This document shows, one piece after another, positions 1 to 64,000 of a DNA stretch of 64,000 bases (position 1 is the stretch's first letter; every line of letters starts with the position of its first letter). This DNA comes from Prevotella sp. (GTDB taxonomy: Bacteria; Bacteroidota; Bacteroidia; Bacteroidales; Bacteroidaceae), in assembly GCA_022773825.1 (NCBI GenBank), contig JALFOF010000084.1:1-64000 (forward strand), read 5' to 3'. The translations under genes and the position numbers were made by a program. The notes beneath the pieces were generated by a model, which did not search any database, was not told the DNA's origin, and saw nothing but the letters and a program-made list of their open reading frames with translations.

Positions 1-1
1 G

Positions 2-76
2 GGTGCCCGATGGGACTCGAACCCATGACATTCAGAACCACAATCTGACGCTCTAACCAACTGAACTACGGGCACC
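2..76 (-). tRNA. tRNA-His (GTG anticodon)
   Basis: Reverse complement GGTGCCCGTAGTTCAGTTGGTTAGAGCGTCAGATTGTGGTTCTGAATGTCATGGGTTCGAGTCCCATCGGGCACC folds as a cloverleaf; anticodon loop TTGTGGT; extra G-1 pairs with C73 as in tRNA-His. Confidence 0.95.
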
Positions 77-225
77 ATGAATATGTCTTGCAATCAGTCG
101 TTGCGAGGAAAAACCCGTGCACGTTTCTGATTTGCGAGTGCAAAGGTAGTGCTTTTTGTTCAATCCTCCAAATTTTTTTTTGTGTTTTTATGTAAGCACG
201 GAAAAATAGTGCCGCATTTCGGTGC

Positions 226-1377
226 TTAGTCCATTCTGTCGCGATAGTCACGGTAAGAGAAAGTGCGTAGATACTCCAATTCTCCGTTGCTGTGCAGCAT
301 GGCGATGGCAGGGTGTGAGATACCGTTAAAAGTGTTAGTCTTAACTGTCGTGTAGTGTATCATGTCCTCAAACACCACTGTTTCGCCCACCTTCAGCTCG
401 TGGTCGAACTGCCATTCCTCCATCCAGTCGCCGCTGAGACAGCTGTTCCCACCCAGTCGGTAGGTGTGTGGGGCACCCGTGTGCTTGCCCTCCGTGCACT
501 TTGCTCCGCTCACCTTAGGCCAATAAGGCATCTCCAGGCAGTCGGGCATGTGGCAGGTGAACGAGACGTCCAGCACTGCGGTACGTATGCCGCTATCCTC
601 CACTATGTCCACCACGTGCGCCACGAGGTCACCCGTCTGCCAGGCGAAAGCACTTCCCGGCTCCAAAATCACTTTCAGCCATGGGTAACGTTTACGGAAA
701 CCCTGCAGCAGCTTCACAAGCCGAGGCACGTCGTAGTCGCTTCGGGTCATGAGGTGCCCTCCTCCGAAGTTAATCCACTTTAGCTGTGGGAACCATTTGG
801 CAAATTGCCCCTCTATGTGTGCCAGCGACCTCTCAAACACCTCAGAGCCGCTTTCGCAGTGGCAGTGGCAGTGGAAACCGCTGATATCGTCTGGCAACCG
901 CTCGGGTAGTTCCGTGGAGCGTATGCCAAACCGCGTGCCGGGGGCGCAGGGATTGTAAATCAGTGTCTCCACCTCAGAGTATCCCGGGTTTATGCGCACC
1001 CCCAGCTGGATATCTGCGTTAACGGCTCTCACGCGCGTATGATACCTCTTATATTGCGTTAGCGAGTTGAAGGTGAGGTGACTTGACATACGTGCCATGT
1101 CGTCTACCTCGTAGTCCGTATATGCCGGCGAATAGGTATGGGCGGGGGTGCCAAACTCCTCGTATGCCAACCTTGCCTCACAGAGAGAACTTGCCGTGGT
1201 GGCGTTGATGTATTGGCGGAACAAAGGGAACGTCTTCCAAAGGGCGAATGCTTTGAAGGCAAGTATAATCTCCACTCCAGAGTCGCGTGCTACACCCTGA
1301 ATGAGCGACAGGTTACGGCGCAACTTCTCCTCGTCTATTACGTAGGCAGGCTGTGTAATGTTACTGTATTTATCCAT
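226..1377 (-). CDS. nspC: carboxynorspermidine decarboxylase
   Basis: 383 aa PLP fold-III decarboxylase; AFKAFALWKTFP, INFGGGH and CHCESGSE-like motifs. Confidence 0.9.
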   Translation of the reverse strand: MDKYSNITQPAYVIDEEKLRRNLSLIQGVARDSGVEIILAFKAFALWKTFPLFRQYINATTASSLCEARLAYEEFGTPAHTYSPAYTDYEVDDMARMSSHLTFNSLTQYKRYHTRVRAVNADIQLGVRINPGYSEVETLIYNPCAPGTRFGIRSTELPERLPDDISGFHCHCHCESGSEVFERSLAHIEGQFAKWFPQLKWINFGGGHLMTRSDYDVPRLVKLLQGFRKRYPWLKVILEPGSAFAWQTGDLVAHVVDIVEDSGIRTAVLDVSFTCHMPDCLEMPYWPKVSGAKCTEGKHTGAPHTYRLGGNSCLSGDWMEEWQFDHELKVGETVVFEDMIHYTTVKTNTFNGISHPAIAMLHSNGELEYLRTFSYRDYRDRMD

Positions 1378-1503
1378 TTTATTACCGCTAAAATTGATAT
1401 TTAAGTATTTTTTACGTGCAAAGTTATATTTTATATTTGAGAAAATTGCTCGTTTAATTATTTTTTCTTACTTTTGCAACGAAATTATGATGTTTAAGGC
1501 ATT

Positions 1504-2109
1504 ATGAAACTAATAATAATGACCCAGCCCACATATTTCGTGGAGGAAGACAAGATACTTTCTGCTCTTTTCGAGGAGGGGCTTGACATGCTTCACATCA
1601 ACAAGCCAGGGGCAGAGCCCTTATATGCGGAACGCCTGTTGACACTGCTGCCCAAGAGCTGCTACGACCGCATCTCGGTACACCAGCACTATTACCTCAA
1701 GCAGGAGTATGACCTCCGGGGCATACACATAGACAATCCGCGGCAGGCTGTGCCCGACGGTTTCAGACGGCACGTCACGCGCAGTACGCCCAATATCGGC
1801 GATGTGAAGGAAATGAAGAAACAGCATGACTACGTGATGCTGCACTCACTCTTCGACTCCCTGCACGACCAAGTGAAGGCCTCCCTCAGTATAGAAGAAT
1901 TAGAAGAAGCACGTCGGCTCGGCATCATAGACAAGAAAGTCTATGCCCTTGGCGGCATGAGCCTTGAAAGCGTGCAGATGGCAAAGGACCTTGGCTTCGG
2001 AGGAGTGGTAATATGCGGTGACCTGTGGAACAGGTTCAGCATACACAACGAGATAAACTTCCACGACTTGATAGCACATTTCAAGAAACTAAAGAAAGCC
2101 GTAGGGTAG
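1504..2109 (+). CDS. thiamine phosphate synthase-like protein (ThiE/TenI family)
   Basis: TIM-barrel ThiE-like sequence (LHINKPGA..., HSLFDS, YALGGMSLESV, FGGVVICGDLW). Confidence 0.75.
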   Translation: MKLIIMTQPTYFVEEDKILSALFEEGLDMLHINKPGAEPLYAERLLTLLPKSCYDRISVHQHYYLKQEYDLRGIHIDNPRQAVPDGFRRHVTRSTPNIGDVKEMKKQHDYVMLHSLFDSLHDQVKASLSIEELEEARRLGIIDKKVYALGGMSLESVQMAKDLGFGGVVICGDLWNRFSIHNEINFHDLIAHFKKLKKAVG

Positions 2110-2236
2110 TGATAGCAAAAATCAGTGGAGAGAGAAAACACGTAGAAACAACTCAATAAATCAATAACCAAAACAAAAACACCCGTCCATCAGTGTGCCC
2201 AAGGCATAAGGGGTGAGGCGGGGGCATAACAACAAA

Positions 2237-3178
2237 ATGACAGACGAAAAGAACTCCTATTTAGTAGTCTCAGGCTCAGCTACGCGTTATCTCGCCGAGA
2301 AGATATGCGCACATCTGGGCTGTCCGCTTGGCAACCTCGTGATGACAAAGTTCAGTGACGGCGAGTTCGCCGTGAGTTTTGAAGAAAGCATCCGCGGTCG
2401 CGACATCTTCCTCGTACAGAGCACGTTCCCCAGTTCCGACAACCTCATGGAACTGCTCCTTATGATGGATGCCGCAAAGCGTGCCTCCGCACGTAGCATC
2501 AACGCCGTCATACCATACTTCGGATGGGCACGTCAAGACCGTAAGGACAAACCACGCGTGAGCATAGGGGCGAAGCTCGTTGCCGACCTACTCGGCGTGG
2601 CAGGCATAGACCGCCTTATCACTATGGATTTGCATGCAGACCAGATACAAGGATTCTTCGATGTACCCGTTGACCATCTTTACGGCTCAGGCGTGATACT
2701 GCCATACCTCAAGAACCTCAACCTCAAGAACCTCGTCATAGCCTCCCCAGACGTAGGCGGAGCAAAGCGCGCCAAGAGCTATGCCAAATACCTTGACTGC
2801 CCTCTTGTCCTCTGCAACAAGACTCGCGCCTGCGCTAACGTTATCGCGGAGATGCAAGTCATCGGCGACGTGAAAGACAAAGACGTAGTCATTGTTGACG
2901 ATATGGTCGATACCGCAGGCACTATCACCAAAGCTGCCGACATGATGAAAGCCGCTGGAGCACGCAGCGTACGCGCCGTGGCAAGCCACTGCGTCATGTC
3001 TGGGCCCGCCAGCGAGAGGGTGCAAGCCAGCGCACTGGAAGAGATAGTCTTCACAGACTCCATTCCCTACACCCAGCGATGCGCCAAAGTCAAGCAGCTC
3101 AGCGTGGCAGAGATGTTCGCCGAGACAATACGTCGCGTTATAAACAACGAGAGCATATCCTCACAATACATAGTATAG
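2237..3178 (+). CDS. prs: ribose-phosphate pyrophosphokinase
   Basis: PRPP synthetase motifs (FSDGEFAVSFEESIRGRDIFLVQST, DLHADQIQGFFDVPVDHLY, VVIVDDMVDTAGT); ATG at 2237 preferred over upstream ATG 2213. Confidence 0.95.
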   Translation: MTDEKNSYLVVSGSATRYLAEKICAHLGCPLGNLVMTKFSDGEFAVSFEESIRGRDIFLVQSTFPSSDNLMELLLMMDAAKRASARSINAVIPYFGWARQDRKDKPRVSIGAKLVADLLGVAGIDRLITMDLHADQIQGFFDVPVDHLYGSGVILPYLKNLNLKNLVIASPDVGGAKRAKSYAKYLDCPLVLCNKTRACANVIAEMQVIGDVKDKDVVIVDDMVDTAGTITKAADMMKAAGARSVRAVASHCVMSGPASERVQASALEEIVFTDSIPYTQRCAKVKQLSVAEMFAETIRRVINNESISSQYIV

Positions 3179-3241
3179 ACAAACAGACATGGTATAGGGT
3201 AGGGGGCATCATCCCCCTGCCACCATCAACAACTCGCTGCA

Positions 3242-3574
3242 ATGGGAAAAGTAAACAACATCTGGGCCTACCTGGCACGCCACAAATACCTCATCACCAT
3301 GGTATTGGGCTTGCTGTTAGTAGGCGTGCTTGACGAGAACAGCTTTCGTAAGTATATGCTGCTGCAGATGAGGTATAACGAAGCTAAGCGCGAGCTCGAT
3401 ACGTACGTAGAGCAATACAAGCGTGACTCCGTCAAGCTCCATGCCCTCGACGCCAACCTAAAAGGCGTGGAGCGAGTGGCACGCGAGCGATACTTCATGA
3501 AGCGGCCCAACGAAGATGTTTTCGTGCTTAGCACCGATGAAAGGAGAGTGGAAGAAGCCCCCGCCAGCGAGTAA
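3242..3574 (+). CDS. septum formation initiator family protein (FtsB/DivIC-like)
   Basis: 110 aa, one N-terminal TM followed by coiled coil and VARERYFMKRPNEDVF motif. Confidence 0.8.
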   Translation: MGKVNNIWAYLARHKYLITMVLGLLLVGVLDENSFRKYMLLQMRYNEAKRELDTYVEQYKRDSVKLHALDANLKGVERVARERYFMKRPNEDVFVLSTDERRVEEAPASE

Positions 3575-3604
3575 ACACCGAAAAAGAAACACCTCACCCC
3601 TCGA

Positions 3605-4045
3605 ATGAGACAACTAACTAAGACGCAAACCCTCCTCATGGCAGTCGGTGCCCTCCTCATGGTAGTAGGAGTATTCCTTACCGTGGCAGCCATCGGCACC
3701 ATTGCCACCCCCGCCATGCGCGCCCTCGCCGCCATAACCTTCGCCTTCGGTGCCATAATCTTCGCTGCCATGCAGCTCATACAGACATACAGCGGCAGCA
3801 ACCTCACAATCCGCCGCCTACGCCGCATAGCAGTTATCGGTAGCATCTGTATGGTACTCTCTGCCCTCCTCATGGTAGAACAAACTTTCCGCATCTTTAT
3901 GCCACTGTTCTCCACCAGCATAGAAACATACAGTGCGTACTGCCACTACGTGCATAACAATTGGGGTGTCATGCTCCTCATAGCATGCATTCTTCAGCTA
4001 TATGCCACACTGCGACTGTCAAACGAGATAAAGAAAGAAGCCTAA
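3605..4045 (+). CDS. small integral membrane protein, function unknown
   Basis: 146 aa with about four hydrophobic segments; same strand, tight spacing with upstream genes. Confidence 0.6.
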   Translation: MRQLTKTQTLLMAVGALLMVVGVFLTVAAIGTIATPAMRALAAITFAFGAIIFAAMQLIQTYSGSNLTIRRLRRIAVIGSICMVLSALLMVEQTFRIFMPLFSTSIETYSAYCHYVHNNWGVMLLIACILQLYATLRLSNEIKKEA

Positions 4046-4064
4046 CCGCCTCTTTCTTTTTTTT
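4030..4064 (+). terminator. rho-independent terminator
   Basis: AAAGAAAGAAGC-ctaacc-GCCTCTTTCTTTTTTTT hairpin plus T-tract at the end of the 3605 gene. Confidence 0.6.
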
Positions 4065-4329
4065 ATCTAACAGGCTCATACATATAAAGAATAGACCTCT
4101 TCCGCGTTTTTTTTTGAAGAAATAATAAAAGAAGCATTAGAAAAAAATCCAAAACCGCTGTGTTTACAAATCCTAAACAGCCACCCCCCGAAACTAAAAA
4201 ACATTAAACCAACAGCGCCGTTGCCTAAATACCGTGAATTTATTTTCCTACATCGATAATTCTCAATATCTTTGCACATAACTAAAGGCAAGCAGAACCT
4301 AATGCGAGCCATTAACCTCAAATAGATAT

Positions 4330-5127
4330 ATGAAAAATAAGATAACGACATTGACTTTTTCCGCAACGTGCCTTGCCCTTCTCATCATGGTCACCATCAC
4401 TTCCTGCACCAAGTACGACATCACTGGTTCCTCCGACCTGCAAGGCGTTGACGGCCGTATGCTCTACCTCCGCCCCCTCACTGGCGATACCCCCCACGGC
4501 CTTGACTCCTGCGATGTGGTACATGGCAAGTTCAAGTTCTCCGGTACACTCGACTCCGTGCAAGTCGTAATGCTGTGTATGGACAACAATGCCGTTATAC
4601 CTGTTGTCCTCGAAGACGGCAAGATAAAAGTGGAGATGAACGCCCAGCGACAGGTATGCAACGGCACACCCCTCAACGACACACTCACCGCCTTCACTAA
4701 CCGCTACCGCGATATAGCCATACAGATGGCAGACCTCGAGCACACGCAGAACCAGGCATATATGAACGGCGACGACATGGACGAAGTAAACCATCGCCTC
4801 TCCATAGCCCACGAAGAACTTCTACGTAAAGAAGACCGTCTCGTGAGTACTTTTATCGCCGACAACTTCGACAACTGCCTCGGACCCTATGTCTTCCTCA
4901 TGGCAACACAAGCCTTCGCATACCCCATGCTCACACCATGGATAGAAGCACTCATGGCAAAGGCAACAGACAAATTCAAGAGTAACCCGATAGTGAAGGA
5001 ATTTATGGAAGCGGCGCAACACAATCAAGACGTGATGAGCGGTGTGGCTGATGTGCAACAGCCTATCCCTTCTACACCGACGGAGACAGCACCCACCCCC
5101 AACCAAATGGCACAGCCAGAACAATGA
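4330..5127 (+). CDS. DUF4369-type lipoprotein
   Basis: Lipobox-like TSCTKYDITG; DLQGVDGRMLYLRPL...LDSCDVVHGKFKFSGTLDS typical of DUF4369 N-terminal domain. Confidence 0.7.
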   Translation: MKNKITTLTFSATCLALLIMVTITSCTKYDITGSSDLQGVDGRMLYLRPLTGDTPHGLDSCDVVHGKFKFSGTLDSVQVVMLCMDNNAVIPVVLEDGKIKVEMNAQRQVCNGTPLNDTLTAFTNRYRDIAIQMADLEHTQNQAYMNGDDMDEVNHRLSIAHEELLRKEDRLVSTFIADNFDNCLGPYVFLMATQAFAYPMLTPWIEALMAKATDKFKSNPIVKEFMEAAQHNQDVMSGVADVQQPIPSTPTETAPTPNQMAQPEQ

Positions 5128-5134
5128 CGCGCCA

Positions 5135-6490
5135 ATGAGCAAGATACTGATAACAGGCGGCACCATCGTCAACGAAGGTCAGCAACGCCACGCCGACATC
5201 ATCATCGAAAACGATGTCATTACAAACATCACCAGCCCTCACGCCGTAGAGCACACTCTCCCCTTCGACACCATCATCAACGCCGAAGGCTGTTTCGTTA
5301 TTCCCGGAGTGATAGACACCCACGTCCATTTTCGCGACCCTGGGCTCACCCATAAAGCTGACATGGAGACAGAGAGCCGCGCAGCCGCCTACGGAGGCGT
5401 CACCACCGTCTTCGATATGCCCAACACCATCCCCCAAACCACCAGCGCCGCAGCCATGGCAGAGAAACACCGCATAGCCCGGAGCAAGATGCACGTCAAC
5501 TACACTTTCTTCCCTGGCGCCACCAACGACAACCTCCACTTCCTAAGCACCCTCAACCCCCGCGCCATTCCCGGCATAAAAGTCTTCATGGGCTCCAGCA
5601 CAGGTAATATGCTCGTAGATCAAGCACCCACCCTCAACGCACTCTTCCAGGCAGCCCATACCATGAATATACCCCTCATGGCACACTGTGAAGACACCGC
5701 CACCATCAACCGTAACATGCGGCAGTACCAAGCTACCTGCCACACCCCTGACCCCGACGTGCGCCACCACCCTGACATACGCTCCGCTGAAGCCTGCTAC
5801 ACCTCCGCTGCTATGGCTGTCGCCATGGCACGTCGCCATAACACTCGTCTCCATATAGCCCATGTCAGCACCGCTCGCGAGCTGTCACTCCTCACCCCTG
5901 GTGATCCCCTTATAACCCTTGAAGCCACCGTGGCACACCTCCTCTTCACACAAGAGGACTACGATACCCTTGGTAGCTTGATAAAGTGCAACCCCGCTAT
6001 CAAAAGTGCTGCTGACCGCCAAGCCCTTCGCCAAGCCCTTACCCCCGCCGATGGCCGCATCCACACCATCGGAACAGACCATGCCCCACACACCATAGAA
6101 GAGAAACAAGGTGGCGCGGCGAAAGCAGTGTCAGGTATGCCAATGATACAATATTCCCTCGTTGCCATGCTCTCCCTTGTTGATCAGAAAGTGCTGACAC
6201 CCGAGCGACTCGTCGAGTTAATGTGTCACAACCCAGCCACGTTGTTCTCCGTCAGCCGTCGTGGCTTCCTTCGCCCAGGCTACAAAGCAGACATCGCTAT
6301 TGTCAGTCGCTCAGATAGTCCGTGGCAACTCACTAAAGACAATATACAAAGCAAATGCTCATGGAGTCCACTAGAAGGCTCTAACTTCCATTGGCACGTA
6401 TGTCAAACAATCGTAAATGGTCGCCTTGTATATGACAACGGACATTTTGATGATACAAGTAGAGGTGAAGCCGTCACCTTTAGCCACTAA
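5135..6490 (+). CDS. pyrC: dihydroorotase
   Basis: GVIDTHVHFRDPGLTHKADMETES, HCEDTATI, GTDHAPHTIEEK metal-binding motifs; start ATG 5135. Confidence 0.92.
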   Translation: MSKILITGGTIVNEGQQRHADIIIENDVITNITSPHAVEHTLPFDTIINAEGCFVIPGVIDTHVHFRDPGLTHKADMETESRAAAYGGVTTVFDMPNTIPQTTSAAAMAEKHRIARSKMHVNYTFFPGATNDNLHFLSTLNPRAIPGIKVFMGSSTGNMLVDQAPTLNALFQAAHTMNIPLMAHCEDTATINRNMRQYQATCHTPDPDVRHHPDIRSAEACYTSAAMAVAMARRHNTRLHIAHVSTARELSLLTPGDPLITLEATVAHLLFTQEDYDTLGSLIKCNPAIKSAADRQALRQALTPADGRIHTIGTDHAPHTIEEKQGGAAKAVSGMPMIQYSLVAMLSLVDQKVLTPERLVELMCHNPATLFSVSRRGFLRPGYKADIAIVSRSDSPWQLTKDNIQSKCSWSPLEGSNFHWHVCQTIVNGRLVYDNGHFDDTSRGEAVTFSH

Positions 6491-6529
6491 CACCAAACAC
6501 TTAGACACTTACACTTTACATTTGCATAA

Positions 6530-7303
6530 ATGCGCGCCATACCCTATAAGATATACCAACTCTTCATCCTTGCCCCCGTTGTCCTCCTTGCCTCCATCTG
6601 GGCTGGCACCACTATCGCCATCCTTTGTCCCATCACAGGGTGGCTCCGGCAGCACCTCCCCTGTCCCCTTGGTATTCTCACCCGTCCCGATTGGTGGGGC
6701 ACCACCATCTCACGCCTTTGGTCGCGCATCATCATCCGTGCCTCTCTGCTACACGTTGAAGTCCATGGACGAGAGAACATACCACCTCATGCCTCATGTG
6801 TTTACACTGCCAACCACCAAGGAGCCTATGATATTTTTCTAATCAGCGGTTACCTCGGCGTAGAGATACGATGGATGCTAAAACGCTCCCTTGAGAAGAT
6901 ACCCTTCCTCGGCATTGCCTGTCGCCACGCTGGTTACATCTTTGTTGATAATGCTGGCGCAGGAAAGACGCGTGCCACCTATCGCAAAGCAGAAGAAGCA
7001 TTGAAACACGGAGCCTCCGTCATGGTTTTTCCAGAGGGTGCACGCACCTTCACAGGGAGCATGTCACCTTTCCGCCGCGGAGCCTTCACCCTTGCCGACG
7101 AATTGCAGTTGCCTGTTGTTCCCATGACCATCAACGGCTCTTTCTGCGTATTGCCACGCCAGCGTGACGGCAAGTTCATTTGCCGCCACCCCTTGTCGCT
7201 GACAATCCACAAACCCATCTATCCACATTCCCAGGGCGCGGACAACATACATCGCCTCATGGAAGAAAGCTATGAGGCCATCAGCAGTGCGCTAAAGCCC
7301 TAA
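6530..7303 (+). CDS. 1-acyl-sn-glycerol-3-phosphate acyltransferase
   Basis: PlsC motifs NHQGAYDIF (NHxxxxD) and FPEGARTFTG. Confidence 0.9.
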   Translation: MRAIPYKIYQLFILAPVVLLASIWAGTTIAILCPITGWLRQHLPCPLGILTRPDWWGTTISRLWSRIIIRASLLHVEVHGRENIPPHASCVYTANHQGAYDIFLISGYLGVEIRWMLKRSLEKIPFLGIACRHAGYIFVDNAGAGKTRATYRKAEEALKHGASVMVFPEGARTFTGSMSPFRRGAFTLADELQLPVVPMTINGSFCVLPRQRDGKFICRHPLSLTIHKPIYPHSQGADNIHRLMEESYEAISSALKP

Positions 7304-7506
7304 CCACACTGTAAACCACAATCTTCGCAAGGCAAACCTAACATCCTGCCAGCAACACTGTCATCATTGACCTTACCCAAGACGAAGTCACCATCCTCTC
7401 TCGTATGCGTTCCAAGACGAGGCACAACAAATGTCTCTCCCTCCGCAAAGATGTTGGAGTACGCACCGTTGGCATAGAGCACATAAGTACCCTTTAATCC
7501 CTCCTC
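7300..7506 (-). pseudogene. possible truncated coding remnant, family not recognised
   Basis: Frame reads GEEGLKGTYVLYANGAYSNIFAEGETFVVPRLGTHTREDGDFVLGKVNDDSVAGRMLGLPCEDCGLQCG* with protein-like composition and no usable ATG before it runs antisense into the MgtC gene. Confidence 0.35.
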
Positions 7507-7513
7507 ACCATCT

Positions 7514-8164
7514 ATGGACAATCCCCTCGAACTCACCCTACGCCTATCCATAGCCCTCCTTCTTGGCGGCATCATAGGCATAGAACGCGAATACCGTTCC
7601 AAAGACGCAGGCTTCCGCACCCATTTCCTTGTTGCTATGGGCAGCGCCCTCTTCTGCCTCGTATCACAGTATGGCTTTGGCATCGACCTCAAAGACTCCT
7701 CCCGCGTTGCCGCGCAAGTAGTGTCGGGAATTGGTTTTCTCGGAGCTGGCACTATCATATTCCAAAAGAATATGGTCCGCGGCCTCACCACCGCCGCTGG
7801 TCTGTGGGTTACCGCTGCCATAGGTCTCGCCTGCGGCACAGGCATGTATGCCGCCGCAGCCATTACCACCATCATGGTGTTGGTGGGCCTTGAGGTGCTC
7901 CACGTACTGATACCGCGTACAGGTACCACCACCGCCATGCTCACCTTCACCTCCACGTCGAAGGAAAGCATCCGCAGGGTCATAAAGCAACTGAAAGCCG
8001 ACGGTGTGGAGATACACTCATACGAGCTTAAAGACCGCCGCACATCCAAGGGCGAGATATTCGAGGTCACGTTGGAGATGAAGGTAAAGCGCGGCACACC
8101 CACCGACCGCCTTATAGAATACCTTGACGAGTTCGATGACGTTACAATCTCGAGCATGGAGTAA
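7514..8164 (+). CDS. MgtC/SapB family protein
   Basis: RLSIALLLGGIIGIEREYRSKDAGFRTHFLVAMGSALF; GIGFLGAGTI. Confidence 0.92.
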   Translation: MDNPLELTLRLSIALLLGGIIGIEREYRSKDAGFRTHFLVAMGSALFCLVSQYGFGIDLKDSSRVAAQVVSGIGFLGAGTIIFQKNMVRGLTTAAGLWVTAAIGLACGTGMYAAAAITTIMVLVGLEVLHVLIPRTGTTTAMLTFTSTSKESIRRVIKQLKADGVEIHSYELKDRRTSKGEIFEVTLEMKVKRGTPTDRLIEYLDEFDDVTISSME

Positions 8165-8191
8165 GATAAGTAGATGTTCCACCCTTGAGCC

Positions 8192-8612
8192 TCAGTCGCT
8201 CGTTATCCCCGTTGTCCCACGTGGCTTGAGAATGTGATATTGTGAAGGGTCGTCACTTTTATCCTTTTGTGCCGTACCGCTTACTCCTCGTTCGTAAGCC
8301 ATCTCTATCAGCCATGCCAGCTTGAAGGCAGCACGCTCGTATGTCAGTCCCTCGGGACGGATGTTGGATATTCTGCAACCATTCCGCGGACTCAGGAGCG
8401 TGCTTCTTACCGAGCAATTAACGTGCATACATAGCGTCATGATATGATGTGCTCTGGTAGTTCAGCATTATGTCATCAGCCCCCGGTATCCCCATTATGT
8501 AGTTTACGCCCGATGCTACGAGAAGCGTCAGCAAGTTGTCCATGTCGTCTTGGTCAGCCTCCGCATGGTTAGTGTAGCATATATCGCATCCCATTGGCAC
8601 GTTCTGTGACGT
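8192..8612 (-). pseudogene. decayed ethanolamine ammonia-lyase, fused EutB C-terminal and EutC C-terminal remnants
   Basis: EutB-like NVPMGCDICYTNHAEADQDDMDNLLTLLVASGVNYIMGIPGADDIMLNYQSTSYHDAMYAR then in-frame TAA, same frame continues LLGKKHAPESAEWLQ; a different frame then gives EutC-like ISNIRPEGLTYERAAFKLAWLIEMAYERGVSG. Confidence 0.85.
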
Positions 8613-8615
8613 TTA

Positions 8616-8781
8616 TAAGTAGGTGTGCATAATTATTTATATAAACCTTGCATTGCCTACCACGCATTATCAGCATGTGATAACAGTCGAGTAGGAGTCA
8701 CTACACTCCTTTATATCACATACTAATCCTGCATCACTATCCAATACAATCATTATAAAAATAATTATGTACACCTACTTA
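8616..8781. mobile_element. MITE-like element, about 166 bp with 29-bp terminal inverted repeats
   Basis: TAAGTAGGTGTGCATAATTATTTATATAA at 8616-8644 versus reverse complement of 8753-8781 TAAGTAGGTGTACATAATTATTTTTATAA, 27/29 identical; ends compatible with a TA target duplication. Confidence 0.6.
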
Positions 8782-8794
8782 ACTATATAAAAAA

Positions 8795-8879
8795 GTAATC
8801 GCTATGCTTTTACATTGTAAAAGCATAGCGATTACATTCCAATCTCATTGTGATTACGGTGCTAAAGCATAGCGATTAC
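8795..8879. repeat. 22-bp-period array A (4 register positions, mixed orientation)
   Basis: GTAATCGCTATGCTTTTAC-ATT-GTAAAAGCATAGCGATTAC-ATT-(degenerate)-GGT-GCTAAAGCATAGCGATTAC; starts 8795/8817/8839/8861. Confidence 0.95.
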
Positions 8880-8910
8880 CCTCCCTCCGTCAGGTGTGTT
8901 CGTACTAAAA

Positions 8911-11900
8911 TCATGGTGTTGTTTTTGACTTATATCTCCCGAACTCTTTTTGTATGACGATGCCGATGCCCTGCGTGTTGAGTGAGCTGCGTGTGAAGTA
9001 GCGGTCGTTGGACTGGTTGTACATTTTAAGGGCGAAGCTGCCAGTGGGGGTGAGGAGGTATTGCAGGGTGAAGTCGCCTATGAAATTCTGTGTGTCGGTG
9101 CTGATGTTGTCGCGGTATCCGAACTGTCCGTTGAAGACAAGGCGGTTGTTGAACAGCCGGCCGCTGAGCAGTCCCTCGTACACAGCGTTGTTAAAGCCGT
9201 CGGCACCGGGGGTGATGTTAGCGCCGAGAGTCCAGTTGGTGCTGCCTGTCACTTGTCCGAGGATGTCTGTGAGCTGCTGCGAGAGGGTACCGCTGAGGAA
9301 GCTCTGCATGGCGAGGGTGCCGCGGTTGGTGCGCTGTTCGCCGTCGCCGTCGGTGTCTTGCGAGTAGAACCTGCCTATGGCGAGTAGGTAGAGCACTTGC
9401 TGGTTCATCTCTTCCTCTGAGTTTATGACGGAGTAAACCATCTGCCGTGCGTCGCTGCCAAGCGACGGCAGGTCGAGCCCAAAGTCCACGCGGGGGTTGG
9501 CTGGCGGGCCGGTGATGTTCATAAGGCAGCTGACGGGAACGCTGTTGGCTTTGAAGCTGCTGCCGAGGCGTAGGTCGGCGAGGGAGACGCTGGGGATGTG
9601 GTAGGCGGCCTGGAGGTTGAGAATAGCGTCGTAGGGGTCGCCGCTGAAGGCTATGGTGCCGCCTTGCCGGAAAGAGAAGTCACGCCGCATGAGGTTTTGC
9701 ACGGTCATCCTGTAGCTGCCGTGGTCAACGGTGTAGTTGCCGAAGATGTTGAGGGCGCCTTTATTGTAGTAGTCTATGCGCAGTGCGCCGCTGCCGTAGA
9801 GGTCGATGTTGTCGCCCGTTGCCTCGTCCATGATGACATGCAGGCGAGTCTCAGGGGTGGTGTTGACCATGAGGTCAAGGCGTATGTTGGCCCTGTCGTT
9901 GCCTGCATCGAGGCGTTTGCGGTGACTGGGGGCGAGGGTGTCGGCGGCGGTGCCGGGGCTCGTGAGGGTGGCTTGGTGGCTGCCCCAGGTTATGAAGTCT
10001 TGCGAGCGCAGTGTCTCTGGCGACGAGGCGTTATAAGTTAGGAAGCTGTTGGGCAGGAGGGTGCAGTCGGCTGTGACGCGCACCTCGTTGCCTTTGCCGT
10101 GTACTCCTATATCGCCGTTTATGGCGGCATAGCCGCAGAAGGTGTCGTCAGCGGACAGAGTGGGTATGTTGTAGGCTATGAGGTTGCGTGTGGTGGCAGT
10201 GATGTCGTAGGATATCCTGCTGAGGTGGCGGTGGTGTATGCCTCCAGTGAGGTGTGCCACGCCGCCTGAGGTGTCGTGCAGGCGCACGCCGTCGAGGCGT
10301 ATGTCGTCGGGGATGAAGGCGACGGTGTCGCCTTCAAGGCGGTAGCGGCAGTTGGTGGCGGTGAGTGTCATGCTACCTTTTGCCGCTACTTTGCCTTCGA
10401 GGTTGATGGCGTTGAGGGGGCCGTGGAGGCGTAGTGCGCCGCTGCCGTGGAGGCTAATGTCGCTGAGGAAGGAGCCGCAGTAGGTCCGCATGAACTCCAA
10501 AGGGGTGCGGCCAAGGTCCATGGCGAGGTCTATGTTGTTGTGCTGAGGGGAGATATATCCACCCACGGCGAGGCTACCGCTGTCGGTCTCCGCCTTGCCC
10601 TCTACTGTTATGTTCCCCGTGGAGGCGGCGTAGCCTGCGTTGAGGCGCATGGTGCCCAGCCGTCCACCCTCGAACTTGAAGTCGCTGATGGTGAGGGCGG
10701 CGCTGGCTTCGGGGTGCTGCATTACGCCCGATGCGGCGGCTGTGCCGGAGGCTTTGCCGTCGAACTCCACGGAGTGGAAGTTTACGAGGTCGAGGATGTA
10801 GCCTATGTTGAGGTCTTTCAACTCCACGGTGAGGGTGTCGGCGGAGGATGGTGAGGCAGTGCCGCTTACGTAAAGGTGCTGGCTGTCGTTCTCCACGGCG
10901 AGGTGGTCCACGGTGAGTTTGCCGTCTTCGTAGCGTATTCCGTGTGTGTGTATGTTCCACACGGTGTCGCCAACTTCGAAGATGGAGTGGGGTATGCTGA
11001 CGCTGGCGTCGGTGGCGCTGCCTGTGCTGGGCGTGAACTGTGTCACGGTGTTCAGTCGTCCGCGGAAGATGTCGGCGCGCATATTGTCCCATGATATGGC
11101 AGTGGTGAGACCATTGTCTTGCGCGCGGCAGTCTATGCCGAAGGCCACGGGACCGTTCTTCTCCTCTATATTTGTGGCGAGTCTGGCGCGTAGCGCATCT
11201 TCCTCGGTCCATAGCCTCAGGTCGGTGGCGGAGAGGCTGGTGTCACCGATGGTGAGCGACGGGGCGGAGAGGGTGATGCTCGCACTACCCGTGGGGGTGT
11301 TGACATAGCCGTCCACGGTGAGGGGGCTATGTATGGTGGCGGGCAACTGCGCCAGCCGCTTTATGAAATCAGTGTTATGTATGGTGGCGTGCAGGGTGAA
11401 GTCGTCAGAGTTATTCTGCGGCAGGGGCAGTTGCTTTATGGCTGGCAGGTGCGCGGCGGCGAGGTTGGTGAAACTGCGCGCCACGGTGGACGCGGTGAAG
11501 GTGCCAAGCAGTTGGAGAGTTGCGAAGTCGCTGCTGAAGAGTAGCTGCTTCCTGCCGTCCTCGGTGCGTCCTACAGAGAGTGCGGCGTTTTCGAGCCCGG
11601 CATCGGGTTTGCCGCCCATGGGGTCGAAGACGCTGATGTCCGTCAGCGACACCGTGCCCGAGAAGTCGTCGATGGTGGTTCCCTCTGCGTCGGCTTCCAT
11701 GGTGAGGGCGAAGTGGTCGCCGTGGAATTTGTCCGTGAGGTTGAGGGCGGAGGGGCAGAAGTCGCTCAGCGTGGCGTGGGCGCGGAGGCTCTTTTTGCGC
11801 CCTATGCCTGCCTTGCCGTCTATGGAGAGCCGCAGGTTTGGGTCCTGTATGTCGAGGCTGCCGCTCACGATGTCGCCAGCGTATGCGATGTCAATATTAG

Positions 11901-13293
11901 CGTTGCTGTAAGTGTAGCCACGGTATGCCATCTCCTCCACCGTGCCCTTTGCCTTGCCGGAGGTGATGCCCGCCTTGCCATCGGTGTGTGCCTCCATGGC
12001 GAGACGGCATTTTATGTTGCCGAAACGCTGGTCGCCAGTGAGCTGGGCGATGTCGAGGGCGGCTGTCTCTATGGTGGCTTTGATGCTCCCGGCGTTGTAT
12101 TCTCCGTTTAATGCCACTTTCCCCGCCTTCGACGTGCTTATGTCGGTGTGGGCTGTGAAGTGGCGTGTGCCTTGCCATCCGAAGCGTCCCCGTGCCTCTA
12201 TGGAGCCTGTGCGACCCAGCACTGCCGGCATGCCGGGGAGTGAAGCGATAGCGAGGGTGAGGCTTTCCGTCATGTTGAGGCGGTTGAGCAATATGTCCGC
12301 TTTGGGTTGGCGGAGTATGTCGGTGATGGTGGCGGAGGCTTGCAGCGACAGTTCCGCGCCGTGGGTGGAGTAGGCGGCGAGGGTGGCTGTGGCGAGATGG
12401 TCTGTGCCTTCCGCGGTGGCTGCGAATTTCAGCGTGGGCAGGGCGGAGAGGTTGCCCTTGGGCAGCAGTGGGGCGAAGTCGGTGATGGAGAGCTTCTCTG
12501 CCCTGACGCTGCCGCGGAAGCGCAGGGAGCCAGGGCATAATCCGCTGCTATCAGTCTGGTATGTCACTCTGACACCGGGTATGGAGACTCGTGTGTTGGG
12601 CAGGCGCAGGAGCAGGTCGCTTAGTCGCAGGTCGCCGCTGGTGGCTTTGAGGTCTGCAGAAAGGTTACTGAGCCGTATGCCGGAGGCTTCGGAGAGCGAC
12701 AGGCGTTTTAGTGAAAGGTGGAGGGAATCGTCGGTGAGCTTGTATAATATAATATGTGACGACAGCTTGCTGATGTTTATGTGGCAGGGCGAGAATTGCC
12801 CTTCCACGATGGGCTTGTCGTGTTGGTCGTAGGTGATGCTGCCGTTGCGTATGATGAGCGAGGCGATGTCGAGGTTGAGCGGCGTGGTGGCGGTCGTGTC
12901 CTTGCTCTTTAGCGAGTCGATGGCAAATTGGCAGTTGAGGGGTGAGGAGGCGTCGCGGCGGCAGAGGGAGGCCTTCATGCCGAAGAGTTGAGCAGAGGAT
13001 ATGGACACTTTGCCGTCGAGGAGTGGTAGTAGCTGTATCGTGGCTGACACGCGTCCGGCGCGCAACATCTGCCTGCTCTCTTGGTCGTATATCAGAAGAT
13101 TGTCAATGATGACGCGGTTAAAGAGGCGCAAATCTACCCTGCCCACTTCCACCTTTGTACCCAGTTTCGCAGCCAGTGCCTCGCTGGCGGTGCTGGCAAG
13201 AAATGCCTGTACTGCCGGAACTCTCAGCAGTACGAAAGTGGAGAGCCACACCGTGATGGCTACCCATATTATGGTGCGGACGAGGTGTTTCAT
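8911..13293 (-). CDS. TamB-type translocation/assembly module protein
   Basis: Very long AsmA/TamB-like beta-rich protein with N-terminal TM and C-terminal DUF490-like region (ILNLQAAYHIPSVSLADL...NITGPPANPRVDFGLDLP); start at ATG 13293 (MKHLVRTIIW) avoids overlap with the upstream gene. Confidence 0.85.
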   Translation of the reverse strand: MKHLVRTIIWVAITVWLSTFVLLRVPAVQAFLASTASEALAAKLGTKVEVGRVDLRLFNRVIIDNLLIYDQESRQMLRAGRVSATIQLLPLLDGKVSISSAQLFGMKASLCRRDASSPLNCQFAIDSLKSKDTTATTPLNLDIASLIIRNGSITYDQHDKPIVEGQFSPCHINISKLSSHIILYKLTDDSLHLSLKRLSLSEASGIRLSNLSADLKATSGDLRLSDLLLRLPNTRVSIPGVRVTYQTDSSGLCPGSLRFRGSVRAEKLSITDFAPLLPKGNLSALPTLKFAATAEGTDHLATATLAAYSTHGAELSLQASATITDILRQPKADILLNRLNMTESLTLAIASLPGMPAVLGRTGSIEARGRFGWQGTRHFTAHTDISTSKAGKVALNGEYNAGSIKATIETAALDIAQLTGDQRFGNIKCRLAMEAHTDGKAGITSGKAKGTVEEMAYRGYTYSNANIDIAYAGDIVSGSLDIQDPNLRLSIDGKAGIGRKKSLRAHATLSDFCPSALNLTDKFHGDHFALTMEADAEGTTIDDFSGTVSLTDISVFDPMGGKPDAGLENAALSVGRTEDGRKQLLFSSDFATLQLLGTFTASTVARSFTNLAAAHLPAIKQLPLPQNNSDDFTLHATIHNTDFIKRLAQLPATIHSPLTVDGYVNTPTGSASITLSAPSLTIGDTSLSATDLRLWTEEDALRARLATNIEEKNGPVAFGIDCRAQDNGLTTAISWDNMRADIFRGRLNTVTQFTPSTGSATDASVSIPHSIFEVGDTVWNIHTHGIRYEDGKLTVDHLAVENDSQHLYVSGTASPSSADTLTVELKDLNIGYILDLVNFHSVEFDGKASGTAAASGVMQHPEASAALTISDFKFEGGRLGTMRLNAGYAASTGNITVEGKAETDSGSLAVGGYISPQHNNIDLAMDLGRTPLEFMRTYCGSFLSDISLHGSGALRLHGPLNAINLEGKVAAKGSMTLTATNCRYRLEGDTVAFIPDDIRLDGVRLHDTSGGVAHLTGGIHHRHLSRISYDITATTRNLIAYNIPTLSADDTFCGYAAINGDIGVHGKGNEVRVTADCTLLPNSFLTYNASSPETLRSQDFITWGSHQATLTSPGTAADTLAPSHRKRLDAGNDRANIRLDLMVNTTPETRLHVIMDEATGDNIDLYGSGALRIDYYNKGALNIFGNYTVDHGSYRMTVQNLMRRDFSFRQGGTIAFSGDPYDAILNLQAAYHIPSVSLADLRLGSSFKANSVPVSCLMNITGPPANPRVDFGLDLPSLGSDARQMVYSVINSEEEMNQQVLYLLAIGRFYSQDTDGDGEQRTNRGTLAMQSFLSGTLSQQLTDILGQVTGSTNWTLGANITPGADGFNNAVYEGLLSGRLFNNRLVFNGQFGYRDNISTDTQNFIGDFTLQYLLTPTGSFALKMYNQSNDRYFTRSSLNTQGIGIVIQKEFGRYKSKTTP

Positions 13294-13300
13294 GAGGTGC

Positions 13301-13954
13301 TTACCCGAAAATCCTGCTACCCACCCTGACATGGTTGGAACCACACTGCTGAGCGAGGAGATAGTCATGGCTCATGCCATAGGACTTGGTGTCGAAGGCG
13401 GTGTCATTGGCAAAGTGTTTTGCCTTGACGGCGTTGAAAAAGTCGCGCGCCAGCAGGAACTCGCGGCGTATCTCCTCTGTGTCGTCAGTGTTGCTTGCCA
13501 TCATCATAATGCCGCGGATGCGTATGTTGCGCATCTCGCGCCACTCTCCTCCGTCGAGCAGGGCGAGACAATCGGAAGGGGTCATGCCGCTCTTAGTGTC
13601 TTCCTGTGCGAGGTGTAGCTCGAGAAGGATGTCTATGACCCTGCCGCACTTGGCTCCCTGCCTGTCTATCTCCTTCATTAGCTTGAGGGAGTCTACGGTC
13701 TCTATCATCGCTATGTATGGCGCTATGTACTTCACCTTGTTAGTCTGCAGGTGACCAATGAAGTGCCATTGTATGTCTTTCGGTAGGCTCTCGTGCTTAA
13801 TTCGCAGTTCTTGCTCACGGCTTTCGCCGAAGATACGTTGACCAACGGCGTATGCCTCCTGCACCGCTTCTACAGGATGGTATTTGCTTACGGCTACGAG
13901 GCATACACCGTTGTCAAGGGTGTGGCGCACCTCTTGTAGGTTGTTGCTAATCAT
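13301..13954 (-). CDS. YggS family pyridoxal phosphate homeostasis protein
   Basis: VAVSKYHPVEAVQEAYAVGQRIFGESREQEL, WHFIGHLQTNKVKYIAP, SYGMSHDYLLAQQCGSNHVRVGSRIFG. Confidence 0.93.
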   Translation of the reverse strand: MISNNLQEVRHTLDNGVCLVAVSKYHPVEAVQEAYAVGQRIFGESREQELRIKHESLPKDIQWHFIGHLQTNKVKYIAPYIAMIETVDSLKLMKEIDRQGAKCGRVIDILLELHLAQEDTKSGMTPSDCLALLDGGEWREMRNIRIRGIMMMASNTDDTEEIRREFLLARDFFNAVKAKHFANDTAFDTKSYGMSHDYLLAQQCGSNHVRVGSRIFG

Positions 13955-13966
13955 ATTGTCGTGTTA

Positions 13967-14497
13967 TTATAGCGAAGCCTCCGCGGTCTCTTGCGCTGCC
14001 GCGTCTTCGTATTCGGGGCGGTCGTCCTCCTTTGGCTTGCTGACGTGTTTCGTGCCGTCGTGCTCGAACACGTCCATCAGGGTCGTTTCGGTGACGGAAG
14101 CAATCTTCCAGTCCTGCATCCCCGTGTTCATCACAGTCTCAAGGTTTTGCACGGCGTTCTGGAATGTGTTACCCTGCACAAGGTAGTTGACGGCGGTGAG
14201 CTTCTCCTTACCCGATTTTTCGTCTAATATAATAAACTGTAGTTTTGCCTTGTACCATTTGTCATCGCGAGGATTGTCGCTGAAGAAGACCTCTTTGTAG
14301 GATGCTTTCTTTATGTCTGTCACGGTGAACTCGCCAGAGATGTATGATGACATCTCGCTGATAATCGTCTCTTCTGCCTCGGTGAATGACAGCGCATCCA
14401 GCACGTAAGCCTCTGTTACCTTCTTCTGGAGCCCGTCCTCCATTGTCTTCTCATAGCGTATCTTGGTTTCAAACCATTCCGCAGCTCTTGATCTCAT
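13967..14497 (-). CDS. DUF4494-type protein
   Basis: EWFETKIRYEKTMEDGLQKKVTEAYVLDALSFTEAE; start ATG 14497 favoured over track start 14539. Confidence 0.7.
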   Translation of the reverse strand: MRSRAAEWFETKIRYEKTMEDGLQKKVTEAYVLDALSFTEAEETIISEMSSYISGEFTVTDIKKASYKEVFFSDNPRDDKWYKAKLQFIILDEKSGKEKLTAVNYLVQGNTFQNAVQNLETVMNTGMQDWKIASVTETTLMDVFEHDGTKHVSKPKEDDRPEYEDAAAQETAEASL

Positions 14498-14696
14498 TGC
14501 TTGATTGTTATTGTTTGTTTGTAGTGCAAAGGTAAGCAATTCCCGTCTAATATGCCAACAAATACCCGCATTTCATCCTATTTGATAATAAAAAACGGCA
14601 AAAGTTCTTTTTTGTCGATTATTTTTTGTAATTTTGCGCCCATTATAGTTCCTTGCCAAACGGGTGGGGAAGCATAAAAAAACAATAAATAACGCG

Positions 14697-15899
14697 ATGC
14701 CAAAAATATCAAAACGCGGAGTGGAGATGCCAGAGTCGCCTATCAGGAAGCTGGCGCCACTCGCCGCAGCAGCAAAAAAACGTGGGATAAAGGTGTATCA
14801 CCTCAACATTGGTCAGCCAGACCTTCCCACGCCGCAGGTGGGGCTTGATGCCCTGAAGAACATAGACCGCAAGATACTTGAATACTCTCCCTCGCAGGGC
14901 ATACAGTCCTATAGGGAGAAGCTTGTGGACTATTACGCCAAGTATAACATCTCTGTCACCCCCGATGATATTATAGTAACCAGCGGAGGCAGTGAGGCTA
15001 TACTGTTTGCATTCATGGCATGCCTTAATCCAGGCGATGAGATAATAGTGCCAGAGCCAGCATACGCTAACTACATGGCTTTCGCTATATCTGCTGGTGC
15101 CAAAATTCGTACCATAGCAACGACAATAGACGAGGGCTTCTCTCTGCCGAAAGTGGAGAAGTTTGAGGAGCTTATAAACTCGCGTACACGTGCCATTATG
15201 ATATGTAACCCGAATAACCCGACGGGTTACCTCTACACTCGCAGGGAGATGAACCAGATACGTGACCTTGTGAAGAAGTATGACCTATATCTCTTTTCCG
15301 ATGAGGTGTACAGGGAATACATATACACTGGCTCGCCATATATTTCGGTTTGTCACCTTGAGGGCATAGAACGCAACACCGTGCTCATAGACTCTGTGTC
15401 AAAACGATATTCCGAATGTGGCATACGTATTGGTGCGTTGATAACGAAGAACAGCGAGATACGCCAGGCGGTGATGAAATTTTGTCAGGCGCGTTTGTCG
15501 CCACCGCTCATTGGACAGATAGTGGCGGAGGCATCGCTTGACGTTCCAGAGGAGTATATGAGGGATGTTTACGATGAGTATGTGGAGCGTCGTAAGGTGC
15601 TTATTGACGGCCTTAACCGCATCTCCGGCGTGTATTCTCCTATCCCTATGGGTGCATTCTACACCATGGCGCAGCTGCCTGTGGACGATGCGGAGAAGTT
15701 CTGCCGCTGGTGTCTTGAAGAGTTCTCCTATGAGGGTGAGACCGTTATGATGGCTCCCGGGGCGGGATTTTATACCACTCCCGGAGCAGGCATTAACCAG
15801 GTGCGCATAGCTTACGTGTTGAAGAAAGACGACCTTGAGCGCGCCCTCGTAGTATTGCGAAAGGCCCTTGAGGAATATCCCGGGAGAACAAATAAGTAA
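14697..15899 (+). CDS. pyridoxal phosphate-dependent aminotransferase
   Basis: Class I/II aminotransferase: LNIGQPDLPTPQ, NPNNPTGYLYTRREM, DSVSKRYSECGIRIGA; start ATG 14697. Confidence 0.9.
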   Translation: MPKISKRGVEMPESPIRKLAPLAAAAKKRGIKVYHLNIGQPDLPTPQVGLDALKNIDRKILEYSPSQGIQSYREKLVDYYAKYNISVTPDDIIVTSGGSEAILFAFMACLNPGDEIIVPEPAYANYMAFAISAGAKIRTIATTIDEGFSLPKVEKFEELINSRTRAIMICNPNNPTGYLYTRREMNQIRDLVKKYDLYLFSDEVYREYIYTGSPYISVCHLEGIERNTVLIDSVSKRYSECGIRIGALITKNSEIRQAVMKFCQARLSPPLIGQIVAEASLDVPEEYMRDVYDEYVERRKVLIDGLNRISGVYSPIPMGAFYTMAQLPVDDAEKFCRWCLEEFSYEGETVMMAPGAGFYTTPGAGINQVRIAYVLKKDDLERALVVLRKALEEYPGRTNK

Positions 15900-15913
15900 T
15901 CCCTAATCCCTTT

Positions 15914-17185
15914 ATGTCACTCCCTTTTTACATTGCGCACCGCCTTTACTCCAGCGGAGGCATACAGGCAAAGAAAGTGAGCCGCCCTGCCGTACGTATT
16001 GCCATGCTTGGCATTGCTATTGGCATGGCGACTATGATTATCTCCATATCTGTGGTGCTGGGGTTTAAGCACACTATTCGCGACAAGATAGCTGGTTTTG
16101 GCAGCCATATCGTGGTTTCTAATTACATGACGCTGCAGACTACCGACCAGACGCATCCTGTTAATGCTAACGATTCGCTTGTTAGTGTGGTGAAAGGCAT
16201 TCCTGGTGTGTGCCATGTGCAGCGTTATGCCCAAAAGCAGGGGGTGCTGAAGACAGACGAAGACTTCCTCGGCGTGATGTTCAAAGGGGTAGGAGAGGAT
16301 TATGACACTACCTTTATTGCAAGCAATATAGTCAGCGGTAGCATGCCGAAACTCAGTGCCGATAAAAGCACTCGGCAACTGCTAATATCTCGTAACATGG
16401 CGGACAAGTTGCATCTTCAGCCTGGTGACAAGGTCTTTGCCTACTTCCTCGGCACAGAGGACGTTAGAGCACGGCAGTTTACCGTGGCGGGAATATACCA
16501 GACAAACCTCACGCGCTATGACGAATCTATCTGTTTCACCGACCTCTACACAGTTTCCCGTCTCAACGGATGGCAGATGTTGCCAGAAGAAGATAAGCGT
16601 GAGGTGACGGGATTGGAGCTCCTCACCGCTGGCTTTGACAGTATTCCTGCCGTTGAAGACGTTATAATAAATAAGGTGAACAAGACCTACGACAGCGACG
16701 GAAACCCTCTTACCTCCGCTACGATACAAGATCTTGCCCCGCAGACATTCTCATGGCTTGACCTCCTCGACCTTAATGTGTGGATTATTCTCATCCTTAT
16801 GGTCAGCGTTTCTGGTTTTACAATGATTAGTGGGTTGCTTATCATTATCCTTGAGCGTAGCTCCATGATAGGACTCCTTAAAGCCCTTGGCGCTCGTAAC
16901 GCCTTAATACGCCGCACTTTCCGATGGCTTGCCCTCTTCATTGTGGCGAAGGGAATGTTGTGGGGCAACGTCATCGGTATAGGTCTCTGTCTGTTACAAC
17001 AGCATACTGGCATAGTAAGCCTCGACCCAGCGACATATTATGTGGCGGAAGCTCCCGTGGAGTTGAACGTGCCATTGCTCGTGTTACTCAATATCGCCAC
17101 GCTTCTCATCACAACTATGGCGCTTGTATTGCCGAGTTGCCTTGTTTCCACCATCCATCCAGCGAAGTCAATGAAGGTGGAATAG
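15914..17185 (+). CDS. ABC transporter permease, LolC/E-FtsX type
   Basis: Four TM regions; ISVVLGFKHTIRDKIAGFGSHIVVSN N-terminal pattern and MIGLLKALGARNALIRRTF. Confidence 0.88.
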   Translation: MSLPFYIAHRLYSSGGIQAKKVSRPAVRIAMLGIAIGMATMIISISVVLGFKHTIRDKIAGFGSHIVVSNYMTLQTTDQTHPVNANDSLVSVVKGIPGVCHVQRYAQKQGVLKTDEDFLGVMFKGVGEDYDTTFIASNIVSGSMPKLSADKSTRQLLISRNMADKLHLQPGDKVFAYFLGTEDVRARQFTVAGIYQTNLTRYDESICFTDLYTVSRLNGWQMLPEEDKREVTGLELLTAGFDSIPAVEDVIINKVNKTYDSDGNPLTSATIQDLAPQTFSWLDLLDLNVWIILILMVSVSGFTMISGLLIIILERSSMIGLLKALGARNALIRRTFRWLALFIVAKGMLWGNVIGIGLCLLQQHTGIVSLDPATYYVAEAPVELNVPLLVLLNIATLLITTMALVLPSCLVSTIHPAKSMKVE

Positions 17186-17208
17186 CTGTTGCGGAAACGG
17201 TTTCTCTT

Positions 17209-17775
17209 TTATGATGCTAACCAGTTGTTTAGCATTGTTCTGCCTTCAGTTGTCAACACGCTTTCTGGGTGGAACTGTATTCCGTGTATGTCATACTCCT
17301 TGTGACGCAGTGCCATAATCTGTCCTTCGTCACTTTCAGCCGTTATCTCAAGACAGTCGGGGAGGTTCTCCTTGCTTACCACCCAAGAGTGGTAACGCCC
17401 CATGACGATGCGGCGTGGTAATCCGTTGAAGATGATGTCGTTGCCAAACTGCGTTCCTTCTGTTGCTACGCCGTGGAATACTGTTGACAGGTTCTCTAAT
17501 TTACCCCCGAAGAATTCTCCTATAGCCTGATGGCCAAGGCAAACGCCGAGTATTGGCTTCTTGCCAGCATAATGCTTTATCACGTCAAGCAGCAGCCCAG
17601 CCTCGGAAGGTATGCCCGGTCCGGGCGAGAGGATAATCTTGTCAAAGCCTTCCAGTTCCTCCATCGTGAACTGGTCGTTGCGGTAAACAGTGACTTCTGC
17701 GCCCAGTTCCTTTACGAGGTGACTAAGGTTGTAGGTGAAGGAGTCATAGTTATCTATTATTACTATATGTTTCAT
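17209..17775 (-). CDS. trpG: anthranilate synthase component II (glutamine amidotransferase)
   Basis: DNYDSFTYNL, LSPGPGIPSEAG, GVCLGHQAIGE, GIQFHPESV. Confidence 0.93.
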   Translation of the reverse strand: MKHIVIIDNYDSFTYNLSHLVKELGAEVTVYRNDQFTMEELEGFDKIILSPGPGIPSEAGLLLDVIKHYAGKKPILGVCLGHQAIGEFFGGKLENLSTVFHGVATEGTQFGNDIIFNGLPRRIVMGRYHSWVVSKENLPDCLEITAESDEGQIMALRHKEYDIHGIQFHPESVLTTEGRTMLNNWLAS

Positions 17776-17796
17776 TGTGTTTGTTAGCTAATGTTA

Positions 17797-19221
17797 TTAC
17801 ATGTTCTCTGCCATAAGAATAGCTCTGCGCAGTGCTCCGAGCTTGTTGTTCACTTCCTGCAATTCATATTCTTCATCGCTTTTTGCCACGATGCCTCCAC
17901 CAGCTTGGAACCACAGTTCGCCGTTGCGGCTCACGAATGTGCGTATCGTGATAGCTTGATTTAGCGTGCGGTTAAAGCCAATGAAACCGATACATCCGCC
18001 GTATGCTCCACGGTTGTGTGGCTCATATTCGGATATCAGTTGCATGGCACGTACCTTTGGAGCTCCTGATAGGGTGCCGGCAGGGAAGGTGTCGATGAAC
18101 GCCTTTATGGGGTCTGCTCCTTTGTCGAGCTTTCCGCTGACGCGGCTTACAAGGTGTATGACGTGTGAATAATACTGCATATCCTTGTAGAAATCCACCT
18201 TTACATTGTGACAATTCCGTGACAAGTCGTTGCGTGCAAGGTCAACCAGCATCACGTGCTCCGCATTCTCCTTGGCATCGTTACGTAGGTATTCCGCGTT
18301 CCTGCGGTCTTGCTCCGCGTTGCCAGTGCGTTTTGTTGTTCCTGCAATGGGGTCTATATATGCAAAGTATTCCCCATTGTCGTTTATTGTTATGCGGTAA
18401 TGCGTCTCTGGTGACGAGCCGAATATGCGGAATCCACCGAAGTCGAAGTAGAACAGGTATGGTGAGGGGTTTATGCTACGCAGAGCGCGATAGAGTTTGA
18501 AGTCGTCCCCCTCATACTGTTGTACAAATCGGCGTGACAACACAATCTGGAACACATCGCCACGCAGGCAGTGCTTAATGCCCTTGCGTATGTTTGCTTT
18601 GTGCTCCTCGTCTGTCAGTGGCGAGGTGGTGTCGCCGATGGGGTGGAAACTGTATGGCTGCACGTTGGCTTTGTTCATTCTTACCATCAGCTTCTCTATT
18701 TGTTCCGTGCCGTTAGCAGTCGTGTCTCCTTCTTCCGTGAGTGTTATAATAATCATTTTATTGTTGAAATGGTCGAACACTATCACGTCGCGGAAGAAGA
18801 TATAGAGCATATCCGGAGCGTCATTCTTTGCCATTGTAGTGTCTTTCACCGCTATATCCTCAAAATATCTTACGGCATTGAAGGCGGTGTAGCCATACAG
18901 TCCGCAGTATTCCGCGCAGTCACCGGTGATGGCGAAACGGTTTATGAAGTCATTGATGGCATTGTCTGAGCGGTAGTCGTGGTTTACGGCGTGGCGCACC
19001 GTTGTGCCATCGGGGTAGGAGCAGACGGCCTCGCCGTGGCTGATGCTGACAGATGCCACGGGGTTTAGTCCTATGAAAGACCGCGAGTTGTCTTTCTCGT
19101 GATAGTCAGAGCTCTCCATCAGCGCAGACTGCGGATAGATGTCCCTAAGACGCATATATACGCTCACAGGCGTATAGAGGTCCGCAAGGATAGTCTTGGT
19201 TGTTGTTTTGTATCTGAACAT
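17797..19221 (-). CDS. trpE: anthranilate synthase component I
   Basis: Chorismate-binding motifs: DPIAGTTKRTGN, FPAGTLSGAPKVRAM, GCIGFIGFN. Confidence 0.93.
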   Translation of the reverse strand: MFRYKTTTKTILADLYTPVSVYMRLRDIYPQSALMESSDYHEKDNSRSFIGLNPVASVSISHGEAVCSYPDGTTVRHAVNHDYRSDNAINDFINRFAITGDCAEYCGLYGYTAFNAVRYFEDIAVKDTTMAKNDAPDMLYIFFRDVIVFDHFNNKMIIITLTEEGDTTANGTEQIEKLMVRMNKANVQPYSFHPIGDTTSPLTDEEHKANIRKGIKHCLRGDVFQIVLSRRFVQQYEGDDFKLYRALRSINPSPYLFYFDFGGFRIFGSSPETHYRITINDNGEYFAYIDPIAGTTKRTGNAEQDRRNAEYLRNDAKENAEHVMLVDLARNDLSRNCHNVKVDFYKDMQYYSHVIHLVSRVSGKLDKGADPIKAFIDTFPAGTLSGAPKVRAMQLISEYEPHNRGAYGGCIGFIGFNRTLNQAITIRTFVSRNGELWFQAGGGIVAKSDEEYELQEVNNKLGALRRAILMAENM

Positions 19222-19293
19222 TTGTGTTTTTTTTTTTGTTGTTTGGTTGAGGGCTTTTCTCGGGCTGACGCCCGAGACACAGGGGCGGGGGGA

Positions 19294-19422
19294 TTGGTTG
19301 TTTGGTGGTTTGGTGGTTTAGTGGTTTGGTGGTTTAGTGGTTTGGTGGTTTGGTGGTTTGGTCGCTTGGTCGCCTATTGCATCCAACTAAACCACTAAAC
19401 CACCAAATCACTAAACAACTAA
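19294..19422. repeat. GGTTTGGTGGTTTAGT hairpin repeat
   Basis: Left arm of reiterated GGTTTGGTGGTTTAGTGGTTT, right arm CAACTAAACCACTAAACCACCAAATCACTAAACAACT, in the trpE-trpB gap. Confidence 0.85.
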
Positions 19423-19424
19423 AA

Positions 19425-20606
19425 TCACATATTCGCAAGATAGGTATCGAGGTCTTTGTCGCCGCGGCCAGAGACTGTCAGCACCACTACGTCTTCCTTC
19501 TTGAACTGTGGTGCGACCTTTGGCAGCAGTGCGAGGGCATGGGCTGACTCCAGTGCCGGTATGATACCCTCAAGTCGTGTCAGCTCAAAAGCGGCGCGCA
19601 GAGCCTCGTCGTCATTGGCAGGTAGCACCTGCGCGCGTCCCGTATCATAGAGGTTGCAGTGTATAGGTCCGGTGCCGGGGTAGTCAAGTCCTGCGGATAT
19701 AGAATAAGGTTCTATAATCTGCCCATCCTCTGTCTGCATCAACTTTATTCGAGAGCCGTGCAATATGCCCGTTGTGCCCACCTGCATGGAAGCAGCGGTC
19801 TTGTCTGTTTCCACGCCCATGCCTCCAGCTTCGCCGAGGATAATCTTCACCCGCTCATCGTTGATGTAGTGGTATATCGTACCTGCGGCGTTGGAGCCAC
19901 CGCCCACGCATGCCATGAGGTAGTCGGGGTAGTCGCGTCCAATCTTCTCTTCCAACTGCCATTTTATCTCTTCTGATATAACACTCTGTAGCCGTGCCAC
20001 AAGGTCAGGGTAGGGATGTGGTCCTACCGTACTGCCTATGATGTAGAAGGTGTCGGCAGGATGACTGCACCAGTCGCGTATAGCCTCGTTAGTGCCGTCT
20101 TTGAGCGTCATGTTTCCGCTCTCCACTGGGTGCACCGTGGCTCCCAGCATCTTCATCCTCTCCACGTTGACGTGTTGTCGCTGCACGTCCAGCGCACCCA
20201 TATACACCGTGCATGGCATATCCATCAGTGCGCATACCGTGGCGGTGGCAACGCCATGCTGTCCTGCACCTGTTTCGGCAATGATGCGTTTCTTGCCCAT
20301 CTTCTTGGCAAGGAGAATCTGTCCCAACGCATTGTTTATCTTGTGTGCCCCCGTGTGGTTAAGGTCTTCACGCTTCAGGTAGAGCTGACAGCCGTATTTC
20401 TCCGACATACGCTTTGCGAAGTAGAGTGGAGAGGGGCGGCCCACGTAGTCTTTCAGCAGGGCGTGAAACTCTGTCTTGAACTCTTCGCTCTCAAGGATGG
20501 GGCGGTAAGCCTTTTTGAGGTCCTCCACCGTCTTGTATAATATTTCCGGTATATAAGCTCCGCCGTAGTTTCCGTAGAAGCCGTCTTCATTGACATCGTA
20601 GTTCAT
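19425..20606 (-). CDS. trpB: tryptophan synthase beta chain
   Basis: [41 protein letters not shown]; start ATG 20606. Confidence 0.95.
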
Positions 20607-20668
20607 GTTTGTTGATATTTTTTGTTTTCTTACACTTGGTCTCGTTAATGTTTTTATCCTTTCCAATC

Positions 20669-20753
20669 GCAATAGCTATGCTTTAGCATTGTAATAGCTA
20701 TGCTTTAGCATTGTAATCGCTACGCTTTAGCATTGTAATCGCTATGCTTTTAC
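20669..20753. repeat. 22-bp-period array B (4 direct units)
   Basis: GCAATAGCTATGCTTTAGC-ATT-GTAATAGCTATGCTTTAGC-ATT-GTAATCGCTACGCTTTAGC-ATT-GTAATCGCTATGCTTTTAC; starts 20669/20691/20713/20735. Confidence 0.97.
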
Positions 20754-20892
20754 TTCAGGTATGGTGGTTGTCGGTTTTGGGGCTTTGGTCGCTTGGGATA
20801 ATCATGAGACTCCTCACTCTGTCTTACCACCTCGCTTGCAAAGAGCTAACGACCTGCAACCTAACACCTATAACCTAAACCTTTATCCCTTT

Positions 20893-21669
20893 TCACTTCC
20901 CCAGCGCGTCATACAGTTTGTCTATTGCCAACTCTGCGTCGCCGTTGGTTTCCGCCAGCAGTTGCACGAATTTACTGCCAATTATAGCCCCTGCGGCGTT
21001 TTGCTGCGAAGACTCCAGCGTCTGTTTGTTGCTGATGCCGAAGCCTATCATGCGCGGGTTACGCAGGTTCATGGCATTGATGCGTTGGAAATACTCCTGT
21101 TTCGCCTCGTCAAACGATTTTTGCGCCCCTGTGGTGCTGGCGGAACTTACCATATAGATGAAACCGTCCGTATGCTCGTCAATGAACCTTATGCGCTCTT
21201 CTGACGTCTCTGGTGTGATGAGCATGATGAAGCGTAAGTCGTATTTGTCGGCAATGGGCTTCAGTTCCAGGTAGTCTTTGAAAGGCAGGTCGGGTATTAT
21301 GGCTCCGCTGACCCCACATTCCACGCACGACTTGCAGAAATTTTCCACGCCATACTGTAAGATGACGTTGAGATATCCCATAAGTATCAGCGGAATACGC
21401 ACCTCGTCTTTGATGGCTTTCAGTTGCTCGAAGATTTTGCGAAGTGATGTCCCGTTGCGTAATGACTGCGTGGCTGCCTGCTGTATCACAGGGCCGTCAG
21501 CCATGGGGTCAGAGAAAGGCACTCCCACTTCTATCATGTCTATCCCCCTTCTTTGTAGGGTCTTGATAACGTTTCCTGTGCACTCCAGAGTAGGATGTCC
21601 GGCGCAGAAGTATAGCGACAGCAGTTTCCTGTCCTTATTGTCTGCAAAAAGTTTGTTTATCTTGTTCAT
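20893..21669 (-). CDS. trpA: tryptophan synthase alpha chain
   Basis: [35 protein letters not shown]. Confidence 0.95.
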
Positions 21670-21682
21670 TGTTATAGTTTGT

Positions 21683-22372
21683 TTAATCCTTGATTTGGTG
21701 TATGAAAGTCCTCAGTCTCTCTGTGTCTTTCAAGGCAGGAGCCGTCTCAAACCTTGAGTTTATGTCTATGCCGATGCACCTCGGGTGGTTGAAGACTTTT
21801 ATGCGTTCCGCGTCCTCTGGTCCTATGCCCCCGGAAAGCAGGAAGGGTGTATCGCCATCGTAACCGTTTAGCACCGACCAGTCGAACTGCTTGCCTGACC
21901 CTCCCATGCTTTCGCACTTAGTGTCGAAGAGGAACAGGTCAACGTGCCCGGCGTATTCACGCCATCGTTTCACGTCGTCCGCCTCGCGTATGCTCAGAGC
22001 CTTGATAATCCTTACGTTGGGCAGGATGTCGGGCACGAGTGTTCTTCGAAGGTTGTCTATGTAGATGGTGCTCTCGTTACCGTGCAGTTGTATGTAGTCA
22101 AGGCGGTAGTTGTAGGCGCAGGTCACCACAGTCTGTGGCATCTCGTTCACGAAGACGCCCACGAGTGCAGGCTGCTTCTGGTTCGTTTCAGCTGGCGTAC
22201 CGTCGGTGTCCAGCTGACATGGCAGGTTGGGCATTGTCCCTGCGTTAACATTAATGGTACCGACATATCTGGGACTTTTGGGCCAGAAGATAAGTCCCAT
22301 GTAGTCAATGCCGAGTTCCTTTACTGCGTGTATGTTCTCCGGGTCACGCATTCCGCATACTTTTATCTGCAT
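21683..22372 (-). CDS. trpF: phosphoribosylanthranilate isomerase
   Basis: [33 protein letters not shown]. Confidence 0.92.
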
Positions 22373-22411
22373 ATTGAAGTGTGTTTACGGTGGTAATTTA
22401 TAGTCCCCACC

Positions 22412-23200
22412 TTATATCTTTCTTATAAACTCCGCGAGCGTAGCCCCTGGGTCGGCAGTTTTCATGAAGTTCTCGCCTATCAGGAAACCGTTGAAGCCAG
22501 CCAAGCGAAGCTCACGCACGGTGTCGGGGTTGCTTATTCCGCTTTCACTAACCTTGCACGCACCCTTTGGCAGCAGCTCCGCCAGCCGGAAAGAGTTTTC
22601 CACCTTCGTGATGAAAGTGCCGAGGTTACGGTTGTTTATGCCGTACATGTCTGGGGAAAGGGCTGCGTATTCCAGTTCCGTCTCGCTGTGCATCTCCAGC
22701 AGTACCTCCATGCCGAGAGCGTGGGCTTTGTTTATTAGCGTGTCGCACTTCGTCTTGCTTAGGCAGGCTGCGATGAGCAGTACCGCTGACGCGCCGTACA
22801 GGCGGGCTTGGAGCAGCTGGTATTCATCGATTACGAAGTTCTTGTACAGCACAGGTGCCGTCACGCCTGACTGTCGCGCAGTGGTGATGAAACTGTCTTT
22901 GCCGCCGAAGTAACGGCTGTCGGTGAGGATGCTCAACGCTGCCGCACCGTTGTCTTGGTAGGCTTTGGGGATAAGGTCGGCCTTGCCGTCTTCTTTTATC
23001 CACCCTTTTGAGGGCGATTTGCGTTTGAACTCGGCTATGATGCCAGTGTCGCTACCCATCAGAGCCGCGCGCATAGACGGTATATTCGTAGCGGGTAGGG
23101 CCTCCACCTCTTTGACGAGCAAGTCCATTGGCTTGGCAGCCTTGAAGTCTCGCAACTCGCCGCGCTTGTGTTCTACTATTTCTGCAAGGATGTCTTTCAT
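22412..23200 (-). CDS. trpC: indole-3-glycerol phosphate synthase
   Basis: IIAEFKRKSPSKGWI, ILTDSRYFGG, GINNRNLGTF, SESGISNPDT. Confidence 0.95.
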   Translation of the reverse strand: MKDILAEIVEHKRGELRDFKAAKPMDLLVKEVEALPATNIPSMRAALMGSDTGIIAEFKRKSPSKGWIKEDGKADLIPKAYQDNGAAALSILTDSRYFGGKDSFITTARQSGVTAPVLYKNFVIDEYQLLQARLYGASAVLLIAACLSKTKCDTLINKAHALGMEVLLEMHSETELEYAALSPDMYGINNRNLGTFITKVENSFRLAELLPKGACKVSESGISNPDTVRELRLAGFNGFLIGENFMKTADPGATLAEFIRKI

Positions 23201-24192
23201 GAGTTTACCTCCACATATTTCTTCAGAGCTTGGTATGCCCTGCCGCTTTCAATAGACTCGCGCGCTATGGCTATGCACTCCGCAATGTCCTTCCCGCCCT
23301 CGTAAACCTGTATGGCAAAGGCTGCGTTGGCTATTACCACATTCTTCTGGGCGGTGGTTGACTTGTTCTCCAGCACGTTGTCGAATATCTGCATGGCCTC
23401 CTCTTTGGTGTCTCCACCGCGTAACTCGCTCGCCTGTGCCACTGGCAGACCGATGTCAGAGGGTGAGAAGATACGCTCGTAGTTGTTTGTTGTTACCTTG
23501 AAGTTGCCTGTAAGAGAAATCTCATCGTAACCGTCTATGGAGTTTTCTATGCTGTAATCAACACCCAATTTCTGATAGACACTATTGTAAAGGCGCATTT
23601 GGTCGAGTGTCGCTACGCCCAGCAACTGGCACTTTGGCTGTGAGGGGTTGACGATGGGGCCGAGCAGATTGAAGATAGTGGGGAAGGAGATGTTCTTCCT
23701 TATCGGCGTCACGAACTTCATAGCTCGTGCGAAGAGCGGGGCGTGGAGATACACAAAATTGCTTTCGTTGATGCTACGGTTGAGCTGGTCGATATCGTTG
23801 GTGAATTTCACACCGTGCATCTCTATCACATTGGAAGCTCCTGATACGGATGTAGCCGCATAATTGCCATGTTTTGCCACTTTGTAGCCAGCCCCAGCCA
23901 CGACGAAGCATGAGCAGGTGGATATGTTAAACGTATTCTTCTGGTCACCGCCAGTGCCTACGATGTCAATGTAGCGCGGTGCGTCGAGTATGGCGGGGAC
24001 ACCTGTTGCGAGTATGCCGTCGCGGAAGCCAAGGAGCTCGTCAACGGTTATTCCGCGCATCTGCAACCCCGTCAGCAAAGCGGCAATCTGCTCTGCGGGA
24101 TATTTCCCTTCTGTGATACCGATGAGAATGTCAAGCATCTCGTGTCGTGTAAGCTTTTCGTGATTAAGCATTTTTGAAAGCAACTGTTTCAT
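23197..24192 (-). CDS. trpD: anthranilate phosphoribosyltransferase
   Basis: DIVGTGGDQKNTFNIST, KHGNYAATSVSGASNVIE, NLLGPIVNPSQP. Confidence 0.95.
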   Translation of the reverse strand: MKQLLSKMLNHEKLTRHEMLDILIGITEGKYPAEQIAALLTGLQMRGITVDELLGFRDGILATGVPAILDAPRYIDIVGTGGDQKNTFNISTCSCFVVAGAGYKVAKHGNYAATSVSGASNVIEMHGVKFTNDIDQLNRSINESNFVYLHAPLFARAMKFVTPIRKNISFPTIFNLLGPIVNPSQPKCQLLGVATLDQMRLYNSVYQKLGVDYSIENSIDGYDEISLTGNFKVTTNNYERIFSPSDIGLPVAQASELRGGDTKEEAMQIFDNVLENKSTTAQKNVVIANAAFAIQVYEGGKDIAECIAIARESIESGRAYQALKKYVEVNS

Positions 24193-24259
24193 GTTTCTTC
24201 TTATTTGTTATTGTTTGGTTGTTTGTTTGTCTTCTCGTTGGGAGGAGATGTTATGTGGA

Positions 24260-24299
24260 TAAAAAGAAAGAGGCCTGTCGCGATTAGCAACAGACCTCT
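24260..24299 (-). terminator. trp leader terminator (attenuator) hairpin
   Basis: Minus strand AGAGGTCTGT-TGCTAATCGCG-ACAGGCCTCT (one G-U) followed by TTTCTTTTT, between the leader peptide ORF and trpD. Confidence 0.8.
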
Positions 24300-24355
24300 C
24301 TGTAAGGTGTATGTATTCTTCTTTTATACGTTCCTGCACCTATGGGGTCAACGCC

Positions 24356-24415
24356 TCACGACTTTGTAAATCTTGAGTTGCGCCACCACCAATATGTGCT
24401 AAATGTAAAGGACAT
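24356..24415 (-). CDS. trp operon leader peptide MSFTFSTYWWWRNSRFTKS
   Basis: 19-codon ORF with three consecutive TGG codons (24391-24383), upstream of the terminator hairpin and downstream of a TAATTTTG promoter; not in the ORF track because of its length. Confidence 0.88.
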   Translation of the reverse strand: MSFTFSTYWWWRNSRFTKS

Positions 24416-24460
24416 ATTCTTTATTGCTTTATAAGGCTTGATGTTTCAAACCTCTGGGTG

Positions 24461-24492
24461 CAAAATTACAAATAATCATTCAATCACGCAAA
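24461..24492 (-). promoter_or_regulatory. Bacteroidota-type promoter for the trp operon
   Basis: Minus strand TTTG (24492-24489), 20-nt spacer, TAATTTTG (24468-24461). Confidence 0.65.
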
Positions 24493-24508
24493 CTTTTTAC
24501 GCATTTTT

Positions 24509-24539
24509 TTTGCAGGCACGGCTTTTTATTGTAATTTTG
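24509..24539 (+). promoter_or_regulatory. Bacteroidota-type promoter for the 24574 gene
   Basis: TTTG 24509-24512, 19-nt spacer, TAATTTTG 24532-24539. Confidence 0.65.
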
Positions 24540-24573
24540 TGGCAGAAACAAAACTGTTAAATGCTAAGACACT

Positions 24574-25230
24574 ATGAAAAAACTACTTTTATTCGCATGT
24601 CTTCTGGCTATGCCACTGGTTGCGGACGCTAAGAAAAATAATGCCACATCAACTATCAGGCCAGTATATACCAATGAATGTTATGACGCTAAACTACGGA
24701 AGAAGGCCCGGAAATGGATGAAGAAAGGTGAGTGGAGGCAGGGATTTACTGCCGCGGACCCACACGAAACGGTCAATGCAGTGGACTTCTACCTGCAATA
24801 TCAGCGTAATCCCGAACAGTGGAAAAAGTTGTTTGCCTATCTCGCCAAGACGGATTTGCTGGCATTGCCCAAAGGCAAGCATAAGATACCTGACAGTGAT
24901 CTCACGATAAGCGTGGAGGATTCGGAGAATGGACCGTTAGAGAAAAGAAACAGTGAGAGCCATTATCACGGCATAGATTTTCAGTATTGTGTCAAGGGCG
25001 TGGAGCGGTTTGGCATAATAGACCATGTCACTTCAACTCCGAAAAGCAAATACAAGCCTGATGTGATACATTATAACTATGCCAAAGAGCGTGCGCGCTT
25101 TTATGATTCTACGCCCGACAAGTTCTTTATCTTCTTCCCCGGAGACTGGCATATAGCCAAAGTGAATAACGACACGCAAGACCAAAATATCCGTGTATGC
25201 GTCATAAAAGTAAGGTGGATAGAGGAATGA
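24574..25230 (+). CDS. YhcH/YjgK/YiaL family protein, secreted
   Basis: Signal peptide MKKLLLFACLLAMPLVADA; ESHYHGIDFQYCVKGVERFG, FFIFFPGDWHIAKV typical of the DUF386 cupin family. Confidence 0.85.
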   Translation: MKKLLLFACLLAMPLVADAKKNNATSTIRPVYTNECYDAKLRKKARKWMKKGEWRQGFTAADPHETVNAVDFYLQYQRNPEQWKKLFAYLAKTDLLALPKGKHKIPDSDLTISVEDSENGPLEKRNSESHYHGIDFQYCVKGVERFGIIDHVTSTPKSKYKPDVIHYNYAKERARFYDSTPDKFFIFFPGDWHIAKVNNDTQDQNIRVCVIKVRWIEE

Positions 25231-25272
25231 GACTGTAAATGTATGTCATTAACGAAAAATAGTAGCAGAAAA

Positions 25273-25304
25273 TTTGCTGCAAAGAAAATATTGTAGTATT
25301 TTTG
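25273..25304 (+). promoter_or_regulatory. Bacteroidota-type promoter
   Basis: TTTG 25273-25276, 20-nt spacer, TATTTTTG 25297-25304. Confidence 0.55.
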
Positions 25305-25329
25305 CACCACTTTTTTAATAAGACAATTT

Positions 25330-26124
25330 ATGAAGGAAAGCAAGACAAGGACACTAAGAGGATTGACAAAGGGTAATGTATGGGATTTGCAGGAGACCGA
25401 CATCTTTATGATGTGGGCAAAGCCTGACAAGGATGATGCAGTGGCAGAACACGCACAACATTACCTCGATGTCATCAGCGCTGCATTCTATCTTGAAGAG
25501 ATAAAGGTGGATAAGCCTGAGATATTGAAGAAATATGAAGACAGGGGAATGCGCATTGGCATCATACACATAAAGGACAAAGACCAGAAGTGGGCAATAA
25601 AGAAACGCCCGATAAATCATGTTACGGACCTTACATACGAGAATATACACCACATTTCCGCTGCGAAACTGCTGGAAGTAATCGACCGTAACTTCGGTGG
25701 AGGATGGGACAGCCTTAACCAAAGCATCAAGGATATAATAGAAAGTGGCTTCGATATCTCTACTACAACACTGCCCAAAGACCGCCTGCACAAACCCGGC
25801 GGACTGTATGAGATAAAGGTTAACGATGGGTATGAGGTGCTCGAGATAGTGAAAGGCGGATGGGTGGAAGCTATTTTCGCCAAGGTTAAGCCTGCTATCA
25901 TAAAGCCAAGGGTGAAGCTGGATGACGACTTCTGCGACAGGAGCACCAATGATGACGAGGATGATGTTGAGGTAAAGGACGACTATTACAGCAACGATGA
26001 AGAGGAGGATGTGCTCGATGACGAGATTTTGACGGAGGAGAGCTATAGGACTACGGTGGAAGAAGACCCGGATGCCCTGTCGCTTGACGCTGCCGACATC
26101 TCTGATGGTGATGACGAATATTGA
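25330..26124 (+). CDS. uncharacterised protein with highly acidic C-terminal tail
   Basis: 264 aa; globular N-terminal about 200 aa then about 65 aa D/E-rich tail; own promoter and shared downstream terminator. Confidence 0.8.
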   Translation: MKESKTRTLRGLTKGNVWDLQETDIFMMWAKPDKDDAVAEHAQHYLDVISAAFYLEEIKVDKPEILKKYEDRGMRIGIIHIKDKDQKWAIKKRPINHVTDLTYENIHHISAAKLLEVIDRNFGGGWDSLNQSIKDIIESGFDISTTTLPKDRLHKPGGLYEIKVNDGYEVLEIVKGGWVEAIFAKVKPAIIKPRVKLDDDFCDRSTNDDEDDVEVKDDYYSNDEEEDVLDDEILTEESYRTTVEEDPDALSLDAADISDGDDEY

Positions 26125-26160
26125 TAGTAACTTTACAGTATTAAGTAGATATAAAGGAAT

Positions 26161-26206
26161 CGCCCCCGTTGCATCTTAGAAGATGCGGCGGGGGCGGTTT
26201 CGCTTC
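26161..26206. terminator. bidirectional terminator between convergent genes
   Basis: CGCCCCCGTTGCATCTTAGAAGATGCGGCGGGGGCG strong hairpin. Confidence 0.8.
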
Positions 26207-26236
26207 TTGTAATGATTTTATGCCAATGGGTGTGTA

Positions 26237-27808
26237 CTAAATATCTGAATCCTGTTTCATGTCGATGAATTCGCCTTTGCTGCTGTGGAACCTGTATTCA
26301 AGAAACGCTAACTCTTGGGAAGGAACAATGCTGATACCGAAGCCGTATTTGAATTGCCATCGGCGTTTCATGCTTATAATTCCTTTGTTAATATATGCGG
26401 CAACAAAGGGGTGGAGGTATAGCGTGAAACGCTTTTCGCCAACCTTGTTCACCAGATAATCTATCTTCTGTTCAAGCACATCGGTAAAGAGTATGCTCGG
26501 TTTTATGGTTCCTTCGCCGAAGCAAGTGGGGCAGGTCTCCTCCACACGTATATCCATTGCAGGGCGGACACGTTGGCGTGTAATCTGCATCAAGCCGAAT
26601 TTAGACAGCGGTAGGATGTTGTGGCGGGCACGGTCTTTCTGCATATTCTTGCACATCCTTTCGTAAAGCAGCTGCCGGTCTTCCGCGAGGTTCATGTCAA
26701 TGAAGTCAACTATGATTATGCCACCCATGTCCCTTAGGCGCAATTGCCTTGCCAACTCATCGGCAGCACCAAGGTTTACGTCCAGAGCATTTGCCTCCTG
26801 ACCGTTGACTCCCCTTGCCCTGTTGCCGCTGTTTACATCAACTACGTGCATTGCCTCCGTGTGTTCGATGATGAGGTATGCGCCATGCTTGTAGTTTACG
26901 GTCTTTCCGAACCCTGATTTTAATTGCTTTGTGACGTTGAAGTTGTCGAAGATAGGCACTTTGCCCGTATATAGCTTAACGATACCGATGCGCTCTGGGG
27001 CTATTTGCTGCACGTATTGCCGCACTTCTTCGTACACGGCCTCATCGTTAATGTATATATTTTCGTATGTTGGGTTGAACAAGTCGCGCAGCAAAGCCAC
27101 TGCCCTGCTTGTCTCTTCAAACACAAGTTGTGGGTATTTTGTTGCCTTTTGCGTTTTTGCCAAAGCGTCTTCCCACCGTTTTATCAGTGTTTGCAGCTCA
27201 GCTTTCAGTTCTTCCATGCGCACACCTTCTGCCACTGTGCGCACTATTACGCCGTAGTTCTTGGGCTTGAACGACTGTATCAGTTGCTTTAGTCTTGCCC
27301 TTTCCTCGCCACTCTTTATCTTGGAGGAGACGTTTACCTTGTCGCCGAAAGGCATAAGCACAAGATATCGCCCTGCGAAAGATATCTCACAGGTGAGGCG
27401 TGGGCCTTTTGTTGATATGGGTTCTTTTACTACTTGTACGAGTACATTGTGCCCAACAGAGAGGTATGATGCTATGGAACCATCTTTCGGGAGGTCTGGT
27501 AGCCTTGATGCCTTGTTGAAGGGAAAGAGATTTCTGCGGTCACTCTCTACCTGTTTAAGATATTTCTCGTATGAAGAGTATTGCATACCAAGGTCAAGGT
27601 AATGCAGGAAGGCATCTTTTTCGTAACCCACGTCCACGAAGGAAGCGTTGAGTCCAGGCATGATTTTCTTGACCTTTGCCACATAAACATTACCGACAGA
27701 GAACGAAGCCTCACGAGGTTCATTCTGGTATTCCACCAGGTCTTTGTCCTCAAGCAATGCTATGGATATCTCTTTCTCTCTAACGTCGATTATTACTTCA
27801 CTTGTCAT
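26237..27808 (-). CDS. rng: ribonuclease G/E family protein
   Basis: S1-like N-terminus (NVYVAKVKKIMPGLNASFVDVGYEKDAFLHYLDLG), GGIIIVDFIDM, CPTCFGEG; start ATG 27808. Confidence 0.93.
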   Translation of the reverse strand: MTSEVIIDVREKEISIALLEDKDLVEYQNEPREASFSVGNVYVAKVKKIMPGLNASFVDVGYEKDAFLHYLDLGMQYSSYEKYLKQVESDRRNLFPFNKASRLPDLPKDGSIASYLSVGHNVLVQVVKEPISTKGPRLTCEISFAGRYLVLMPFGDKVNVSSKIKSGEERARLKQLIQSFKPKNYGVIVRTVAEGVRMEELKAELQTLIKRWEDALAKTQKATKYPQLVFEETSRAVALLRDLFNPTYENIYINDEAVYEEVRQYVQQIAPERIGIVKLYTGKVPIFDNFNVTKQLKSGFGKTVNYKHGAYLIIEHTEAMHVVDVNSGNRARGVNGQEANALDVNLGAADELARQLRLRDMGGIIIVDFIDMNLAEDRQLLYERMCKNMQKDRARHNILPLSKFGLMQITRQRVRPAMDIRVEETCPTCFGEGTIKPSILFTDVLEQKIDYLVNKVGEKRFTLYLHPFVAAYINKGIISMKRRWQFKYGFGISIVPSQELAFLEYRFHSSKGEFIDMKQDSDI

Positions 27809-27948
27809 TATGTGGTGGTTTGGTGGTTTTTGTGGTTGTCTGCCTTGGCAGTCAAACCACTGGCAAAGCAATAGGGCAAGAGAGTCTTTGTAGAATCATC
27901 TCGCCCTATCCCTGAAAAGTTTTTACAGAAAAGAATTATAGCCAGAGC

Positions 27949-28038
27949 TTATTTGCTCTTATGGCGGTTCTTTCTCAGTCTTTTCTTACGCTTGTGGGTC
28001 GCCATTTTGTGGCCCTTTTTCTTTTTTCCGTTAGGCAT
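27949..28038 (-). CDS. 29-aa highly basic protein MPNGKKKKGHKMATHKRKKRLRKNRHKSK
   Basis: Complete short ORF between HU and rng, 16 of 29 residues K/R plus 3 H; too short for the ORF track. Confidence 0.75.
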   Translation of the reverse strand: MPNGKKKKGHKMATHKRKKRLRKNRHKSK

Positions 28039-28108
28039 AATCGTATTATTTTAATAATGTTATAGATATTTTTCTTCCTATTGGTAGCTTCTTTGAACTG
28101 TGCTATGT

Positions 28109-28405
28109 TTAATCCTGTGCAGTAATCTCTTCGCCCTTCATACGTTGTTGGAAACTCTTTGCTGGTTTGAAGCCAGGGAAGTTGTGGGCGGGAATAGTAA
28201 GAGTAGTGTTTTTTGAGATGTTTCGTGCAGTCTTTTCCGCGCGTTTTTTCACTACAAAAGTACCGAAACCTCTTAGGTAAACATTCTCTTCGTTACACAT
28301 AGCATCGCGAATTACCTTCATGAGGGCTTCTACAGTAACAGTGACATCCTTCTTTGCTACTCCTGTCGTAGCTGAAATTTCATTGATGATATCTGCCTTT
28401 GTCAT
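28109..28405 (-). CDS. HU/IHF family DNA-binding protein
   Basis: MTKADIINEISATTGVAKKDVTVTVEALMKVIRDA..., LRGFGTFVVKKRAEKTARNI. Confidence 0.95.
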   Translation of the reverse strand: MTKADIINEISATTGVAKKDVTVTVEALMKVIRDAMCNEENVYLRGFGTFVVKKRAEKTARNISKNTTLTIPAHNFPGFKPAKSFQQRMKGEEITAQD

Positions 28406-28611
28406 TGTTGATTTTTGTGATTGTTATTCTTGTTTGTTCTTGTAAAACCTGTCTTTGTGCCGCAGTACCTACCGTATTTCTTTGTCGTTAGGGTGGGATA
28501 GCTGTTGCTTCAAAAGTGATTGCAAAGGTACAAAAAAAATATAACCTACGAAAATGTTTTGTCTTTTTTTTGCTTCTTTGGGCGTAAATTGTTGAAAATT
28601 AGGTGTAATAA

Positions 28612-29058
28612 TCAAGTGAATGTCATGGGTAGCAGTTCTTTTATGTTGTCTGCCACGACTATTTCGCTGCGTGATGCCATCAATATTCTTATTGGTTTGC
28701 CGTATCTTTTTTCACATTCTGCTATGGCTTGTCTGCACATTCCGCACGGTGTTACGGGTTCCTGGGTGTATTCTCCGTCTTTTTTTTTTGCCGCGAGTGC
28801 GAGGGTTACTATGGGGAGGTCAGGGAAAAGATTGTGTGCCGTGGCAATGGTGGACCGTTCCGCGCATATTCCTACGGGGTAGGAGGCGTTCTCTTGGTTT
28901 GCGCCTTTTACAATCTTTCCGTTCGCAAGCAGCACTGCTGCCCCCACACGGAAGTGGCTGTAGGGAGAGTATGAGAGGTTGGTAGCATCGCGTGCCGCAT
29001 CTATCAATATCGCATCCTCTTCCGTAAGTTCAGAAAGCGTTAGTCGTTTCATATTCAT
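28612..29058 (-). CDS. cdd: cytidine deaminase
   Basis: NASYPVGICAERSTI and TPCGMCRQAIAE zinc motifs. Confidence 0.92.
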   Translation of the reverse strand: MNMKRLTLSELTEEDAILIDAARDATNLSYSPYSHFRVGAAVLLANGKIVKGANQENASYPVGICAERSTIATAHNLFPDLPIVTLALAAKKKDGEYTQEPVTPCGMCRQAIAECEKRYGKPIRILMASRSEIVVADNIKELLPMTFT

Positions 29059-29076
29059 TTCCCTTTCTGTCTTGAT

Positions 29077-30534
29077 TTATTCTTTGTCTGTTTCGTAACA
29101 CCCAATGTCGGGTTTCTCTTGGTTACGTGCCTTACCCCTCCTGTCTTCTGGCAGTGTTGTCTCTGGGTTTGCTGTGCCAATGGCTTGTGAACCCGCTTTT
29201 GGCGTAAAGTCGTAGAAGAAGAAATTGGTGTCGAAGAGCACAAAACTGTTGCGTCCTGTCGTCAGTGTGTCCTTGACATCCTCCATTATGCAGTCAGAGA
29301 ACATTGTGCTATCTTCCGTTGCTGGCATCGGTGTCCTTAGCAGGCAGTTCTCGAAGCGCACGTTGAGCACAGAGTCCAATGTTCCCCTTGACCAGTATAT
29401 TACGTCATCCTCATATCCCTTTATGATGCTATTCTTTACGCTCATGTTGAGTGGGAAGAAGCTGTCGCCTTTTGCATTGGCAAAGGTTAGGGCCGGCCCG
29501 CGGTTGGCATCGAAAGGGTAATACTGCGCTATTGTAGAGTTGTTGATGCTGACATTGCCACCAAGGAAGGCGAGACAGGAGTCCATGGCGTTGCTTATCT
29601 GCGTGTTTTCTATGCTGATGTTGCATCCCACCGCCTTTACTCCGCATCCTTTTAGGTTGTGGATGGTGGTGTTGCGTATTGCAAGTTTCTTGCGTTCATC
29701 GTTTAACGTGGTGTCGCACAGCACCGCCGTAGTGGCTCCATGCAGGTCTGTATATGCTATTTCGTTATCGAAGGACGTTCTCCGCAGAGTGATACCGCGC
29801 CACTGTCCCGGGTTGTTGTCGTATGTAAGGTTGCTCACCATGCGGTCCAGTCTGTCACATCTCAGTGTTATCTCACTGTCTTTCTCGCCCACTGCTTTCA
29901 GCGTTCCGTAAACGTTTATCCCCGCACCGTTATGGAAATACACTGTTGTGGCAGGTGCTATGGTCAGCGTGGCGTTTTCTTTCACCGTTATGTCGCCATA
30001 TACCACGACAGGCTTGCCGTGCAGATTGCTTATCGTTGTGTCCCTTTCCACTACGGGACTCCTCAGCAGGAAGGCGTCCCACGACCATGCCCTGAGGTTC
30101 ACTTGCTGCTTTACGCCGCTTTCAAGGGTGAAGACAAGATTGTCTGATACCAACTGTGGCAGTGTGTCAAGGTTGTTGGCGGAGGTCAGTTCCACGAACA
30201 CACGCAGCGAGTCGCCCTTCCTTAGTTCAAGGTCATTAGCTTGGTATCCTATGGTCTCGCTGAGGTAAGTGCCGTTCACGTTGACCCTGAAGCCTGTTTG
30301 GTTGCCGCTTTGCAGTCTTGCGCTCGTTATGCGAATGCCATCGCCAGAGTTATTGCGCACGAGCATCTGCTTGTGCGGTGACGGTACGGTAGAGAACACG
30401 GTGTCAAGGCTCAGCGTGTCAGTCTCAAAGCTGAGGATATTTGATGGCGATGTGCTGAACGAGTCATCGTCAGAACATGATGCCAGCGTAAGCAACAGGC
30501 TGGCACAAAGCGTTACTATGTATGATGTCTTCAT
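29077..30534 (-). CDS. lipoprotein with right-handed beta-helix repeats
   Basis: Lipobox LTLASCSDDD; repeated N-x-x-I turns. Confidence 0.7.
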   Translation of the reverse strand: MKTSYIVTLCASLLLTLASCSDDDSFSTSPSNILSFETDTLSLDTVFSTVPSPHKQMLVRNNSGDGIRITSARLQSGNQTGFRVNVNGTYLSETIGYQANDLELRKGDSLRVFVELTSANNLDTLPQLVSDNLVFTLESGVKQQVNLRAWSWDAFLLRSPVVERDTTISNLHGKPVVVYGDITVKENATLTIAPATTVYFHNGAGINVYGTLKAVGEKDSEITLRCDRLDRMVSNLTYDNNPGQWRGITLRRTSFDNEIAYTDLHGATTAVLCDTTLNDERKKLAIRNTTIHNLKGCGVKAVGCNISIENTQISNAMDSCLAFLGGNVSINNSTIAQYYPFDANRGPALTFANAKGDSFFPLNMSVKNSIIKGYEDDVIYWSRGTLDSVLNVRFENCLLRTPMPATEDSTMFSDCIMEDVKDTLTTGRNSFVLFDTNFFFYDFTPKAGSQAIGTANPETTLPEDRRGKARNQEKPDIGCYETDKE

Positions 30535-31886
30535 TGAGTCAATGGTTTGTCAAAATAACGCAGTGTGAGGATTTTTATTGTGTTGTCCGTGCACGATGCC
30601 TTCTGCGAGGTTCGTTCCCCGATAAGCCATATTATGTTGCCGTCAGCATCCTCTACCACTAACTGCTTCTTCTTTTGGAAATAGCTTCGTTTTCTGTCTG
30701 TCAGGTAGTCGCTTATCAGCTTCTTTCCTTTCATGCCGAAGGGGCAGAAGCTGTCGCCCTGCATCGCCTTACGCACGGTAAGTGGGAACCGCACCTTGTC
30801 TGCGTCAAGCGTAGCGCACATTGTTTCCCTGCTCGGCGTGAAGTCGTCTGTGCGTTCTGTTGTCTCCACGCTTATGCGCGCTCCCACCTTATTATATATA
30901 TATACGCCGCTTTCGGGTATCGTGATGGACGGTAGGTCGTTGTCGTGGCTGTTGGGTTCTATGAGGAATGTCCCCCTGTCTGATGCAATGGTGTGCGTGG
31001 ACGATAGCCATACTCTGCCAGAAGGCGCACTGATGTTCTCGTATATCTGCCTTATCTGCTGAGGAGTGAAATCGTATTCTGTCAATATCTTGAACAAAGT
31101 CTGCTCTGGTGACGGCTGTGCGAGTATCTTCTCTGTGGTGAACGATATGCCGCCCCCTTCATTGTGCGATACACATTCCCTCACGCTTGCATCCACTGCG
31201 GCATCTATCACCTTCACAGCTTCCGCCACGTTACGTGCCGTGCGGTTTATGTTTTCCTTGGCGGCAGGGTTTATGCTTTCAAGCATTGGTATGAGAGTGA
31301 GGCGTATCTTGTTCCGCACAACGTCGTCCACGAGGTTGGAACTGTCTGTCACGTATGGTTGCGCAAGGACGGTGAGGTAGTCCGTTATCTCACTGCGGCT
31401 AAGACATAACAGTGGGCGTATTATGTGCCCATTGCGTGGCTTTATGCCCTCAAGGCCGTGTATGCCCGTACCTCGAATAATGTTCATTAGCACCGTCTCC
31501 ACGTTGTCATCGCTGTGGTGCGCCACTACGATGCTCTCCGCTCCGATGGCTATGCGCAGTTGCTCAAAATAAGTGTAGCGCAGTTGGCGCGCAGCCATTT
31601 CAATGCTCACCTTGTGAAGCTCGGAATAAGTCTTGGTGTCAAAGTGTGTAAGGTGCAGTGGCACGCCAAGTTTTTCGCACAGCTGTTTGCAGAAGTTCTC
31701 ATCGCGGTCGCTCTCCGCTCCTCTGAGGTGGAAATTGCAGTGCGCGCCGTGCACCGTGTACCCCAGTTGCAGCATTATCCGCAGTAGGCATACGGAGTCA
31801 GCACCGCCCGACAGCGCCACTATGTGTGTCGCGTCTTTGCCCAGTAGCCTGTGTTCCGCTATGTATTTCCTTACCTTGGAGAGCAT
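30531..31886 (-). CDS. tilS: tRNA(Ile)-lysidine synthetase
   Basis: PP-loop LSGGADSVCLL, GAHCNFHLRGAESDRDE; C-terminal DRKRSYFQKKKQLVVED. Confidence 0.93.
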   Translation of the reverse strand: MLSKVRKYIAEHRLLGKDATHIVALSGGADSVCLLRIMLQLGYTVHGAHCNFHLRGAESDRDENFCKQLCEKLGVPLHLTHFDTKTYSELHKVSIEMAARQLRYTYFEQLRIAIGAESIVVAHHSDDNVETVLMNIIRGTGIHGLEGIKPRNGHIIRPLLCLSRSEITDYLTVLAQPYVTDSSNLVDDVVRNKIRLTLIPMLESINPAAKENINRTARNVAEAVKVIDAAVDASVRECVSHNEGGGISFTTEKILAQPSPEQTLFKILTEYDFTPQQIRQIYENISAPSGRVWLSSTHTIASDRGTFLIEPNSHDNDLPSITIPESGVYIYNKVGARISVETTERTDDFTPSRETMCATLDADKVRFPLTVRKAMQGDSFCPFGMKGKKLISDYLTDRKRSYFQKKKQLVVEDADGNIIWLIGERTSQKASCTDNTIKILTLRYFDKPLTQ

Positions 31887-31947
31887 TTTTGAGGTTGTAG
31901 GTTTGTGGGTTTAAGGTTTGAGTTCTTCTGGTTTTGGAGATAAGTTC

Positions 31948-32020
31948 AAGGTTATAGGTTGAAGAGAATTAGGTGTGGGCAAAGTGACCCACAACCAAAC
32001 ACCTTTCAACCTATAACCTT
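31948..32020. repeat. AGGTTATAGGTT hairpin repeat
   Basis: AAGGTTATAGGTTGAA (31948-31963) / TTCAACCTATAACCTT (32005-32020), inner GTGGGc...GACCCAC. Confidence 0.85.
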
Positions 32021-32024
32021 TATT

Positions 32025-33200
32025 TCACTCCACATACAGCACTAATCCCTTGAGATATTCCCCCTCAGGGTGATAAATGTTTATGGGGTGGTCGGCAGGT
32101 TGGTGCAACTGGTGCAGTATGCGTACCTTCCTTCCTGACTGCGCCGCGGCGGTGAACACTGCATTGCGGAAATTGTCTTTTGTAACCACTTGCGAACACG
32201 AGAAGGTGAAGACTATGCCGCCTGGCTTTATCTTCGAGAAGGCTTTGGCGTTAAGCCTTGTGTAGCCCTTCAGCGCGTTGTGTAGCGCGCCACGGTGCTT
32301 TGCGAACGCTGGTGGGTCGAGTATTATGAGGTCGTAGTCGCCGCCAGCCTGTTCAAGATACTTGAAGGCATCCTCGCAGAAAGCCGCATGGCGCTTATCG
32401 TCAGGGAAGTTCAGTTCCACGTTGCGCGTTGTCAGTTCTATTGCCTTTGCCGAACTGTCCACGGAGTGTACCAGTTCCGCTCCTCCCCGCATGGCGTAGA
32501 AGGAGAAGCCCCCTGTGTAGCAGAACATATTGAGCACCTTCTTGCCTTGTGAGAACCTCTCAAGCAGCGCACGGTTCTCCCTCTGGTCTATGAAGAACCC
32601 CGTCTTCTGTCCCCGTAGCCAGTCCACATGGAATTTCAGTCCGTTTTCCAAAGCGACATTCTCCTCCGTGCCGCCATACAGGAAGCCATTCTCCTGCCCC
32701 AAATCCGCTTTGAAAGGCAGTGTCGTCTCGCTCTTGTAGTATATATGCTCTATGCGGTTGCCCATCACCTTCAGCAGTTCTGTGGCAATGGCTTTGCGGC
32801 ATACGTGCATTCCCACGCTGTGCGCCTGCATTACAGCCGTCTTGCCGTAGCAGTCTATCACGAGGCCGGGCAGGTTGTCGCCCTCGCCGTGTACAAGGCG
32901 GTAAGTGTCGTTGCTTGGGTTGTCTGCTATGCCGATGCTTGTGCGCACCTGCAAGGCTGCTGCGAGCCTCTTGTGCCAGAACGAGTCGTTTACGGGTTCA
33001 TCGCGGAATGTCAGTATGCGCACGGCTATGCTCCCTATTTGGTAGTGCCCGCGTCCGATGAATGTCCCGTCGTGGCTCATCACGTCCACCGTGTCGCCTT
33101 CGCCGATGCCATCGTCCATCCTCTGTATGGCACCAGAGAATACCCACGGATGAAAGCGTGCCATGCTTTCTTCTTTACCTCTTTTTAGATATATATTCAT
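32025..33200 (-). CDS. class I SAM-dependent rRNA methyltransferase (RlmI/YccW-like)
   Basis: PUA-like N-terminus (RFHPWVFSGAI), KVLNMFCYTGGFSFYA, LDPPAFAKHRGAL. Confidence 0.9.
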   Translation of the reverse strand: MNIYLKRGKEESMARFHPWVFSGAIQRMDDGIGEGDTVDVMSHDGTFIGRGHYQIGSIAVRILTFRDEPVNDSFWHKRLAAALQVRTSIGIADNPSNDTYRLVHGEGDNLPGLVIDCYGKTAVMQAHSVGMHVCRKAIATELLKVMGNRIEHIYYKSETTLPFKADLGQENGFLYGGTEENVALENGLKFHVDWLRGQKTGFFIDQRENRALLERFSQGKKVLNMFCYTGGFSFYAMRGGAELVHSVDSSAKAIELTTRNVELNFPDDKRHAAFCEDAFKYLEQAGGDYDLIILDPPAFAKHRGALHNALKGYTRLNAKAFSKIKPGGIVFTFSCSQVVTKDNFRNAVFTAAAQSGRKVRILHQLHQPADHPINIYHPEGEYLKGLVLYVE

Positions 33201-33205
33201 TCTTA

Positions 33206-33335
33206 GTGGTTTGGTGGTTTGGTGGTTTAGGTTTGGGGTTTTAGGTTTTAGGTTGTGGGGCTTTCGTATTTAACGAAGTGACCTTAAACCTAAAACAAGC
33301 ACAGTGCAACCAAAGACCCACAACCTATAACCTAT
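33206..33335. repeat. TTTAGGTTTTAGGTTGTGG hairpin repeat
   Basis: GGTTTAGGTTTGGGGTTTTAGG...CTTTCGtatttaaCGAAGTGACCTTAAACC...CCACAACCTATAACCT. Confidence 0.8.
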
Positions 33336-33974
33336 CTACATTGCTGTTTCCTCTTCCTGCACGACAACGAGGTTGTAGTCTCGTGTCTCTTTTAGCCGCA
33401 GATATTCCTTGTATAGCATCACGCACGCCCATGCGTCAGTGGCGGCATAGCCCTTCTGCTTGTCTGTCAGTATGTCGCTGTCCCAGTTACTGAGTTGCTC
33501 GCGCTTGGAAATCCTTTCGCCGAAGATGTTGGCATACAGCTTGGCGAGGCTCATGTCCTCTATGCCCAGCTCCGACATGTGCTCCTGCAACTCAAAGAAG
33601 CCGTTAGGCTTAAAGTCTCCCCGTTTGCGCAGGGCGGCAATGTCGTCGTGCCATGACAGTCCTATCTTCACCACGTCCGTAGTCTCCAGCAGTCGCACAA
33701 TAGCGGGGCACAGCCCAATTCTGTTCAGTCGAAACAGGAAGCACGTATCCTGAGTGCTGACTTGAAGCAGTGCTACCTTGTTCTGCCTGCCACGTTTGAA
33801 GATTGGTTTCGTCTCCGTGTCAAAGCCGAGGATGTCGGCACTCATCAGGTAGTCCACGGCTTTCTCTGCCTCTTCCGCGGTGAGTATCACAATAATCCTG
33901 CCGGGGAACAGCACCCTCGGCAGGTTAGGTATTTGCTTCTTGTCGTATTTAGAATAAATTGTTTTTGTTGGCAT
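33336..33974 (-). CDS. 3'-5' exonuclease (RNase D/WRN type)
   Basis: LGFDTETKPIFKRG, KIGLSWHDD, YAATDAWACVMLY. Confidence 0.85.
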   Translation of the reverse strand: MPTKTIYSKYDKKQIPNLPRVLFPGRIIVILTAEEAEKAVDYLMSADILGFDTETKPIFKRGRQNKVALLQVSTQDTCFLFRLNRIGLCPAIVRLLETTDVVKIGLSWHDDIAALRKRGDFKPNGFFELQEHMSELGIEDMSLAKLYANIFGERISKREQLSNWDSDILTDKQKGYAATDAWACVMLYKEYLRLKETRDYNLVVVQEEETAM

Positions 33975-34154
33975 TATGTGAAAATTGCACTATTCATGTA
34001 CTGCCATACCGTCGGCAATACGTATTACCGTGCAAAGGTACGAAGAAAAACTGTAATAGCCAAATTCTTTCTTGTTTTTTTGCCACCATTATGCGGTATT
34101 GCCTGCGTGGTGGTTGCGCGCCAATTGTGCCGTCAGTCTGCAACAGAATGTCTG

Positions 34155-34239
34155 GTAATAGCTATGCTTTTACATTGTAATAGCTATGCTTTCACATTGC
34201 AATCGCTATGCTTTTATATTGTAATCGCTATGCTTTTAC
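34155..34239. repeat. 22-bp-period array C (4 direct units)
   Basis: GTAATAGCTATGCTTTTAC-ATT-GTAATAGCTATGCTTTCAC-ATT-GCAATCGCTATGCTTTTAT-ATT-GTAATCGCTATGCTTTTAC; starts 34155/34177/34199/34221. Confidence 0.97.
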
Positions 34240-34457
34240 GTCGCACCGCCTCGGTGACCCCTGAATTTAAGCGTAATAGTGAAAGCAGGAATTATGCGTT
34301 TCATGAATGTTGCGTGAATGCATGCTGCTCATTATCAAAAGGTTTTTACTTTCGTGTCCAACCATTATGACCGCGCCGCGGCGTTGTGGAAATGAGGTTT
34401 TCCGTGTGGTGGTCTTAGGCTAAATTATGGAATACTCCTAAATAATGCGTTGAAAAG

Positions 34458-34488
34458 TTTGCTTTCATTATTTTTTTTTGTAATTTTG
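34458..34488 (+). promoter_or_regulatory. Bacteroidota-type promoter
   Basis: TTTG 34458-34461, 19-nt spacer, TAATTTTG 34481-34488. Confidence 0.6.
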
Positions 34489-34547
34489 CAACTGGTAATA
34501 GTGAAAGATAACAAACAAAACGTAACTTTAAGTAGAAGAAGATAAAC

Positions 34548-36185
34548 ATGAAAAGATTTGTAAGCGTCCTGATGTTAGTGAACTCTGTCGTCCTAATTTG
34601 GGCGGCAGGTGATTTGGATTTGTCGGAATATGCCGTGCAGTTGGAGCAGCAGGAGGTGGAGATGCCGAAGTGTTTGCAGGGTAAGGAATATATGACAGTG
34701 CGCACGGCAGAGGATGTTTCTCTTGGCACAGTATTGAATGACGCTCGGGCTCAGGCTGACGTTGAGCCCACTTTCTCGCTCTCTCAAGAGGCGGATAAAT
34801 ACGGTTACTACACTCCGAAGAGGGAAGTGTCGTGGATACCAGTGCCTATAATAGCGGCAGGCTTCATTGCCAAGGGGCAGAAGAAGCACTTCCGTGAGGC
34901 AAGGCAGAACTTGCAGCCAGAGTTTCACCACCGCTTTGACGACCAGTTGCAGTTCGGTGGCATAGCACTCGCGACAGGTTTGAAGATTGCTGGCGTGGAG
35001 GGACGCAGCTCGTGGGGACGGTATCTCGCTTCCACGGCTATGTCATACGCTGCCATGGCATTGATAGTCAACGTGGTAAAGAACTCCGCTCACGAGATGC
35101 GCCCTGATGGTTCAACGGCAAACTCTTTCCCCTCAGGACATACCGCGACTGCTTTCGTGGGAGCAACGATACTGCATAAAGAATATGGTCTGACGCGCTC
35201 ACCGTGGTATTCCGTAGCGGGCTATGCAATGGCGACGACGACTGGCGTGATGCGCTCACTGAATAACCGTCACTGGATTTCGGACATTCTCGTGGGAGCG
35301 GGAATAGGCATTCTCTCTACAGACCTCGGATATATGCTTGGCGACGTGATGTTCAAGAAGAAAGGCATTGTGCGGCAGGAGCTTGAGGGACGGAATGACC
35401 TGCGTGCCAACCCTTCATTCTTCAACATCTCTATGGGTGCCAGTTTCATCAACGACGTGCCGTTCAATCTAAAACAGCTTGACGACAACTGCAACCTTAC
35501 GGACAACGATGCCGTGGAGGGCGCGACATTGCGTGTGGGAACAGCCACCCACGTGCAGGCGGAGGTGGGATATTTCCCCTTTAAGTCGTTCCCGTATATA
35601 GGAATAGGTGGCAGGATGAGGATTGCAACGGCTCCGGTGCGTGCCAATGGCATGGCGGTATATGGGCTCGACGGCGCTGTACGCAATGACAAATGGGCGG
35701 ATATAACGGACCAGATGGCTATCTTCTCCGAGGATTTAGGCATATACCTCAACCTGCCTTTGTCAAAAAGGTTCGCCTTGGGAGGCCATCTGATGGCTGG
35801 TTCGCAGCAACATAGTGACGTAAGGCTCTATTCAAGCATCGTGGATTATGACTTGAAGGATGAGCTGAAGCTGGCTAACCCCGATTGGACTGACGACCAG
35901 GCAGAGGATGAGGCGACGTACAGGGGAGACCAAATCCGCATCTTGAAGGATAATAACTTTAAGTGGGGAGCAGGTGTGAGCCTTACATACGCATATCGTA
36001 ACGGCATAGCATGGAAGGTATATTGCGACTATGACTATGCCGACACAGACTTCAACGGCATGTACTACACGGACAAAGCCGGGGAAGTGCTTCCCGAGGA
36101 TATGGGAGAACGCACACAGAATTTCTCCTTCAAGAAAGGCCTTAACCACCTTTCCATAGGTGCAAGCATGAGTATAATGTTTTAA
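34548..36185 (+). CDS. PAP2-family phosphatase with C-terminal barrel-like domain
   Basis: KNSAHEMRPDGSTANSFPSGHTATAF and SLNNRHWISDILVGAGIG PAP2 motifs; C-terminal alternating beta pattern ending MSIMF. Confidence 0.85.
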   Translation: MKRFVSVLMLVNSVVLIWAAGDLDLSEYAVQLEQQEVEMPKCLQGKEYMTVRTAEDVSLGTVLNDARAQADVEPTFSLSQEADKYGYYTPKREVSWIPVPIIAAGFIAKGQKKHFREARQNLQPEFHHRFDDQLQFGGIALATGLKIAGVEGRSSWGRYLASTAMSYAAMALIVNVVKNSAHEMRPDGSTANSFPSGHTATAFVGATILHKEYGLTRSPWYSVAGYAMATTTGVMRSLNNRHWISDILVGAGIGILSTDLGYMLGDVMFKKKGIVRQELEGRNDLRANPSFFNISMGASFINDVPFNLKQLDDNCNLTDNDAVEGATLRVGTATHVQAEVGYFPFKSFPYIGIGGRMRIATAPVRANGMAVYGLDGAVRNDKWADITDQMAIFSEDLGIYLNLPLSKRFALGGHLMAGSQQHSDVRLYSSIVDYDLKDELKLANPDWTDDQAEDEATYRGDQIRILKDNNFKWGAGVSLTYAYRNGIAWKVYCDYDYADTDFNGMYYTDKAGEVLPEDMGERTQNFSFKKGLNHLSIGASMSIMF

Positions 36186-36213
36186 TGATAACCCATTAAT
36201 TATAATTCGCTTT

Positions 36214-37236
36214 ATGATAGTAAACAAGACAAAAGCTGCCGTTTATGTGGTAATCCTTGTAATGGCAGGATATGTGGCTGGGGCGTTTATAGGAATACCC
36301 TTTGTTGACGACGCACTCCTTGGGGGAGACATAGGCAAGGCGAAGGTTTATAATAACAGCACAGGCGGAGAAGTCAATGTGGGGGCAGACCTGTTGCGCA
36401 GCGACAGCGCATACAGGCAGGAGGTGCTCGCAAGCTATCTCTTGCTCGGCAGCCGTGTCAATGCCGCCGATTCGTTAGTGACCCGTACGTGGCAGGCAAC
36501 GGGAGGGGTTGACTCGCTGACGGAGTTGAATAAGACAATGGAGGCTTTGGCAAAGAAGACAAAGAACGCCAAGGCATTGTATGAGCAACTGTTTATAGAA
36601 ACTGACAAGGTGCTCGCTGGTGGTTCTTCTGGCGGTTATGAGCAGTTGGTGAACAATGCGGGCCATGCTTTCTTCGTTGTGGACAACGAAATGGCGGCGT
36701 GCGCCGACTTCATCGGTGCGCTGTCAGAATACGGTGTGAAGGCGGGAGACGAGCAAATGCTTGCCCTTGCTGGCGGATGGATAGAGTATGGCGTGGAAGA
36801 CGCAGTGTTGACGGGGGCGGAAGACGAGGCTGTATGGCGGGAAATATATGCTACCGCAAAGTCACAGCCGGCTTTGGCGCGCTTCATCGTGAAGTCATTT
36901 CCTACGCTTAGCGCTATATTGAATAAGGTGCAGGGCGGACTTGCCCAGACAAAGGGCTCCTTGGGAAAGGCTACAACGTCTCTGTCTCTTGCTGTTGGCG
37001 ACCTGAACAATGTCCTGCTCATAAAGGCAACGGAGGCTTCCAACCTGTCAATGACAAAGGGTTCGCTGGGTATGACAAAGGGCTCGCTTGGCATGACCAA
37101 AGGCTCTCTCGGCATGACGAAAGGCTCTCTCGGCATGACAAAGGGCACACTTGGAAACTTCTCGGATGCCCTTGGCAAGGCAAAGAGGGCTTCCGTCGGC
37201 TTGAAGGAGCAGTGTTTCAATCTGTCTTTCATTTAG
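36214..37236 (+). CDS. uncharacterised membrane-anchored protein with tandem MTKGSLG repeats
   Basis: N-terminal TM; 340 aa; five consecutive 7-aa repeats. Confidence 0.8.
   Translation: MIVNKTKAAVYVVILVMAGYVAGAFIGIPFVDDALLGGDIGKAKVYNNSTGGEVNVGADLLRSDSAYRQEVLASYLLLGSRVNAADSLVTRTWQATGGVDSLTELNKTMEALAKKTKNAKALYEQLFIETDKVLAGGSSGGYEQLVNNAGHAFFVVDNEMAACADFIGALSEYGVKAGDEQMLALAGGWIEYGVEDAVLTGAEDEAVWREIYATAKSQPALARFIVKSFPTLSAILNKVQGGLAQTKGSLGKATTSLSLAVGDLNNVLLIKATEASNLSMTKGSLGMTKGSLGMTKGSLGMTKGSLGMTKGTLGNFSDALGKAKRASVGLKEQCFNLSFI
37051..37155 (+). repeat. 21-bp in-frame tandem repeat (5 copies)
   Basis: ATGACAAAGGGTTCGCTGGGT and variants at 37051/37072/37093/37114/37135. Confidence 0.95.
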
Positions 37237-37303
37237 AGGAATGGTAAAAAAGAATACTTCCGCACCCCCATTCCTTCTCCATACGGGAAGAAGAGCGGAA
37301 GGA

Positions 37304-40300
37304 ATGGGAATGTGGAAGGTTGCTATGACAGCATTGTGCTTCCTGCTATTGCTCTCAGTGCGGTTATATGCTCGTCCTGTCGGGACGTTCTATGAATACG
37401 TACAGAGGGATTCTGTGGGCAAGAAGGGGGCGGAACTGGTGTTCTATGCACCTGCGTTATCGCGATATATACCCCACATCATGCGCCAATATGAGCACGC
37501 CAAGGCCATGCACACACAGCTATGGCGGCTGCAAGAACCGCTGCAACCACCGTTCTTGTTGCTTACGGACTTGCAAGACGACGGCAATGGCGGCGCGTCA
37601 CCTTTGCCAGTGAATTATATTGGTATAGGTATGGCACCGGTGAATATGTCATATTACGTCACACCGACAACGGAAAGATACAGCCATCTCTTTAAGCACG
37701 AATACACTCACACCGTGATGACAGACCGACCAGATAGCAGGGACAGCCGATTTCGCTCGCTGTTCGGCACTAAGGTCGTAGCAGACAACAACTATCCGCT
37801 CAGCACGGTTTGGAGTTTTCTTACCACTCCGAGGTGGTATGCACCGCGGTGGTACCATGAGGGCATAGCCTGTTTCCTTGAAACGTGGCTCTCTGGTGGA
37901 GTAGGAAGGGCGTTGGGCGGATATGATGAGATGTATTTCCGCAGCAAAATCCATGAGAACTCACCATTATCGACAGTCGTTGGCTTGGAGTCCGAGGGGT
38001 CAACAAAGGACTTTCAGCTTGGAACCAACGCCTATTTGTATGGCACTCGTTTCGTGAACTACCTCGTAATGCGCTATGGATGCGATAGTGTGCTGGCGTT
38101 TTATAACCGTACAGAGGGCAGCAAAGCATTCTTCGCGAGCCAGTTTCGCAAAGTGTTTGGCAAGTCACTCCCTAACGTTTGGGACGAATGGAAGGCTTAC
38201 GAACGGCAGCATCAGCACTCAAACCTTGAACAGTTAGGACGATATCCCATCACAATGACGGAGGAGGTAGTGAACAAACCATACGGGTCAGCGTCGCCAC
38301 TTGTCATAGATGACTCATTGAAAGTTGCTTATACGGCGGTCAATTTCCCCGGGGATTTTGCGCATCTTGAACGAATTGACCTTGCCACCGGCAAGCGCAA
38401 GAAGCTCTGTAACATAGATGGCGCGATGTTATACCAGACTGCATACGTGGCATACGATAAGAAACGACAACGCTTGTTCTGGACAGACAGGAACGGTTCG
38501 TGGCGTGGTTTGCGGTGGAAAAGGGTGGGAGAGCGCACCGCGGAGGATGACGTACCGCTGCAAGGACGGCTCAAATACCAGCGTATGTCTAACATAGTGT
38601 ACGACAATGTGCGTGACTGTCTGTATGGACTGCTGTCACATGAAGGAGTCACGCATATCGTCCGGTACGATGCTTCCATACAAAAACAGCAGGTGTTATA
38701 CACGTTTAATTTCGGCGTCAGCGTGACAGACCTTGACGTTTCGCATGACGGCACCATGCTATCTATGACCGTTATCGGGGTGAAGGGTGAGAACTCCCTT
38801 GTTGTTTTCAATGTCAAAGACCTTGATAATGCTTCTTTCACATACCGTACGGTACTTACTCTCGCCGACTCCAACCTGTCACAGTTCCGCTTTTCCCCTG
38901 ATGATACACGGCTGATAGGTTCTTCTTATTACACCGGTGTATCGAATATATGGGCTGTTGATATAGAAAACGGCAAGACGCATCTGCTCAGTAATACCCT
39001 GACGGGGCTGTTCTCACCATGCCTTACGCCGTCAGACACGGTTTACGCCATGCGCTTTAGCAGCAAAGGACTTACGCCAGTGCGCTTTCCTTACAAGGAG
39101 ATAACGGACTGCGAAAGCGTGGAATATCTCGGACAGAAGGCCTACGAGAACAATCCGCGGTTGGCATCATTGGCGCATCTCGGTGAGAATACGGCGTTGC
39201 CAGCCTTCTCGGAGGTGTACGATTCCATCACGCCATACCGACATATCAAGGAGATGGCGTTCCAAGGGGCTTATCCTGACATAAGCGGTTTTACTGATGC
39301 CACTGCGTGGAATAACGTAACGCCCGTCCTTGGCTATCATATTACGTTCACAGACCCACTCGGTTTCAGTTCTATAGACCTCTCTGTCGGGGCTTCTCCA
39401 TGGAGTAATAACCCGTGGAAAAATCGTTTTCACGCCGCTGTGGAATACAAACTAAAGGCATGGAGCTTCCATGCTTCTTGGAATAAGACCGACTTTTACG
39501 ACCTTTTCGGACCCACACGCACCAGCAGGAGGGGCTATAATATAGGATTGTCATACGAGCGTGAGTACACCATGCAGCCTCCGTTCAAATGGCATTGGGA
39601 AGCTTCTGTAAACGCATACGGTGACATGGACGCTCTGCCGATGTACCAAAATGTCAGTGTCGGCAATGATGTGATGACGTTCCAGACAGCCAACTTCAGT
39701 ATCGGCGCATCGAAAACACGCACCTCACTTGGAGGCATTACGCCAGAACAGGGCTACGATTGCCGCCTTAGTGGATATGCGTATCTTGTTGATGGCAAAT
39801 GCTTTCCTTCTCTTACCCTGTCTCTTGACGAAGGCGTGTTGCTGCCATTCATGCGCAATACCAGCGGTTGGTTGCGTATGGCGGTAGGTCAGAATTTCGG
39901 GGAAAGATACTCTTCTTTCGGGAATGAATACTTTGGAGGCTTCCGCAATAACTATGTTGACCACGGCGAGATATACCGATACCGCACCTTGAGCGCCATG
40001 CCTGGCACTGACATCGACGGTATCGCCGCACATTCTTTTTGCAAAGCTACAGGAGAGATAAACCTACAACCCCTTCGCTTCCGCAATACGGGGTTGCTAA
40101 GTCTATACCCCACATACGCGCAACTGTCGCTTTTTGCCATCGACCTCGCGGCTAATCCATGGGGAAGGGATAGGTTCCGCAACTATGTCAGCCTTGGTGG
40201 GCAGTTGAATGTGGAGATAATGCTGTTTAACTATATGAAGACAACATGGTCTTTCGGGTATGCTCGCTGTTTCAGCCAGCGTACCTCGGGGTCTCAACGC

Positions 40301-40339
40301 TCCTCCGGCGAATGGCTGTTCACGCTAAAACTCTTGTAG
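37304..40339 (+). CDS. putative secreted zinc peptidase (HExxH, gluzincin-like) with beta-propeller and C-terminal outer-membrane-type domain
   Basis: HEYTH at 37697-37711 followed by WYHEGIACFLETW; TolB/WD40-like middle (FSPDDTRLIGSSYYTGVSNIWAVDIENGK); aromatic-rich beta-strand C-terminus; track ORF begins 37241, signal-peptide start 37304 favoured. Confidence 0.75.
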   Translation: MGMWKVAMTALCFLLLLSVRLYARPVGTFYEYVQRDSVGKKGAELVFYAPALSRYIPHIMRQYEHAKAMHTQLWRLQEPLQPPFLLLTDLQDDGNGGASPLPVNYIGIGMAPVNMSYYVTPTTERYSHLFKHEYTHTVMTDRPDSRDSRFRSLFGTKVVADNNYPLSTVWSFLTTPRWYAPRWYHEGIACFLETWLSGGVGRALGGYDEMYFRSKIHENSPLSTVVGLESEGSTKDFQLGTNAYLYGTRFVNYLVMRYGCDSVLAFYNRTEGSKAFFASQFRKVFGKSLPNVWDEWKAYERQHQHSNLEQLGRYPITMTEEVVNKPYGSASPLVIDDSLKVAYTAVNFPGDFAHLERIDLATGKRKKLCNIDGAMLYQTAYVAYDKKRQRLFWTDRNGSWRGLRWKRVGERTAEDDVPLQGRLKYQRMSNIVYDNVRDCLYGLLSHEGVTHIVRYDASIQKQQVLYTFNFGVSVTDLDVSHDGTMLSMTVIGVKGENSLVVFNVKDLDNASFTYRTVLTLADSNLSQFRFSPDDTRLIGSSYYTGVSNIWAVDIENGKTHLLSNTLTGLFSPCLTPSDTVYAMRFSSKGLTPVRFPYKEITDCESVEYLGQKAYENNPRLASLAHLGENTALPAFSEVYDSITPYRHIKEMAFQGAYPDISGFTDATAWNNVTPVLGYHITFTDPLGFSSIDLSVGASPWSNNPWKNRFHAAVEYKLKAWSFHASWNKTDFYDLFGPTRTSRRGYNIGLSYEREYTMQPPFKWHWEASVNAYGDMDALPMYQNVSVGNDVMTFQTANFSIGASKTRTSLGGITPEQGYDCRLSGYAYLVDGKCFPSLTLSLDEGVLLPFMRNTSGWLRMAVGQNFGERYSSFGNEYFGGFRNNYVDHGEIYRYRTLSAMPGTDIDGIAAHSFCKATGEINLQPLRFRNTGLLSLYPTYAQLSLFAIDLAANPWGRDRFRNYVSLGGQLNVEIMLFNYMKTTWSFGYARCFSQRTSGSQRSSGEWLFTLKLL

Positions 40340-40346
40340 ATGCGTA

Positions 40347-40592
40347 TGAGGTGTAAGGTTATAGGTTGTGGGTTGAAGGTGGTGAGGTTGTTGGTTGGAG
40401 GTGGAAGGTCACAGACCTCACCACCATCAACCCACCACCTCCAACCTCAAGCCCCACCACCTCCAACCTCAAGCCCTTAAACCTTACCACCTTCAACCTC
40501 CAACCTCAAGCCCCACCACCTCCCACCTCCCACCTTCACCCCACCACCTCCCACCTCAAAACCTAACCACCTCCAACCTCCAACCCCAAGTA
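40347..40592. repeat. GGTTGGAGGTGG/CCACCTCCAACC repeat region
   Basis: Short G/T-rich left arm (GGTTGAAGGTGGTGAGGTTGTTGGTTGGAGGTGG) then long reiterated CACCACCTCCAACCTCAAGCC tract. Confidence 0.9.
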
Positions 40593-40594
40593 AT

Positions 40595-41635
40595 ATGTCA
40601 CTAATCAGTTTCATACCCATAATAATTTACCTTGTAATCTTAAAATCACTTGACAGCTTCAAACTGGTCAAGTGGAAGGGATTGTGCCTTGGCATCATGC
40701 TTGGCATCGCCAGTTGTGCCGTCGCATATAGCGTCAGTGATATCGCTGCCTGTCTCGATATATCTTATTATTCCCCACCAGCAGAAGAACTTCTGAAGGC
40801 ATTGGCAGCCATACTGCTGATGCGTGTTATACATATAGCGTTCTTTGCGGAGGCATTATGCTATGGTGCGGCAGTCGGAGCAGGCTTCGCTTTGCTTGAA
40901 AACATTGTCTATCTTGCTTACAATCCCTCAATGCTTCCTGCTACGGCACTCTTCCGTGGAATGGGAACCGCCATGCTCCACATTGGGTGTACCGCTCTGT
41001 TCCTCACCCTCCTGCTCCTGCTTACAAGTCCGTCGCCCATCCATCGCAGGGCAGTTGCCAAAGCATCAGGCAGATATACCCCGGCAACCCTTTTCGCTTT
41101 GCTGTTGAAGGACGGCTGGAAATTGGTAGCAGCCCTGCCCAGTGTCTTTATCCATGCACTTTACAACATACAATATTTCTCTCCATTGGTGCGTATGCTC
41201 ACCGTGGTAGTGCTGTTCCTCATAGTTTTTCTTCTTGTAAGCAGTTACAATGAGCGGCGCATCACACGTTGGATGGAGCAGTCTATCATGTACGACGTGG
41301 AGCTGCTGACAGCCATACGCGGAGGGAAGCTGGCAGACACCAAGGCGGGAGAGTACCTCTTGGCCGTCAAGGAACAGTTTGACGCGGAGGTATTTTTCGA
41401 CATGATATGCTACATACAACTGTACCTTGAGCTTACAATCTCGGCAAAAAGTCGCATGATGCTTCGCGAGGTAGGGTTGCCATCCGCCGAAAGTGATGAG
41501 GAAAGGGAACGCCGTCGTTCCATGACAAGGGAGTTCCGGGTATTGCGTTCCAACATAGGAACCATGGGCGAGATGGTGTTACACCCTATTGTAAGGCTGA
41601 CGCGTGAGGACTTGAAAGTGGTGGACGACCAGTAG
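40595..41635 (+). CDS. PrsW family intramembrane metalloprotease
   Basis: Multi-TM; PPAEELLKA (EExxK-like), ALCYGAAVGAGFALLENIVY, FIHALYNIQYF. Confidence 0.85.
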   Translation: MSLISFIPIIIYLVILKSLDSFKLVKWKGLCLGIMLGIASCAVAYSVSDIAACLDISYYSPPAEELLKALAAILLMRVIHIAFFAEALCYGAAVGAGFALLENIVYLAYNPSMLPATALFRGMGTAMLHIGCTALFLTLLLLLTSPSPIHRRAVAKASGRYTPATLFALLLKDGWKLVAALPSVFIHALYNIQYFSPLVRMLTVVVLFLIVFLLVSSYNERRITRWMEQSIMYDVELLTAIRGGKLADTKAGEYLLAVKEQFDAEVFFDMICYIQLYLELTISAKSRMMLREVGLPSAESDEERERRRSMTREFRVLRSNIGTMGEMVLHPIVRLTREDLKVVDDQ

Positions 41636-41670
41636 CGGATAAGTGTTGGTGTTTGGAGAGAGCAATAAAA

Positions 41671-41714
41671 AGAGACGCACGGTAGTGGCATCTTGCCGCT
41701 ATCGTGCGTCTTTC
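41671..41714. terminator. terminator between convergent PrsW and rubredoxin genes
   Basis: AGACGCACGGTAGTGGCATCTTGCCGCTATCGTGCGTCTTT hairpin. Confidence 0.75.
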
Positions 41715-41738
41715 TACGTCTTGCAGGCATATAGCCTG

Positions 41739-41897
41739 TTATGCTTCGCTAAACTCGTCCTTGCCTACAGAGCACAAAGGGCACACCCAATCCTCTGGGA
41801 GGTCTTCAAATGCTGTACCTGGCTCTATGCCGTTCTCTGGGTCTCCAACTTCTGGGTCATACTCATAACCGCAGACATCGCATACATACTTTTTCAT
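41739..41897 (-). CDS. rubredoxin
   Basis: Minus strand [52 protein letters not shown], 52 aa, two CxxC motifs; too short for ORF track. Confidence 0.95.
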
Positions 41898-42018
41898 GTT
41901 CTTTGTTCTTGTTATAGTTTATAATAATCTCTTGTTCTCGTAATCGTGGTGCAAATGTACGTATTTTATTTTTATTCTCCGTACATATCCATGTTTTTTT
42001 TCTTGCAGTAAACGTTTT

Positions 42019-42202
42019 TTAGCATAATTCTATATTCATGGTTTTACTCAGTTCGCTATCTCTCATAACCCCAAGGACACTGATGCTGTAAACGTGTGTC
42101 CATTCTTTGCGCACGCCAATAGCAGTGAGCGTGACGTGTTCTCCTACGTCCGTTCATCCTCTTGTCGCGGCGATGGTGTCAATGGTAAATTTCGTCCGTG
42201 CA
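42019..42202 (-). pseudogene. possible decayed coding remnant with internal stop
   Basis: Minus frame AIAARTKFTIDTIAATRG*TDVGEHVTLTAIGVRKEWTHVYSISVLGVMRDSELSKTMNIELC*. Confidence 0.4.
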
Positions 42203-42287
42203 GCAATAGCATAGAGGTTGTAACGTAAAAGCGTAGAGATTGCAACGTAATAGCGGCGCTTTAGCAGCGTAATCTCTATGCTTTTAC
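42203..42287. repeat. 22-bp-period array D (4 register positions, mixed orientation, variant spacers)
   Basis: GCAATAGCATAGAGGTTGT-AAC-GTAAAAGCGTAGAGATTGC-AAC-GTAATAGCGGCGCTTTAGC-AGC-GTAATCTCTATGCTTTTAC; starts 42203/42225/42247/42269. Confidence 0.93.
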
Positions 42288-42516
42288 ACCCTAATTGCAA
42301 TGGTGCTACGGCGTGGAACGTGTAATGGCCTGTTTGTTAGTTATATATGTACTTGGATTATTATAAACGCTTGAATGGTAATTTTGGGAATGTCGTCCTT
42401 AGTCCTGCTACATTGCTATGGCGGCGACAAATGGCAGTCCCGTCATAAGGCGTAGGGAAGGGTGGAAAGAAATACGTAGAGTAAGGCGTTGTTTTTCTGA
42501 AATATGCCGATATTTT

Positions 42517-42548
42517 TTTGGAAGTGTCATTATTTTATTGTAATTTTG
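42517..42548 (+). promoter_or_regulatory. Bacteroidota-type promoter for ileS
   Basis: TTTG 42517-42520, 20-nt spacer, TAATTTTG 42541-42548. Confidence 0.6.
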
Positions 42549-42590
42549 CAGGCAAAAACAAAACGAACAAGAAACATAGAAGCTGAAAAG

Positions 42591-45500
42591 ATGACTAAGA
42601 GATTTGCCGAACACAAGGGGCTTAACCTCGTAGAGACCAACGAGCAGGTGCTTGCATATTGGGAGAAGAACGATGTCTTTCACAAGAGCATTAACGAGCG
42701 CGAGGGCTATCCTCAGTTCGTCTTCTTCGAGGGACCGCCGTCAGCCAATGGGCATCCGGGCATACACCACGTGATGGGGCGTACCATAAAGGACACTATA
42801 TTGCGCTATAAGACGATGAAGGGCTATCAAGTGCACCGCAAAGCAGGGTGGGACACCCACGGACTGCCAGTGGAGCTCTCGGTGGAGAAGTCGCTCGGCA
42901 TAACGAAAGAGGATATCGGTAAGAAGATTTCCGTGGACGACTACAACGATGCCTGCCGCAAGAACGTGATGATGTACACCGACGAGTGGACGCAACTCAC
43001 TAACAAGATGGGCTACTGGGTGGACTTGGAGCATCCATACATAACATACGACAACAAGTACATTGAGTCGCTGTGGTACCTGCTGAAGCAGCTTTACGGC
43101 AAGGGACTGCTGTACAAGGGCTACACCATACAGCCATATTCGCCCGCGGCTGGCACAGGACTGTCATCGCATGAACTTAACCAGCCCGGTTGCTATCGTG
43201 ACGTGAAGGACACCACGGTGACAGCACAGTTCCGCCTAAAGGACGTGGACTCCTTGATAGGCGACACGCGGGGACTGAAGACCTACGTGCTGGCATGGAC
43301 TACTACGCCGTGGACTCTGCCCTCCAACACCGCGCTCTGCGTGGGCCCGAAGATAGACTACGTGGCGGTGAAGGGTTGCAACCCTTACTCCGGCGAGGAG
43401 GCTGTGTACGTGATAGCTGAGCCTCGCCTCGCTGCTTACTTCTCTCCAGAGAAGACGCAGGAGGGTGAGGAGAAGCCACTGGAGATACTTTGGCGAGGAA
43501 AAGGTACCGACCTCGTGGGACTGCACTATGAGCAGCTGATGCCATGGGTGAAGCCTTGCGCGCTGGAAGACGGCAAAGTGGTAGTGAAGGAAGCGGAGGC
43601 GTTCCGCGTGATACCCGGCGACTACGTAACCACAGAGGACGGTACTGGCATTGTGCACATAGCACCGACATTCGGCGCGGACGATGCTAAGGTGGCAAAG
43701 GACGCGGGCATACCGTCGCTTTTCGTAATAGATAAGGCGGGGGACACACGCCCAATGGTCGATTTCCAAGGCAAGTACTTTGTGAAGGACGACATGGACG
43801 GCGCGTTCGCCGATATGTGTGTGAACGAGAGTTATTGGAAACACAGCGGCGACTACGTGAAGAACGCCTATGACCCCAAGTACAATGTAGGTGGAAAGTA
43901 TGACGAGAAGGCCGCCGCGAAAGAGATGGACCTCAACGTCACGCTGTGCATTGAGATGAAAGAAGAGGGTACGGCGTTCAAGATAGAGAAGCACGTGCAC
44001 AACTATCCGCACTGCTGGCGCACGGACAAGCCAGTGCTTTACTATCCGCTTGACTCGTGGTTCATACGCTCTACGGCGTGCAAAGACCGCATGGCGGAGC
44101 TTAACAAGACGATAAACTGGAAGCCAGAGTCAACCGGCACGGGACGTTTCGGTAAATGGCTTGAGAACCTTAACGACTGGAATCTGTCGCGCTCACGCTA
44201 CTGGGGCACACCGTTGCCGATATGGCGCAACCGCGATACAAGGGAAGAACTGTGCATCGGTTCGGTGGAAGAGCTGTACAACGAGATAGAAAAGGCAGTG
44301 GAAGCAGGCGTAATGTCGTCAAATCCTCTGAAAGACAAAGGTTTCGTGCCGGGCGATATGAGCCAGGAGAACTATGACCGCATAGACCTGCACCGCCCAT
44401 ACGTGGACGACATAAAGCTGGTGGGTGCCGATGGCTCCGTGCTTACACGCGAACTCGACCTCATTGACGTATGGTTTGACTCTGGTGCAATGCCTTACGC
44501 GCAGGTGCATTACCCCTTCGAGAACAAGGAGGTGATAGACAGTCGCAAGGCTTACCCCGCTGATTTCATCGCAGAGGGCGTGGACCAGACGAGAGGATGG
44601 TTCTTCACGCTCCACGCTATAGCCACGATGGTGTTCGATTCTGTGGCATATAAGAACGTAATATCCAACGGACTGGTGCTCGACAAGAACGGCATCAAGA
44701 TGTCAAAGCGATTGGGCAACGTAATTAATCCTTTCGACTGCATTGCCACCTACGGCACGGACGCGGTGAGATGGTACATGATGACGAACTCCGCGCCATG
44801 GGATAACCTGTCATTCGACCCCGACGGCGTGAAGGAAGTAACGTCATCGTTCTTCATCAAGCTCTATCAGGCGTACTCTTTCTTCACTCTCTACGCCAAT
44901 GTGGACGGCTTTGACTACTCGCAGGAGGACGTACCAGTGGCAGAACGCCCTGACTTCGACCGCTGGCTGCTTTCAGAACTGAACACTCTTGTGAGGGAAG
45001 TGGACACAACTCTTGCCAACTATGAGCCTACTCCAGCAGGAAGACTGATACAAAACTTCGTAATCGACAAGCTGTCAAACTGGTATATACGCTTGAACAA
45101 GAAGCGTTTCTGGGGTGGAGGCATGACGCAAGATAAGTTGTCTGCCTACCAGACACTATATACTTGCCTCGATACGCTGAGCAGACTTATTGCTCCGATA
45201 TCTCCATTCTATGCAGACCAACTGTTCAGAGACCTCAACGATGTGACGGGAAAGGACGCTGCGCTGAGCGTACACCTTGCTGATTATCCCGTGGCAAAGG
45301 AGGAATTAATGGATAAGGAGCTGGAGCAGGCTATGCAACTTGCAATGCAAGTGACGTCAATGGTGCTGTCATTGCGCAAGAAAGTGAAGATACCCGTGAT
45401 ACAGGCACTGCAGGCTATCTCAATACCTGTAACGGACGCAAAGCTGCGTGACAGCATAGAACGGATGGCAGTGGTAATACTTGCGGAGACAAACGTCAAG

Positions 45501-46058
45501 GAACTGCAGTTCATTGAGGACGGCAAGGGCATGACACTGGTAAAGAAAGTGAAGTGTAACTTCCGCACAATGGGTAAGAAGTTCGGCAAGCTGATGAAGG
45601 CGGTGAGCGCCGCTGTGACGCAGATGACGCAGGAACAGATAGCTATTCTTGAGCAGGAAGGACAGATTAACCTCGACATTGAAGGGCAGTCGGCTATGAT
45701 AGAGGCTGCTGACGTGGAGATTATATCCGAGGATATACCGGGATGGACCATCGCACAGGAAGGACGCATAACGGTGGCGCTTGACATTGAGATTACGCCG
45801 GAGCTGAAAAACGAGGGCATGGCACGTCTCATGATAAAGCGAATACAGGCTTTGCGCAAGGATACCGGGCTGGAAATAACGGACAGGATAAAGGTGACGA
45901 TGGAGCAGAACGAGGCTCTGGAGCACGCGGTGGCGGTGCATGGCGACCATATCAGCTCGCAGGTGCTTGCCAATGTCCTCGCGTTCGGTGATGCTTCTGA
46001 TGGCACTGAAACCGACTTCGGAGATTTCAAGGCTCGTGTCAAGATAGAGAAAATGTAG
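42591..46058 (+). CDS. ileS: isoleucyl-tRNA synthetase
   Basis: PPSANGHPGIHHVMGRT (HIGH-like), KMSKRLGNV (KMSKS); start ATG 42591. Confidence 0.96.
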   Translation: MTKRFAEHKGLNLVETNEQVLAYWEKNDVFHKSINEREGYPQFVFFEGPPSANGHPGIHHVMGRTIKDTILRYKTMKGYQVHRKAGWDTHGLPVELSVEKSLGITKEDIGKKISVDDYNDACRKNVMMYTDEWTQLTNKMGYWVDLEHPYITYDNKYIESLWYLLKQLYGKGLLYKGYTIQPYSPAAGTGLSSHELNQPGCYRDVKDTTVTAQFRLKDVDSLIGDTRGLKTYVLAWTTTPWTLPSNTALCVGPKIDYVAVKGCNPYSGEEAVYVIAEPRLAAYFSPEKTQEGEEKPLEILWRGKGTDLVGLHYEQLMPWVKPCALEDGKVVVKEAEAFRVIPGDYVTTEDGTGIVHIAPTFGADDAKVAKDAGIPSLFVIDKAGDTRPMVDFQGKYFVKDDMDGAFADMCVNESYWKHSGDYVKNAYDPKYNVGGKYDEKAAAKEMDLNVTLCIEMKEEGTAFKIEKHVHNYPHCWRTDKPVLYYPLDSWFIRSTACKDRMAELNKTINWKPESTGTGRFGKWLENLNDWNLSRSRYWGTPLPIWRNRDTREELCIGSVEELYNEIEKAVEAGVMSSNPLKDKGFVPGDMSQENYDRIDLHRPYVDDIKLVGADGSVLTRELDLIDVWFDSGAMPYAQVHYPFENKEVIDSRKAYPADFIAEGVDQTRGWFFTLHAIATMVFDSVAYKNVISNGLVLDKNGIKMSKRLGNVINPFDCIATYGTDAVRWYMMTNSAPWDNLSFDPDGVKEVTSSFFIKLYQAYSFFTLYANVDGFDYSQEDVPVAERPDFDRWLLSELNTLVREVDTTLANYEPTPAGRLIQNFVIDKLSNWYIRLNKKRFWGGGMTQDKLSAYQTLYTCLDTLSRLIAPISPFYADQLFRDLNDVTGKDAALSVHLADYPVAKEELMDKELEQAMQLAMQVTSMVLSLRKKVKIPVIQALQAISIPVTDAKLRDSIERMAVVILAETNVKELQFIEDGKGMTLVKKVKCNFRTMGKKFGKLMKAVSAAVTQMTQEQIAILEQEGQINLDIEGQSAMIEAADVEIISEDIPGWTIAQEGRITVALDIEITPELKNEGMARLMIKRIQALRKDTGLEITDRIKVTMEQNEALEHAVAVHGDHISSQVLANVLAFGDASDGTETDFGDFKARVKIEKM

Positions 46059-46192
46059 TGGTTGGGGCGTTTTGGCGGTTGGTGGTTTGCTCGTTTAGTA
46101 GAATGTATCATACAAACCACTAACCACCAAGCCTCCAACCACCGAACCATTAAATAATAAACCCACTTAATAACTAAACAACTAAATCAATC

Positions 46193-46576
46193 ATGGCAGA
46201 GATAAAGAAACGCTATAGTGACGAAGACCTCATGGAATTCAAGAAGATTATAGACGAGAAGCTTGAAAGGGCGCGTATGGACTACAACGACATGATGCGT
46301 GCACTGCGTAACGATGAGGGCAACGACGTGGCCGATACATCACCTACTTACAAGATACTCGAAGAGGGTTCTACTACCCAAAACAAGGCGGAACTCATAA
46401 TGTTGGCGCAGCGTCAGCAGAAGTTCATACAGGGACTGGAGTCCGCTCTCATAAGAATTGCCAACAAAACCTACGGCATTGACCGCATGACCGGCGAGCT
46501 GATACCTAAAGAACGCCTGCGCGCTGTGCCCCATGCTACGCTGTCCGTAGAGTCAAAGATGAAGAAAAACCACTAA
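46193..46576 (+). CDS. TraR/DksA family protein lacking cysteines
   Basis: 127 aa, coiled coil plus KTYGIDRMTGELIPKERLRAVPHATLSVE. Confidence 0.85.
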   Translation: MAEIKKRYSDEDLMEFKKIIDEKLERARMDYNDMMRALRNDEGNDVADTSPTYKILEEGSTTQNKAELIMLAQRQQKFIQGLESALIRIANKTYGIDRMTGELIPKERLRAVPHATLSVESKMKKNH

Positions 46577-47205
46577 TGAAGAGAACAACAAAACGGGCTT
46601 GGGTCGTCTGTATCTTTGTTATAACGCTGCTGGCAATAGACCAATGCGTGAAGATATGGGTGAAAACCAATATGTGCCTGCATGAAAGCATACGTGTAAC
46701 AGACTGGTTCTACATCTCTTTCATAGAGAACAACGGCATGGCTTACGGCATGACTATCATACCGAAGTTTGCCCTTAGCGCCTTTCGGCTTGTAGCCTGC
46801 TGCGCCCTTGTGTACTTTATTGGCAGGCAAATACGTGAAGGTGCGAGGACGATATGGGTGGCATTGCTGTCGCTTATACTCGCGGGGGCATTGGGAAACC
46901 TTATCGACTGTATGTTCTACGGGATGATTTTCGCAGGTTCCTCACCGTTATATACTTCCTTTCCCGTTGATTTCGGCACGGGATACGCACCCTTCATGCA
47001 GGGAAAAGTGGTAGATATGTTCTACTTCCCGCTAATTGTGACGACCTATCCCGATTGGTTCCCCGTATGGGGAGGACAGCCTTTCATCTTCTTTTCGCCA
47101 GTGTTCAACTTCGCGGATGCCTGCATTTCTGTGGGAGTAGTGGCGATGTTACTTTTCTGCCGCAAGGAACTAATAATGTTCAGCCGTAAGAATGAAGCAA
47201 ATTAG
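46576..47205 (+). CDS. lspA: lipoprotein signal peptidase II
   Basis: DQCVKIWVKTN, FIENNGMAYGM, GALGNLIDC, FNFADACIS catalytic motifs. Confidence 0.93.
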   Translation: MKRTTKRAWVVCIFVITLLAIDQCVKIWVKTNMCLHESIRVTDWFYISFIENNGMAYGMTIIPKFALSAFRLVACCALVYFIGRQIREGARTIWVALLSLILAGALGNLIDCMFYGMIFAGSSPLYTSFPVDFGTGYAPFMQGKVVDMFYFPLIVTTYPDWFPVWGGQPFIFFSPVFNFADACISVGVVAMLLFCRKELIMFSRKNEAN

Positions 47206-48064
47206 TTATGTCATACTGCTGTTGTTTGTAATGGCTTGCGCCCCATCCGTGCCTTCTGGAATACTCCAAAAGGATGAGATGGAGGACGTATTGTATGATA
47301 TGCATATAGCCCAAAGCATCTATGAGACACGTGAAGGGGGCGTTGCAACGGGGACAGACCTGCTGGCTCTCAGAGCTTCTGTGCTGAGGAAACATGACGT
47401 TGACAAGGCGGTGTGGGACTCATCGTTCAACTATTACTGCCGTAACTCAAGGGATATGTATGACATTTACCAGTCGCTCGCAAAGCGAATAGAAAGAAAT
47501 GTCATAGCACTTGGTGGAAAAGTGGACGGTTTTCAAGGCTCGGAGGCTGATACTGCCAACGTGTGGAAGGCGGAAGATGCGTTCATTCTCATGCAGCAGG
47601 CACCGTATAACCTGTTCACTTTCGATGTTATACCAGACTCAACGTTTGAGGACGGAGACAGGATAACGCTGCAATATGATGCCCAGTTCATCTTTCAAGA
47701 CGGTATGCGCGATATCGCTACCTTCCTTGCGGTGTACTACGATAACGACAGTATCGCCACGGTTACGTCACATTCCAACTTCGATGGCCACGGCATAGTG
47801 ACGCTTAACAACGATGTTAACCGCCTGCATGTGAAGAGAATAAAGGGATATTTCCTCCTTGTTCAGAACCTTACGCAGAACTCTTCCAATGCAAATACCA
47901 CGACAATGCGCCTCGCCGCCATAAGAAACGTGAAGCTATTGCACCTGCGCACCGAGCCCCCGGCCGTCAAGAAGGAAGAACCAGTGGAGAAGGTTGACTC
48001 GCTGAAGGCGGACTCGCTTATGAAAGACAGCATAATGAAATCACATATTACAGTGAAAAACTAA
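47192..48064 (+). CDS. DUF4296-type lipoprotein
   Basis: Lipobox VMACAPSVP; MEDVLYDMHIAQSIYE, HDVDKAVWDSSFNYYCRNS. Confidence 0.8.
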   Translation: MKQISYVILLLFVMACAPSVPSGILQKDEMEDVLYDMHIAQSIYETREGGVATGTDLLALRASVLRKHDVDKAVWDSSFNYYCRNSRDMYDIYQSLAKRIERNVIALGGKVDGFQGSEADTANVWKAEDAFILMQQAPYNLFTFDVIPDSTFEDGDRITLQYDAQFIFQDGMRDIATFLAVYYDNDSIATVTSHSNFDGHGIVTLNNDVNRLHVKRIKGYFLLVQNLTQNSSNANTTTMRLAAIRNVKLLHLRTEPPAVKKEEPVEKVDSLKADSLMKDSIMKSHITVKN

Positions 48065-48080
48065 ATACTAACTAATATAT

Positions 48081-50360
48081 ATGTATATGAAGAAACTGTT
48101 TCTATTCCTCGCTCTCGCCCTTGCGGCCACGGCTTTCGCACAGAATATAGACCGCCGCGAGGTGGTGATGCGCAATAATCCCAAGGTCACCGCTGCTGAC
48201 AGTCTCGGTTCCCTGTCAGTGGGCAACGGGCATTTTGCAACGACTGTCGATGTTACAGGTCTGCAGTCATATCCCCTTTATTATAAGAAAGGCGTGAGCC
48301 TGTGTGCCCAAAGCGACTGGGGATGGCACTCTTACCCCAACCCCGCAGGCTATACTGAAGAGGAGACGCTGGGTGCTAAGGACCTCGGACACGGGCATCA
48401 GGAGCTGTATGCCGTGCAGCATAAGGATAAAACGACACGCGGTTACGGGGCGTCAGAGTATTACCGCATCAATCCTCACCGTCTGAATCTCGGAGCAGCA
48501 GGCATCCTTATCACCGACAAGAAGGGCAACCAAGTTCCCATTACCGCATTGACTGAGGTGAACCAGAGCCTTGATATGTGGGCAGGAGTTATAACATCCA
48601 GCTTCAAAGCCCTCGACCAGCCGGTGGAGGTGCAGACTGTCGCACACCCAAGTGCTTCCGCTTTGTCTGCTAAGGTGGTAACGCCGCTGTTCGTTAAGGG
48701 CAACGCTTGCATAACGTTCACATTCCCTTACCCCAGTGGAGGACATGTGGACGATGCGTCAGACTGGACTTCTACCGACAAGCACACTACCGAGATAGTG
48801 TCGCAGTGCTGCCATAGCGCACTGTTGAAGCGCACTCTCGACTCCACAATCTATTACGCCCGCATCAGTTGGGAAGGCACCGCGGAACTGATACAGAAGT
48901 CCGCTCACCAGTTCGCCTTGCAGTTCGGGGCACCCAAGGGTAAAGCAACGAAGATATTAGACCCTACGATAGCCTTCACTATAGAATACACGCAGCACAG
49001 GGATGAGGCTGCCGCAGGCTCGTTTGCCAAGACCCTTGCCTCTGCTGCCGCTTATTGGCAGAACTATTGGAACACAGGCGCGATAGTGGATTTCTCGCAG
49101 TGTACCGACGAGAGGGCGAAAGAATTGGAGCGCCGTGTGGTACTCTCACAGTACCTCACAGCAGTGAATTGCCAGGGCAACACACCGCCGCAGGAGTCTG
49201 GACTCACGCTGAACACATGGTTTGGTCGTCCACATCTGGAGATGACATGGTGGCATACAATAGACTTTTCGCTCTTCGGCCATGAGGAAGTCCTTGCCCG
49301 TGCACTCGATTGGTATAACTCCCCGGTGGTGTATAACAAAGCCCGTGAGATAGCATCACGTCAAGGTTTCAATGGAATACGTTGGATGAAGATGACCGAC
49401 CCGTGGGCTGGTGAATCGCCGTCAAACGTCGGTTCCTTCCTGTTGTGGCAGCAACCGCACTACATCTACTTCGCGGAAGAGATGTACCGCCACGCCATGA
49501 CACCGTGCTCGTCAGACACTCGCTGTCAAAAGCGCACGACATTTACCAAGGAAGCTGCCGCGGTGCTTGACAAATACGGAAAGTATGTGGACGAGACAGC
49601 ACAGTTCATGGCAGACTTCTGCACCTTTGATTCCGTCAGCGGGCGTTACAATCTCATTGGCGCAACGGCGCTTCAGGAAACCATGAGCTGGCAACTCTCT
49701 TACAATCAGCCTTTTGAGTTGGCGTATTGGCGCTATGGTCTCCTCGTGGCCCAGCAGTGGCGTGAGCGCAGGGGACTGGAGCGCGTGGCGAAATGGGATG
49801 ACATCATAGAGAAGATATCGCCGCTGCCGGAGCGCGACGGCATATACCTTGCCGGCATTGCCCGTGTCGCGGAGGACGCAACCTACCGCACCAAGACTAC
49901 TACCGACCATCCGGCGGTGCTCGCTGCCTGCGGTATGTTGCCGCAACTGGAGGTTCAGAACGGTATGTTCAGCGGCGGAGATGCCTCCAAGAGCCTCGCT
50001 CCCCTCTTCTCGTATGACAAGATGCGCGACACGTACAGGTGGGTTATGAAGAACCATGACTTCGCAGATATGTGGGGATGGGACTTCGGTGTGCTCGCCA
50101 TGTCGGCAGCCCGCCTCGGCCTTCAGGAAGAGGCTGTACAGGCGTTGGTGCTCCCCGTGCAGAAGAACACCTACCTCAACAACGGTCATAACTACCAGAA
50201 CGAACGTCTGAAGATATACCTTCCAGGCAACGGGGCAATCCTTGAGAGCGTAGCCATGATGTGCGCTGGATGGGAAGGCTGCCCAGACATAAAGAATCCA
50301 GGCTTCCCGCAGAACGGAAAATGGAACGTGCGCTGGGAGGGTCTGCACAAGATGCAATGA
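48081..50360 (+). CDS. secreted six-hairpin glycosidase-like protein
   Basis: Signal peptide; GNGHFATTVDVTGLQ and GRPHLEMTWWHTIDFSLFGHEEVLARALDWY, (alpha/alpha)6-type glycosidase pattern. Confidence 0.75.
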   Translation: MYMKKLFLFLALALAATAFAQNIDRREVVMRNNPKVTAADSLGSLSVGNGHFATTVDVTGLQSYPLYYKKGVSLCAQSDWGWHSYPNPAGYTEEETLGAKDLGHGHQELYAVQHKDKTTRGYGASEYYRINPHRLNLGAAGILITDKKGNQVPITALTEVNQSLDMWAGVITSSFKALDQPVEVQTVAHPSASALSAKVVTPLFVKGNACITFTFPYPSGGHVDDASDWTSTDKHTTEIVSQCCHSALLKRTLDSTIYYARISWEGTAELIQKSAHQFALQFGAPKGKATKILDPTIAFTIEYTQHRDEAAAGSFAKTLASAAAYWQNYWNTGAIVDFSQCTDERAKELERRVVLSQYLTAVNCQGNTPPQESGLTLNTWFGRPHLEMTWWHTIDFSLFGHEEVLARALDWYNSPVVYNKAREIASRQGFNGIRWMKMTDPWAGESPSNVGSFLLWQQPHYIYFAEEMYRHAMTPCSSDTRCQKRTTFTKEAAAVLDKYGKYVDETAQFMADFCTFDSVSGRYNLIGATALQETMSWQLSYNQPFELAYWRYGLLVAQQWRERRGLERVAKWDDIIEKISPLPERDGIYLAGIARVAEDATYRTKTTTDHPAVLAACGMLPQLEVQNGMFSGGDASKSLAPLFSYDKMRDTYRWVMKNHDFADMWGWDFGVLAMSAARLGLQEEAVQALVLPVQKNTYLNNGHNYQNERLKIYLPGNGAILESVAMMCAGWEGCPDIKNPGFPQNGKWNVRWEGLHKMQ

Positions 50361-50366
50361 CAAAAG

Positions 50367-50425
50367 AAGGTTGCAGGTTGTGGAATGTGAGCTTTGAAGC
50401 CTCGTAATCCACAGCCTGCAACCTT
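50367..50425. repeat. AGGTTGCAGGTTGTGGA hairpin
   Basis: AAGGTTGCAGGTTGTGGA / TCCACAGCCTGCAACCTT stem. Confidence 0.85.
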
Positions 50426-50477
50426 TGGCTTTTTAGCCATCCTATACATAGAACATATATAATACAGACAGATACAG

Positions 50478-51110
50478 ATGCCTTCAACACTCCTCGACAA
50501 CGCCGTGTCGCAGTTCTCGCGCCTTCCCGGCATAGGTCACAAGACCGCTTTGCGCCTCGTGCTACACTTGTTGCGGCAGGATACGGACGACGTGGTGGCG
50601 TTCGCTGACTCGCTTACCACGCTGAAGCGTGAGGTGAAATACTGCAAGGTGTGCCACAACATCTCCGACACGGAACTGTGCCCGATATGCGCCGACAGGT
50701 CTCGCGACGCTTCCTTGGTGTGTGTGGTGGAGAATATACAGGATGTCATGGCAATAGAGCGCACTCAGCAGTACCGTGGGCTGTACCACGTACTCGGTGG
50801 CATTATCTCGCCCATGGACGGCATAGGGCCGGGCGATATAGAGATAGAGTCGCTCGTGCGACGCATAGCCGACAACAGAGAGGCTTCGTCAGGCGGTGGT
50901 GAAAACACGGTGCCAGTGAGGGAAGTCATCTTCGCCCTCGCCTCTACGATGGAGGGTGACACCACCAACTTCTACATCTCACGGCGGTTGCAGGTATTCC
51001 CCGACCTGAGGCTCAGCGTAATAGCGCGCGGTATCAGCGTGGGCGACGAGCTACAGTATGCTGACGAGGTGACGTTGGGCAGGAGTATCCTCAACAGAAC
51101 ACCGCTGTGA
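50478..51110 (+). CDS. recR: recombination protein RecR
   Basis: [17 protein letters not shown], CxxC zinc finger, [13 protein letters not shown] Toprim. Confidence 0.95.
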
Positions 51111-51215
51111 CGTAGCCCTGTCATGGCAGTCTGCCGCGGACACAGTGGCAAAACGCTGTTAGTGCTTACCGCACACCGATAACGCTCATAAACAATTCAT
51201 AACCCAATAAACATT

Positions 51216-52907
51216 ATGGACTTCATTATTAACTGCTTCTCCCTTATCGGTTCCCTCGGACTTTTCCTCTTTGGAATGAAGACTATGTCAGAAGGACTTG
51301 AGAAGTTTGCTGGTGCACGGCTGCGAAACATACTCGCAGCCATGACCAAGAACCGCGTCATGGGTGTGCTGACAGGCATCCTTATCACCGCACTGATACA
51401 GTCTTCGTCAGCCACCACCGTCATGGTCGTGTCGTTTGTCAACGCTGGTCTTATGACCCTCGCCCAGTCAATCGGTGTCATCATGGGCGCCAACATCGGT
51501 ACAACAGTCACCGCATGGATTATCTCTGCCGTGGGCTTCAAGGTCAACATCGCCGCTTTTGCCATCCCACTTCTTGCTTGCGGCCTGCCGCTCATATTCT
51601 CAGGCAAGTCTAACCGCAAGAGCATGGGCGAGTTTATCTTCGGCTTCTCCTTCCTCTTCATGGGTCTGAGCTACCTCCAGCAGGCTGCCACCGATATGAA
51701 TATGGGATACTACGTGGCAACTATGCTGGCGCACATACCGTGTGACAGCTTCTTCACCATCGTGCTCTTCGTCATCGTCGGCGCCATAGTCACCATGATA
51801 GTTCAGGCCAGTGCCGCCACTATGGCTATTACCCTCATGCTCTTTGATATGCATATACCGGGCTTCGGCTTTGAGCAGGCGGCAGCACTCGCCATGGGAC
51901 AGAACATAGGTACCACCATAACAGCCTTCATGGCATCGCTCACCGCCAACACGCAGGCGCGCCGGGCTGCCCTTGCCCACATGTTCTTCAACGTCTTCGG
52001 CGTAGTTGTGGTGCTCATATTCTTCTATCCTGCCTGCAACGCCGTGAGCTGGTTTGTTACAGATGTCCTCGGCTCCAATGCCAACGACCTCTTCAAACTC
52101 TCCGCCTTCCACACAGCCTTCAATATCTTGAACACTCTGTTGCTCATCGGTTTCGTGCACCAGATAGAGCAATTCGTATGCAAGGTGCTGCCAATGAAGG
52201 ACAATCAGGAGGAGGAATACCGTCTGAAATTCATCTCCGCTGGTATGCTTTCCACTGCCGAGCTCTCCATCCTTGAGGCGAAGAAGGAAATCAACAGCTT
52301 CGCTGACAGGTGTCAGCGTATGTTCGGCATAGTGGCAGACCTGCTGCATATAGAAAAGGACGAGGAGTTCAACAAGCAGTTCTCGCGCGTGGAAAAATAT
52401 GAAAGCATAACAGACTCCATGGAAGTGGAGATTGCAAACTACCTGCACAAGGTAAGCGAAGGCCGCTTGTCTGACGACTCTAAAGGCCGGATACAGCGCA
52501 TGATGCGTCAGATAGACGAACTGGAGTCCATCGGCGACTCCTGCTACAACCTCGGCCGCACCATCAACCGCCAGCGCAAGCACAGCAAGGAGGGCTTCAC
52601 CCCGGAGCAGAAGGAGCGTATGCACACCATGATGGTGCTCGTAAACTCCGCCCTTGAGGAGATGGTGAGGATGGTGGAGCACCCGGAGTTTGCTGATGTG
52701 AACTATATTAAGTCGCGCAACATTGAGACCGAGATAAACAACTACCGTTCTCACCTCAAGAGCCTCAATATACAAGACATCAACGAGGGCAAGTACTCTT
52801 ATCAGCTTGGAGTGTACTACACAGACTTCATCAGCGAGTGTGAGAAACTCGGTGACTACGTAATCAACGTGGTACAGGCGGCGGCGGAGTGCGCCCACCA
52901 CAGTTAA
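51216..52907 (+). CDS. Na/Pi cotransporter family protein
   Basis: GLFLFGMKTMSEGL, TALIQSSSATTVMVVSFVNAGL, GANIGTTVTA; C-terminal PhoU-like helices. Confidence 0.92.
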   Translation: MDFIINCFSLIGSLGLFLFGMKTMSEGLEKFAGARLRNILAAMTKNRVMGVLTGILITALIQSSSATTVMVVSFVNAGLMTLAQSIGVIMGANIGTTVTAWIISAVGFKVNIAAFAIPLLACGLPLIFSGKSNRKSMGEFIFGFSFLFMGLSYLQQAATDMNMGYYVATMLAHIPCDSFFTIVLFVIVGAIVTMIVQASAATMAITLMLFDMHIPGFGFEQAAALAMGQNIGTTITAFMASLTANTQARRAALAHMFFNVFGVVVVLIFFYPACNAVSWFVTDVLGSNANDLFKLSAFHTAFNILNTLLLIGFVHQIEQFVCKVLPMKDNQEEEYRLKFISAGMLSTAELSILEAKKEINSFADRCQRMFGIVADLLHIEKDEEFNKQFSRVEKYESITDSMEVEIANYLHKVSEGRLSDDSKGRIQRMMRQIDELESIGDSCYNLGRTINRQRKHSKEGFTPEQKERMHTMMVLVNSALEEMVRMVEHPEFADVNYIKSRNIETEINNYRSHLKSLNIQDINEGKYSYQLGVYYTDFISECEKLGDYVINVVQAAAECAHHS

Positions 52908-53123
52908 TGTAAGGCTCTCAGCCAAGGCAGGCACGGCATCTTGCCATGCGGTAGGCGCGTTTCTGATATGCGTAGGCCACACGGTAATATGTCGTGCCAG
53001 CATCATTCGACACGCGATATGGGGGTCAGAATGATGCCCTGACATCGTGAGACGTACGTCAGAACGACTCTGTTTTCTTGCAATAAAATGTCGTGATAAC
53101 AAGAAAGAGGAAACGTGGGCATT

Positions 53124-53164
53124 GTAATCTCAATGCTATTGCAATGTAATCTCAATGCTTTTAC
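53124..53164. repeat. 22-bp-period array E (2 direct units)
   Basis: GTAATCTCAATGCTATTGC-AAT-GTAATCTCAATGCTTTTAC; starts 53124/53146. Confidence 0.9.
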
Positions 53165-53515
53165 AATACGGAAGCAAAAAGGTCGTGAGAATACAGCATA
53201 TAAAAGGGAGCGTGTCAACCCCCAAAAACACCTCCGTCTGCAAAGTTAACCTTTTTTGTTTTAATAACAAAATGTTTGTCGGGAATTATGCCTGAAAAGC
53301 GCGAAAAAGTCTTCTGCGTGTACGAATAAGGAAAAAAAAAGCTATCTTTGCACATATATGCGCATACGTGGCGGTGCAGTGCCAGCCATAGAGGGGCACA
53401 ATGATACGGCGCAGGGCTTGCCTCAGGTGTCGCATGACGGGCGGATAGACGTGTGAGAAACTAAATCTATAAGAAAAAAAACTACTAATAATAAAGAAAA
53501 ACAAACAAGAAAAGA

Positions 53516-54709
53516 ATGAAAAACGTTATCGTATGGGTATTGGCACTCGTGGTGGGTGCCGTGCTGGGATGCCTTGAAGTGGGGTGGATGAACAACCTCT
53601 TCGACTTCATCGCCGCCGTATATACCCGATTATTCCAGTTCGTTGCCGTGCCGACCATTGCGCTGGCGGTCATCACAACGCTTGCCGTACTCGGCACGAA
53701 GAAGAATGCCGGACGAATTTTCGCCCACACAATCAGCTACACCCTGCTTACCACTTTCGCGGCAGCGGCGGTAGGCCTTGCGCTCTTCGTGCTTGTATCA
53801 CCCGAAACACTGCCGCAGGAGATGGTGCTGAAGGGCAATGCCGATGTGGACCACAACCTTGAGGCGCTGTCTTATTACGACCATATCCTCGGCGTGATAC
53901 CCAACAATGTCATCCAACCCTTTGCCAGCGGCAACGTGTTGAGCATACTCATCATAGCTGCGGCGGTGGGTCTCGCGCTGGCTTTCATGCCGCAGACGGA
54001 GAATAAGGACACCGTGCTCCGCTTCGTCAAGGGCTTGCAGGAGTTGCTTTACGCCCTTATCCGCGCGCTAATCTGGGCTTTGCCCCTCGGCATCGTGGCA
54101 TTCGCCGCGCAGCTGTCGGCACAGGTCACGGCAGGCGTGATAGTAGGTTCGCTCGGCAAGTACGTGGCAGTGATACTTGGCGGCAACCTCATACAGTTCT
54201 TCATTGTGCTGCCGCTCTTCCTTGTTGCCCGTGGGTTGAACCCGCTGAAGGTGCTCAAGGCCATGTCGCCAGCAGTGCTCATGGCACTGTTCACCAAGAG
54301 TTCAGCAGCCACATTGCCCGTAACAATGAGCTCGGCGGAGAACAACCTGAAGGTGAGCCCGGAGGTGGCACGCTTCGTTTTGCCTATATGTACCACTATA
54401 AATATGAACGGTTGCGCTGCTTTCATTCTTGTAACGTCACTGTTTGTTATGCAGCACACCGCGCCACTCGACATCACTACCATGCTGCTGTGGCTCTTCA
54501 TAGCCGTCATTTCTGCCGTGGGCAACGCCGGGGTGCCTATGGGTTGCTACTTCCTCACACTGTCACTGATGGTAGGGCAGGGCGCGCCCGTGGGCATAAT
54601 GGGCATCATACTGCCCATATTCACCATCATAGACATGATAGAGACAGCAGAGAACGTATGGTCAGACTCATGCGTATGCGCCATGACCAACAAGGATATG
54701 GAGGTTTGA
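53516..54709 (+). CDS. dicarboxylate/amino acid:cation symporter
   Basis: DAACS family: FTKSSAATLPVTM, ICTTINMNGCA, GNAGVPMG. Confidence 0.9.
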   Translation: MKNVIVWVLALVVGAVLGCLEVGWMNNLFDFIAAVYTRLFQFVAVPTIALAVITTLAVLGTKKNAGRIFAHTISYTLLTTFAAAAVGLALFVLVSPETLPQEMVLKGNADVDHNLEALSYYDHILGVIPNNVIQPFASGNVLSILIIAAAVGLALAFMPQTENKDTVLRFVKGLQELLYALIRALIWALPLGIVAFAAQLSAQVTAGVIVGSLGKYVAVILGGNLIQFFIVLPLFLVARGLNPLKVLKAMSPAVLMALFTKSSAATLPVTMSSAENNLKVSPEVARFVLPICTTINMNGCAAFILVTSLFVMQHTAPLDITTMLLWLFIAVISAVGNAGVPMGCYFLTLSLMVGQGAPVGIMGIILPIFTIIDMIETAENVWSDSCVCAMTNKDMEV

Positions 54710-54837
54710 GGCTTGTAGGTTTCAGGTCTTTCGGGGAGGGTTGAAGGTTTTAGGTTTTTAGGTCTTTCGGATTGGGCGAAGTGACCTAAAACCTAATACC
54801 TACAAACCTCAAACCTCCATACCCTTCAACCCTTCAA
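54702..54837. repeat. AGGTTTTAGGTTTTTAGG hairpin repeat
   Basis: GGAGGTTTGAGGCTTGTAGG...TTTTAGGTCTTTCGgattgggCGAAGTGACCTAAAACC...CCTACAAACCTCAAACCTCC; left arm overlaps the symporter stop codon. Confidence 0.85.
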
Positions 54838-54859
54838 AAATAACTAAACAACTAAAAAT

Positions 54860-56848
54860 ATGAAAAGACTACTAACAATCATCGGTTTGATGCTTTCGCT
54901 TCTGGCATCGCCTGCAATGGCGGCAAAGACAGCGGGTACATTCGAGGCAGGCAAAGGCACATTCCTGCTCAACGGCAAGCCTTTCGTGGTGAAGGCAGCA
55001 GAAATTCATTATCCTCGCATACCGCGACCATACTGGGAACACCGCATTAAAATGTGCAAGGCTCTCGGCATGAACACCATCTGTATCTACATCTTCTGGA
55101 ACATTCACGAGCAGAAGGAAGGGCAGTTTGACTGGACTGGCAACAACGACGTGGCGGAGTTCTGCCGTCTGGCGCAGAAACACGGTATGTATGTCATAGT
55201 GCGCCCCGGACCATACGTATGCGCCGAATGGGAGATGGGAGGACTGCCGTGGTGGCTTCTGAAGAAGAAAGACGTGAAACTGCGCACGCAAGACCCTTTC
55301 TTCATGGAGCACGTCAAGGCGTTTGAGAAAGAAGTGGGCAAGCAGCTCGCACCGCTCACCATACAGAACGGCGGTCCTATCATCATGGTGCAGGTGGAGA
55401 ACGAATACGGTTCCTATGACACCAACAAACCATACGTCAGCGAGATACGCGACTGCCTGCGCTCTGTGGGCTTTGATAAGGTGGCACTCTTCCAGTGCGA
55501 CTGGTCAAGTAACTTTGAGCAGAATGCCCTGCCAGACCTGCTGTGGACTATGAACTTCGGCACAGGAGCCAACGTCCTCGACCAGTTCAAACGCGTGAAG
55601 CAGCTCCGCCCCGATGCGCCGCTGATGTGTTCAGAGTATTGGAGCGGTTGGTTTGACGGCTGGGGCACCGCGCACCAGACACGACCTGCCGACGCAATGG
55701 TAAACGGTATCAAGACAATGCTTGAGAATAATATATCATTCTCACTCTATATGACCCACGGAGGCACCTCTTTCGGACATTGGGCAGGAGCGAACAACAC
55801 TGGTTTCGCACCCGACTGCACCAGCTACGACTACGATGCGCCAATCAATGAGCAGGGGGCGGCAACGGAAAAGTATTACCAACTCCGTGCATTGCTGCAG
55901 AAATACTCTGCCACCAAGCTCCCCGCAGTGCCAAAGGCCATACCCGTGATAGCCATACCGGAGGTGAAGTTCACCGAGTCAGCTAAGATACTCTGCGCGG
56001 AAAACTTGCCACAGTCCATCGCAAGCTATGACATCGAGCCGATGGAGCAGTTCGACCAGGGGTATGGCAGCATCATGTACTCTACCACCCTGCCCGCTGC
56101 CAAGGCTGGAGCACTGCTGCAAATCAATGATATGTGCGACTATGCACTCGTTTATATTGATGGCAAGAAGGTCGGGGAACTATACCGTGGCAACGGATAT
56201 GAGACCACTTTGCGCCTGAAGCAGGACGTAAAAGCTGGCGCAAAGCTCGATATCTTCATTGAAGCCATGGGACGTATCAACTACAGTAAGCTGATACACG
56301 ACCCCAAGGGCATTACCAAGAGTGTGGAACTGCTCTCTAACGAGGGGGCGCACGAGGTGACATACAACCTCAAAGACTGGCAGATAAGGCTCTTCCCCGT
56401 ATCACAGACGGGCGAAGGCTTGAAGTATTCTCCAATTACAGAGGGGGATGACGCACCTGCATTCTATCGTGCTTCATTCACTATCAGCAAGGTGGGCGAC
56501 ACCTATCTCGACATGAGTACATGGGGAAAGGGTCTCGTTTGGATTAACGGGCATTGCCTCGGACGCTTCTGGCAGGTAGGTCCACAGCAGACACTCTATG
56601 TTCCAGGATGCTGGTTGCGTAAGGGTAAGAACGACATCACGGTGCTCGACATCACTGGTCCCTCAAAGGCTACGGTGAAAGGGCTGACAAACCCCAATGT
56701 CTCTGACCTGCATCGGGAGTATCTTCCCAAGGATGCGGTGAAGGGAGATGCACTCAAAGCCGCCCTCGCAGGGCGCGGCAAGTCGGGTAAAACAGCCGCT
56801 GTGACAGACGGAGGAGCTGGCAATGACGCTGCTCCGGGGGCAAAGTAA
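54860..56848 (+). CDS. beta-galactosidase, GH35
   Basis: GKPFVVKAAEIHYPRIPRPYWEHRIKMCKALGMNTI, RPGPYVCAEWEMGGLPWWL, VENEYGSY, SEYWSGWFDGWG. Confidence 0.94.
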   Translation: MKRLLTIIGLMLSLLASPAMAAKTAGTFEAGKGTFLLNGKPFVVKAAEIHYPRIPRPYWEHRIKMCKALGMNTICIYIFWNIHEQKEGQFDWTGNNDVAEFCRLAQKHGMYVIVRPGPYVCAEWEMGGLPWWLLKKKDVKLRTQDPFFMEHVKAFEKEVGKQLAPLTIQNGGPIIMVQVENEYGSYDTNKPYVSEIRDCLRSVGFDKVALFQCDWSSNFEQNALPDLLWTMNFGTGANVLDQFKRVKQLRPDAPLMCSEYWSGWFDGWGTAHQTRPADAMVNGIKTMLENNISFSLYMTHGGTSFGHWAGANNTGFAPDCTSYDYDAPINEQGAATEKYYQLRALLQKYSATKLPAVPKAIPVIAIPEVKFTESAKILCAENLPQSIASYDIEPMEQFDQGYGSIMYSTTLPAAKAGALLQINDMCDYALVYIDGKKVGELYRGNGYETTLRLKQDVKAGAKLDIFIEAMGRINYSKLIHDPKGITKSVELLSNEGAHEVTYNLKDWQIRLFPVSQTGEGLKYSPITEGDDAPAFYRASFTISKVGDTYLDMSTWGKGLVWINGHCLGRFWQVGPQQTLYVPGCWLRKGKNDITVLDITGPSKATVKGLTNPNVSDLHREYLPKDAVKGDALKAALAGRGKSGKTAAVTDGGAGNDAAPGAK

Positions 56849-56893
56849 AGATTGTTATAGGCTGCGCTGAGTGAGGCGCGGCAGTGTCTCAGC

Positions 56894-56940
56894 TTGTGGG
56901 TTATAGTTCTTTCATTCTATGAAGGAACTATAACCCACAA
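56894..56940. repeat. 22-bp-stem hairpin with 3-nt loop
   Basis: TTGTGGGTTATAGTTCTTTCAT-TCT-ATGAAGGAACTATAACCCACAA (one G-U). Confidence 0.9.
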
Positions 56941-57054
56941 ATATTAAAAGAGTATTTGCATATCGAATGCGTGGCAATCATCATGCAGGATATAACACAA
57001 AGTGCCGCAAAAGCGTCACGTCCGTACCACATTCCCTTGCCGGCAAAAATAAAG

Positions 57055-57079
57055 CCCCAGCCCTTTGACGGGGCTGGGG
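57055..57079 (-). terminator. terminator of the QueD-like gene
   Basis: CCCCAGCCC...GGGCTGGGG stem; minus strand followed by CTTTATTTTT. Confidence 0.8.
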
Positions 57080-57102
57080 ATAGGTAGTCGTGATGTGTGT
57101 GC

Positions 57103-57669
57103 TTACTTTTTCTTGTATCCGCACTTTGGGCATACGCCGTCTTCGTTGAGTGCTATGCCGCAGAGTGGGCAGCGGTCGATGTCCTTGTGAGCGTCATACT
57201 CCTGGCAGGCAGCGTTGACACCGCTGGTGAATGTGAGCTTTGCTATGTTCAGCTTGTCCTTCAACAGGTCATAGACAATCTTTATCATGCCCTCAACGGT
57301 CATCGTCTCCTTCGTTACCACGAGGCGGCAGTCGGGGTAAGCCTGTGCCAGCTCGGTCTTGAAGGCTTCGCCCTTCATCGTGTTCTGTGGGTGACCGTTC
57401 TTTATTCCCTGTTTCTCATAGACGTCAAGGATGGCTGGTAGCAGCGGGTCGTCTTGGCGAAGGATGAGGGCATGGTCGAAGTTCTTGAGCACGTCCCATG
57501 CGACTTTCTGTATTTCGTTACATGGATAAACCATGTTTACTCCCTCATTGACGGTGTCTTCCACCTCAATCGTGAGGACACCAGTGTGGCCGTGCAGGTA
57601 CTGGGCTTCACCTTTGAAGCCATAAAAGCGATGTGCATACTGCAAATCGAATGTTGTAATACTTCTCAT
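57103..57669 (-). CDS. 6-carboxytetrahydropterin synthase-like protein with C-terminal zinc ribbon
   Basis: AHRFYGFKGEAQYLHGHTGVL; TMTVEGMIKIV; C-terminal CPLCGIALNEDGVCPKCGYKKK. Confidence 0.85.
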   Translation of the reverse strand: MRSITTFDLQYAHRFYGFKGEAQYLHGHTGVLTIEVEDTVNEGVNMVYPCNEIQKVAWDVLKNFDHALILRQDDPLLPAILDVYEKQGIKNGHPQNTMKGEAFKTELAQAYPDCRLVVTKETMTVEGMIKIVYDLLKDKLNIAKLTFTSGVNAACQEYDAHKDIDRCPLCGIALNEDGVCPKCGYKKK

Positions 57670-57815
57670 AGTTGTTTAGTTGGTTAATAAGTTAGTAATA
57701 ATGTAATTTGTTTTGCAGTTGCTTGGTCATTTATTCGTATGGTAGGTTGGCGGTATGACAGCGTAATGACTAATGCCTTTCTGCCAACCTACCAGACGAC
57801 TAAATTGCCTAACAA

Positions 57816-58355
57816 CTAAAAGTTGTCCACGTGTATCTCGAAGTAAGCCTTTGGATGTGCGCAAACGGGGCACATTTCAGGAGCTTTTTCGCCTACTACG
57901 ATATGTCCGCAGTTGCGACATTCCCAAACTTTCACTTCGCTCTTAGCGAATACTTCTGCCGTCTCTACGTTCTTGAGCAGTGCGCGGTAGCGCTCTTCGT
58001 GGCGCTTTTCTATCGCTGCCACAAGGCGGAACTTGGCTGCGAGCACAGGGAAGCCTTCTTCCTCAGCTGTCTTTGCAAAGCCCTCGTACATGTCTGTCCA
58101 CTCATAGTTTTCGCCATCAGCTGCTGCTGCGAGGTTCTCCGCGGTGTCACCGATGCCGTTTAGTTCCTTAAACCACAGCTTTGCGTGCTCTTTCTCGTTG
58201 TCAGCTGTCTGCTGGAATATTGCGGCTATCTGCTCGAACCCTTCCTTCTTTGCCTTTGAAGCGAAGTAAGTGTACTTGTTACGTGCCTGGCTTTCGCCTG
58301 CGAAAGCGGCCTCAAGGTTTTTCTCTGTCTGTGTGCCAGCGTACTGTGTTGCCAT
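57816..58355 (-). CDS. rubrerythrin
   Basis: [55 protein letters not shown]; start ATG 58355. Confidence 0.95.
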
Positions 58356-58660
58356 AATGTTTGTTGATTTTTTAGTTAGTTTGTTGTTTTTGCGCCTCTT
58401 CTTCATCTTGCCATTGGTATGGGGATGGAGTGGGAGACGTTTTTGTTTTTCTTAGTGCAAAGTTAGGAAAAAATCGCAAAAGCCGTGCGACAATTTTAGA
58501 AAACAAATGGTAAATTTTGGAAAGCCAGCGTTAATAGTACGTAATTTTCCTAAATTTACCATCTCTTTTCCTCTCTCTCCCATGGCTGTTATGGTGAAAA
58601 AGAGTACCTTTGCAGCAGGTTGCAGGTTGCAAACCAGGAGTAAACTATGACGGATAGGAT

Positions 58661-59563
58661 ATGGAACAGCCAAGGTTAGATACCATATATAATATGGTGT
58701 GCGACGCGCCGAAGGGTTCGGAGCTTAGCATTGAATATATGCCGGACTTCTTTCGGTATGACGACATGGATAACGATGCGCCTCATGTGCATACGTTTTA
58801 CGAGATAATATGGTTTCGTGAGGGGGGCGGTACGCACACGGTGGACTTCAAGGAGTACCCGATAGAGAGGAACACGCTGTTCTTTCTCTCGCCGGGGCAG
58901 GTGCATTTCTTCGATCATGCCTTGGGGTACAAAGGCATATTGATAAGGTTTTGCACGGATTTCTTGAAGGATGAGCGCACCGATGAGGATATTTTCATAA
59001 AGTACAACCTTTTCAATACCTTCGACGCGCAACCCTATTGTACCATCAGTGAGGACACGGCTCAGCGACTATTGTTCGTGTTGCGCAAGATGGAGGAGGA
59101 GCAGTCAAACGACAACCTCATTGGTCATGTGGATATGCTTCGAGCCTATACCAAGATTTTCCTTATCCTCGTACAGCGGCACTGCCAGAACTGTGGAGGC
59201 AGGGGGCTTAGTGAGAGGAAGGCTTCGCACAGGCTCTTTGTCATGTTTCGCAAGGCGTTGGAGCAGCATTATATGCGCAAGCACACAGTAAAGGAGTATG
59301 CTGAAAGCTTGAACGTATCGACAAAAACGCTCAGCAACTGCGTCATAGAGAGTACGGGGAAGCCCCCTCTCGCTTTCATCAACGACCGGATAACGCTGGA
59401 GGCAAAGCGTTTGCTGCGCTTTTCAAATATGATGGTGAAGGAAATAGCGTCTTATCTCGGCTTTGAAGACCCGTCTTACTTTGTCAAGTTCTTCAAACGC
59501 CAGACAGGGCGGCTGCCTTCAACCTTCAAGGACCAGGATGAAGTGCTGCCTGTTGAAAAGTGA
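58661..59563 (+). CDS. AraC family transcriptional regulator
   Basis: Cupin N-terminus; HTH VKEYAESLNVSTKTLSNCV...EIASYLGFEDPSYFVKFFKRQTGRLPSTFK. Confidence 0.93.
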   Translation: MEQPRLDTIYNMVCDAPKGSELSIEYMPDFFRYDDMDNDAPHVHTFYEIIWFREGGGTHTVDFKEYPIERNTLFFLSPGQVHFFDHALGYKGILIRFCTDFLKDERTDEDIFIKYNLFNTFDAQPYCTISEDTAQRLLFVLRKMEEEQSNDNLIGHVDMLRAYTKIFLILVQRHCQNCGGRGLSERKASHRLFVMFRKALEQHYMRKHTVKEYAESLNVSTKTLSNCVIESTGKPPLAFINDRITLEAKRLLRFSNMMVKEIASYLGFEDPSYFVKFFKRQTGRLPSTFKDQDEVLPVEK

Positions 59564-59600
59564 CTATCACACAAATTCTAACACCTTAATCCTGACAATA

Positions 59601-60506
59601 ATGCCGAAACTATTACGATACACAGCTATTACCATCCTCGTCCTTGCTTTTTTGCTGCTTGGCGTGGCAGAGGGCTTCCTGCACTATGCGCTTCAACCGA
59701 CGCTGAAAAACGAGCCTCCAGGAGCATGGTGCGACTCAGTGATGCGCTGCAAGGCACTGCGTGACACCTTCATCGTAAGCCGTGCCACGGGCGATAGCAT
59801 CCATGCGTGGTACTTGAGGGCGGACAGTGCCACGGAGAAAGTTGCTGTATTGGTGCATGGCTACACCGATAATGCGCTGTGGATGGGCAGCGTGGCGAGC
59901 ATATACGATAGGGAGTTGCATTACAACATCCTGTTGCCCGACCTGCATTACCATGGTCTTTCCAAAGGCGACTACGTGCAGATGGGCTGGAAGGACAGGC
60001 TCGATGTGCTGCAGTGGTGCGCTTTGGCGGACAGTCTGTTCGGTGGTGACACCCGGCAAGTGCTGCACGGGGTGTCCATGGGGGCGGCTACGGTCATGTC
60101 GGTAAGTGGCGAACACTTGCCGGATTACGTCACCTGCTTCGTGGAAGACTGCGGATATACCTCCGTATGGGACGAGTTCAGCAATGAGCTTGACGCGCGT
60201 TTCCACCTGCCGCCTTTCCCTGTGATGCACATAACGAGCTGGCTTTGCAAAGTGCAGAACGGCTGGTCTTTCCGTGAGGCGTCACCACTGGCACAGGTGG
60301 CAAAGTGCGACAGGCCGATGCTCTTCATACACGGTGACAGCGATACCTTCGTGATGACCGAGATGGTGCACCGCCTCTACGCTACAAAACAGGGTGTAAA
60401 GCAACTCTGGATAGCTCCCGGCACCGCTCATGCACAGGCATACCGTGACCATACGGCGGAATACACGGCGAGGGTATGCGACTTTGTAAGGATGTATAAC
60501 AACTGA
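59601..60506 (+). CDS. alpha/beta hydrolase
   Basis: VLVHGYTDNALWM, GVSMGAATVMS, FIHGDSDTFV; start ATG 59601. Confidence 0.88.
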   Translation: MPKLLRYTAITILVLAFLLLGVAEGFLHYALQPTLKNEPPGAWCDSVMRCKALRDTFIVSRATGDSIHAWYLRADSATEKVAVLVHGYTDNALWMGSVASIYDRELHYNILLPDLHYHGLSKGDYVQMGWKDRLDVLQWCALADSLFGGDTRQVLHGVSMGAATVMSVSGEHLPDYVTCFVEDCGYTSVWDEFSNELDARFHLPPFPVMHITSWLCKVQNGWSFREASPLAQVAKCDRPMLFIHGDSDTFVMTEMVHRLYATKQGVKQLWIAPGTAHAQAYRDHTAEYTARVCDFVRMYNN

Positions 60507-60525
60507 TAATCAGATACTAACTACT

Positions 60526-61770
60526 ATGACTCTCAACAGGTTTTTATCCCTTTTCCTCTGCTGCGTATGCGCCATTGCGCTGCCAGCCAAGACCTATTTC
60601 GTAGCACCCTCAGGCAGTGATGATGCGGAAGGAACGAAACAGAAACCTTTCGCCACCTTCGGCAAGGCGCAACAGCTGGCAGAGGCTGGCGACACCGTCT
60701 TCTTCCGTCAGGGCAGGTACCGTGTGACGAATGAGGAGGTGCAGTACTTTAACGGGCGATATGCCACGGTGTTCCACATCACGCGCTCAGGCACGGCGGC
60801 AGCACCGATAGTCTTCTGCGGCTACGGAGCGGAGCGTGCGGAGTTTGACATGTCTGCCGTTAACCCCGGTGACTACCGCCTTACGGGTATTTTATTGGAG
60901 GCAGACCATATCGTATTGCGCCAGTTGGAGATAACAGGGCTGCGTGTCTTGCAGAAGGGACATTCGCAGAGCGAGTGTGTGCGCATTGTTGGGGCGAACA
61001 ACTGCGTGTTGGATGATATGTCGTTCCACGATGGAATGGCGATAGGCATATACCTGCTTGCGGGTAAGGATAACCTCTTCCTAAACTGCGATGCGTACAA
61101 CAACTATGATTATTACTCCGACAATGGCTATGGGGGCAATACGGACGGCTTCGGAGCGCATTGCACTTCCGCCGCTCATACGGGTAATGTGTTTCGTGGT
61201 TGCCGTGCATGGTGGAACAGCGATGATGGCTTCGACCTCATCAACTGTCTCGCTCCAGTGGTCATAGAAGACTGTGTTGCTTTCTACAACGGCTTCCGCC
61301 CAGGCACATTGCGTGGTGCTGGCGACGGCACGGGCTTCAAAGCAGGAGGCTATGGCATGAAACCGCGCAGCCAAATGGTGCGCGATGTGCCTGTGGCACC
61401 GTGTCATGTGGTGAGACACTGCATAGCATACCGCAACAAAAACAAGGGCATTTACTCCAACCATCATCTCGGGGGAGTGGAGTTCACGGACAATATATCG
61501 ATAGCAAACCCGAAGAACTACACTCTCGTGTGCCGCAAGTCTATGGACGAGGCCGTTGACATACCTGGGTATGGACATATCCTTCGTGGCAACATTTCGC
61601 TCAACCCCATTGGTAAGGGGCAGGACTATACTGACTATAATCCTGCACAATGCACCATGGAGCGCAACTATACGGCTGATGATATGCCCATTACTGACGG
61701 CAAACCGCTGTTTGATATCACTACTTTTGTGCCAGAAGAATACATACAGGTGGGCATAAGAAAGTGGTGA
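60526..61770 (+). CDS. secreted right-handed beta-helix protein, PL9-like pectate lyase
   Basis: FVAPSGSDDAEGTKQKPFATFGKA; NTDGFGAHCTSAAHTGNVFRGCRAWWNSDDGFDLIN. Confidence 0.8.
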   Translation: MTLNRFLSLFLCCVCAIALPAKTYFVAPSGSDDAEGTKQKPFATFGKAQQLAEAGDTVFFRQGRYRVTNEEVQYFNGRYATVFHITRSGTAAAPIVFCGYGAERAEFDMSAVNPGDYRLTGILLEADHIVLRQLEITGLRVLQKGHSQSECVRIVGANNCVLDDMSFHDGMAIGIYLLAGKDNLFLNCDAYNNYDYYSDNGYGGNTDGFGAHCTSAAHTGNVFRGCRAWWNSDDGFDLINCLAPVVIEDCVAFYNGFRPGTLRGAGDGTGFKAGGYGMKPRSQMVRDVPVAPCHVVRHCIAYRNKNKGIYSNHHLGGVEFTDNISIANPKNYTLVCRKSMDEAVDIPGYGHILRGNISLNPIGKGQDYTDYNPAQCTMERNYTADDMPITDGKPLFDITTFVPEEYIQVGIRKW

Positions 61771-61832
61771 TTTCTACATACTTACGGTAATTAGGCACAG
61801 CTTTTTTGTGTCATCATCTTTCGTGCCACGTT

Positions 61833-61939
61833 CTAATCGCTATGCGTTTACACTGTAATAGCTATCCTTTTGCGATGTAAAGGCATAGCGATTACTGTAT
61901 AGAAGCATAGCGATTATATTGTAAAGGCAGTGGCGGGTT
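61833..61939. repeat. 22-bp-period array F (5 register positions, inverted halves)
   Basis: CTAATCGCTATGCGTTTAC-ACT-GTAATAGCTATCCTTTTGC-GAT-GTAAAGGCATAGCGATTAC-TGT-ATAGAAGCATAGCGATTAT-ATT-GTAAAGGCAGTGGCGGGTT; starts 61833/61855/61877/61899/61921. Confidence 0.92.
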
Positions 61940-61944
61940 AACGT

Positions 61945-61989
61945 AAGACAGGCACTTGAAGCCCCAATGGAGCTTCAAGTGCCTGTCTT
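61945..61989. terminator. 18-bp perfect-stem hairpin, probable terminator
   Basis: AAGACAGGCACTTGAAGC-cccaatgga-GCTTCAAGTGCCTGTCTT, between the convergent PL9-like gene and carB. Confidence 0.7.
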
Positions 61990-62011
61990 GCTTCGTATTG
62001 TGTACCACCCT

Positions 62012-64000
62012 TTAGCCTTCGTATTCCTGCCAGCTCTTTATCTTTATGTCCTTCAAATCCATCTGGCAGAAGGCCTCTATGAATGCGCTGGCGAGGCGCG
62101 CGTTGGTTATAAGCGGTATGTTATGGTCTATAGCGCCGCGGCGTATGAGGTAGCCGTTGCTCAGTTCACGGTGTGAACGATTCTTGGGGATGTTGACAAT
62201 GAGGTCGAACTCGTGGTTGGAAATCATGTCCATGATGTTCGGCAACTCCTGATGCGCTTCGTCAGGCCAGCCCACGGGGATAGCGGTGGCGTTGTTCTCG
62301 TTGAGGTATTTCGCCGTGCCCTCGGTGGCGTATATCTTGTAGCCAGCCTTAGTGAGAGCCTGTGCGGCATCCAGCAGCGACGCTTTGTCTTTCGCTCCGC
62401 CAGAGGAGAGCATTATGCCCTTGCCCTTTGATGGTATCTTGTAGCCCGTAGCCATCATGGAGTAGAGCAGCGCTTCTTCGTAACTGTCGCCCATGCAGCC
62501 CACCTCTCCGGTGGAACTCATGTCCACTCCGAGCACGGGGTCGGCGTTCTGGAGGCGTGCAAAGGAGAACTGTGAAGCCTTAACACCCATGCGGTCAATG
62601 TCGAAAGCAGACTTGTCAGCCTTCTGGAAAGGCGCGTCAAGCATTATGCGCGTAGCAGTCTCAATGAAGTTGCGCTTCAACACCTTGCTGACGAATGGGA
62701 AGGAGCGTGATGCACGCAGGTTACATTCAATCACTTTTACATCCCTTCCCTTGGCAAGATACTGTATGTTGAATGGTCCTGAGATATTAAGCTCACGGGC
62801 AATGGCGCGTGAAATCTTCTTTATCTGCCTTGCCGTGGCGAATGAAATCTGCTGTGCGGGGAACACCATCGTAGCGTCGCCGGAGTGAACGCCAGCGTAT
62901 TCTATGTGCTCTGATATGCCATACTCCACAATTTCTCCGTTTTGTGCCACGCCATCGAACTCTATCTCGTTCGTGTCGGTCATAAACTGCGATACCACTA
63001 CAGGGAACTCCTTAGATACTTCCGCCGCCTCGTTGAGGAAACGTGACAGCTCTTCGTCGTTGTAGCATACGTTCATGGCTGCTCCTGAGAGCACGTATGA
63101 TGGGCGGACGAGTACCGGATAGCCCACTTTCTCTATGAAAGACTTGATGTCGTCCATAGAGGTCAGCGCGCTCCAGAGTGGCTGGTCTATGCCGAGCTGG
63201 TCGAGCATCGCGCTGAATTTGCTACGGTTCTCGGCGCGGTCGATGGATACCGGCGATGTGCCGAGGATGGGTACGCCCTGGCGGTAGAGCTTCATGGCGA
63301 GGTTGTTAGGTATCTGTCCGCCAACGCTGACTATCACTCCGCGAGGCGATTCAAGGTCTATTACGTCAAGAACGCGCTCGAACGACAGTTCATCGAAGTA
63401 GAGGCGGTCGCACATGTCATAGTCCGTAGATACCGTTTCGGGGTTGTAGTTAATCATAATGCTCTTATATCCCAGCTTGCGGGCTGTCTCAATGGCATTC
63501 ACCGAGCACCAGTCGAACTCCACGGACGAACCTATTCGGTAGGCACCAGAGCCAAGTACTATTACGGACTTGTCGTTCTTGTAGTAGTTTATATCGTGGT
63601 TCTCTACGGCATAAGTCATGTATAGATAGTTGGTGAGGTCAGGATGCTCGCTGGCAACGGTAGGGATGCGCTTCACCGCGGGAAGTATGCCGAGCTTCTT
63701 GCGTTGTGCTCGTACCGCAAGGTTTTCCTTTTCCATGTTCCCCTCGTGGCGGTTGAGCACGAAACGCGCTATCTGGAAGTCGGAGAAACCCATCACTTTG
63801 GCCTGACGCATCACGTCGGCAGGGATGGATTCGATGGTATCGTAGCCCTTCAGCACTTTCTCATAGTCCACAATGTTTTTGAGTTTCTGTATGAACCACG
63901 GGTCTATCTTGGTCAGTTCGTATATCTTTTCTATGCTATATCCTTCCTCCAGCGCCTGTGCCATTGCGAAAATGCGCAGGTCTGTGGGGTTGGCAAGCTC
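62012..64000 (-). CDS. carB: carbamoyl-phosphate synthase large subunit, C-terminal part (runs off window edge)
   Basis: VIVLGSGAYRIGSSVEFDWCSVNAI, ISVGGQIPNNLA, VIECNLRASRSFPFVSKV; frame stays open to position 64000. Confidence 0.95.
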   Translation of the reverse strand, partial: ELANPTDLRIFAMAQALEEGYSIEKIYELTKIDPWFIQKLKNIVDYEKVLKGYDTIESIPADVMRQAKVMGFSDFQIARFVLNRHEGNMEKENLAVRAQRKKLGILPAVKRIPTVASEHPDLTNYLYMTYAVENHDINYYKNDKSVIVLGSGAYRIGSSVEFDWCSVNAIETARKLGYKSIMINYNPETVSTDYDMCDRLYFDELSFERVLDVIDLESPRGVIVSVGGQIPNNLAMKLYRQGVPILGTSPVSIDRAENRSKFSAMLDQLGIDQPLWSALTSMDDIKSFIEKVGYPVLVRPSYVLSGAAMNVCYNDEELSRFLNEAAEVSKEFPVVVSQFMTDTNEIEFDGVAQNGEIVEYGISEHIEYAGVHSGDATMVFPAQQISFATARQIKKISRAIARELNISGPFNIQYLAKGRDVKVIECNLRASRSFPFVSKVLKRNFIETATRIMLDAPFQKADKSAFDIDRMGVKASQFSFARLQNADPVLGVDMSSTGEVGCMGDSYEEALLYSMMATGYKIPSKGKGIMLSSGGAKDKASLLDAAQALTKAGYKIYATEGTAKYLNENNATAIPVGWPDEAHQELPNIMDMISNHEFDLIVNIPKNRSHRELSNGYLIRRGAIDHNIPLITNARLASAFIEAFCQMDLKDIKIKSWQEYEG

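Follow-up and report, generated by a model that had tools for sequence, protein, structure and literature searches.

The window analysed here, a stretch of 64,000 nucleotides from a Prevotella genome, carries on its minus strand an element that is very probably a ribosome-mediated transcription attenuator of the operon trpDCFABEG, homologous to the Bacteroid-trp RNA (RF01692). As far as sequence can test them, all structural requirements of ribosome-mediated trp attenuation are found in it. A first-pass annotation had already read the leader and its terminator as a trp attenuator, and this reading is supported by the Trp codons, the overlapping helices, the position of the stop codon on segment 2 and the trp genes downstream. 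The promoter, leader frame, hairpin and following trpD were also confirmed letter for letter as that annotation had described them.

Parts of the leader, the operon and the family

A Bacteroidota-type promoter, TTTG-N20-TAATTTTG, was found by pattern match at 24461-24492 (-), and the pattern TTTG-N18-22-TANNTTTG has 8 matches in the window against 0.75 expected. Among 54 homologues, in which a script located the terminator, segment 2 and the Trp codons, 51 have TAnnTTTG upstream of the leader. The leader peptide frame MSFTFSTYWWWRNSRFTKS, 19 codons read from the sequence at 24356-24415 (-) and matched by homologous leaders in relatives, opens with ATG at 24415 and closes with a TGA at 24358-24356 that overlaps segment 2. 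Its putative regulatory codons TGG TGG TGG (Trp-Trp-Trp) lie at 24383-24391 (-); the 54 homologues, for whose selection TGGTGG was required, all have TGGTGG or a longer run. The run TGGTGGTGG alone is unremarkable (1 match, where chance gives 0.54 per window), and it was dropped as evidence by itself. An intrinsic terminator, identified by folding and covariation at 24261-24301 (-), consists of a 15-bp stem at 24301-24267 with a loop of 5 and a U-rich tail, CTTTTTAT, and segment 2 starts 61 nt from it. The attenuator region folds with z = -5.4, far outside the range of shuffled sequences, and WWW together with the RNA words CTCAAGA...GTCGTGAG is retained in more than 20 relatives. It is thus the combination of parts and their conservation, seen in the fold z, the kept words and the terminator covariation, that goes beyond chance. 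No convincing second copy of the element was found in the window's own genome, only an antisense echo of the same terminator. A second TAnnTTTG-type promoter lies at 24509-24539 (+) and points in the opposite direction, toward a 218-aa ORF at 24574-25230.

Directly 3' of the attenuator, the operon runs in the order trpD-C-F-A-B-E-G down to 17209 (-). Its first structural gene, trpD (23197-24192), matches TIGR01245 with 307 bits. The next, trpC (22412-23200), is an ORF overlapping the end of trpD and is assigned by gene order, which agrees with that of the relatives identified by tblastn; trpF (21683-22372) and trpA (20893-21669) are likewise assigned by ORF and gene order. Of the remaining genes, all on the minus strand as well, trpB (19425-20672; TIGR00263, 579 bits) probably has its true start further inside the annotated ORF, trpE (17797-19221) has TIGR00564 trpE as its best NCBIfam model with 423 bits, under the cut-off of 517.7, and trpG (17209-17775) matches TIGR00566 with 202 bits, above the cut-off. 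Between trpB and trpE, at 19222-19424, lies a GGTTTGTGGTTGG-like simple repeat, which appears as GGLVVWWFGGLVVWWF in a plus-strand ORF at 19099-19398.

At the default cut-off, Rfam reported only a tRNA in the window. With a relaxed threshold the element matches RF01692 over its full length (1-131) with 34.7 bits and E 0.02, below the gathering score of 49 bits, and it is therefore missed by default annotation. However, two relatives of the same genus score 63.4 and 59.1 bits (G005 and G150), and same-genus copies ahead of trpD-first operons (L095 and L098, the former aligned together with the window copy) exceed the cut-off, thus the window copy is a diverged homologue and not an outsider. It shares with Bacteroid-trp RNA the phylum Bacteroidota, the Trp-codon leader, the 1:2 hairpin core ACAUAUUGGUGG...GUCGURAG and the position before trp genes, but it precedes trpD in the order DCFABEG. 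The RF01692 model draws the 1:2 hairpin and ends at the terminator 5' arm, with neither terminator nor antiterminator drawn.

The trpL leader of Escherichia coli, whose letters we confirmed against E. coli genomes, has consecutive Trp codons, the alternatives 1:2, 2:3 and 3:4, a terminator and the trp operon downstream. While its working logic is the same, the window element differs in its TAnnTTTG promoter, its three Trp codons and an antiterminator that reaches into the terminator 3' arm, and the enterobacterial Trp leader RF00513 does not match 24150-24520 even at E values as high as 5. Of the earlier description as classic trp attenuation, the ribosome-mediated logic thus stands and the enterobacterial family does not: on sequence grounds the correct family is Bacteroid-trp, which is Bacteroidota-specific and known since 2010, and the window copy is not an outlying enterobacterial element.

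The Bacteroid-trp family was described computationally (Weinberg et al. 2010, PMC2864571) and is conserved ahead of the trp operon of Flavobacterium psychrophilum (PMC6414381). The transcriptome of that species gave strong clues for leader-peptide attenuation before amino-acid operons, with structured elements lacking Rfam matches before pheA and hisG (PMC9723704); it belongs to the same phylum and a different class, and its leaders are likened to ours by description, not by sequence. In the literature collection searched, no work on this mechanism in Prevotella was found.

Three alternative helices and the ribosome

Helix comparisons took 44-54 of the homologous sequences. Segment 1, GCACAUAUUGGUGGUGGCGCAACUCAAGAUU at 24369-24399 (-), forms the 5' side of the 1:2 hairpin and segment 2, AGUCGUGAGGCGUUGACCCCAUAGGUGC at 24336-24363 (-), its 3' side, both placed by folding and pair counts; the pairing runs as GCAC-AUAU-UGG-U-GGUGGCGC-AA-CUCA with segment 2. 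In this hairpin 74% of cells are paired against 32-49% in slid controls, and two-sided cells number 41 against 20 in shuffled sequences. The terminator 3:4 is paired in 98.5% of cells, with both bases changed in 8 of the 12 consensus pairs, which none of 500 shuffles reaches.

Across homologues segment 2 reads GUCGURAG followed by a variable stretch, and its part at 24362-24346 doubles as the 5' side of the antiterminator. The partner, GGUCUGUUGCUAAUCGCGAC at 24277-24296 (-), is supported by duplex energy, a swap test and pair counts, and it covers the terminator 5' arm, the loop and the inner 3' arm. Pairing of segment 2 with only the 5' arm or only the 3' arm of the terminator was rejected, as either leaves the conserved GUCGURAG unexplained. 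Pairing that does not stop at the terminator loop but goes on into the inner 3' arm, GUCGUG with CGCGAC, accounts for GUCGURAG in the sequences compared. The duplex with segment 2 has -20.4 kcal/mol in the window, and its energy ranges from -16.7 to -23.5 kcal/mol among the 21 species listed. Partners from one and the same species pair better than partners exchanged between species, with 0 of 5000 permutations as good (51 sequences, relatedness uncorrected), and the variable part within Prevotella-type sequences gave 32 of 5000 (relatedness again uncorrected). Two-sided cells number 39 against 21 in shuffled sequences; in the column-wise alignment the conserved part is paired in 88.5% and the variable part in 45-58% of cells.

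Alignment column 57 is G or A, with C or U as its partner in segment 1 and C or U in the terminator arm, so that the change is balanced in each helix, CG becoming UA in 1:2 and GC becoming AU in the antiterminator. This pattern is what the alignment should hold for a base common to two alternative helices, although the double compensation may stem from few evolutionary events. Run on the full alignment, RNAalifold returned no more than the terminator and three core pairs owing to the variable spacers, and the named helices were therefore counted instead. Taken together, the comparison supports three mutually exclusive helices, the weakest being the variable part of 2:3.

Folding of the nascent RNA as far as the terminator loop, given as mean expected pairs over 54 sequences, suggested how the ribosome would set the choice. 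With no ribosome, 1:2 has 23.4 pairs and the antiterminator 0.4. The competing antiterminator envisaged in the first-pass annotation does form when the ribosome is stalled on the Trp codons (with bases masked up to 15 nt beyond the beginning of the Trp run), where it reaches 9.0 pairs; shuffling segment 2 still leaves 6.1, so the advantage is modest. With the ribosome at the stop codon, which lies -8 to +7 nt from segment 2 in 52 of 54 sequences, the antiterminator has 4.7 pairs, about half of the stalled state. Once the full terminator is present it is still the fold of lowest energy, also when the leader carries a stalled ribosome; the decision must therefore fall during transcription, and from these folds we infer that the antiterminator would win kinetically.

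The mechanism we propose is as follows. Transcription would start at the TAnnTTTG promoter and a ribosome would translate the 19-codon leader, whose frame is open and holds conserved Trp codons. When charged tRNA-Trp is plentiful, the ribosome would get to the TGA inside segment 2, and segment 2, being covered, would be unable to pair, so that the terminator 3:4 forms and transcription stops before trpD. When charged tRNA-Trp is scarce, the ribosome would stall on TGG TGG TGG, open the outer 1:2 hairpin and release segment 2, which would pair with the emerging terminator 5' arm and extend through the loop into the inner 3' arm (GUCGUG:CGCGAC), giving read-through. With no ribosome, 1:2 would form and the terminator win. 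The parts, the three mutually exclusive helices and their conservation are established at the level of sequence comparison, and the switch putatively follows the charging of tRNA-Trp.

It might be argued that the leader peptide is itself the tryptophan sensor and stalls in the exit tunnel, as TnaC does, in place of sensing by codon starvation, since the residues after WWW look conserved in one clade (R-N/D-S-R). However, it is the RNA that is conserved and not the protein: a one-base difference reframes CUCA (WWWRNSRF versus WWWRTQDF), L005, L006 and L008 hold CUCA in another frame, Bacteroides-type leaders read WWR.LQL, and peptide ends vary in length while the RNA stays. The conservation after WWW is thus imposed by the RNA, which disfavours peptide-sensing arrest, and we regard it as highly unlikely. 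A structured, conserved leader with a terminator would also be expected of an RNA that binds tryptophan or a protein, such as a riboswitch or a TRAP-like target, with the short ORF incidental; but throughout the homologues an open frame from ATG to stop holds consecutive Trp codons and ends on segment 2, no Rfam riboswitch matched at gathering score, and no array of (G/U)AG repeats was seen on reading the leader by eye, so that this explanation has very little probability left.

A trans role has been reported for the trp leader of Sinorhizobium (PMC7298713), where the roles described belong to a trp leader peptide, and the terminator here could by analogy be constitutive, with a short leader RNA or peptide acting in trans and cis attenuation secondary. 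The conserved antiterminator pairing would then have no reason without cis switching, and we hold this possibility to be extremely improbable. The leader may nevertheless act in trans in addition to attenuation in cis.

Distribution of the element and its trpB2 copies

The window's trpD shares 91-92% identity with that of the two nearest Prevotella MAG records. The sample of relatives comprised 80 trpD loci, 29 of them trpD-first with enough upstream sequence, and the earlier expectation that the WWW leader and hairpin would be conserved in relatives is borne out, as the leader lies shortly upstream of trpD in 27 of these 29; it is absent before trpD in the other two (L007 and L010). The order in the window is trpDCFABEG (17209-24192) against trpBEGDCFA in many relatives, and in trpB-E-G-D-C-F-A loci no element precedes trpD, whereas in the trpB-first genomes checked it lies ahead of trpB. 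In G087 (L147) the operon is split into trpBEG and trpDCFA with one copy of the element each. The leader thus goes with whichever gene heads the transcription unit, as expected of an attenuator.

A new search, its model built from 44 sequences, was run on 151 genomes of the family. The element was found in 106 of them with this model, compared with 43 by RF01692, all of which are included in the 106; that the new model had members of this family in its training set is part of the reason why the counts favour it. It is present in 81 of 91 genomes with trpD and in 25 of 60 without (Fisher p = 1e-9, relatedness uncorrected); the other 10 genomes with trpD have no match with the rebuilt model. Some genomes lacking a trpD match are incomplete, and absence of trpD is no proof of auxotrophy.

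In several of the 25 element-positive genomes without a trpD match, the element lies directly before trpB2. This arrangement was seen at 12 loci (L152-L154, L172-L175, L178, L181, L183, L188 and L189), for example at L152:1295-1419, L153:6180-6310 and L154:6690-6824; across the 12 loci the leaders carry WWW, or WW in L152, plus a terminator. Three of the proteins were identified as TrpB2 by TIGR01415/NF009057 and the rest by tblastn. These loci suggest tryptophan-controlled indole salvage via trpB2. In a cross-feeding assay, a TrpB2-like enzyme of Bacteroides thetaiotaomicron is reported to have helped a trpA mutant of E. coli, probably through indole from neighbours (PMC11535334), a result in keeping with a salvage gene under tryptophan control. 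In the window's own genome trpB2 is present, with no such leader before it. We would give about even odds to a broader proposal, namely that the Bacteroidales trp attenuator is a mobile module whose antiterminator invades the terminator 3' arm via the loop, fixing GUCGURAG in two helices, and whose copies control stand-alone trpB2, so that in bacteria without a detected trpD a shortage of tryptophan would induce indole salvage.

Leaders for other amino acids were also observed. On another contig of the window's own genome (C45, locus L169), a Phe/Tyr-rich leader, MNNSYASFFYFYFYFAENCEAGSCV, precedes a pheA-aminotransferase locus, with the leader at 213-290 and a GC-rich terminator at about 320-365 of the reverse complement, and its AAGCGGGA is able to pair with the terminator UCCCGC. 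The pheA leaders of L163, L165 and L166 read MRELFNTYFYFFFYFYF..., MKTFATYFFFFFFYFYF... and similar, and the pheA-leader loci of relatives had no Rfam match at gathering score. One relative (G003) has a possible Ile/Val/Leu leader, MINLAVLLHIIIIRVVVKTTMR, with a terminator before ilvD-ilvB (L158:1970-2119); in the window's own genome no leader was seen before hisG or ilvD.

Implications for Bacteroidota

By comparative evidence, the window element is a genuine conserved trp attenuator within an already catalogued Bacteroidota leader family. Ribosome-mediated attenuation requires coupled transcription and translation, and translation initiation in Bacteroidota proceeds largely without Shine-Dalgarno sites; the distribution reported here supports classic ribosome-mediated attenuation as widespread in this phylum. 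More than half of the copies in the family escape the public RNA model (43 versus 106 of 151 genomes). The antiterminator is now defined and open to mutation, and the trpB2 copies offer a testable link from tryptophan starvation to indole salvage in gut bacteria.
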